From Nitrospirae bacterium CG2_30_53_67 (GTDB lineage Bacteria; CG2-30-53-67), in contig MNYV01000125.1 of NCBI GenBank assembly GCA_001873285.1, positions 1 through 35,298 on the forward strand: DNA of 35,298 nt, given 5' to 3'. This document shows positions 1-35,298 of this stretch, piece by piece (the stretch's first letter is position 1; each line of letters opens with the position of its first letter). A program made the translations under genes and the position numbers. The notes beneath the pieces are model-generated. The model worked only from the letters and a program-made list of their open reading frames with translations. It did not search any database and had not been told where the DNA came from.

Positions 1-49
1 GGCGGTCTTTGTCGGCCGGACCCGGCTGATTGATAATGTTCTGGTTCAT
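1..49 (-). CDS. Possible 5' end of a gene leaving the window
   Basis: On the minus strand an ATG at 49-47 opens a reading frame without stops to the left edge (about 16 codons, starting MNQNIINQPGPADKDR). It lies downstream of maf in the same direction, so it could be the next gene of that transcript. The only ribosome-binding-like sequence is AAGG directly against the ATG, at the edge of the foldback element, and the frame is also open further upstream. Too short to identify. Confidence 0.3.
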   Translation of the reverse strand, partial: MNQNIINQPGPADKDR

Positions 50-53
50 CCTT

Positions 54-217
54 AGTGGTCCTGTTCGTAAATATGGTAACGTACCGAGAGGGTCGTAGGG
101 CGGTCTCATCAAGGCGCGCGACTGAGGTGTACCCCTGTGGTACGCCGCAAGGAGCGGAACGCTGAAGAGACCGCCCTACGGCACTCGAATGCGACCGTAT
201 TTACGAATAGGGCCACT
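54..217 (+). repeat. Foldback (MITE-like) element, copy 1
   Basis: A 164-bp element whose two ends are long imperfect inverted repeats (54-107 against 167-217, both ending AGTGG/CCACT). Between them is a smaller hairpin (GGTGTACC / GGTACGCC, closing through a G:U pair) and a conserved stretch around GCCGCAAGGAGCGGAACG. The right end stops 6 bases from the maf stop codon. A longer copy is at 10763-10948 and a deleted one at 5060-5122. No coding capacity. It could be a non-autonomous mobile element or a structured RNA or terminator-like repeat. Confidence 0.85.
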
Positions 218-222
218 TAGAA

Positions 223-798
223 TCAGAGGATCCTTACTCCCATCTCAGAAAGCATCTCGGTGAGCTTCATCATGGGAAGACCAACCACGTTGGTATAGCA
301 GCCTTGGATCCTTCGTACCAAGAGCATCCCCTTCCCCTGGATTCCGTAGGCGCCGGCCTTGTCCATGGGTTCACCGGTCGAGATGTAAGCCGAGATCTCC
401 CGGTCGGTCATCTCTTTGAAGAAGACCCGCGTGGTCTCTTGGCCGGTCATCATCTTGCCGCTTTCTGCTTCGATCAGGACCAGCGCCGTGATGACCTCAT
501 GGGACCTTCCGGAAAGTCTGCGCAGCATTTGGAATGCATCTTCCGGATCCTTGGGCTTGCCGAGAATCTCCCCGTCCAAGACAACGATGGTATCCGCTCC
601 GATGACGATCCCGGACGTAAGCCGGGAAGCCACGTCAGCCGCCTTTTCCCCGGCCAGGGTCCGTGCAACCTCAAGAGGCGATAAGCCGTCTTGATGCTCT
701 TCCTCAACGGAGCTGGGAATCACCTCAAAACGCAGTCCCACCTCTGCGAGCAGATCTCGACGACGCGGAGACGCGGAAGCCAGGATCAGTCTTTTCAT
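223..798 (-). CDS. maf: Maf-family nucleoside triphosphate pyrophosphatase
   Basis: A 191-residue protein, the normal Maf length. Maf proteins hydrolyse non-canonical or selected NTPs (dTTP/UTP types) to the monophosphate and pyrophosphate in the cytoplasm. The N-terminal signature SASPRRRDLL is present, as are the GADTIVVL segment with the catalytic Asp, the KP-x-D stretch, TTRVFF and the C-terminal DKAGAYGIQGKG loop. The start ATG is at 798. It stands alone on the minus strand, divergent from the M20 peptidase, with a foldback repeat directly after its stop. Which Maf substrate subgroup it belongs to cannot be settled by eye. Confidence 0.95.
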   Translation of the reverse strand: MKRLILASASPRRRDLLAEVGLRFEVIPSSVEEEHQDGLSPLEVARTLAGEKAADVASRLTSGIVIGADTIVVLDGEILGKPKDPEDAFQMLRRLSGRSHEVITALVLIEAESGKMMTGQETTRVFFKEMTDREISAYISTGEPMDKAGAYGIQGKGMLLVRRIQGCYTNVVGLPMMKLTEMLSEMGVRIL

Positions 799-1026
799 CA
801 GTATCCTTTAATTGACAAACCAATAAATTTTCTTTCCCATTCACACACCGAGCTCTCAGAATAATAAAAGTGCGACATCAAATCAATGGATTTTCTTTTT
901 TTTATTTTATGGGATGAATCTCATGGGGAAATATGTTATCTTTTCTTCAACGCATGATCCATATTACGGGTTGGCGCATGGGTCTTCAATCCTGCTCCAT
1001 ACCCTTTTTACAGGGACTATAAATTC

Positions 1027-2394
1027 ATGCCTTTAATCAACGAAAAAAGGTTGGACGAACATATCCGTTCCGTGAAGGAACCGTATGAAAAGAGTTTAGA
1101 ACGTTTGGTGGAAATCCCTACAGTCAGTTCCGACCCGGCATGCAAGCAAAATATCCGGAAGGCCGCGGTTTTGACGGCGGGAATCCTGAAATCGTTCGGC
1201 ATTCATGCGGAAGTTTTATGGACACCCGGCCATCCTGTGGTGATCGGGACCATGGGTACGAATAAAAAACATCGGACGGTTCTTATTTATAACCATCTGG
1301 ACGTGCAGCCTGCGGATCCATCGCAGTGGGACCAGGACCCATTCAAATTGACGATCCATGCCGGCCGATACGGCGGACGGGGCACGACCGACGACAAAGG
1401 CCCGGCCTTAACCGCCCTTTTTGCTGCAGCATACGCTCTGAAACAAGGGGTTCCCCTGAATTTCCGTTTTGTCTGGGAATTTGAAGAGGAGATCGGAAGC
1501 CCGAATTTTGAAAAAGCCATCCGATCAAGGAAAACCCTTCTCCAGGCCCATTCGATCATGGTTTCAGATACCGTCTGGGTCTTACGAAACAAACCCGCCA
1601 TCCCATACGGCATCCGGGGACTCCTGACCGCAAGCCTTTTTCTTGAAACCGGCAGCCGGGATGTTCATTCAGGATTGGCCGGAGGCGCGGCCAGGAACCC
1701 CATCGGAGAGCTTTGCAGGCTGATCACAGCGTGTTATGATCCTGTGACGGGCCGAGTGAAGATCCCCGGATTTTATGACGACATGCTGCCTCCAGGCAAG
1801 AAAGAACGGCGAAACTTCGAGGGGGTCGGCTTCAGGATTTCCGGCTTCAAGAAGGCGCATGGATTAAAGAAGATCCGTTTTGAGAAGACCGCACAGGTTC
1901 TAAACGCCATCTGGTTGAGGCCGACCTTCGAGGTTCACGGCATTGCAGGCGGATACACCGGGAAAGGGATCAAGACCGTGATCCCTCAAAAGGCAGAGGC
2001 CAAAATCAGCATGAGGCTGGTCCCGGGACAAGACCCGGGAAAAATCTTCTCTCAGTTTCGAGCTTTCGTAAAGGGTGAGAATCCTGACATCCATGTCCGT
2101 CCTGAAGCCTTTCTCGATCCCTATCTTTCCCCCGCAGATGGAGAGCACCTTCAAGCGGCTTCTGATGCCATGCAATTCGGATTTCAGAAAAAACCCGCCT
2201 TGATCCGGGAAGGAGGATCCATCGGGGCCGTGGTGAACCTAAATAAAATTTTTAAAATCCCTGTTATTTTCTTAGGACTCTCTCTCCCGGAACACGGGTA
2301 TCATGCGCCTAATGAATATTTTGAATGGACTCAGGTCACGGGAGGGATGCGAACCTTTGCACACTACTTTGAACGGATCAGCCGGATTATTTAG
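1027..2394 (+). CDS. M20-family metallo-dipeptidase
   Basis: A 455-residue zinc peptidase of the M20 family (ArgE/DapE/carnosinase-like). It should cleave dipeptides or related amide bonds in the cytoplasm. The two-metal site is visible: NHLDVQP (first His-x-Asp) near residue 90, the bridging Asp in GRGTTDDKGP, the catalytic and ligand Glu pair in EFEEEIGSP, the Asp of SDTVW, and the last His in EHGYHAPNE near the C-terminus. The dimerisation ('lid') domain lies between about residues 205 and 330. There is no signal peptide. The ribosome-binding site before the ATG is weak (CAGGGA). Length and motifs fit the dipeptidases annotated as M20/M25/M40 or Cys-Gly dipeptidase; the true substrate is unknown. 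Confidence 0.92.
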   Translation: MPLINEKRLDEHIRSVKEPYEKSLERLVEIPTVSSDPACKQNIRKAAVLTAGILKSFGIHAEVLWTPGHPVVIGTMGTNKKHRTVLIYNHLDVQPADPSQWDQDPFKLTIHAGRYGGRGTTDDKGPALTALFAAAYALKQGVPLNFRFVWEFEEEIGSPNFEKAIRSRKTLLQAHSIMVSDTVWVLRNKPAIPYGIRGLLTASLFLETGSRDVHSGLAGGAARNPIGELCRLITACYDPVTGRVKIPGFYDDMLPPGKKERRNFEGVGFRISGFKKAHGLKKIRFEKTAQVLNAIWLRPTFEVHGIAGGYTGKGIKTVIPQKAEAKISMRLVPGQDPGKIFSQFRAFVKGENPDIHVRPEAFLDPYLSPADGEHLQAASDAMQFGFQKKPALIREGGSIGAVVNLNKIFKIPVIFLGLSLPEHGYHAPNEYFEWTQVTGGMRTFAHYFERISRII

Positions 2395-2424
2395 CTGAGG
2401 GATCCGGATCCTGAAAGAACCGGT

Positions 2425-2859
2425 TTATCCCTTCTCTCTTTTTTGCTCTTGAACCTTGAGCCGGATCAGTTTGATATAGTCCATCACCCCGGCGATTTCC
2501 CGGTCCGGAAGATCCTCAATGATCTGAATGAGTTCTTCTTTCTTCCGGCTGAGTCTCGTATAACCGGGGATGCTCTCATGAAGCGAGCCGGGGAGGGGTT
2601 GCGCGCCTTCTCTCAAATCAGCGAGTCTTCGGTAATCCTCTTCATCCAGATACCCGGTCAATGTGTACAGGTAGGTGTAGTCCAATTTTAACGGCAAGGC
2701 CAGCTTTCTTAGGACCTGCGGGGTTGGGCGTTTTCTTTTCTTGTGGATGATCAGGGAGATCTCGGCTCGGGTCACGCCTGACAGGATCTCAAGTTTACGG
2801 AGTGACATCTTCGGACTGCGTCGTATGGCCTCCTTGATGATATCTCCCAGATTTTTCAT
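2425..2859 (-). CDS. XRE-type helix-turn-helix regulator
   Basis: A 144-residue DNA-binding protein. An N-terminal HTH_3/Cro-like domain (about residues 1-60) contains MSLRKLEILSGVTRAEISLI followed by a basic wing (HKKRKRPTPQVLRKLA). The C-terminal half is charged and probably helical, with no ligand domain I recognise. The start at 2859 (MKNLGD) is preferred because the domain begins there; an upstream ATG at 2886 would add nine residues but has no clear ribosome-binding site. It converges on the M20 peptidase. The split operator at 3377-3430 lies about 0.5 kb beyond its start and could be a target, but nothing in the sequence proves that. Confidence 0.8.
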   Translation of the reverse strand: MKNLGDIIKEAIRRSPKMSLRKLEILSGVTRAEISLIIHKKRKRPTPQVLRKLALPLKLDYTYLYTLTGYLDEEDYRRLADLREGAQPLPGSLHESIPGYTRLSRKKEELIQIIEDLPDREIAGVMDYIKLIRLKVQEQKREKG

Positions 2860-2971
2860 CGAGCAATTTTTTCCATTAAAATTCATTGATTTGATTTAAA
2901 AATTAAGGCTCTTCTCCCATGTAGTGGGTAAAAAGGGTTCGAGGATTCCAGGGTTCAAGGGTTCAAGTGAA

Positions 2972-3002
2972 CCCCGTTAGAGAGACGAGCTCTCTAACGG
3001 GG
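2972..3002. repeat. Perfect 13-bp hairpin
   Basis: CCCCGTTAGAGAG at 2972-2984 is exactly complementary to 2990-3002, with the five-base loop ACGAG. There is no T-run after it on either strand, so it is more likely an interspersed palindromic repeat than an intrinsic terminator. Confidence 0.8.
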
Positions 3003-3061
3003 TGAAATACTGAAACGCAAGCAAAATCTCCAGAGAAAAACACCGGCACCCTTAACCCCTA

Positions 3062-3215
3062 GTGTCGCGTCAACCTTGCAGTGCCTTTTGGTGTCACCCC
3101 CTCATCCTAACCTTCTCCCCATAGGGGAGAAGGGTTGTTTGAACGTCCTTCCCTTGGGGAGAGGACTGAGGTGAGAGGGAAAATGGGATACGTCATTTTA
3201 CACGTGACACGACAC
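3062..3215. repeat. CCCTCATCC/GGGGAGAAGG-type foldback repeat
   Basis: Terminal inverted repeats of 11 bp (3062-3072 and 3205-3215, one mismatch) enclose a perfect 10-bp stem with a 3-base loop (CCTTCTCCCC ATA GGGGAGAAGG, 3111-3133) and the flanking segments CCCCCTCATCC and GTGAGAGGG. The centre resembles a CCCTCACCCTAACC-type repeat that is widely scattered in bacterial genomes. No protein is encoded. Confidence 0.7.
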
Positions 3216-3376
3216 GAGGACCCTCGGCCTTTTATGTTTTAGCACTTCACTTGACCCCTGGAATCCTTGACCCCTTGACCCCTTATGTTTTCACCCACTC
3301 TTTTGGAGATGATCCAAAATTAATATAACATTAAAGAAACTCACGGAATATGAAAACCCCAATAGATGAACAATAA

Positions 3377-3430
3377 ATGGTTGACAATATAACTCCATAA
3401 AAGTATAATTGGATATATATTGTTAACCAT
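3377..3430. promoter_or_regulatory. Split operator flanking a promoter
   Basis: ATGGTTGACAATATA (3377-3391) and TATATTGTTAACCAT (3416-3430) are inverted repeats matching at 14 of 15 positions. The left arm covers the -35 box and the right arm begins at the expected transcription start. This placement is typical of a repressor-controlled promoter. The regulator is unknown; the XRE protein at 2425-2859 and the HTH protein at 3799-4998 are the nearest candidates. Confidence 0.65.
3381..3409 (+). promoter_or_regulatory. Consensus sigma70 promoter
   Basis: TTGACA at 3381-3386, a 17-base spacer and TATAAT at 3404-3409 give a full match to the sigma70 consensus. Transcription would start near 3416 and leave a leader of about 120 bases before the gene at 3536. 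It is the strongest promoter seen in the window and is embedded in an inverted repeat. Confidence 0.85.
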
Positions 3431-3535
3431 CGTCAGGCCGTGATTTTCCCGCATAATCCATTAGATACATCCTGACTTATCGGAACATTTTGAATGATCT
3501 TGAGCGTTGAATCAAGAAAGGAGAGCAGGTGAAAG

Positions 3536-3730
3536 ATGATGGAATGCCGTGACTGCGTGTTTCACAATCTGAACTGTTCAGGAGAAGAGGCGGTTTTCAT
3601 TCTTGAGGTCTTAATACGAATCCGGCCTGACATCGAATCATACTGTGCGCTTTTTGATTCTGTCAGAATCGAGGCGTACCGCCAGTTGCAGGAATACCTC
3701 AGCGCACAGTCTCATGGGCCTGAAGATTGA
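3536..3730 (+). CDS. Small cysteine-containing protein, unknown function
   Basis: A 64-residue protein beginning MMECRDCVFHNLNCSGEE, with cysteines at about positions 4, 7 and 14 and a fourth near position 37 (SYCALF). The CxxC plus a further Cys near the N-terminus could bind a metal, but no family is recognised. The rest is predicted helical. A good ribosome-binding site (AAGGAGAGC) precedes either of two adjacent ATGs (3536 or 3539). It is the first gene after the consensus promoter and probably shares a transcript with the gene at 3799, 68 bases downstream. Confidence 0.6.
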   Translation: MMECRDCVFHNLNCSGEEAVFILEVLIRIRPDIESYCALFDSVRIEAYRQLQEYLSAQSHGPED

Positions 3731-3798
3731 GAAGAAATTTCCAAGGCGGATATTTGAAAAACAAAGTCTGAATAAAGATCATTCATTGAGGCTGCGGT

Positions 3799-4998
3799 AT
3801 GCATTCACCTCTCGGTTTTTGGTTGATATTGAATGATTATCTCGACGGCACAAAATCACAAAAAAGGCGCTCCCTTTCGAGGCTTGTGGAGGCGGTTTCA
3901 AAGATTCCTTCCGCCGCCTCGATGCTCATGGATATACTAAGACCCCTTTCTGAGGATCATATCTCGGAACTCCTGCTCTCGATCGCCCAAAGGCTGGACC
4001 TTGAGATCCACAAAGTGACATGGGATCGGGAAGATTTTCAAAACGTGATGATCAATACGATCCGGTTCTACTCATCTGCGAATCAACTCGTAAAAGCGCT
4101 GCGGGAAAAAAGAGACCCTCCGAATCTTCACAGGCCTGCCCGATCCGCCGAATCCCCTGATCTTAACGGACTCTGGTCCAGAGAAAAGATCCGCGAGGCG
4201 CTGATCCAAATCTATCTGGAGAAAAAATGCAGCCGCAAGGCCGCGGCTGAGTCTCTCCTGACAACGTCTGCAGATCTGCGTCTCAGGATCTTCCCGCGCT
4301 TTGGGATCATTGAGAAAGCGCTGCAAAGGAGATGGATCGAGGATGCCGTGCTCGAATGTCCGGAAAAAATCGGAGAGGCGGCAGAGAGGCTCGGCATGAG
4401 CAGCCAAACCTTGAGAAAGAAGCTTAAGAAATACGGAATCCAAAGGCCCTTGCCGCCTAAAAAGATCCTGCATAAATTGGTGGACCGGCTCCCTGTTGTC
4501 CAGTGGTTCGAGGAGATGCATCACGGCACCGCTGAAACCACGGCAAAAGATTACAAATTTCGAAAATATTGTCTTCTCTTTTTCGGCTGCGTGGACAGGC
4601 TTTTTAACAAGGAATTTCGAACGGAAGAAGAGAAAAAATATATCCTGCGGTCATTGAGGCAATCCGCGAGCAGGAACCGGCGCCGAATTCATATTCTCTA
4701 CGATCAGCTTTTTGCCAGGCCGATCCCTTTCGATATCACAAAGGCTACGCGATACAAGTTCTGTAAAAGCATTCTCTATGAGATTTTTAAGTCACGATCT
4801 TCCGATGGAATGTTTGTGGATATCCTGCCGTCAGGAGATCCAAAGATGGATGAGATGATCTTATCACTTATGGTCTGGGCCCTGCGTCACTGGACCGAAA
4901 AGCCTATAAATTGGAAGGACTACCGCCGATGCGTCAGAACCGGACATCCTGTGCCGGATGTCCAAGAGAACCCTTCTCCTCTGCCGCGTCTTGCCTGA
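3799..4998 (+). CDS. Putative DNA-binding protein with two Fis-like HTH stretches
   Basis: A 399-residue protein of unknown family. Residues about 130-170 (REKIREALIQIYLEKKCSRKAAAE...) and 185-220 (IGEAAERLGMSSQTLRKKLKKYGI) both look like Fis/HTH_8-type helix-turn-helix segments of the kind ending NtrC-family activators. No AAA+ or receiver domain is present. The C-terminal 180 residues are basic and helical with no motif I know. The ATG at 3799 has GAGG eight bases upstream; TTG codons at 3823 and 3829 are alternatives. Probably cotranscribed with the small gene at 3536. A transcription regulator is likely, but its target and any ligand are unknown. A degenerate foldback repeat lies about 60 bases after the stop. 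Confidence 0.65.
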   Translation: MHSPLGFWLILNDYLDGTKSQKRRSLSRLVEAVSKIPSAASMLMDILRPLSEDHISELLLSIAQRLDLEIHKVTWDREDFQNVMINTIRFYSSANQLVKALREKRDPPNLHRPARSAESPDLNGLWSREKIREALIQIYLEKKCSRKAAAESLLTTSADLRLRIFPRFGIIEKALQRRWIEDAVLECPEKIGEAAERLGMSSQTLRKKLKKYGIQRPLPPKKILHKLVDRLPVVQWFEEMHHGTAETTAKDYKFRKYCLLFFGCVDRLFNKEFRTEEEKKYILRSLRQSASRNRRRIHILYDQLFARPIPFDITKATRYKFCKSILYEIFKSRSSDGMFVDILPSGDPKMDEMILSLMVWALRHWTEKPINWKDYRRCVRTGHPVPDVQENPSPLPRLA

Positions 4999-5059
4999 AC
5001 GTATCCGGTTCGACCGGCTCACAGCCCTGAACTTGCCGAAGGGGCCGGTTTCTCTTAAC

Positions 5060-5122
5060 GGCCCTATTTTTCAATACGGCGGCATTCAATCGCCATACAC
5101 CTTATGGACGAACAGGACCCAT
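5060..5122 (-). repeat. Foldback element, degenerate copy 3 (middle deleted)
   Basis: A 63-bp remnant in which only the two terminal arms of the foldback element remain, in reverse orientation. GGCCCTATT...AATACGG...GCATTC (5060-5092) matches the right arm of copy 1, and ...TTATGGACGAACAGGACC (about 5099-5119) matches its left arm. The arms can still pair with each other. It lies about 60 bases after the stop of the 3799-4998 gene and just past the 3' end of the small gene at 5132. Confidence 0.6.
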
Positions 5123-5131
5123 TAGAAGGAT

Positions 5132-5248
5132 TTACTTCTTCCGGTTTCTTCTCTTTGACGCCAGGGTCACCATATCGGATTTATTCCGATCCATTTTGGC
5201 CCTTTTCTTGGCTGTTTTAATCTTTCTCTTACGGGTCTTGGATGCCAA
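5132..5248 (-). CDS. Very small, highly basic protein
   Basis: A 38-residue reading frame beginning (M)ASKTRKRKIKTAKKRAKMD and ending RRNRKK, with about 40% Lys/Arg. The TTG at 5248 is preferred because GGAGG lies five bases before it; an ATG at 5260 would add four residues. It starts 26 bases after the stop of the acylphosphatase gene on the same strand, so it is probably the last gene of that operon. The composition suggests RNA or ribosome binding, like small basic ribosome-associated proteins, but no family is recognised. Confidence 0.55.
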   Translation of the reverse strand: MASKTRKRKIKTAKKRAKMDRNKSDMVTLASKRRNRKK

Positions 5249-5274
5249 CTCACCCTCCATCAGGTTTCAATCCC

Positions 5275-5571
5275 CTATCCATGTAGAATCCGAAAAGTTT
5301 TAAATTCTCCGGTATAGGGTTCTTCAGACATGTCAACATGGTTCACTTCGGCATAAGGAGGACCCTTCCGACACCATTTTGTAAACTCATAAAGGGTCTC
5401 TCCATCCCCTTCAGCCAGGACCTCCACGCTCCCATCGGCAAGATTCCTGACCCATCCTGTCAGGCTGCATCGAACGGCTTCCTCTTGTGTGCCGGCCCGG
5501 AAAAAGACTCCTTGAACCCTGCCATGAATAAGCAATCTTACTCGTTGTTTTTTTGCAGAAGCCATGATCAT
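5275..5571 (-). CDS. acyP: Acylphosphatase
   Basis: A 98-residue enzyme hydrolysing acyl phosphates (for example carbamoyl or 1,3-bisphosphoglyceryl phosphate) to the acid and phosphate. The diagnostic segments are present: GRVQGVFFR with the phosphate-binding Arg, and GWVRNLADGSVEV with the catalytic Asn. The fold region covers almost the whole chain, about residues 8-98. The first ATG (5571) has GAGG 12 bases upstream; a second in-frame ATG two codons later is possible. It starts 20 bases after the tatA stop and is followed by a tiny basic gene. Confidence 0.95.
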   Translation of the reverse strand: MIMASAKKQRVRLLIHGRVQGVFFRAGTQEEAVRCSLTGWVRNLADGSVEVLAEGDGETLYEFTKWCRKGPPYAEVNHVDMSEEPYTGEFKTFRILHG

Positions 5572-5591
5572 TTAAAAAAAGATCCTCGGAA

Positions 5592-5789
5592 CTATTTCTT
5601 ATTCTCAGTCTCAATCTTTTTTTCTTTCTCCGGGGTCACATCGATTTCATCTTCGCCTTTGGTGGCTTTTTTAAAATTCTTGATCCCTTTTCCTATGCTG
5701 GTCCCGATCTCAGGAAGCTTCCCTGCGCCGAAAAGAACCAATACGATGACAAGGATGATCAAGAGCTCCATCCATCCCAATCCGAACAT
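5592..5789 (-). CDS. tatA: Twin-arginine translocase subunit TatA/E
   Basis: A 65-residue inner-membrane protein that assembles the channel of the Tat system for export of folded, often cofactor-containing proteins. It shows one N-terminal transmembrane helix ([15 protein letters not shown]), the hinge [10 protein letters not shown] with the conserved Phe-Gly, an amphipathic helix ([14 protein letters not shown]), and a charged tail. The ribosome-binding site AAGGAGCG precedes the ATG. No tatC is adjacent. It sits 29 bases downstream of the mobA-like gene, in keeping with Tat export of molybdoenzymes. Confidence 0.95.
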
Positions 5790-5818
5790 ATGTCGCTCCT
5801 TGGAGGCTGCTGCCCTCT

Positions 5819-6427
5819 TTAATGGGTTTCGGAAAACTCCAATTTCAGGGCCTGGTACTCGTCCGGTGTATTGATATTCCGAATTGAACGAAGTTCAGGG
5901 TCAAATCGGACCATCTCCTTTTCCGCAATATACCTCACATGAAGGGAACTCACCAACTCGTGCAGGCTCCGTCTCCCCTGCCTCAGATGCCGCTCCATGG
6001 CGGACAGGCAATCCTTTTTATAAACGGCATGCAACGGATGGATCCGGGATCCTGGCCCCCTTTTCTCATCATGGATGACCGGTATAACCGCATCATATCC
6101 ATGGGCCAGATTCATCATATATTGAACCAAATCTCTTCGTATCAGGGGCATATCGCATGCCGCACAAAAATTTATTTCATCTTTGGCAGCCGCAACTCCT
6201 GTAAAAATTCCTGTGAGAGGCCCCCGCTCAGGCAGAAAATCCACCACCGTTCGTACAGGGAAGCCGGAATAAAGATCGGGTTCTCTGGTGACAATCATCA
6301 GTTCATTAAAGAGAGGAGCCAACGCCTCTATGACGGCCCATATGAACATTCTCCCCTTGCATGTCAGGAAGGCCTTGTTCCAGCCCATCCTTCTGTTTTC
6401 ACCTCCGGAAAGAATGATGCCCGCCAA
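5819..6427 (-). CDS. mobA: Molybdenum cofactor guanylyltransferase (MobA-like)
   Basis: A 202-residue nucleotidyltransferase. MobA attaches GMP to molybdopterin to make the guanine dinucleotide form of the cofactor in the cytoplasm. The N-terminus [19 protein letters not shown] is the nucleotide-binding signature (LxGGxSxRMGxxK), and the metal-binding Asp lies in AACDMPLI near residue 90. The C-terminus NINTPDEY is typical of the family. The start is a TTG at 6427 with GGAG seven bases upstream; no in-frame ATG is better placed. A MobA/CTP-type (MocA) specificity cannot be excluded. Confidence 0.88.
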
Positions 6428-6465
6428 ATGTTTTCTCCATCGTCAGAAACAGCCCTGCATGGGCG

Positions 6466-6825
6466 TTACTTCATCTCCCTCACCTTAAGAAGCGACGTGA
6501 CTCCCTTCACTCCGCTCACACCCCTGGCAATGGTCATGGCCCTGTCGATCTCATCCTGGGAACGGACATAGCCGGAAAGGGTAACCTCCCCGAGGTTGGT
6601 ATCCACATCGATATTCAAGGCGCGTATATATGGATCCTGCAAGAGTCTTGTCTTGATGGATGCAGTAATCAAGGAATCATCGAACGCCTCCGGTATGGTT
6701 TTCTGATCCGTCCCCATCTTATAACCTGCCGTAGCCGCGCCTCCGATTAAGAGGGCTTCGCAACCCATGGTGAGAAAGGAGATCAGTAAAATCAAGGCGG
6801 TCATATTTCTAAGTTTTACACGCAT
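6466..6825 (-). CDS. BON-domain lipoprotein
   Basis: A 119-residue exported protein. Residues 1-21 form a lipoprotein signal (hydrophobic ALILLISFL followed by lipobox LTMGC). Residues about 50-118 form one BON domain (DDSLITASIKTRLLQDP..., VDTNLGEVTLSGYVRSQDE), a fold found in OsmY and in secretin-associated proteins that is thought to bind phospholipid membranes. The conserved Gly of LSGYV is present. It is the first gene of a minus-strand operon running through mobA, tatA and acyP, with a clear promoter upstream. Confidence 0.88.
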   Translation of the reverse strand: MRVKLRNMTALILLISFLTMGCEALLIGGAATAGYKMGTDQKTIPEAFDDSLITASIKTRLLQDPYIRALNIDVDTNLGEVTLSGYVRSQDEIDRAMTIARGVSGVKGVTSLLKVREMK

Positions 6826-6883
6826 GCTCTCTCTCCCAAATCAGCAGGTTATATTGCAAACAGCACCCTTGCCGGTTCTGTGA

Positions 6884-6912
6884 AAGATAGCAATTTTCTT
6901 TATAATTGTCAA
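6884..6912 (-). promoter_or_regulatory. Sigma70 promoter for the BON-mobA-tatA operon
   Basis: On the minus strand TTGACA (6912-6907), a 17-base spacer and TATCTT (6889-6884). It lies about 60 bases upstream of the lipoprotein ATG. It is divergent from the promoter at 6943-6971. Confidence 0.75.
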
Positions 6913-6942
6913 TGCCATTTCAATGCTGCAGCGCCTCATCTC

Positions 6943-6971
6943 TTGACACCTCTTTCTCCCTCTGTTATTCT
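6943..6971 (+). promoter_or_regulatory. Sigma70 promoter for the yidD-TPR pair
   Basis: TTGACA at 6943-6948, a 17-base spacer and TATTCT at 6966-6971. The predicted transcription start is about 17 bases before the ATG at 6995, leaving just enough leader for the GAGGAG ribosome-binding site. Confidence 0.75.
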
Positions 6972-6994
6972 GAATCCGCTTTTTGAGGAGAAAT

Positions 6995-7468
6995 ATGAAT
7001 CCCCTTGGGTTCGGCGTCATATTCGCGCTTCTTTCCGTGACCATCCCTTCTTATTCTGCCACGATCAACTGGGGTCCCTGGTCGGAAAATAAAGAAGCCC
7101 CTGTTATCGGAGAGGGATCGCCCTGTGATGAAAAAACAGAACCGGACGCCTGGAATCCTTTCGTTCGCTTCCTGGGCGGGGCTGTTCACGTTTTCCAGCA
7201 GTACATTTCTCCGGTTGACGGAGACCGGTGTTCCATGGCCCCGACGTGCTCACATTACAGTATCCAGGCCCTGCAAAAGCATGGAGCTTCCCTGGGGTTC
7301 ATGATGAGTGCGGACCGGATCGTGCATGAATATGAAGAACAGCGGTTTGTCCCTGTTCTCCGGGATGGCATGAGATCCCGGTTTTACGATCCGATCGAGA
7401 ATAATGATTTCTGGTTTGCCGAAGCGGTCCGTCACGACCCTCCTGAATCGCGCCGAACCGGGGAGTAG
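6995..7468 (+). CDS. YidD-domain protein with export signal
   Basis: A 157-residue protein. Residues about 1-19 (MNPLGFGVIFALLSVTIPSYSA) are a signal peptide. Residues about 55-100 carry the YidD signature: FQQYISPVDGDRCSMAPTCS and HYSIQALQKHG. YidD is normally an 80-residue cytoplasmic-face membrane protein that helps YidC insert proteins, so the signal peptide and the long C-terminal tail are unusual. The start at ATG 6995 is chosen over an in-frame TTG at 6983 because GAGGAG lies just before it. The stop codon abuts the start of the TPR gene, implying coupled translation. Confidence 0.8.
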   Translation: MNPLGFGVIFALLSVTIPSYSATINWGPWSENKEAPVIGEGSPCDEKTEPDAWNPFVRFLGGAVHVFQQYISPVDGDRCSMAPTCSHYSIQALQKHGASLGFMMSADRIVHEYEEQRFVPVLRDGMRSRFYDPIENNDFWFAEAVRHDPPESRRTGE

Positions 7469-7471
7469 GTG

Positions 7472-8380
7472 ATGGAACCGAAAACCCGTAAGTTCGTTTT
7501 TTCAGTCATCTTGATTCTTATCAGTTTTTATACGGTCCTCTCCGCCCATGCCGATCCTTCCGGTTCTCTCGAAGCAGACCGCCTCATCGCTTTTGCAGGG
7601 AGTCTCATGGAAGAAAAGGATTATTACCGGGCCATTACCGAATACAAACGGTTCTTGTCTTATTACCCGGATGATGAACGGGCCTCTCTATGCCTTCTAA
7701 ATATCGCCATCGCCTATGAAAGCGGAGGAAAGACCGATCTGGCTGTGGAACAGTTTCAGCGGATTTATAAAAATTATCCTGGAACCCCCGTATCAGAAAG
7801 GGCTTACTATGAAATCGGGATTGCCTACTACACGGACGGACGATACGAAGATGCGGACAGGGCCTTTTCGGATTTTATAAAAAACTATCCGGACTCCACC
7901 CGCATGGATCCGGCGCGCCTATACCTGGGGTGGTCTCTCATTTACCTTGAGAAGCTTGATCGCGCCGCCGGTGTTTTTTCCGGCGTCAGCGAAAAGAGCC
8001 CCCAATATCCCGCTGCCCAAGCCTTATCCAAAGAGATGGCATCCGGCATGGCCCCTCCGGTCAAGTCTCCTCTTCTTGCAGGAATATTCTCCGCCGTCCT
8101 CCCCGGGGCCGGCCAGATCTATACGGGACGATGGACTGAAGGAATGACGTCATTCGTCCTGAACGGATCTTTTATCTGGGCCGCTTTTGAGCTCTTTGAC
8201 CGGGGGAGCGAAGCAGCCGGAACGATTCTCGGATTTTTTGAGACCGGATGGTACACCGGAGGGATCTTCGGCGCCGTAAATGACGCACACAAATTCAACC
8301 GGAAGGCAAGGATGGATTTCATTCAGAATCTAAAAACCCGATTTCCATTGCTTGCTGTAAAAGAAGGCGCAGGCTTTTAA
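7472..8380 (+). CDS. Exported TPR protein with C-terminal glycine-rich membrane segment
   Basis: A 302-residue protein. An N-terminal signal peptide (FVFSVILILISFYTVLSAHA) is followed by three or four TPR units between about residues 30 and 190 (DYYRAITEYKRFLSYYP, KTDLAVEQFQRIYKNYP, RYEDADRAFSDFIKNYP), resembling BamD and YbgF/CpoB. The C-terminal third (GIFSAVLPGAGQIYTGRW, TSFVLNGSFIWAAFELF) is hydrophobic and resembles the LPGxGQxYxG segment of small TM2/DUF5683-type membrane domains. The ATG at 7472 is preferred to the adjacent GTG at 7469. It is coupled to the YidD-domain gene, so an envelope assembly role is plausible but unproven. Confidence 0.8.
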   Translation: MEPKTRKFVFSVILILISFYTVLSAHADPSGSLEADRLIAFAGSLMEEKDYYRAITEYKRFLSYYPDDERASLCLLNIAIAYESGGKTDLAVEQFQRIYKNYPGTPVSERAYYEIGIAYYTDGRYEDADRAFSDFIKNYPDSTRMDPARLYLGWSLIYLEKLDRAAGVFSGVSEKSPQYPAAQALSKEMASGMAPPVKSPLLAGIFSAVLPGAGQIYTGRWTEGMTSFVLNGSFIWAAFELFDRGSEAAGTILGFFETGWYTGGIFGAVNDAHKFNRKARMDFIQNLKTRFPLLAVKEGAGF

Positions 8381-8434
8381 AAAGAAGCGGGTTCCCGGCC
8401 TCGGGTCTCTGTGATCAAGAGCGCCGGAATGGGA

Positions 8435-9367
8435 TCATGCCGTGGCCTCGACAAAACCGCCGGCCGGAAGGCCGGACTTTTCGAGGACCGGGACCATGGG
8501 ATAAAGTTCTTCCCTGCGGGTGACATAATCCCACTTTTGCGGATGGTCAAGAATCTGCTGGACCAGCCTGGCATTCAAGGCATGTCCGGACTTCACAGCA
8601 TGGAAATGCCCGATGATCGGACATCCGACCAGGCTCAGATCTCCAATAGAATCGAGAATCTTATGACGGACAAACTCATCCGGATAACGAAGGCCTTCAG
8701 GATTCAAGATCCGATAGTCTCCGATCACGATGGCATTGTCAAGAGAACCACCCTTGGCGAATCCCATGGACTGAAGATATTCCACCTCTTTGAGGAAACC
8801 GAAGGTGCGGGCCCTGGCGATTTCACGAACAAAGGTATCTTCGCTTGCCCGGTAATAATAACGCTGTTTCTTCAGCATGGGGTGTTCAAAATCGATCTCA
8901 TAGGTAATCTCCGTCAGATCCGAAGGATAGATCGCGGCAAAACGGTCTTCATCCTTGATCTCAATCGGCTCACGAATCTTAATGAATTTCTGCAAATGGC
9001 TTTGCCTTCGGATTCCGGCGGATGTCAAAAGATAAATATAGGATGCCGCGCTGCCATCCATGATGGGAACTTCCGAGGAGTCGAGTTGAATCACGGCATT
9101 GTCAATCCCGAGGCCGGCAAAGGCAGCCAAAAGATGTTCGGCCGTCTTGATCTGGATACGGTTTTTACCCAGCGTGGTATTCAGACGGGTATCCACGACA
9201 TTCTTGGCGAGCGCCTGGATCTCCACCTCATCACGAATGTCGGTTCGTTTAAAAACAATGCCGGTATTTGCGTGAGCGGGAAGGATCTTGATCTGGACTT
9301 TCCGGCCGGAATGAAGACCCATACCGGAACATTCAATGGGTGAGGCGATGGTTCTCTGATATTTCAA
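8435..9367 (-). CDS. lpxC: UDP-3-O-acyl-N-acetylglucosamine deacetylase LpxC
   Basis: A 310-residue zinc enzyme catalysing the committed step of lipid A synthesis. The motifs are complete: TAEHLLAAF with the first zinc His and adjacent Glu, SEVPIMDGSA, FVRHKILDSIGDL with the second His and the Asp ligand, and GHFHAVKSGHALN with the catalytic His. The TTG at 9367 is chosen as start because AAGGAGAAAG lies right before it and the protein then has family length; the longer ATG reading adds 23 atypical residues. It is a single gene convergent with the TPR gene. A long open frame on the opposite strand is a shadow. Confidence 0.95.
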   Translation of the reverse strand: MKYQRTIASPIECSGMGLHSGRKVQIKILPAHANTGIVFKRTDIRDEVEIQALAKNVVDTRLNTTLGKNRIQIKTAEHLLAAFAGLGIDNAVIQLDSSEVPIMDGSAASYIYLLTSAGIRRQSHLQKFIKIREPIEIKDEDRFAAIYPSDLTEITYEIDFEHPMLKKQRYYYRASEDTFVREIARARTFGFLKEVEYLQSMGFAKGGSLDNAIVIGDYRILNPEGLRYPDEFVRHKILDSIGDLSLVGCPIIGHFHAVKSGHALNARLVQQILDHPQKWDYVTRREELYPMVPVLEKSGLPAGGFVEATA

Positions 9368-9494
9368 TCTCTTTCTCCTTTTAAAGACAAGTATGCATTT
9401 AAGTTTATAAATACTTGCAAGTTCTGTACCAAACAAGGCCTTAGGGGTTGATAATTTTTTTTACGAATAAAAACAATCGGTTATAAATCTTCTC

Positions 9495-9508
9495 AGGGCA
9501 ATTGCCCT
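9495..9508. promoter_or_regulatory. 14-bp perfect palindrome between divergent genes
   Basis: AGGGCAATTGCCCT is a perfect palindrome in the 226-bp region between lpxC and the DUF362 gene. It could be an operator or part of a GGGCAATT-type interspersed repeat. No regulator is implied. Confidence 0.35.
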
Positions 9509-9593
9509 TACATAAAATTCGGGGTGATGTGGTAATTAAAACTCAATATCTTAAAAATACTGTGTCTTTTTTTGCACATACCTGAAACAAATC

Positions 9594-10736
9594 ATGATGA
9601 TGACAACACAGGTAGCGCTGACAAGCTGTCAGGATTACGAAGAAGCGGCCGTTGAAACATCCGTCCGGAACCTTCTTGATCTTTTGGGCGGGATCGGCGC
9701 TTTTGTGCATCCCGGAGATTCGGTGCTGATCAAGCCTAACCTTCTGGCTCCAAAACCGAGCGGGTCGGCCGTGAACACCCATCCGGCTGTGGTACGGGCC
9801 GTCTTAAAACAAGTCTTAAAGGCCGGAGGCCGGCCGGTCATCGGGGATAGTCCGGGGCTGGGAAGCGCGAAAAAAAATGCCGTACGTTGCGGAATAGACA
9901 AGATCGCCCGGGATCTTGAAGTTCCAATTATAGAGTTTAGAAAATCGGTCCTGGTGGGAAAGGCCGGTAAAAGTGGTTTCCCTCTTGAACTGGCGGAAGA
10001 GGCCCTGAACGCGAATGTCATCATCAATCTTCCCAAACTCAAAACCCACGGGCAGGTCCTGATGACTCTCGGTGTCAAAAACATGTTTGGATGCGTCATC
10101 GGGATACGAAAGGCCCAATGGCATTTAAAGGCGGGGGTCAACCGGGATGCGTTCGCAAAGATGCTCGTAGAAATCTATACCACCCTTTCCCCAGCGCTCA
10201 CCTTGATGGATGGAATCGTAGGGATGGAGGGAAACGGTCCTGGAAGCGGCACTCCGAGGCCGATCGGCCTCTTGGCGGCTTCTGCCGATGCTGTCGCCCT
10301 TGATGCCGTCATCATGCATCTGATGGGAATGGATCCTCTCCGCCTCCCGACCCTCCGTTCTGCAAAAAAATTGGGCGTGGGCGAGGTTTCTCTCAACCGA
10401 ATTGAGATCCTCGGAGAAAAGGCCGGAAAGATCGGCATACGGGATTTTAAATGGCCTGAATCGGCGGATCTGGAATGGAGGATCCCGGATTTTGTGATGA
10501 AGATGCTGAAGAGCAGCCTGAGCGCCTACCCGGAATCCGATCCCACTCTCTGCAAACAATGCGAGGTCTGTGTCAAGGCCTGCCCTCAGCAGGTCATCAA
10601 GATAGAAGGGGATCACCTGAGAATTGATACCCGACGCTGTATCCGATGCTTCTGCTGCCAGGAACTATGCCCGCATGGAGCCATGAAGACCCGTCAAGGA
10701 TGGCTGTTGAAACGGATCAAAAAAAGATCCTTGTAA
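9594..10736 (+). CDS. DUF362 protein with C-terminal 2[4Fe-4S] ferredoxin
   Basis: A 380-residue protein. Residues about 1-300 form the DUF362 domain (VLIKPNLLAPKPSGSAVNTHP, GDSPGLGSAKKNA, INLPKLKTHGQVLMTLGVKNMFG). Residues about 315-375 hold two four-iron ferredoxin motifs, CKQCEVCVKACP and CIRCFCCQELCP. DUF362 proteins are common in anaerobes and their reaction is not established; the iron-sulfur clusters imply electron transfer. The start is one of three tandem ATGs at 9594-9602, without a strong ribosome-binding site. A foldback repeat starts 26 bases after the stop. Confidence 0.9.
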   Translation: MMMTTQVALTSCQDYEEAAVETSVRNLLDLLGGIGAFVHPGDSVLIKPNLLAPKPSGSAVNTHPAVVRAVLKQVLKAGGRPVIGDSPGLGSAKKNAVRCGIDKIARDLEVPIIEFRKSVLVGKAGKSGFPLELAEEALNANVIINLPKLKTHGQVLMTLGVKNMFGCVIGIRKAQWHLKAGVNRDAFAKMLVEIYTTLSPALTLMDGIVGMEGNGPGSGTPRPIGLLAASADAVALDAVIMHLMGMDPLRLPTLRSAKKLGVGEVSLNRIEILGEKAGKIGIRDFKWPESADLEWRIPDFVMKMLKSSLSAYPESDPTLCKQCEVCVKACPQQVIKIEGDHLRIDTRRCIRCFCCQELCPHGAMKTRQGWLLKRIKKRSL

Positions 10737-10762
10737 GTCTCGTTTGAGTCTTCCGGGTACTA

Positions 10763-10948
10763 AGTGGTCCTGTCCGTAAATATGGCAACGTACCGACTTG
10801 TACTCGGTTTACCGGTAGAGGGTTGTAGGGCGGTCTCATCCCCGCGCGGGACTGAGGTGTACCCACTGTGGTACGCCGCAAGGAGCGGAACGCAGATGAG
10901 GCCGCCCTACGGCACTCGAATGCGACCGTATTTACGAATAGGGCCGCT
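10763..10948 (+). repeat. Foldback (MITE-like) element, copy 2
   Basis: A 186-bp copy of the element at 54-217, in the same orientation. The arms are 10763-10840 and 10895-10948. It carries about 22 extra bases in the left arm (around 10796-10817). Where copy 1 pairs GGTCTC with GAGACC, this copy pairs GGTCTCATC with GATGAGGCC, so pairing is kept despite base changes. The inner GGTGTACC / GGTACGCC hairpin and the GCCGCAAGGAGCGGAACG segment are unchanged. Confidence 0.85.
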
Positions 10949-11039
10949 AAGCAGCCGTTGCGATCCGTGCCGAAGAAAGGATCAAGGAGATAAAGCGTCC
11001 TCTTGAGGACGCTAAAAAACGCATGCAATCAAATTTTAT

Positions 11040-11068
11040 TTGACAATAACCACAATAAAGTTTATATT
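11040..11068 (+). promoter_or_regulatory. Sigma70 promoter for tusA
   Basis: TTGACA at 11040-11045, a 17-base spacer and TATATT at 11063-11068. It lies about 50 bases upstream of the tusA-like ATG. A GCGTCCTC/GAGGACGC hairpin (10995-11012) precedes it. Confidence 0.75.
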
Positions 11069-11117
11069 CCAAACTTGAGATTTTAACCCCATTTAACTAC
11101 ATCAAGGAGGAAAAGAT

Positions 11118-11348
11118 ATGCCGACTGCTGATAAGACACTGGACTGCAAAGGGTTAAATTGTCCTTTACCCGTTCTTCAAACCAAGAAGGCCATGGATGC
11201 CATGAACAGCGGCCAAATCCTGGAAATGTTGTCCACAGATCCCGGATCCAAAAACGATATCACCGCCTGGGCCAAAAGAACGGGAAATGCCTTGGTCGAG
11301 ACGGTTGAGGAAAGCGGCGTTTTCAAATTCTATTTAAAGAAGTCATAA
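11118..11348 (+). CDS. tusA: TusA/SirA-family sulfur carrier
   Basis: A 76-residue protein with the family signature CKGLNCPLPVLQTKKA near the N-terminus; the Cys of the CPxP motif is the persulfide-carrying residue. TusA proteins hand sulfur on in tRNA thiolation, molybdenum cofactor synthesis or dissimilatory sulfur metabolism in the cytoplasm. The TDPGSKNDITAW segment in the middle is also typical. AAGGAGGAAAAG gives an excellent ribosome-binding site, and a good promoter lies upstream. A DsrE-like gene follows after a 213-base structured gap. The exact pathway is not decided by the sequence. Confidence 0.9.
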   Translation: MPTADKTLDCKGLNCPLPVLQTKKAMDAMNSGQILEMLSTDPGSKNDITAWAKRTGNALVETVEESGVFKFYLKKS

Positions 11349-11374
11349 GCAAGATTCTCCCAGAGGTGTTTACT

Positions 11375-11453
11375 GAACCCCGTTCCACCAGACCCCCCGG
11401 CCTCGCTCCGCAAACCGGGTCGGGGAGGAGCGAGATGAACGGCAACAGGGTTC
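11375..11453. repeat. Intergenic stem-loop between tusA and dsrE-like gene
   Basis: GAACCCCGTT (from 11375) can pair with GAACGGCAACAGGGTTC (11437-11453), enclosing CTCGCTCC (11402-11409) paired exactly with GGAGCGAG (11427-11434). It lies 27 bases after the tusA stop. No T-run follows, so it may be an interspersed repeat or an mRNA-stabilising structure. Confidence 0.5.
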
Positions 11454-11491
11454 GCTGATCCTTCACACTGAGGACCCGGCAAAGCGTTATG

Positions 11492-11533
11492 ATCCTCCTT
11501 CACTGATAAAGCTCCTGCAAGCGCCGGGAGGAT
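11492..11533 (+). promoter_or_regulatory. Possible hairpin hiding an upstream start site
   Basis: ATCCTCC (11492-11498) is complementary to GGAGGAT (11527-11533), which overlaps the first possible ATG (11532) of the dsrE-like gene. If formed in mRNA it would block that start and leave the ATG at 11562. The loop of 28 bases makes this a weak prediction. Confidence 0.25.
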
Positions 11534-11561
11534 GTCCTATCGCCTCGTTTTGGGAGCCGAT

Positions 11562-11936
11562 ATGAAAGAGCAGACAAAGCTCTTGATTATTCAGACCAGC
11601 GGTCTTAAAACACCTGAACGAATACCGGCAGGTTTTTTTATCGCAACCACCGCTGCGGCCATGAACATGGATGCGACCATTGTTTTTACGGTCAATGGGG
11701 CGACCATTGTTGAAAAAAAAGCCGCGGAGAAAATCACGGTCAAGGAGGGAGGGACCACGCTGAAATCATTTCTGGATCAGGCCATCGCGGCCGGCGTCAA
11801 ATTAATGGTCTGCCATCAGAGTCTGGATCTCCATGACCTTGAACCGGACAACCTGATTGACGAGGTAGAGGAAATCATCGGAGCCGCCGCTCTTCTTGAT
11901 ATGACCCTGGAAGCGGATATTATCTTGACCTTTTAA
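11562..11936 (+). CDS. DsrE-family sulfur-relay-like protein
   Basis: A 124-residue cytoplasmic protein of the DsrE/DsrF fold. It begins KLLIIQTSGLKTPERIPAGF, and the conserved Cys lies in LMVCHQSLDL near residue 89, where DsrE-type proteins carry their reactive cysteine. The end (EVEEIIGAAALLDMTLEAD) is typical of the subgroup sometimes called peroxiredoxin-like or DsrE-like. The ATG at 11562 has GGGAG six bases upstream; an in-frame ATG at 11532 would add ten residues, but GGGAGG abuts it. With tusA just upstream it probably takes part in sulfur transfer; this is inference from context. Confidence 0.82.
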   Translation: MKEQTKLLIIQTSGLKTPERIPAGFFIATTAAAMNMDATIVFTVNGATIVEKKAAEKITVKEGGTTLKSFLDQAIAAGVKLMVCHQSLDLHDLEPDNLIDEVEEIIGAAALLDMTLEADIILTF

Positions 11937-12016
11937 TAGCACACATCGGTTTTGCATGCCCTCTTATACAGGACAACATCACCCTTCATATCTTTATCTT
12001 TAAGGACAGTCTCTCC

Positions 12017-12679
12017 ATGGCCCTTTCCGGTGATATCAAAACCATGCCGGTCACCGATCTTTTGCAATGGATCGAGGCCGCCACGCAGACCGGAATCGTT
12101 GAGTTTGTCCGCGAAGGAGAATGGAAGAAGGTCTTCTTTCAGTCGGGCCGGATCCTATTTGTTTCCTCGTCCAGGGAAAATGAAAAGATCGGACAGTTCT
12201 TGATCAGGAAGAAACGGATCCGTGCAGGAGATCTCGAACGCTGCCTGGAGGAAAATGAGCGGACTGGAAAGAAACTGACGGAAATTCTGGAGGAGTGCGG
12301 CCTGATCTCGCATCAAGAGCTTTATGAACAGGTCATCTTGCTGATCAAGGACAACCTCTTTGATTTGTTCCTCTGGGAAGGGGGGAGATTTGAATTCACG
12401 GACCGAAAACTCCCCACAAAGGTCAAAGGGCCCCTTGCCTTGAAGACCGGACGGATCCTTTTCGAGGTCCTCACAAAAATAGATGAAAAACGCCGAAACG
12501 GCATGGGAAAAATTCAAGATCAAGAAAAAAAGTCTCCCGGTCGGAAAAAACTGCGGGGGCGAATCGTTTTTAAAGTGGATAATAACAAGTTTCCCCTTCC
12601 TGGATCCTATGAAAAAACAGAAATCTCCGGATTTAAAAAAATTGCGGGTGAAGACGATCAGGAGACGGAAGGTTCGTGA
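12017..12679 (+). CDS. DUF4388 (PatA N-terminal-like) protein
   Basis: A 220-residue cytoplasmic protein. Residues about 1-110 match the DUF4388 pattern: MALSGDIKTMPVTDLLQWIE, the GIVEF...KKVFFQSGRILFVSS stretch, then IGQFLIRKKRI and a helical segment. The family is common in myxobacteria and other Desulfobacterota-like groups, often near two-component and gliding/motility regulators. The C-terminal 70 residues are Lys-rich and low in complexity. AAGGACAG precedes the ATG at some distance. It converges on a CheY-like gene and an HD-GYP gene, which supports a signalling role; the actual function is unknown. Confidence 0.78.
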   Translation: MALSGDIKTMPVTDLLQWIEAATQTGIVEFVREGEWKKVFFQSGRILFVSSSRENEKIGQFLIRKKRIRAGDLERCLEENERTGKKLTEILEECGLISHQELYEQVILLIKDNLFDLFLWEGGRFEFTDRKLPTKVKGPLALKTGRILFEVLTKIDEKRRNGMGKIQDQEKKSPGRKKLRGRIVFKVDNNKFPLPGSYEKTEISGFKKIAGEDDQETEGS

Positions 12680-12699
12680 ACCCATTCAGTGGGAAGAGG

Positions 12700-13095
12700 C
12701 TATTTCTTCAAATTTTTCTCAATCATGGCGATGATCAGGTTCGGATCATAAGGCTTGAGCAGAAAGTCATCCGCGCCGGCGTCAAAACCTTTGTCTTCAA
12801 ATTCCACCTGTCCTTTTGCCGTCAGCATAATCACAACGATGTCTTGGGTCGCTGGGTTCTTTTTGATCTCGGCACAAACCTCATAACCGTTTTTATTCGG
12901 CATGTTAATATCCAGAAACATCATATCCGGTTTTTCCTGCGCAACGAGTTTCAGCGCTTCATCCCCGTCATTGGCTGTGATACACTCGTATCCTTCCTTC
13001 TCGAGCATGAAGGCCAAAGACCTGGAGATGAAAAATTCATCATCTACGATCATGATTTTTACGTTTTTCTTCAAACCACTGTTTTGAAATTCCAT
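12700..13095 (-). CDS. Single-domain response regulator (CheY-like)
   Basis: A 131-residue receiver domain with no output domain. IMIVDDEFF supplies the acidic metal-binding pair, FLDINMPNKNG the phospho-accepting Asp, VIMLTAKGQ the conserved Thr, and LLKPYD the conserved Lys. The ATG at 13095 (MEFQNSG) is preferred because the longer frame upstream is atypical. It follows the HD-GYP gene on the same strand after about 80 bases, so they probably share a transcript. Its kinase is not in the window. Confidence 0.92.
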   Translation of the reverse strand: MEFQNSGLKKNVKIMIVDDEFFISRSLAFMLEKEGYECITANDGDEALKLVAQEKPDMMFLDINMPNKNGYEVCAEIKKNPATQDIVVIMLTAKGQVEFEDKGFDAGADDFLLKPYDPNLIIAMIEKNLKK

Positions 13096-13177
13096 GAAGT
13101 CCGCGCCTCGTCGTATCCGGATAAACGGATAAACTTTCCCTAACACTTTAATGTATTTTTAAAGGGATGTCAAACGG

Positions 13178-15196
13178 TTATTTAACGGCAACTTCATAGG
13201 GCTTGTTGCAGATGGATGACCTCAAAAAGGCTTCCACGACATCCGGAGCCAACTGGGTCCCGCTGCACCGCATGATCTCCCTCATGGCAGCCTCATGGCC
13301 CGGCCCCTTGCGGTAGGGCCTGTCCGATGTCATGGCATCATAAGTATCCGCTACAGCCAATATTCTGGCCGATAATGGAATCTCCTCCTCCCGAAGACCA
13401 TCCGGGTACCCTTTCCCATCATATCGTTCATGGTGATGTTTCATCCCGGGTATGATTTCCTCCATCTCTTTGATGTTCTCGACGATCTTTACGCCGCAGA
13501 CCGGATGGGTCTTCATAATCTCGAATTCTTCTCTGGTCAGCTTTCCCGGTTTGTTCAATATCGATTCCGGAATAGCGATCTTTCCAATATCATGAAGAAT
13601 GGCGGCCAGCTCCAGAGTTTCCATCTCGTGTTCGGGAAGAAGCATCTGATCTGCAATGGCCTTACTGTAGATGGAAACATTCTTGGAATGGCTGTGGGTA
13701 TAAGGATCCTTGGCATCCACCGCGGCTGCCAGGGCTATGATCGTATCTAAAAACAGGGTCTTCTGGTCCTCAATGAGCTTTGCATTGTCTACGGCAATGG
13801 CGGCCTGGTTACCGAGGGTATGAAGGAGTTCCACATCCTCATCGGAAAAATTTCCCGAAGAAATCTTGTTGACGACGGCAATCACGCCGATCGCTTCTCC
13901 TTTATGGAAGAAAGGAATGGCAAGAAGATTCCGTATGGGGACTACCCTCCCGTCTCTGAGAGGCAGATGTGTCAATGCGCCGGGTTTGTCCATTAAGAAT
14001 TTTTTACCCGCTTTCAGAATGTCCGGAAAAGGAACGTGATTTTTCCATGCCCGGCTATTCCCGTTTTCCAAAAAAGAGAGGCGGCTTTGTTCTTGCGATC
14101 CGACCTCGGCGGCGATTTCCTTGTAGTATACGGCGGCATCCTCGGCATTCGTCATATTTTTTGCATAGAGGCAGATCTTTTCAAAGAGCTTATCCAGATC
14201 GAGTGTGGCATTGATGGCCAGGCTGATCTTGTTGATTTGATCGATGATCACCGCTCGTTTTTCCAGGTTCTCGTAGGTGGACATCAGTTCATGCAGCGTG
14301 ATTTTCAACTCTTCCTCGGACTTTCTCAGCTTTTTCATGGACTGGGCATTCGCAATGGACACAGAGGCCTGGGCGGTCATCGCGCTGATCAGCTTGAGGT
14401 CATTCGACTTGAAGCATTCTTCAGTCGCCTTGTCCGACAAGTTCAGAACGCCGAGGAGCCGTTTTTCCTTCTGATCGTTTATGGTATAAAGCGGTATGGA
14501 AATAAAGGAGCCGGTCTTGTAAACGCCTTTTGAATAGATGGCAAGATCAGGGTGACGCTTGATATCATGCACGATCAGAGGGCTGCCGGTCTTCAGGATC
14601 TCGGCGCAGAGCGTGTCCGCGAGATCCAGGGTAAGCGACTGGAGTTCATCAGACACAAAACCGTATGAAGCTTCCGCCTGCAGATGCTTCCCATCCTCAT
14701 CCAGAAGAAGCACCGAGCCTCTTTCAGCATGCGTGATGGCAACGGCCTGATCCAGGATAATGGATGAAACGCGCTTGATATCATAGATATCCCCAAGGGC
14801 TTCGGACAACCGATAAAGCATGTTCATGGTTTGATAATTTTCCAGAAGCTCCATGGAGAGGCTCTCTATCTCCGCTTGGGTCTGTAAATGCCCTTTTAGA
14901 ACATCATACAATAATTGAAGGGCGTTCTCCAGATTTGCTGATTCTGAATCATCCTTTGAAAAACCTTTGATGATCAGGATGAGCGCGCTCCCTATCCGGA
15001 CCTCCTTGGTTTTAAAGGCGCAGGCAGAGAGATCCTGCGAACAGGCAACGGCATTCAATAGCATCTCATGCGTCGGAACATGAAGGATTTGCAGGGGAAT
15101 CCCTGATAGATGACCGACCTGGTCCAGCAGCGTCTTGATGCTTTGCCGGATCTTCGTGTTCCAGGGAATGATGGTCTCATTTTCTTGCATCATCAC
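13178..15196 (-). CDS. GAF-GAF-HD-GYP cyclic-di-GMP phosphodiesterase
   Basis: A 672-residue signalling enzyme. After an N-terminal region without recognised domain (about 1-140), two GAF domains follow (about 145-300, including ERGSVLLLDEDG; and 325-485, including VGSQEQ and GEAIGVIAVVNK), separated by a coiled-coil helix (RKSEEELKITLHELMSTYENLEKR). The C-terminal HD-GYP domain (about 490-665) has the metal ligands in HSHSKNVSIYS and LHDIGKIAIPESIL, then HHERYDGKGYPDGL with the GYP triad. It should hydrolyse cyclic di-GMP, regulated by ligands at the GAF domains. No transmembrane helix is evident. It precedes the CheY-like gene. Confidence 0.92.
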   Translation of the reverse strand: MMMQENETIIPWNTKIRQSIKTLLDQVGHLSGIPLQILHVPTHEMLLNAVACSQDLSACAFKTKEVRIGSALILIIKGFSKDDSESANLENALQLLYDVLKGHLQTQAEIESLSMELLENYQTMNMLYRLSEALGDIYDIKRVSSIILDQAVAITHAERGSVLLLDEDGKHLQAEASYGFVSDELQSLTLDLADTLCAEILKTGSPLIVHDIKRHPDLAIYSKGVYKTGSFISIPLYTINDQKEKRLLGVLNLSDKATEECFKSNDLKLISAMTAQASVSIANAQSMKKLRKSEEELKITLHELMSTYENLEKRAVIIDQINKISLAINATLDLDKLFEKICLYAKNMTNAEDAAVYYKEIAAEVGSQEQSRLSFLENGNSRAWKNHVPFPDILKAGKKFLMDKPGALTHLPLRDGRVVPIRNLLAIPFFHKGEAIGVIAVVNKISSGNFSDEDVELLHTLGNQAAIAVDNAKLIEDQKTLFLDTIIALAAAVDAKDPYTHSHSKNVSIYSKAIADQMLLPEHEMETLELAAILHDIGKIAIPESILNKPGKLTREEFEIMKTHPVCGVKIVENIKEMEEIIPGMKHHHERYDGKGYPDGLREEEIPLSARILAVADTYDAMTSDRPYRKGPGHEAAMREIMRCSGTQLAPDVVEAFLRSSICNKPYEVAVK

Positions 15197-15506
15197 ACCA
15201 GATAAAATATGCCGGGTTTTTTGTGAAAATCCATCCCTTCTATGGACAAGTCCATCAATCCATGGTCTTACAACAAGACAAAAATATGTTTTTCAACTTC
15301 ATGGCTGTCGGTCAATCCCATAGATCTTAAGAATCGTATCGGTTATATGAATCCATACCTTTAGTAAAACCTTCGGAATCGGCTGACTCCGGATCTTAAA
15401 AATCAAAATCTTGTCCCTTTCAATCTTTTTTAACGGCATGGAAATCGGCAAATTTAAAGAGATCTCAAGATCATAATTTTTGTAACCCATTAAAAAATAA
15501 AGTCTC
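15197..15506. other. Gene-poor AT-rich spacer
   Basis: Between the divergent HD-GYP and LysM genes. A 73-codon minus-strand frame (15299-15520) has no ribosome-binding site and overlaps the LysM promoter, so it is not called. I see no repeat or RNA structure here apart from that promoter. Confidence 0.5.
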
Positions 15507-15535
15507 TTGACAAAACACATAAAACATTTTAAACT
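15507..15535 (+). promoter_or_regulatory. Sigma70 promoter for the LysM gene
   Basis: TTGACA at 15507-15512, a 17-base spacer and TAAACT at 15530-15535. It lies about 50 bases upstream of the ATG at 15584. Confidence 0.65.
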
Positions 15536-15583
15536 TTTTAATAAGATAACTACCGTTCACGGCCTTTCAAAAAAGGAGAGATC

Positions 15584-16729
15584 ATGAAGATCGGTTCCAA
15601 GATGCTCATGCTTACTGTTCTCAGTCTATCTTTGTATCTCCTTTCCGGCAGAATCGGTTCGGCCGGAGCGGTTTCCGGTTCAGAAGGGGAGACGCATTCC
15701 GTCATCAAAGGGGACACCCTGTGGGACGTAACGGAAAAATATCTTGTAAACCCCTTTTTCTGGCCCAAAGTCTGGCAATACAATCCTCAAATTAAAAATC
15801 CTCACCTGATCTATCCCGGGGATCAGGTCCGAATTCCCAGCGCCGAAGAACTTAGGCGCATGGGAGCGGCTGAGCATCCTCAAACCACCACGGCCCAACC
15901 CTCACCGGAGAAAACCATTCCGGCCCAAGCCGTTCCGGCCCCAGCCGAACCGGCGATTGAAGGTCCGGTGGCCTACGTGGGAGGATACCTGGTGGAACGA
16001 GACCTTTTCGAATCGTCCGGGTTCATCCTCCCATCAGGAGAGAAAGCAGGAGAGGGGGTCATTGTCTCTACCTGGGAAGAGAAGGAAATGCTGACATACC
16101 GAGACGTGGTTCATCTGAGCCTGGGTTCACGGGATGGGGTCAAATATGGGGATCTCTTTCAGGCCGTCCATGTAGGGGAGGACGTGGTACACCCCGAAAC
16201 CCGGTATAAGATGGGCAAACAGGTCACCGTACAAGGAATCTTAAAGATCACATCCCTACAGGAAAATCTATCCACGGCCAGGATCATCAAGGCCTACAAT
16301 CCGATCATGGTCGGGGACATGGTCCGGGCGTATCATCCTCAGCCCTTGATCGGCCCGAACAATCTCAGTACCGAAGACAAGAGCATTCAAGGAGTCATTG
16401 TGCAGAATACCCTCGGCAAGTCCAATTTGGGGGTGCGGGACATGGTTTACCTCGATGTGGGAGCCGAAAATTCCGTGGCGCCCGGCGATCGGTTCATCAT
16501 CTATCGTGCCGGGCCCCCGCCCCAGGTCAGTGCGAAGGATGCCGCTCTATCCGGGATCCAGGCCAAGGATTTTCCCGTGGATATTATGGGAGAACTGGTG
16601 GTTCTGAATGCCATGAAAAATACATCGACAGCCGTGATCGTGGAAGAGCTATACGAAATCAACCCGGGGGACCATATCAAATATACCCCCCAATCCATTC
16701 CTCCTATCAAGAAATATGATATGGAATAA
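15584..16729 (+). CDS. Exported LysM-domain protein
   Basis: A 381-residue protein with an N-terminal signal peptide (MLTVLSLSLYLLSGRIGSAGA). One LysM peptidoglycan-binding domain occupies about residues 40-88 (HSVIKGDTLWDVTEKYLVNP, LIYPGDQVRIPS). A Pro/Ala-rich linker follows (about 100-125), then a repeated beta-rich region with two similar halves, each holding a RDVVHLSLGSRDGVKYGDLF or RDMVYLDVGAENSVAPGDRF type segment. The ribosome-binding site AAAGGAGAG is strong. It is expected in the periplasm bound to the cell wall, as in FimV or secretin-accessory LysM proteins, but the partner is unknown. An intrinsic-terminator-like hairpin follows the stop. Confidence 0.88.
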   Translation: MKIGSKMLMLTVLSLSLYLLSGRIGSAGAVSGSEGETHSVIKGDTLWDVTEKYLVNPFFWPKVWQYNPQIKNPHLIYPGDQVRIPSAEELRRMGAAEHPQTTTAQPSPEKTIPAQAVPAPAEPAIEGPVAYVGGYLVERDLFESSGFILPSGEKAGEGVIVSTWEEKEMLTYRDVVHLSLGSRDGVKYGDLFQAVHVGEDVVHPETRYKMGKQVTVQGILKITSLQENLSTARIIKAYNPIMVGDMVRAYHPQPLIGPNNLSTEDKSIQGVIVQNTLGKSNLGVRDMVYLDVGAENSVAPGDRFIIYRAGPPPQVSAKDAALSGIQAKDFPVDIMGELVVLNAMKNTSTAVIVEELYEINPGDHIKYTPQSIPPIKKYDME

Positions 16730-16743
16730 TGGAGCCCTTCTAC

Positions 16744-16776
16744 AAAGCCCGCCTTTCAAAACCGAAGGCGGGCTTT
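16744..16776. terminator. Bidirectional terminator-like hairpin
   Basis: AAAGCCCGCCTT (16744-16755) is perfectly complementary to 16765-16776 with a nine-base loop. It lies between the convergent LysM and comF genes. The stem itself supplies three Ts at its end and no long T-run follows. Confidence 0.7.
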
Positions 16777-16783
16777 GCATTCC

Positions 16784-17560
16784 TCAACGCGATAGAAAAT
16801 CTCTCCCCGATTCTTCTTCTGAAAGTTGAAAGGCGCCGGCCACTGCAAAGAGGAAAACGCTTTTTACGCCGGATTTCTTGAGGCGTCGCGCACATTCATT
16901 CGCTGTAGCCCCTGTGGTCATGACGTCATCCACCAGTAAAACCTTCCGGCCCTCGATCCTCTCCGGATTGGTGACATGAAAACATCCTCTGATGTTTTTA
17001 AGCCGTTCTTTTCCCCTGAGACCCACCTGAGGCCGGACCCGTTTCGTCCGGACGAGAAGATCAAGCGCCATGGGGATTCCCTTTGCTTTAGAAAGCTCCC
17101 TCCCCAAAACCACGGCCTGATTAAAACCCCGCCTGCGGAGGCGCAAGGTATCGAGCGGAACCGGCAGAATCAGGTCGGCCTCAAAAGGGACCTCTTTCAT
17201 GCAGTCCACAGCTCCACGGACCAGCCCCCTCCCCAGCCTCCAGTATCCACGGTATTTGAAAAGGTGGATGGCCTCTCTGACAGGTCCGGCAAAATAAAAA
17301 CATGCCTTGGCGCCGTCAAGATGAGTCTGCCGGAGCCTGCAGACGCCGCATCGAAACTTAGGATTCATCTCAAGAAGTTCCCGGGACGGCAGGGGGCGTC
17401 CGCACGTGGGACAACCATGCCCGGCGATCTGGATCATTTTCTGTAAACATGAACTACAAAAAGGAGGCGGCTCGCCTTCCTCGGTGTTTAAATCGACATG
17501 GCATATGGGACATTTGCCGGGCAAGACCAGATTCAGAAATTCTCTGACCCAGGAGAGCAT
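16784..17560 (-). CDS. comF: ComF-family phosphoribosyltransferase-like protein
   Basis: A 258-residue protein. The N-terminal 75 residues hold a double zinc ribbon (CPIC, CSSC, CPTC, CGVC). The remainder is a type I phosphoribosyltransferase fold ending in the PRPP-binding loop VLLVDDVMTTGATANE, with ILPVPLDTLRLRRRGFNQ and the RPQVGL segment before it. ComF proteins are linked to DNA uptake and single-strand DNA handling (GntX-like). The ATG at 17560 is chosen because the family begins here; a longer open frame only overlaps gpmI. It starts 17 bases after the gpmI stop and is the last gene of the housekeeping block. Confidence 0.92.
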   Translation of the reverse strand: MLSWVREFLNLVLPGKCPICHVDLNTEEGEPPPFCSSCLQKMIQIAGHGCPTCGRPLPSRELLEMNPKFRCGVCRLRQTHLDGAKACFYFAGPVREAIHLFKYRGYWRLGRGLVRGAVDCMKEVPFEADLILPVPLDTLRLRRRGFNQAVVLGRELSKAKGIPMALDLLVRTKRVRPQVGLRGKERLKNIRGCFHVTNPERIEGRKVLLVDDVMTTGATANECARRLKKSGVKSVFLFAVAGAFQLSEEESGRDFLSR

Positions 17561-17577
17561 GATGGAATCCCCGGACT

Positions 17578-19122
17578 TTAAAGAATAAGGCTTTTCCCGG
17601 TCATCTCCGCAGGCTGTGAAAGCGAAAGGAGGTTGAGCAGGGTCGGGGCGACATCGGCAAGAATCCCCTTCCCGCGAAGCCGCACACCTTTCTTCGTCAG
17701 GATCAACGGGACCGGATTCGTGGTATGCGCGGTAAACGGCTCTCCTGTATCCGGATTCTTCATCATCTCGCAATTGCCATGATCGGATGTGATCAGGAGC
17801 GCCCCGTTTTTTTTCTTCTGCAGGGTCTGATAAATTCTGCCGATGCATCTATCCACGGCCTCAACCCCCTTGACGGCCGCCTCATAGACGCCGGTATGCC
17901 CAACCATATCTCCGTTGGCAAAATTTAAGATCATGACATCAAAAAAGTTCCTTTCAATTTGCCGGATCACCTCATCAGTGACCAGAGGCGCGCTCATTTC
18001 CGGTTTTTTATCGTAGGTCTCCACGTCCCTCGGGGATGGGATCAGGATCCGTTCTTCACCTGAAAAGACTCTTTCTTCTCCTCCGTTGAAAAAGAAGGTG
18101 ACATGGGCGTATTTTTCGGTTTCCGAGATGCGAAGCTGTTTCAAACCCGCATGGCTGATGACCTCGGGAAAGATGTTTTTCAAACCAACCGGAGTAAAGG
18201 CAACGGATAGGGAGAAGGTTTTGTCGTATTCGGTCATGCAGATGTAATCAGAAAGATCCAGCTTTTCCCTGGGGAAGAAGGAAAAATTTTCTTGGGTGAA
18301 CGCCCTGGTGATCTCCCGGGCGCGATCCGCGCGGAAATTGTAAAAGATCACGGCATCGCCGGACCGGACCGTGATCGGGGCTGTTCCATTGTAGGAGATA
18401 CTCAAGGGTTTGACGAACTCATCCGTCTCACCCTTATTGTAGGCTGACTTGACCGCGGTTTCTGCATTCGGATAAGAGGCTTCTCCATGAACCATGGCCC
18501 GATAAGCAAGCGCAATCCGTTCCCACCGGTTGTCACGGTCCATGGCATAAAATCTCCCCATGACGGTCGCGATTTTTCCGACACCTATTCTTTTTTGAAC
18601 ATCCTCCAATTCTTGAATATACTCGATTCCGCTGGTTGGAGGGGTGTCCCGGCCGTCCAGAAATGCATGCACCCAGACCTTTGGAACCCCCTTGTTTTTT
18701 GCCAGATCGAGCAAAGCCCGGAGGTGATGGATATGGCTGTGGACCCCTCCATCGGAAAGGAGGCCCATGAGGTGCAAGGCGCTCCCCTTTCTGCATACCG
18801 CATCCATGGCTTGATTAAAGGCTGGATTTTCAAAAAACTCCCCGCTCTCAATAGATCGGCTGATCCTGACGAGATCCTGATAGACGACCCGCCCGGCCCC
18901 GATATTCTGGTGACCTACCTCGGAGTTCCCCATCTGACCGGGAGGAAGACCGACATCAAGACCTGAGGTCCCCATAAGGGCGGAAGGATATTCCTTGAAT
19001 AAAGAATCAAGCACTGGCGTATGGGCATCGGCAATGGCATTGTATGCTCCTCCCTCCCGATGCCCCCATCCGTCCAAAATCATCAACATAAGCGGCTTGG
19101 GGCGCTTGAATATTTCAGTCAT
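17578..19122 (-). CDS. gpmI: 2,3-bisphosphoglycerate-independent phosphoglycerate mutase
   Basis: A 514-residue enzyme interconverting 3- and 2-phosphoglycerate in glycolysis and gluconeogenesis. The alkaline-phosphatase-like metal site is visible: LMILDGWG at the N-terminus, the phospho-serine in [10 protein letters not shown] near residue 67, [12 protein letters not shown] and DGRDTPP, then [12 protein letters not shown] and [11 protein letters not shown] towards the C-terminus. The length is that of the family (about 510). Its ATG overlaps the stop of the lapB-like gene by eight bases, indicating translational coupling. Confidence 0.97.
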
Positions 19123-20455
19123 GATGGACTACGGTGGCCATGCGGGAAGGTGATGCCTCCTTGTCCGCATCGGGCAATTGAATGGTCAGTGTCTGAAGCT
19201 TCCCGCATCTCTTGCAGCATGGCATCCATTGATCCTGCTGATTTCCGCAATGGGTACAGGTATAGGGAACCAGGACCGGCCGGACAAAGTTTACAGACTC
19301 CCTGTATTCCAGGAAGGCTTCTTCAGTTCTTCCCCGTTTATGGTAAATATCCCCCAAAATCTGGCGCAGAATCGGGAAGCGAAGCCCCTGTTGAACGAGA
19401 TTTTCAAAGATATCCAGGGCATCATTGATCATCTCGAGACGATAATAAAATTTCCCGAGCAGGAATCTGAACATGGGATTTTCCGGGTATCGATCCATGG
19501 CCTCCTTGTAAACCAGAATACCGCTGGCAGGATCTTCGAGTCTTCGGTAATGTCCGTCCAGCGCCTCCAAAAAGACCACGGCGCTTGTCTCCTTGAATCC
19601 CCTTTTCCAGATCTTGACGGCTTCTTTCTGGTCACCCTGAGACTCATAGATCTCCCCGAGCTTGAGGTAGGGGGCGGCAAAGGTCCTGTCTGCCTTAATC
19701 AATTCGGAATAGTGTCTGATCAGCCTCTCCGGGTCGTTTTCAGCATGGAAAAGTTCCGCTCTCATGAACTGATAATAGTAAAGCCGCCTCTTCTCTTCGG
19801 AATCTTTCTTAAGATTCAGGTAATCCTTCTGCAGGGCATAGGCTTGATCCCATACCCCTTCCCGCTCGTACAAATCCCGGAGCTTGATAAAGGCCTCCAC
19901 ATTTTGATCATCGATCTTCAGGATCGTCCGGTAGACCTCGGCAGCCTCCGTCATCTGCCCGGACTGCAGATAGTCCTTGGCGAGAGCAAAAAGCACGGAA
20001 AGGTTCTCCGGCTCAATGGTCCGGGCCTTGGCATGAGAGCCGACGGCATCACGGAGATTGCCGTTATCCCGATAGAGTTCGCCGATCCGGAGGAGTGTCT
20101 CTATATGATGCGGATCCCATTCCAGAACTTTTTGAAAATTCTTTAATGCATCTTCTCTTTTTCTGCTGAGAAGATTATCAATCCCCTGGCGATAGAGATC
20201 CATGATTTTTGCTTTCTTTTTGAGCCGTCCCTTTTCCCGCCATTCTGCGAATCCCTTTCGGGCATCCCGGAAGACCACGGCCGTCATCATCAGGAATACA
20301 CCGGCGCCCATGGAGCTGATCATCAAGAGGCTTGTGGATATAGGGAAAACGGTTCCAGGGGTCAGATGCAGCTGAACCGTTTCAGGATTCAGATGAGAAA
20401 GATAGAGCATGACCACCACAAAAAACAATATCCAGAAAAAGATGCGATGGATCAT
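19115..20455 (-). CDS. LapA-LapB-like fusion: membrane TPR protein with zinc ribbon
   Basis: A 446-residue inner-membrane protein. Residues about 1-75 look like LapA/DUF1049: a first transmembrane helix ([17 protein letters not shown]), the [12 protein letters not shown] strand and a second helix ([20 protein letters not shown]). Residues about 90-400 carry a series of TPR units ([17 protein letters not shown] and others). Residues about 405-435 form a rubredoxin-like zinc ribbon (CTHCGNQ...CCKRCGK), as in LapB/YciM. In enterobacteria LapB with FtsH controls LpxC degradation. The ATG at 20455 has the strong site GAAGGAGGAAAG. The identification of the N-terminal LapA part is by eye. Confidence 0.85.
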
Positions 20456-20568
20456 CTTTCCTCCTTCAAAATTGATATTCATTTTTTATTTTTACTATGT
20501 CATTTTGATTTTTGATTCTTTATCTTTGATCTCATTAGCCGTTCAACCTTTTTACGAAAGAACCCTTA

Positions 20569-21039
20569 TTACCGATGATACCGTTTTCCTCTGAGTATGG
20601 TGAATCCCCTGTAGATCTGTTCAAGCAGGAGCAGCCGTGTGAGTTCATGAGTGAGGGTCATCTTGGAGAGGGATAGAATCCCATCCGAGCGTTTTCGTAT
20701 GGATCCGGAGACCCCTTCCGCGCTCCCTATCACAAAACTGACGCTCCTGACCGGAGCTTTGAGGGCCTCGTCCAAAAAACATGCAAAGGCCTCGGATGTC
20801 ATCCCCTTGCCCAGCCTATCCAGGAGAATCACCCTGTCCCTCGGATTCAGGCGTTTCAGGATCTTCTCCCCCTCCAGATCCAGGGACTTGCTTACATCTT
20901 CTCTGACCCCGGCTTTGACCCCTTTGATCCGGATCTCTTCCAAGGGATTGTAGACCCGAAGCTGCCTGATAAAATGTTCCGCCCCAATGCGGATGTAGTC
21001 GTCTTCGGTCCGTCCGATGGAGATCAGGCGTATCTTCAT
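20569..21039 (-). CDS. rlmH: 23S rRNA pseudouridine-1915 N3-methyltransferase
   Basis: A 156-residue SPOUT methyltransferase, the usual RlmH length. It methylates pseudouridine 1915 of 23S rRNA in the assembled ribosome using S-adenosylmethionine. The knotted C-terminus is diagnostic: FVIGSAEGVSG for cofactor binding, and LSLSKMTLTHELTRLLLLEQ with YRGFTILRGKRYHR at the end. The ATG at 21039 overlaps the rsfS stop by ATGA; an in-frame upstream extension inside rsfS is not real. Confidence 0.95.
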   Translation of the reverse strand: MKIRLISIGRTEDDYIRIGAEHFIRQLRVYNPLEEIRIKGVKAGVREDVSKSLDLEGEKILKRLNPRDRVILLDRLGKGMTSEAFACFLDEALKAPVRSVSFVIGSAEGVSGSIRKRSDGILSLSKMTLTHELTRLLLLEQIYRGFTILRGKRYHR

Positions 21040-21461
21040 GGCGCGTAGGAACTTAGGATTTGCTCCTGGGTCAGATGCGGAGCATCCCCCCAAAGTCGTT
21101 CCAGCCGGTAATACTGCCTGATTTCTTCCAAGAAGACATGCACCACCGTATCACCGTAATCCATGAGGATCCATCTCCCTTCAGCGGCGCCTTCGACATG
21201 ATCCGGCTCTATCTTCATCCTGGAGAGGGACATCTCGATTTCGTCGGCAATGGCCTTGACCTGCCGGGTTGAGGAGCCGCTGCAAATCACAAAGTAATCC
21301 GCAAAAATGGAGATCCCCGAAAGATCCAGAATCACCAGGTCTTGCGCCTTCTTTTCCAGGCTTGCCTTGATGCAAAGACCTGTCAGTATCCTGCTGTCTA
21401 TTTCCCGCCCTTTAACATCTATAGGTTTTTTAATTTTTCCGGTCTCATAAAGCAGGTTCAA
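21036..21461 (-). CDS. rsfS: Ribosomal silencing factor RsfS
   Basis: A 141-residue protein of the RsfS/Iojap family. It binds ribosomal protein L14 and blocks joining of the subunits when nutrients are scarce. Typical segments are KKAQDLVILDLSGISIFADY, FVICSGSSTRQVKAIADEIE, GAAEGRWILMDYGDTVVHVF and YYRLERLWGDAP. The N-terminal 20 residues (MNLLYETGKIKKPIDVKGRE) extend a little beyond the usual start. It overlaps nadD upstream and rlmH downstream by four bases each. Confidence 0.95.
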   Translation of the reverse strand: MNLLYETGKIKKPIDVKGREIDSRILTGLCIKASLEKKAQDLVILDLSGISIFADYFVICSGSSTRQVKAIADEIEMSLSRMKIEPDHVEGAAEGRWILMDYGDTVVHVFLEEIRQYYRLERLWGDAPHLTQEQILSSYAP

Positions 21462-22111
21462 AATTTCCTCTTTTCAGCATATAAACCGTTTGAAATTATA
21501 TACGATGCCACAGATTCCGGCAAGAGATATTTGACGGACCGCCCCTCCCGGATCCGGGCACGGATCAGCGTGGACGAAATTCCGATGGGAGTCACGTCTA
21601 ACAGGTAGAGAAAATGGCCATTGGGTAACGGGATCTGCCGGCTTCCCGGCTCGGCCCGGATCCCGAATATGGCCGTGAAGAAACCAAGCGTTTTCTCCAG
21701 GGAAAATCCGGGCCTGGAAATCACAATAAAATTGCACAGCCCGATCAGGCGCTCGGGTTCATGCCAGGTGTTGATCTCTGAAAAAACATCCGCCCCCAGG
21801 ATAAAGAAGAGCTCGGCGTCCTTCCCGTATTCTCTTCGGAAAGATTCCACGGTGTCCACCGAATAAGATAGACCGGGGCGTTGATGCTCAATGACGGACA
21901 GATCAAAATGGGGATTCCCCTCAACAGCGAGCCGGGTCATTTCCAAACGATCTTCTGCATCCATCCGTTCCGGCTCAGACTTGTGGGGCGGCCGGGCCGA
22001 AGGGACAAAGAAAATCCTTTCAAGTGAAAAACCCTCCCGGATCTCCTCCGCCACAATCAGATGTCCCAGGTGAATGGGATTGAATGTCCCGCCGAATATC
22101 CCGATACGCAT
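21458..22111 (-). CDS. nadD: Nicotinate-nucleotide adenylyltransferase
   Basis: A 217-residue enzyme that joins ATP and nicotinate mononucleotide to form deamido-NAD. The nucleotidyltransferase signature GIFGGTFNPIHLGHL is at the N-terminus, with the catalytic His pair in the (H/T)xGH pattern. FFVPSARPPHKSE, FFILGADVFSEINTWHEPERL and the C-terminal ISSTLIRARIREGRS (ISSTxIR motif) complete the family pattern. It overlaps rsfS by ATGA and follows proA after about 40 bases. Confidence 0.96.
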   Translation of the reverse strand: MRIGIFGGTFNPIHLGHLIVAEEIREGFSLERIFFVPSARPPHKSEPERMDAEDRLEMTRLAVEGNPHFDLSVIEHQRPGLSYSVDTVESFRREYGKDAELFFILGADVFSEINTWHEPERLIGLCNFIVISRPGFSLEKTLGFFTAIFGIRAEPGSRQIPLPNGHFLYLLDVTPIGISSTLIRARIREGRSVKYLLPESVASYIISNGLYAEKRKF

Positions 22112-22154
22112 GGATGATGCCCGCTTGTTTTTTCGATGCCTTTAAAAATATCCT

Positions 22155-23411
22155 TCATTCTCGGATCTGCCCGTCCCCGTAGATGATGAACTTATAGGTG
22201 GTGAGTTCCTCAAGGCCCATGGGGCCTCTGGCATGAAGGCGGTTGGTGCTGATTCCGATCTCCGCACCGAGGCCGAATTCATAGCCGTCGGTAAACCGGG
22301 TCGAGGCATTGACATAAACAGCGGCGGCATCCACCTCCGTAAGGAAGCGCCTTGCCCCGGCATAATCGCTGGTCACGATGGCCTCGGAGTGCTGAGAGCC
22401 GTACTTTGTGATATGCTCGACGGCCTGCTCCAGCGAACTCACCACTCGGACTGATAAAATCAAATCATTATATTCGGTATACCAGTCTTGCTCCTCGGCC
22501 TCCTTGCACCCGGGAATCAACGCACGCGTCTTGGGGCATCCCCGGATTTCAACCCCTGCCTTGAAGAGACGTTTACCGAGACGCGGGAGAAATGAGCCGG
22601 CGATCTCTTCATGAACGAGGAGTGTCTCCATGGCATTGCAGACCCCGGGCCGCTGGCATTTGGCATTAATACAGATCTTCTCGGCCATATCGAAATCCGC
22701 ATAACGGTCCACATAGGTATGACAGACCCCCTTGTCGTGCTTGATGACCGGTATGGCGGAGTTCTCACAGACGGTCCGGATCAACCCTGCTCCCCCTCTT
22801 GGGATGATGAGATCGATATACCGGTCCATTTTCAGAAGATGCATGACCGCTTCCCGGTCAGGAACATCTATAAACTGAATCGCCCCGTCCGGAACACCCG
22901 CATCCCCGGCGGATTCCGCAAGAATCTTGGCGATCGCGGCATTGGAGCGGATGGCCTCGGAGCCCCCCCTGAGGACCACGGCGTTTCCGGCCTTCAGACA
23001 CAGGCTCGCCGCATCCGCCGTGACATTGGGCCTGGATTCGTAGATGATCCCAATGACCCCGATCGGAACACGGACCTTCCCGATCTGAAGATTGTTCGGC
23101 CTTTTCCACATCCGCATCACCTCACCTACCGGATCCGGGAGCGCCGCAACCTCACGCAGCCCCGCGGCCATGGCCTGGATCCTCTGGTCGTTGAGCAGGA
23201 GCCGGTCCATCATGGCCTTGGAAAGTCCTTTGCTTTCTGCGGCCTCCATATCCTTCCGGTTCTCCTCTTTGATGGAGCCCGCCTCGGTTTTTAGGCGTTC
23301 CGCCATCAGGAGCAGGGCCCTGTTCTTGGTCCCTGAATTCAGACTCACAAGCCTCCGGGAGGCTTCCCTGGCTTTTTGAACCTTCTTCTCCACATCTCCC
23401 TGCAGGCTCAT
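22155..23411 (-). CDS. proA: Gamma-glutamyl phosphate reductase
   Basis: A 418-residue NADPH-dependent reductase, the second step of proline synthesis from glutamate. It has the aldehyde dehydrogenase fold with the active-site Cys in KCQRPGVCNAMETLLVHE, VPIGVIGIIYESRPNVTADA and LKAGNAVVLRGGSEA in the cofactor domain, and the C-terminal FTDGYEFGLGAEIGISTNRL, HARGPMGLEELTTYK signature. The ATG at 23411 follows GAGGAGAGAGG and gives family length; a longer open frame reaches into proB and is not used. proB ends 10 bases upstream, so they should be cotranscribed. Confidence 0.97.
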   Translation of the reverse strand: MSLQGDVEKKVQKAREASRRLVSLNSGTKNRALLLMAERLKTEAGSIKEENRKDMEAAESKGLSKAMMDRLLLNDQRIQAMAAGLREVAALPDPVGEVMRMWKRPNNLQIGKVRVPIGVIGIIYESRPNVTADAASLCLKAGNAVVLRGGSEAIRSNAAIAKILAESAGDAGVPDGAIQFIDVPDREAVMHLLKMDRYIDLIIPRGGAGLIRTVCENSAIPVIKHDKGVCHTYVDRYADFDMAEKICINAKCQRPGVCNAMETLLVHEEIAGSFLPRLGKRLFKAGVEIRGCPKTRALIPGCKEAEEQDWYTEYNDLILSVRVVSSLEQAVEHITKYGSQHSEAIVTSDYAGARRFLTEVDAAAVYVNASTRFTDGYEFGLGAEIGISTNRLHARGPMGLEELTTYKFIIYGDGQIRE

Positions 23412-23421
23412 ACCTCTCTCC

Positions 23422-25621
<2,200 letters not shown>

Positions 25622-25725
25622 TCATTTTCAGATGTCTTTAGGGAATCTTGAACATGCCGGGAATATTGAATCACATTCCTAACCCGGTTCTGCATTCGGG
25701 GCTGGCGCTCACTTGTCTTTTTCAC

Positions 25726-25770
25726 AAAAAAGGGGATCTGGTCTACCCTGTTCCGGTAACCCCAATCCCC
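25726..25770 (-). terminator. Intrinsic terminator between rpmA and obg
   Basis: On the minus strand GGGGAT (25770-25765) can pair with ATCCCC (25737-25732), with inner GGT/ACC pairing possible in the 27-base loop, and is followed by six Ts (25731-25726). The position suggests partial termination between the ribosomal protein genes and obg-proBA. Confidence 0.5.
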
Positions 25771-25820
25771 TGAGATGTGGATGCTTTAAGTCCTGATGCG
25801 TGGACCAGGAGCGGATTTTG

Positions 25821-26081
25821 TCAGTTAGAAGCAGCGTATATGCTGATCCTTTTCTTGTCTTTGCCTTTTCTTTCAAAGGCAACAATGCCGTCAATCAGGG
25901 CAAACAGGGTATCATCTTTCCCTTTCCCCACATTGATGCCGGGATGGAATTGGGTCCCCCGCTGACGCACCAGTATGTTTCCTGCCCGGACAAGCTGTCC
26001 GCCGAAACGTTTGACTCCCAATCTCTGAGAGTTACTGTCCCTCCCGTTTCTTGAACTTCCTACGCCTTTTTTATGTGCCAC
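25821..26081 (-). CDS. rpmA: 50S ribosomal protein L27
   Basis: An 86-residue ribosomal protein of normal length with the typical N-terminus [20 protein letters not shown] and [17 protein letters not shown]. Its N-terminal tail reaches the peptidyl-transferase centre. The start is a GTG at 26081 with GGGAGTAGG upstream. It follows rplU after 13 bases, as in most bacteria. Confidence 0.98.
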
Positions 26082-26094
26082 GGCCTACTCCCAG

Positions 26095-26406
26095 TTAGGA
26101 TGCAATCTGAACGATCTTTAGCGCGGTAATTTCCTGTCGATGCCCCTGCCTTTTCCGGTACCCTTTTCGTCTTTTCTTCTTGAAGACCACGATCTTTTTC
26201 GCCCGGTCCATGGAAACCACTTCAGCCTTGACACGGACATTCTTAATATACGGCATTCCAAAGGTCGCAGCCTCGGCGCCGCCGAGCATGAGGACACGGT
26301 CGATTTCTATGGTATCACCGACTGAGGCATCGAGCCGCTCCACCTGCACGATATCCCCTTCGGAAACCTTGTACTGTTTTCCACCGGTTTCGATGATCGC
26401 ATACAT
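26095..26406 (-). CDS. rplU: 50S ribosomal protein L21
   Basis: A 103-residue ribosomal protein of normal length. Signature segments are MYAIIETGGKQYKVSEGDIV at the N-terminus and KKIVVFKKKRRKGYRKRQGH near the C-terminus. It binds 23S rRNA. GAGGGG precedes the ATG, and a promoter with a consensus -35 box lies directly upstream. It is the first gene of the large minus-strand housekeeping block. Confidence 0.98.
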   Translation of the reverse strand: MYAIIETGGKQYKVSEGDIVQVERLDASVGDTIEIDRVLMLGGAEAATFGMPYIKNVRVKAEVVSMDRAKKIVVFKKKRRKGYRKRQGHRQEITALKIVQIAS

Positions 26407-26449
26407 AAGATTTGCCCCTCAAACAACGATTTCTTTTTAGAAATTGTAA

Positions 26450-26478
26450 AAATAACAGAAAAAATATTCCTTTGTCAA
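26450..26478 (-). promoter_or_regulatory. Promoter of the rplU block
   Basis: On the minus strand TTGACA (26478-26473), a 17-base spacer and TTATTT (26455-26450), in the short gap between suhB and rplU. Confidence 0.65.
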
Positions 26479-26503
26479 GGAATTTCAAAAGGTTTCTAAA
26501 AAG

Positions 26504-27313
26504 TCACGGACTATGAAAGTTAACTCGCTGATATGATTGGCTTCTTTTCAGCACCCTGGCCATATCCGAATGGATCCTTCCATTGCTTGCGAGTACATCC
26601 CCTTTGTAGATGGAAAAAGCCTTCCCGCTGGTCAGGGTGACCTTTGCTCCCGCCTCCTTGAGGATCAGGCTTCCGGCCGCCATGTCCCATGGAGCGAGGG
26701 AGAACTCCCAGAACCCGTCAAATCTCCCCATGGCCGTGTAGCAAAGATCCAGGGATGCCGAGCCGTCCCTCCTCACAGCCTGGGCCTGAAGAACAAACTG
26801 GTTAAAAGGTTGAATGTTCTGCCCGGTCTTTTTCACATCGTAGGGAAATCCGGTTGATAGGAAGGAACCCTCAAGGCCGGCTGTCTTGGACGGGAAGATC
26901 TTCCTGCCGTTTAAATAGGCGCCCTTGCCCTTTCGCGCGGTAAAGAGTTCATCCCGGATCGGATCAAAAACCACGCCGAGGATGATCTCACCATCCGACT
27001 CCAAGGCAATCGATGTAGCAAAAAAGGGATACCTGTGGGCATAGTTGGTTGTCCCATCCAGCGGATCGATGATCCACCGGTAACCCGATGCAGTATGACT
27101 CTCCCCCCCTTCTTCAGCAAGAAATCCATGGCCGGGAAAATGTTCTCGAATCAGAGAGATGATCCGTTTTTCACAGCGATGATCCACATCCGTCACCAGA
27201 TTAGTCGGCTCCCCCTTGTAAACGATATGGTGATTTTTACAAAGATATTTTTTCTGTATCCTGCCGGAGGCCTTGGCTGCCTCTATGGCAACATCCAAAA
27301 AAAGTTTTTTCAT
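26504..27313 (-). CDS. suhB: Inositol monophosphatase family protein (SuhB-like)
   Basis: A 269-residue Mg-dependent sugar phosphatase. Metal-binding motifs are in order: EEGGES near residue 70, IDPLDGTTNYAHRYPF near residue 85, and SLAPWDMAAGSLILKEAG near residue 220. The family dephosphorylates inositol-1-phosphate and related sugar phosphates; SuhB also assists rRNA transcription complexes in some bacteria. The ATG at 27313 (MKKLFLD) fits the family start; a longer frame overlapping the upstream gene is not used. Last gene of the GH57 operon. Confidence 0.93.
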   Translation of the reverse strand: MKKLFLDVAIEAAKASGRIQKKYLCKNHHIVYKGEPTNLVTDVDHRCEKRIISLIREHFPGHGFLAEEGGESHTASGYRWIIDPLDGTTNYAHRYPFFATSIALESDGEIILGVVFDPIRDELFTARKGKGAYLNGRKIFPSKTAGLEGSFLSTGFPYDVKKTGQNIQPFNQFVLQAQAVRRDGSASLDLCYTAMGRFDGFWEFSLAPWDMAAGSLILKEAGAKVTLTSGKAFSIYKGDVLASNGRIHSDMARVLKRSQSYQRVNFHSP

Positions 27314-27360
27314 TCTTATCCGCTTTTTGAGGCATGATAACGGCCGCAGCCATCTGCGGA

Positions 27361-27603
27361 TCACGGCTGTCCGGAGCCCCATTCAGGATTTTTCTCCGCA
27401 AGAGTCTCCGACTTGATTCTATCGAAGATTCCAGCAAAATCCGAATGGCGCTTTTCCAGAAATGACTTCAAGGTCTCGATCTCGATCCGCAAGGTATCCA
27501 ATTCGCCGCGGTGGTCCAGTTTCAATTTATCCAATTCTTCCACAAGCACGCTAAGTTCCCTTTCCAGAAGAGAGATCCTTGTTTCAAGCTCTTTTTCTTT
27601 CAT
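27361..27603 (-). CDS. Short coiled-coil protein
   Basis: An 80-residue acidic protein, helical and heptad-rich over about residues 3-60 (LETRISLLERELSVLVEELD, then LDTLRIEIETLKSFLEKRH), ending in a short disordered tail. There is no signal or membrane segment. AAGGAGGGGGG gives a very strong ribosome-binding site, which supports it being a real gene. It lies between the FG-GAP gene and suhB in one direction. It resembles the short SlyX-like or DUF-type coiled coils, but no assignment is safe. Confidence 0.75.
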   Translation of the reverse strand: MKEKELETRISLLERELSVLVEELDKLKLDHRGELDTLRIEIETLKSFLEKRHSDFAGIFDRIKSETLAEKNPEWGSGQP

Positions 27604-27686
27604 GGCCCCCCTCCTTTCTTTTGATTAAGCGTCAAATCTTGTGGATAGAGTATACCACAGGATTCAGGAAGTTGCAGCGATCAGAA

Positions 27687-28922
27687 TCAGAACTCGTAAA
27701 TAAGGATTTTTGTCCCGCCGGCAAAAGGGCGCCATCCATCCCCAAGGATCAGGACCAGATCGTCTTTACCATTGTTATCCACATCTCCCACAGTGAGATC
27801 AAGAATCTTCCCGGATATGGGCTCCGTATCCCAGAATTCCGCCACATGACCATTGGCCAGGATCATATCTGCAACCCTGTTTCTTTTTAAAAGATGACGA
27901 ACCCCCCAGATGTCTGCCAAGGGACGATCAACAATCAGAAGGACCTCGTCCATTCCGTCCTTGTCAAAGTCACCGGAAAGAAATTTTTGAGGAATCCGGA
28001 CCCGTTTTCCCCCGGACTTCCCCTGATCATCGCCCGTATGGACCCGGAATGAAGATTGTTTGATCTCTCCAATGGAGACTCCCTTTGCTGTCTCCTTCAA
28101 ATCCGAAGAAAAGAAGCGGAGTCCTTCCGCATGGCTCAAAGTAACGTATGCGGCTCCGGCCGGATCACCGGTGAGATAACTCTCCGCATTAAAAATGTCC
28201 ACACCCTCAGGGAGCTCCATGGATTCCCCTTTTTTCACGGCGTTTCCATCCCAGAGGTAATGATACGTTTCCTTTTTCACGGAATGGAGGTCCTGCCCGG
28301 CGAGAACCGGACGGCCGTCCTCTCCGTGAAAGACCTTTAGATAAAGACCGGCATCGGCCTTATATAGCTGAAACCCGCCCTTCTCATAGGCGATGATCCC
28401 GGAGACGACCTCGTGGTCCTCTATGCCGGTAAAGAGGATCTCATCCCGGCCGTCTCCGTCAAGATCTTCGGCTGACAGCGATAAATAATGAATCCCCTTG
28501 TTCAGCTTGTTGATGGTTTCCATGGCCCTGCCTGAGTCCTCTCTTGACCAGAGCCGGGAAGAGAAGAACCCCCTTTTGCCTTCCTGGACCGAAGAAAAAA
28601 TCGGATGAAACTCTCCGTACCTCCACTGGACCATACTAAGCCGACGGCCGTCCGTGCCGATCAATTCATTCATCCCGTCCCCGTCTACGTCTCCGATGCT
28701 GGCAGACTCCAGGGAGAAATTCAGTTTTTTCTGCTTCCATATTTTTTTATAGATTTTCTTTTGAACGTAAGTAGGAATGGCTCCGATGTGCGGAGTCTCC
28801 TGCACCTCGGCGCCCTTGGATTCCGACGCAGGCGCCGCGTCTTCAGGGAATGCATTCGGGACCGGAGGCGCCATAAAAAAAAGGATGCAACTCCACAATA
28901 AAAATAAACGCAGTAATTTCAT
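27687..28922 (-). CDS. Exported FG-GAP/VCBS-repeat protein
   Basis: A 411-residue protein with a signal peptide (LLRLFLLWSCILFFMAPPVP). At least four calcium-binding FG-GAP/VCBS-type motifs are spread along it: IGDVDGDGMNELIG near residue 76, AEDLDGDGRDEILF near 150, SGDFDKDGMDEVLLI near 317 and VGDVDNNGKDDLVLI near 385. This pattern suggests a beta-propeller-like fold in the periplasm or at the surface. Its ATG overlaps the stop of the GH57 gene by ATGA, so the two are translated together. The function is unknown; a link to polysaccharide handling would be inference from this coupling. Confidence 0.88.
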   Translation of the reverse strand: MKLLRLFLLWSCILFFMAPPVPNAFPEDAAPASESKGAEVQETPHIGAIPTYVQKKIYKKIWKQKKLNFSLESASIGDVDGDGMNELIGTDGRRLSMVQWRYGEFHPIFSSVQEGKRGFFSSRLWSREDSGRAMETINKLNKGIHYLSLSAEDLDGDGRDEILFTGIEDHEVVSGIIAYEKGGFQLYKADAGLYLKVFHGEDGRPVLAGQDLHSVKKETYHYLWDGNAVKKGESMELPEGVDIFNAESYLTGDPAGAAYVTLSHAEGLRFFSSDLKETAKGVSIGEIKQSSFRVHTGDDQGKSGGKRVRIPQKFLSGDFDKDGMDEVLLIVDRPLADIWGVRHLLKRNRVADMILANGHVAEFWDTEPISGKILDLTVGDVDNNGKDDLVLILGDGWRPFAGGTKILIYEF

Positions 28923-31126
28923 CTAAGCTCCTCTATGACAGGAATCCTTTTGGACTGCAACTCTCGTTCCTCATGATCCGGAATGACACAAAACTCAAGC
29001 CGGATGAGCCGTTCGAAAACCGCGTGGGGAACCAGATGAATATCCCAGCATAAAACCAGGCAGGACCCCTGATAGATCTTTTCAAAACCCTCCTCGGAAA
29101 GGGATACGGTTTCAACCGGGAATCTCCACAAGGAGCAGGGGTGATCCAGGGAGATCTTAACCTGAATCCCTTTCCATTCATCGGTCAGGCAGACGGACTG
29201 AATCCCGTCCGTATCGCCGGCGCTTGCGAGAAAGGATGATTCCGGCTTCTCGTCATTCAGCAGATAATACCGGTCAGCGGCTGATCCGGCCAGAAGGGTC
29301 ATATTCCATTCTATGCCGAATCTCGCCATCAACTCCTGGCCGGAGAGGTTAAGAATTCGATAGCGCACCGTCAACATGGAATCCCCCGCCCGTCCATGAA
29401 CGGTCTTTGCGACCTGAACCTGCTGGGGAGGAGATGCGCCCTCGCAGGCTTGCACCCATCCGGTTCTTTCCAAGGCAACAGAGGCCTCACCAGCGGATTC
29501 TGTCTTCGTCGCGACATAAAGGCCTTGGACGAAATCGCCTCGCTCCATGTGTTTTCCTGACCGGAAGGATTCCATCCCTTCATCCGGCTTCATGAAATGG
29601 TCGACCAGGGATCTTTTTGGATACCGATCATACACAATCCGATCCGCCAGCCCTTCCTCCTTGGAAATAACCCTGTCGTGGATGGATTTTGCTCCTCCCC
29701 CCTTTTGTTCTTCCGTAGGGGCGCTTATGATATCCCGGTGGTAAAACTCGGGAACCCTCGTAAAGGTGTCCTGAAGATTAAAGGACCTGGGCTTGAAGTC
29801 CATCCCCATCAGCGTGCCTCCGAGGTGAGTGTCGAAAATAAGCGTATAACGCTCCGTGTTCATGATAGATTCGTTGATGCCGTCTTTGTCCAGATCACAA
29901 CGGATGATCTTGATCCATCCTTTCTCTCCAGGATGCATAGCCTGGTCGGCGATATATTCCGCACGGATCAGATGTTCATAGATACTGGATCTCAAATGAG
30001 GAAGATAGATCCCCCCGAACACGCCGTGCCAGTAGGCATCATTGCACTGGCCTTTCCATAACTCTTCGAGGGCTTCCGTTCTCTGCTTCCCCTTGAGCAT
30101 GTGATGGATCTTTTCGCTGATGTAGAGCATCTTCTTGTGCATCAAATTGCTCTCGGGATACTTGGAAAAAAAATTGCGCCAGAACCCCCCGCTCAAAAAG
30201 GGACGCGACATGTCTTCCAGCCCATGATCCTTGAGCTTCTGCTTCAGAACTCGGAACTCCTCTGAAGCATCGTAGATGAGGGACCATTCGCCCATCTCCA
30301 TGTAGGAGGATGTTGGAAGATAAATACGGCCCAGCGGCGGATGGGTGTCTATCACCTCGGAGAATAACTTACTCTCGATCCAGCCGCTGTTCTGCTCAAT
30401 GGCCTCAAAAAAACGATGGAGCCACCCCTCTTCGTAGACACTGTGATAGGTTCCCGGCCATGTGCCGAATTTTTCACCGTCATCCCCCATGACGGCAAGG
30501 GGCTTATCGCCGCTATCCAGAATTAACCGCAAGTAGGCCAGGGTCTCCTCCACCGGATGGAAAGGGATCAGATAACGGAGCTTCTCGCTCCCTGGAAAGA
30601 CCTTCAGGATCTTCCCTTTCTCTTCCGTGATGTAATATCCGAAGAGAGCCCTGCCCCTCAGCCCGGCCATGATAAAGTGGTGGTCATCCAGGACGATATA
30701 CTCGGCTCCGGCATTGTAAAGGGCCTCGGCCAGGTGAGGCTCCCAGACGCGCTCTGCAAGCCACATCCCCCGAGCCTCGGTATCGAAGGTTTCACGGATG
30801 AAGGAATTGAGCTTTCGTATCTGCCCCAATTTGTCGGAATCATAGAGGGTGGTCAGAATCGGCTCATAAAAGCCGCCGGACATCATCTCCACGCGGCCGG
30901 ACAACACCAGATCTCTGATCATGGAGGTGAATTCCGGATGGGTCCTTGCGAGCCACTCCAATAAAAACCCTGAATAGTGCAGGGTCACCTTGATACCTTG
31001 GTGCTCCTTCAATGCCAGCAGGAATGGGAGATAGGATTTCCGGTACGCGCTTTCGAGGACATGGGTGAAATTGCCAACCGGCTGATGGTTGTGGATGGCA
31101 AGCAAGAGAATGACTTTGTGATCCAT
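28919..31126 (-). CDS. Glycoside hydrolase family 57 alpha-amylase / 4-alpha-glucanotransferase-like
   Basis: A 735-residue cytoplasmic enzyme acting on alpha-glucans. The GH57 N-terminal barrel (about 1-290) opens with LLLAIHNHQPVGNF, carries the nucleophile Glu in MWLAERVWEP near residue 120 and the acid/base Asp in VMGDDGEKFGTW near residue 215. SSYMEMGEW follows near residue 275. The middle part matches DUF1925 and the C-terminal beta part DUF1926 (HLGGTLMGMDFKPRSFNLQD...), the architecture of the Thermococcus-type 4-alpha-glucanotransferase and amylase. The ATG at 31126 has CAGGAG upstream. No signal peptide, so it should act on storage glycogen. A promoter lies directly upstream. Confidence 0.93.
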   Translation of the reverse strand: MDHKVILLLAIHNHQPVGNFTHVLESAYRKSYLPFLLALKEHQGIKVTLHYSGFLLEWLARTHPEFTSMIRDLVLSGRVEMMSGGFYEPILTTLYDSDKLGQIRKLNSFIRETFDTEARGMWLAERVWEPHLAEALYNAGAEYIVLDDHHFIMAGLRGRALFGYYITEEKGKILKVFPGSEKLRYLIPFHPVEETLAYLRLILDSGDKPLAVMGDDGEKFGTWPGTYHSVYEEGWLHRFFEAIEQNSGWIESKLFSEVIDTHPPLGRIYLPTSSYMEMGEWSLIYDASEEFRVLKQKLKDHGLEDMSRPFLSGGFWRNFFSKYPESNLMHKKMLYISEKIHHMLKGKQRTEALEELWKGQCNDAYWHGVFGGIYLPHLRSSIYEHLIRAEYIADQAMHPGEKGWIKIIRCDLDKDGINESIMNTERYTLIFDTHLGGTLMGMDFKPRSFNLQDTFTRVPEFYHRDIISAPTEEQKGGGAKSIHDRVISKEEGLADRIVYDRYPKRSLVDHFMKPDEGMESFRSGKHMERGDFVQGLYVATKTESAGEASVALERTGWVQACEGASPPQQVQVAKTVHGRAGDSMLTVRYRILNLSGQELMARFGIEWNMTLLAGSAADRYYLLNDEKPESSFLASAGDTDGIQSVCLTDEWKGIQVKISLDHPCSLWRFPVETVSLSEEGFEKIYQGSCLVLCWDIHLVPHAVFERLIRLEFCVIPDHEERELQSKRIPVIEELR

Positions 31127-31169
31127 TCGTTTCTCCTGATCCGGCATTTTGCAGATTAAATAGAGAAGG

Positions 31170-31198
31170 ATTATAATCAATGCCGTCTTTTAAATCAA
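31170..31198 (-). promoter_or_regulatory. Promoter of the GH57 operon
   Basis: On the minus strand TTGATT (31198-31193), a 17-base spacer and a perfect TATAAT (31175-31170), about 45 bases upstream of the GH57 ATG. Confidence 0.7.
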
Positions 31199-31321
31199 CC
31201 TCAGATTCTCATTCATTTTCATCCAGTTGACGTTGAAAGATCCGTTTCATTTGATCGTGATAAATTTCTAACGGGTCTGAAGGCTGGGGTGTTCTGGTGT
31301 AATGGGATAAAAAAAGTAAGT

Positions 31322-31356
31322 GAAAAAAAATGACCGGTCATTGAGACCGGTCATTT
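31322..31356 (-). terminator. Intrinsic terminator
   Basis: A 12-bp perfect stem, AAATGACCGGTC (31328-31339) with GACCGGTCATTT (31345-31356), five-base loop. On the minus strand it is followed by a run of Ts. It ends the small transcription unit at 31351-31662 and insulates the GH57 operon. The plus strand has no T-run after it. Confidence 0.75.
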
Positions 31357-31530
31357 CAAGAAAGGAGGACAGAACTTTATTAAGCCTGTGGTAAGGAGAC
31401 TCAATAAAGGATGTCTTGTATGATTTATATATGCAAGCATGATGCCAAAAATAAAAATATTCGTATCCTGTTGATTTTTAAGAAAAATATCTTCCATGCA
31501 GTCTATCCTCACAGTGAATTTTCTGCTCAT
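31351..31530 (-). CDS. Possible 59-residue protein of an isolated transcript
   Basis: A frame starting MSRKFTVRIDCMEDIFLKNQ with the strong ribosome-binding site GAGGGGAGGAAA directly before the ATG at 31530. A hydrophobic middle (NIFIFGIMLAYI) could be one membrane helix. It has its own promoter (31635-31662) and terminator (31322-31356), and the stop codon falls in the terminator stem. No family is recognised. The transcript could instead be a small RNA. An in-frame extension back to 31662 has no start signal. Confidence 0.35.
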   Translation of the reverse strand: MSRKFTVRIDCMEDIFLKNQQDTNIFIFGIMLAYINHTRHPLLSLLTTGLIKFCPPFLK

Positions 31531-31634
31531 TTTCCTCCCCTCGGCAGACACCGCCCCTCCTTTCTCAGCATAACCTGTTGAAAAATAAACATTTAAAAGA
31601 TGCGCAAAAATGCGCCCCGGAAAGATCCTTTTTG

Positions 31635-31662
31635 AACATAGAAAAACACGATATCTTGTCAA
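31635..31662 (-). promoter_or_regulatory. Promoter of the isolated minus-strand unit
   Basis: On the minus strand TTGACA (31662-31657), a 16-base spacer and TATGTT (31640-31635). Transcription would run about 300 bases to the terminator at 31322-31356. Confidence 0.55.
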
Positions 31663-31683
31663 TGGTATATTTGAGAAATTTCA

Positions 31684-31712
31684 TTGACATACTGAAAACA
31701 GGTAGTTAGACT
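31684..31712 (+). promoter_or_regulatory. Possible promoter reading into the cassettes
   Basis: TTGACA at 31684-31689, a 17-base spacer and TAGACT at 31707-31712. It reads towards the first orphan gene at 31894. An integron cassette promoter (Pc) is one explanation; the -10 box matches the consensus at four of six positions. Confidence 0.4.
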
Positions 31713-31812
31713 TTTGTATGTGCTGGGGCACAAGGATGTCAAGACGACGATCACGAATTGGGTTGCAAGCGAGATTGTGTTGATATTTGAATGGGTTGCC
31801 GATGGCTCGTAG
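31711..31812 (+). pseudogene. Fragment of an integron-type tyrosine recombinase
   Basis: One frame reads LLYVLGHKDVKTTIT followed by NWVASE. LGHKDVKTTMIYTHV is the conserved C-terminal block of phage and integron integrases, and the HKDVKTT form is typical of integron integrases. The block that would hold the catalytic Tyr (MIYTHV) is missing, and the frame soon reaches a stop (TAG at 31810-31812). Nothing of the upstream catalytic domain remains. It is a dead remnant lying just before two cassette-like genes and on the same strand as them. Confidence 0.55.
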
Positions 31813-31893
31813 AGACGTATTTATCGGTATTAGCTGGCAACGTTATATATAGCTAAAACAGCTGTCTATAGGTTTTTATACGGATCTGTATAT

Positions 31894-32703
31894 ATGGCCA
31901 TGAATAATATCGAACAAGAAGTAATTATTCTGAAAGCAGTCAAAGAGTTAATTGACTCAATGGTAAATTTTGAGCTGATGTCTCTGGAAGGAAACGACCC
32001 AGATTCAAATATCAGTTTCAAGTCAATGACTCACCAAATGTTTTTCAATATTATTCTGGTAGATTTCTTATCTTGTACTGACAAAAAAGGCCCAATTAAA
32101 CAAACGTCCTATTTGGGTGGTTTGCGCGTAATCTCAGATAGCCCAAGCTTTGATCAAGGAGATTCGATAATAGATTTAAAAATCGCAACACAGGAGTTCA
32201 AGGATTGGCTGGAACAGGAAGTTGAGGTCGATATTTGGTTACCTTCCATTGACAAGGAAACAAAGCTGAGTGTCACCAGGTTTAACTTTTTGAAAATGAC
32301 CGGTGATATATCGAAGCATAACTATCTTAGAGCAGTAGATGTGGCCGAAGAATTGAAAAATATTTTGGCCAAGAGTGGAGTTGACGTGGGGATAGAGGAA
32401 GCTTTATTGGCATTATCTGAATTTTATGAGCGTTTCCACACCGATATTCTAGGATACCACAGTAGCACAATCGCTGAGTTTCTTAACAATATAAGATGGG
32501 GCATTTACTATTACTTGCAGCCTAAATTCAAGAAAAGCATCGTTTGGGAAAGTAGGGAACCTCCCAAATACCGTTACACATATCCAAAAGACCTAAATTC
32601 TGAATTTGCCAAGGCATGCTATTGGGAATTAATGAATGAGGTTCGAAGTGAACCATATATGCGTAAATTCAAAGTAACGAAATGGTTAAAATTGAGATAT
32701 TAG
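31894..32703 (+). CDS. Orphan protein in a cassette-like unit
   Basis: A 269-residue protein with no family I recognise. It is soluble (no signal or membrane helix), AT-rich compared with the neighbourhood, acidic in its first half and basic at its end. The most distinctive stretches are the aromatic segment FLNNIRWGIYYYLQPKF near residue 205 and ISKHNYLRAVDVAEELKNIL near 140. There is no clear ribosome-binding site before the ATG (31894; a second at 31900). An attC-like foldback follows directly after the stop, so it is probably an integron gene cassette. Confidence 0.7.
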   Translation: MAMNNIEQEVIILKAVKELIDSMVNFELMSLEGNDPDSNISFKSMTHQMFFNIILVDFLSCTDKKGPIKQTSYLGGLRVISDSPSFDQGDSIIDLKIATQEFKDWLEQEVEVDIWLPSIDKETKLSVTRFNFLKMTGDISKHNYLRAVDVAEELKNILAKSGVDVGIEEALLALSEFYERFHTDILGYHSSTIAEFLNNIRWGIYYYLQPKFKKSIVWESREPPKYRYTYPKDLNSEFAKACYWELMNEVRSEPYMRKFKVTKWLKLRY

Positions 32704-32706
32704 GGA

Positions 32707-32797
32707 CCATAACAATTGTATTCACCAGACGGCGAGAAGCGTGGCGGCGCTGACGCGGCAAGTTCATTGGCGCCGCTGGTGATGCAGATCGTTCGAC
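32707..32797 (+). repeat. attC-like recombination site 1
   Basis: A 91-bp imperfect foldback right after the stop of the first orphan gene. The left arm (32708-32733, ATAACAATTG... CACCAGACGGC) pairs with the right arm (32772-32795, GCCGCTGGTG...ATCGTTCG), leaving A32729 unpaired as in attC extrahelical bases. The simple-site core is GTTCGAC (32791-32797), not the usual GTTRRRY. The right arm is repeated exactly at 33511-33534. Confidence 0.65.
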
Positions 32798-32813
32798 AAC
32801 AGGAGACTGAGAC

Positions 32814-33521
32814 ATGCCTCTCACAAGACAGGAATATAACGACCTAATCGCACGCAACGATGCGGAAGAGATATGTTTCATGTTCGACCCCACCCAGTGC
32901 AAGGATTTCCTGCTCAAGCTCGACAACGCTGAAGCTTTGTCGAAAACGGGCAAATCGCTCCGCTTCGAGTCGCGAGTCGTCCGGACCATCGTGCATTTTC
33001 TAGAGCCCGTTTCTCTGCTGGTGGCAATCGTTGCCGGTTTCGTATGGCTCAAGTGGTGGGGATTACTCATGGCGCCAAGTGTCTGTATTTTTTGGATCAT
33101 GATTAAATCGATGTCCTCAAGTGGCAGGCAGGGCATCATCGTCCCTTTCATTACATTTTCATTAGGAGTTGTCCTTATGGTTGTGTTTCGGGAACAAGGC
33201 CCGGCATGCATCACATTCATCCTTGCCCTGTCGCTGCTTTACCTTTCAGAAAAGATGCTCTATGCCCTTCCCGTAGTGTTTTTCTCATTTCTTGTTCGCT
33301 CGAATTACGAACTCGTGAACGTGGTGTATGACAAGCCGGTTGATGATTTCAACCGTGAGATGGACATCCCCCTGATGTGGCATGTTGAAACACCGGAAGG
33401 GAAGATTCCGCAGGCAAACCCGAAACTGCCTTCCCGACTCTTCTTGACGCTGTATGGTTTCTTCAACAAGGAATGCCGAACCAAGGCATTCAGCGGACGC
33501 AATAAACCGCGCCGCTGGTGA
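32814..33521 (+). CDS. Orphan membrane protein in a cassette-like unit
   Basis: A 235-residue protein with a soluble N-terminal 60 residues and about four hydrophobic segments (SLLVAIVAGFVWL, WGLLMAPSVCIFWIMI, IIVPFITFSLGVVLMVVF, ACITFILALSLLYL plus ALPVVFFSFLV) between about 65 and 165, then a hydrophilic tail. No family is recognised. GGAG lies nine bases before the ATG. The cassette would begin at the core site 32791. The last 15 or so codons (ending AFSGRNKPRRW) run through attC-like site 2, as often seen in integron cassettes. A longer minus-strand frame covering this gene is a shadow. Confidence 0.7.
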   Translation: MPLTRQEYNDLIARNDAEEICFMFDPTQCKDFLLKLDNAEALSKTGKSLRFESRVVRTIVHFLEPVSLLVAIVAGFVWLKWWGLLMAPSVCIFWIMIKSMSSSGRQGIIVPFITFSLGVVLMVVFREQGPACITFILALSLLYLSEKMLYALPVVFFSFLVRSNYELVNVVYDKPVDDFNREMDIPLMWHVETPEGKIPQANPKLPSRLFLTLYGFFNKECRTKAFSGRNKPRRW

Positions 33522-33536
33522 TGCAGATCGTTCGTC
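33475..33536 (+). repeat. attC-like recombination site 2
   Basis: A 62-bp foldback overlapping the 3' end of the second orphan gene. The left arm runs from GCCGAAC (33475-33481) to CAGCGGACGC (33491-33500), the right arm from GCGCCGCTG (33509-33517) to GTTCGTC (33530-33536), around an AATAAACC loop. A33497 is extrahelical, matching the position of the unpaired A in site 1. The core deviates from GTTRRRY in the same way as in site 1. Confidence 0.7.
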
Positions 33537-33606
33537 GTATACCAAGGACATCAAGAGTCGTATTGCCAAACGATCCCCATCATGTTGATTTCCTCTTTGA
33601 AAAAAT

Positions 33607-33622
33607 CTTTGAAAAAATTTTA
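33607..33622 (+). repeat. Target-site duplication, left copy
   Basis: CTTTGAAAAAATTTTA, identical to 35045-35060, directly flanks the insertion sequence. A second partial copy (CTTTGAAAAAAT) sits just before it at 33595-33606, so the target was already locally repeated. Confidence 0.85.
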
Positions 33623-35044
33623 TGTAATCCCAAAATGATAATGTCCTATTTGGCCAAAGTAGAAATGTCCTATTCTGAGTTATAATGTTCTCTTTTACAA
33701 GGAGGGCATTGTGACGGAAAAGGACATGATCACCATGAGCAGAAAGGAATCGAGGAGGCTTCACATTATCCATCAGGCACTGGATGAGAAGATCACGCAG
33801 GTTGATGCGGCATCGGTTGTCGGTCTCACCGACCGTCAGATGAGGAGATTGATCAAGCGAGTTCGGGAAGAAGGCGACGGAGGCATCTGCCACAGAAGTC
33901 GCGGCAAGACGTCGAATCACCGGATTCCCAGGAAAATCAAAGACAAAGCCCTCAAGCTGTATCGGGAGCGATACAGCGACTTTGGCCCTACCTTGGCCAG
34001 CGAGAAGTTGTTGGAGAGCCATCAGATTGCGTTAAGTGATGAGACGCTTCGGCTTTGGCTCAACCAGGAGGATGTTCCTTACAGGAAGCGCAAGAAGAGG
34101 GCCCATCGACAGTGGAGAGAGAGAAAGAAGCATTTCGGGGAGATGGTCCAGATGGACGGCTCTCATCATGACTGGTTCGAAGGCCGGGGCCCGAAATGCG
34201 TGTTGATGGGATACATCGATGACGCCACGGGGAATGCGTACGGCCGGTTTTATGGCTACGAAGGGACCCTGCCTGCCATGGACAGTTTTAAGCGGTATGC
34301 CCAGTGCTACGGCATCCCCCAGATCGTCTATTTGGACAGACACTCCACGTACAAATCCACGGCCAAGCAGACCGTGGAAGAGGAGCTGACCGACAAGAAG
34401 CCCCAAAGCCAGTTTGAGCGGGCCTTAAGTGAGCTTGTAATAAAGGTCATCCATGCCCATTCCCCGCAAGCCAAAGGGAGAATTGAAAGGCTGTTTCGTA
34501 CCCTCCAGGATCGGCTGGTCAAAGAGATGCGGCTTGCCGGCATCCATACCGTGGAGCAGGCCAATGAGTTTTTAAAAAGGTGGCTGCCCGTATACAACAG
34601 AAAATTCAGGGTCACGGCCGCAGCCGAGGCTGATCTTCACCGACCCGTATTGCCTGCTCGGGAACTTGACAAGATCCTCTGTATCCAGGAAGAGCGCACC
34701 GTACGGAATGACTTTACCATAGCCCACAATGGCAAGCTCTACCAGATCGAAGAGCGGGTCAAGGCGAAAAAGGTCATGGTGGAAGAACGACTCGACGGCT
34801 CCCTGCATATCACCACCCCAAGCCAGGATCTTCGATATCGGGAAATCACCACGCTACCGGTCAAACAAGGATCAAAACCCAGGGTATCAACTCAGAGAAA
34901 AAGAGGATGGACGCCTCCCCCTGACCACCCCTGGAGACGACCTATTAAACGACAGCCAGGAACAAAGGAGCAACTACATCTGACTGGCTAAAACCGGACA
35001 TTTCTATCTTGGTAAGAATAGGACATTTCTATTTTGGCTTTACA
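33623..35044 (+). mobile_element. IS1202-group (ISNCY) insertion sequence, complete
   Basis: A 1422-bp element with 5'-TG...CA-3' ends. The left end TGTAATCCCAAAATG... and the reverse complement of the right end TGTAAAGCCAAAATA... match at 23 of the first 28 positions. Further AATGTCC(TATT) motifs lie inside each end (33665-33673 and 34994-35003), as likely transposase-binding repeats. One transposase gene fills it. Perfect 16-bp direct repeats flank it. It appears intact and possibly active. Confidence 0.9.
33711..34991 (+). CDS. IS1202-group transposase (DDE)
   Basis: A 426-residue DDE transposase. The N-terminal 100 residues hold a helix-turn-helix (ITQVDAASVVGLTDRQMRRL) and a second DNA-binding region. 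The catalytic core (about 140-290) has the first Asp in MVQMDGSHHDWFEGRGPK, the second in IVYLDRHSTY and the Glu in SPQAKGRIERLFRTLQDRLV. These blocks are characteristic of the ISNCY/IS1202 group rather than of IS481 or IS3. It starts at a GTG with AAGGAGGGC before it and stops inside the right end region. The frame is intact from end to end. Confidence 0.95.
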   Translation: MTEKDMITMSRKESRRLHIIHQALDEKITQVDAASVVGLTDRQMRRLIKRVREEGDGGICHRSRGKTSNHRIPRKIKDKALKLYRERYSDFGPTLASEKLLESHQIALSDETLRLWLNQEDVPYRKRKKRAHRQWRERKKHFGEMVQMDGSHHDWFEGRGPKCVLMGYIDDATGNAYGRFYGYEGTLPAMDSFKRYAQCYGIPQIVYLDRHSTYKSTAKQTVEEELTDKKPQSQFERALSELVIKVIHAHSPQAKGRIERLFRTLQDRLVKEMRLAGIHTVEQANEFLKRWLPVYNRKFRVTAAAEADLHRPVLPARELDKILCIQEERTVRNDFTIAHNGKLYQIEERVKAKKVMVEERLDGSLHITTPSQDLRYREITTLPVKQGSKPRVSTQRKRGWTPPPDHPWRRPIKRQPGTKEQLHLTG

Positions 35045-35060
35045 CTTTGAAAAAATTTTA
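35045..35060 (+). repeat. Target-site duplication, right copy
   Basis: CTTTGAAAAAATTTTA, identical to 33607-33622 and directly adjacent to the right end of the insertion sequence. The next base begins a sigma70 -35 box. Confidence 0.85.
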
Positions 35061-35089
35061 TTGACGTCTCTCATTTACCCTGTTAATAT
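35061..35089 (+). promoter_or_regulatory. Promoter directly after the insertion sequence
   Basis: TTGACG at 35061-35066, a 17-base spacer and TAATAT at 35084-35089. It should drive the gene at 35158 with a leader of about 60 bases. The insertion sequence ends 17 bases upstream, so the promoter core is intact but any upstream activator site has been displaced. Confidence 0.65.
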
Positions 35090-35157
35090 CGAACGTTATG
35101 AATCCATAGGTGATTCTGTTATTTTTTATACTCATTTTTTCATAAGGAGACTCCCCC

Positions 35158-35298
35158 TTGAAAACCCAACATCAAATGAAAATCATGGTCTATTTATTCC
35201 TTCTGGCCGGCATCTTCCTTGCCCCGTCATCTCTATGGGCTGATGATCCGGTTAAAAAAGCCGATGGCGCCCAACAGCAGGAAAAAGCAAAAACCGAG
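35158..35298 (+). CDS. Secreted protein, 5' part only
   Basis: A frame opening at TTG 35158 (AAGGAG eight to nine bases upstream) and running off the window. In-frame ATGs follow at 35176 and 35185. The N-terminus is a signal peptide (KIMVYLFLLAGIFLAPSSLWA) with cleavage expected after SLWA, followed by a hydrophilic Lys/Gln-rich stretch (DDPVKKADGAQQQEKAKTE). Too little is present to name a family. Confidence 0.7.
   Translation, partial: MKTQHQMKIMVYLFLLAGIFLAPSSLWADDPVKKADGAQQQEKAKTE

Follow-up and report, generated by a model that had tools for sequence, protein, structure and literature searches.

A probable decayed chromosomal integron remnant with GTTCGNC attC cores, a minority core type that appears to belong to the cassette

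Introduction

In the accessible part of the work of Bouvier et al. (2009, PMC2727003) on sedentary chromosomal integrons, the conserved sequence of the attC recombination site is limited to the triplets AAC and GTT. The same triplet rule is restated in the available portion of an account that describes same-orientation integrons in Treponema (PMC3607928), and excerpts of a further paper report excision by the integrase IntI1 at the atypical core GTTATGA (PMC12901181). Groups of neighbouring attC sites that lack an integrase are termed CALIN (IntegronFinder 2.0, PMC9024848), a name for bookkeeping that carries no mechanism.

Here we describe a locus in which two such sites end in GTTCGAC and GTTCGTC. 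The window, meaning the whole stretch of DNA analysed, comprises 35,298 nucleotides (positions 1-35,298 of contig MNYV01000125.1, assembly GCA_001873285.1, forward strand). The locus is very probably a remnant of a chromosomal integron whose two cassettes carry genuine attC sites, with CGNC in place of RRRY at the four variable bases of the core; judging by sequence comparison, this core would be a minority type carried by the cassettes themselves. A first-pass annotation had instead proposed a recombination core specific to the lineage.

Methods

Integron integrase loci were collected using a seven-protein IntI alignment as query, which yielded 80 genome-contig loci and 80 viral-contig loci (IMG/VR). 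From these loci, plasmid references and relatives of the genome, 40 seed sites with strictly canonical cores at both ends were retained after orientation and the dropping of two doubtful sites. The seeds share a regular layout: after the left heptamer come nine bases, a six-base L'' box and an extrahelical A, and the mirror arm leaves nine bases ahead of the right heptamer. Of the 40 seeds, 12 fall into the largest register class.

Two covariance models were used. R1 was built from 14 whole canonical sites sharing one register, none of which has C at base 4. R2 is a core-blind model for which those 14 sites were trimmed to AAC...GTT, leaving bases 4-7 without influence. A scan for arm pairing between AAC and GTT had poor specificity when run without a core filter, with about as many matches in reversed controls as in real sequence, and was used solely to choose seeds canonical at both ends. 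A composite alignment with the loops removed was dropped because varying spacers put its register out.

Site counts in relatives are lower bounds, since the genome-wide profile search scored no more than 150 first-look candidates in each genome; it did not report the second site of the window. The contigs of relatives were picked with the canonical-trained model, a bias that should go against GTTC. For the core counts, 232 rows were reduced to 223 by removal of 9 duplicates, and 4 of these were left out for want of a readable GTT.

The two ends of a cassette were compared by setting the right core of each site against the reverse complement of the left core of the next site. This was done for 127 consecutive pairs of sites lying less than 4 kb apart.

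Results

The features of the array and its surroundings, all on the + strand, are as follows.

31720..31752, +: candidate C-terminal scrap of an integron integrase, VLGHKDVKTTI (local alignment to the intact IntI of the same genome)
31846..31894, +: candidate attI remnant (best local match to the attI region of contig C20)
31894..32703, +: cassette 1 gene, 269 aa (ORF)
32706..32797, +: attC site 1, 92 nt (R1 35.3 bits, E 2.1e-6; R2 38.3 bits, E 3.8e-10), with R'' CCATAAC at 32707-32713, L'' at 32723-32728, extrahelical A at 32729, L' at 32776-32781 and R' GTTCGAC at 32791-32797
32792..33530, +: cassette 2, 739 bp, bounded after the first G of GTTCGAC and of GTTCGTC, its own end core being GCCGAAC (sequence and cassette-matching rule)
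32814..33521, +: cassette 2 gene, 235 aa (ORF)
33475..33536, +: attC site 2, 62 nt (R1 28.5 bits, E 1.1e-4), with R'' GCCGAAC at 33475-33481, L'' at 33491-33496, extrahelical A at 33497, L' at 33512-33517, extra GTG at 33518-33520 and R' GTTCGTC at 33530-33536
33624..35044, +: insertion sequence at which the array ends or is interrupted (NCBIfam transpos_ISNCY_2, 403.5 bits against a cut-off of 250)
33711..34991, +: transposase ORF inside the insertion sequence (NCBIfam transpos_ISNCY_2)

Across the 35.3-kb window no Rfam family matched and no tRNA was found.

The three heptamers GTTCGAC, GTTCGTC and GCCGAAC stand where the first-pass annotation had read them. On its own, GTTCGNC occurs at chance frequency (18 occurrences in the window; 16.3 expected by shuffling), so the evidence must come from whole sites. 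R1, although trained on canonical cores alone, matches the window at sites 1 and 2 only, both on the + strand (E 2.1e-6 and 1.1e-4, 165 kb searched); the earlier concern that standard models may miss such sites is not borne out for this canonical-trained model. Run over the window and ten other loci, R1 returned six matches at E up to 5, namely the two window sites, one on contig C20 of the same genome, two in the genome G001 and one in G032.

Site 1 has the canonical geometry seen in the commonest seed class: a 9-base spacer, L'' CACCAG, the extrahelical A, L' CTGGTG and a second 9-base spacer. Its hairpin is modestly stable (z -1.67 and -1.19). The arms of site 2 are CAGCGG followed by the A, and CCGCTG, with three extra bases (GTG) ahead of the 9-base spacer; folded as + strand DNA it reaches z -2.79, and none of 200 shuffles was equally stable. 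The extra bases in the 3' arm of site 2 and its lower R1 score (28.5 bits) weigh against the reading.

At 92 and 62 nt, both sites carry AAC (R'') and GTT (R') around an imperfect palindrome within the approximately 57-142 nt of attC, and both form the L''/L' stem with an extrahelical base and unpaired spacers, site 2 with its three additional bases. The consensus heptamers RYYYAAC and GTTRRRY are absent, the cores being GTTCGAC and GTTCGTC. GTTRRRY is not a strict requirement, because 43 of 83 sites found by the core-blind model break it and the accessible text of PMC2727003 limits conservation to AAC and GTT. On these sequence features, both are genuine attC sites with a minority core, and may still be recombined by IntI on the folded bottom strand.

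At the 3' end the two sites are identical over 26 bases (32770-32795 and 33509-33534), while their 5' arms and loops are unlike. Shared 3' ends, differing 5' arms and loops, and the three unpaired extra bases in site 2 give the impression of a half-exchange, as if part of one site had been replaced. A search of the genome with the pattern of the shared 3' arm returned only the two sites and one match with three mismatches on contig C73.

The cassette 1 protein falls into no Pfam, PADLOC or NCBIfam family; homologs occur in 8 plasmid records, the best at 47.6% identity in Azotobacter. No Pfam, PADLOC or NCBIfam family and no homolog in the plasmid collection were found for the cassette 2 protein, and among 60 genomes searched its gene is present in its own genome only. 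The reading frame of cassette 2 crosses the left arm and loop of site 2 and reaches its TGA stop within the right arm (33475-33521), so the C-terminus of the protein is encoded by the recombination site.

A start of cassette 1 at GTTATAT (31846) was considered and given up; the stretch there is similar to the attI region of contig C20. CCATAAC should be partnered by GTTATGG, of which just TATGG remains before the ORF, and this makes the left end of cassette 1 uncertain and probably decayed.

Traces of an integrase upstream of the array are weak. VLGHKDVKTTI aligns to the C-terminus of the IntI of the same genome over just 11 residues with a score of 50, where 100 shuffles reached 41 at most, and the whole IntI gave no match in the window by tblastn at E 0.01. 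The stretch 31846-31894, between this scrap and cassette 1, scores 39 against the C20 attI region, inside the shuffled range (maximum 45, mean 26.8). In the window no intI gene adjoins the array, as it would in a complete integron; the arrangement is that of a CALIN (at least two neighbouring attC sites without an integrase), with the sites 0.7 kb apart. With IntI and attI remnants this weak, the case for an integron in the window depends on the attC sites and on other contigs of the same genome.

The ends of the downstream insertion sequence match both ends of contig C135 of G001. A 17-base direct repeat, CTTTGAAAAAATTTTAT, at 33607-33623 and 35045-35061 flanks this ISNCY-type element and adjoins precisely the ends that the match to that contig indicates. 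The repeat looks like a long target-site duplication, such as those made by IS1202-type elements.

Taken as a whole, the region looks like what is left of a chromosomal integron, a cassette array poor in integrase and interrupted by an insertion sequence, and the array appears decayed.

Contig C20 of the same genome encodes an intact IntI (TIGR02249, 485 bits against a cut-off of 265). Next, reading the same way, comes a restriction-modification pair, identified with PADLOC as a type II methyltransferase and a restriction enzyme, and then an attC site with the cores ACATAAC and GTTAGGC. Among the matches listed, further attC sites in this genome end in GTTAGCT, GTTGGAG and GTTACGC. In G001, of the same genus, the IntI is 81% identical to that of C20, and the two sites downstream of it end in GTTAGAC and GTTCGGC; GTTCG cores thus coexist with ordinary cores where an intact integrase serves the array.

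In the C20 locus (L005, G000:C20, positions 1-3400), the methyltransferase and type II restriction enzyme constitute the first cassette, and the attC site lies just ahead of the contig end.

Cassette starts and ends agree at bases 4-7 in 89, 91, 78 and 84% of the 127 pairs, compared with 51, 68, 48 and 52% for shuffled pairs and 59, 64, 50 and 53% between the left and right cores of a single site (218 sites). Ten of 13 cassettes starting with GTTC end in GAAC, out of 12 such ends overall (Fisher p 8.6e-11), and the remaining 3 have a non-C end. Cassette 2 of the window, GTTCGAC ... GCCGAAC, is one of the ten. The pairing described in the first-pass annotation, between GCCGAAC and GTTCGTC within site 2, does exist at 6 of 7 positions (one C.T mismatch), but a right core contributes its bases 2-7 to the following cassette, and GCCGAAC is therefore properly partnered by the GTTCGAC at 32791, which lies in the same cassette and also matches at 6 of 7 positions.

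The body of site 1 recurs in G003, a genome of the same family. One copy there (contig C20 of G003) is 85% identical over 86 bases and has the cores GCCGAAC and GTTCGCA; a second stretch (G003:C50) is 88% identical over 68 bases and ends in GTTATGC. Near-identical site bodies with different right cores lead to the same point as the end-matching: the heptamer belongs to the cassette, not to the lineage or the site body. An Acidobacteria array (L064) contains two adjacent GTTCG cassettes followed by GTTAG cassettes.

Two details from these loci may be recorded separately. The G003:C50 stretch (L219, 1591-1658) combines its GTTATGC end with a diverged 5' arm, and is possibly a half-site remaining from a rearrangement. 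In L064, the site at 2825-2882 has the right core GTAAGAT, though the same cassette ends in ATCTAAC and GTTAGAT would be expected; this is a mutated GTT, recognisable solely by the cassette-matching rule.

Base 4 was then counted with R2. This genome and its relatives in the class gave at least 23 matches, 21 with a readable GTT; among these 21 sites listed, C stands at base 4 in 9, with A in 8 and G in 4, and 3 have the full GTTRRRY, counts that carry some noise because some of the relatives' matches are weak (E up to 0.13). At 83 other IntI loci (80 genome contigs and 3 plasmids) there were 85 matches, 83 of them readable, with A in 62, G in 15 and C in 6; GTTRRRY is complete in 40 and broken in 43. 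The 80 viral-contig loci gave 124 matches, of which 115 were readable once duplicates were taken out (A 73, G 33, C 9; full GTTRRRY in 49). Carriers of GTTC elsewhere include Acidobacteria (L062, L064), cyanobacteria (L050, L080) and viral contigs (L175, L122, L136, L185).

C at base 4 is accordingly more frequent in the class than elsewhere (9/21 against 15/198, p 6e-5), also when the window is left out (7/19, Fisher p 0.001) and at E up to 1e-6 with the window left out (4/11 against 7/129, p 0.005), an enrichment that rests on six non-independent genomes. GTTC is a widespread minority type across several phyla, moderately enriched in the class of this genome, and the GTTCG core is a natural variant and no new kind of recombination signal.

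Discussion

The enrichment of base-4 C, in all three forms of the count, speaks for an adaptation of the lineage, in which the integrases of the class had shifted their preference to GTTC and GTTCGNC was becoming a clade-specific core. We regard this as unlikely. GTTA and GTTG cores persist in the genomes concerned, some of them beside an intact IntI; GTTCG cassettes are found in unrelated integrons; and the class sites, drawn from six genomes, are not independent. Of the lineage-specific core proposed in the first-pass annotation, the enrichment stands and the specificity falls: the genome itself also has ends in GTTAGGC, GTTAGCT, GTTGGAG and GTTACGC, G001 mixes two core types in one array, and GTTCG is present in Acidobacteria, cyanobacteria and integrons on viral contigs. 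A version in which the integrase of the class and its cassettes have drifted together to GTTC, base 4 acting as a soft compatibility tag that biases cassette capture and retention, is quite improbable.

The broken array, with IntI and attI remnants that are weak at best and an insertion sequence downstream, might also suggest simple mutants, their cores having decayed from GTTRRRY after loss of the integrase. Such decay is very improbable here, given that the start and the end of cassette 2 share the same C/G change, that the homologous site in G003 has GCCGAAC and GTTCGCA ends, and that GTTCG pairs recur in other IntI-bearing arrays. The first-pass annotation had reasoned that ordinary cores at the same positions in related arrays would mark the window sites as mutants, and G003, of a related genus, offers one case of each kind, the 88% identical body being followed by GTTATGC and the other copy by GTTCGCA. 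Its view that the departure is systematic and not random decay holds, as both ends of cassette 2 carry it and the matching recurs in unrelated arrays. Finally, that the sites are not attC at all, but hairpins at gene 3' ends that arose by chance or act as terminators, is scarcely credible: the chance frequency of GTTCGNC alone and the modest stability of the site 1 hairpin (z -1.67, -1.19) would fit, against which stand the model E-values of 2e-6 and 1e-4 with no further match in the window, the spacer and extrahelical-base geometry, and the homologous site bodies in G003.

A chromosomal integron remnant with cassette-borne minority cores is also compatible with the published reaction. IntI is described as cleaving the bottom strand, in its folded form, between bases 1 and 2 of the right-hand core; only AAC/GTT and the hairpin shape would then be strictly needed. 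The remaining four heptamer bases would move with each cassette, and pairing in the folded site would keep the two copies at the cassette ends complementary, as the end-matching suggests. With AAC/GTT and the hairpin kept, and pairing preserved by complementary changes at the ends, GTTCGNC would need no new mechanism. We infer that both sites were probably made by the C20 IntI or a close relative, and, from their sequence, they may still recombine.

Outside clinical integrons the textbook GTTRRRY is better treated as a loose consensus, in that roughly one in two core-blind sites departs from it, with triplets and hairpin retained. Screens or PCR primers that demand RRRY would lose real cassettes. 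Matching of cassette ends, for its part, offers a simple, integrase-free check of cassette boundaries in decayed arrays. Among the papers listed by a keyword literature search, with most subscription papers outside its coverage, none was seen to describe GTTCG cores as a class.

Compared with known systems, the window sites are like the attC sites of sedentary chromosomal integrons, as far as the accessible part of Bouvier et al. (2009, PMC2727003) describes them, in having AAC and GTT, L boxes with an extrahelical base and an imperfect palindrome of 57-142 nt; they differ at core bases 4-7, which are CGNC and not RRRY, a stretch outside the triplets to which that text limits strict conservation. 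The one-way reading of intI and cassettes in C20 and G001 is like that of the same-orientation Treponema integrons in the available portion of PMC3607928, whereas of an integrase in the window no more than a doubtful remnant is left. By the sections of IntegronFinder 2.0 at hand (PMC9024848), the window resembles a CALIN, with two attC sites within 4 kb and no integrase gene alongside, yet is unlike one in that a weak IntI and attI remnant may persist upstream.
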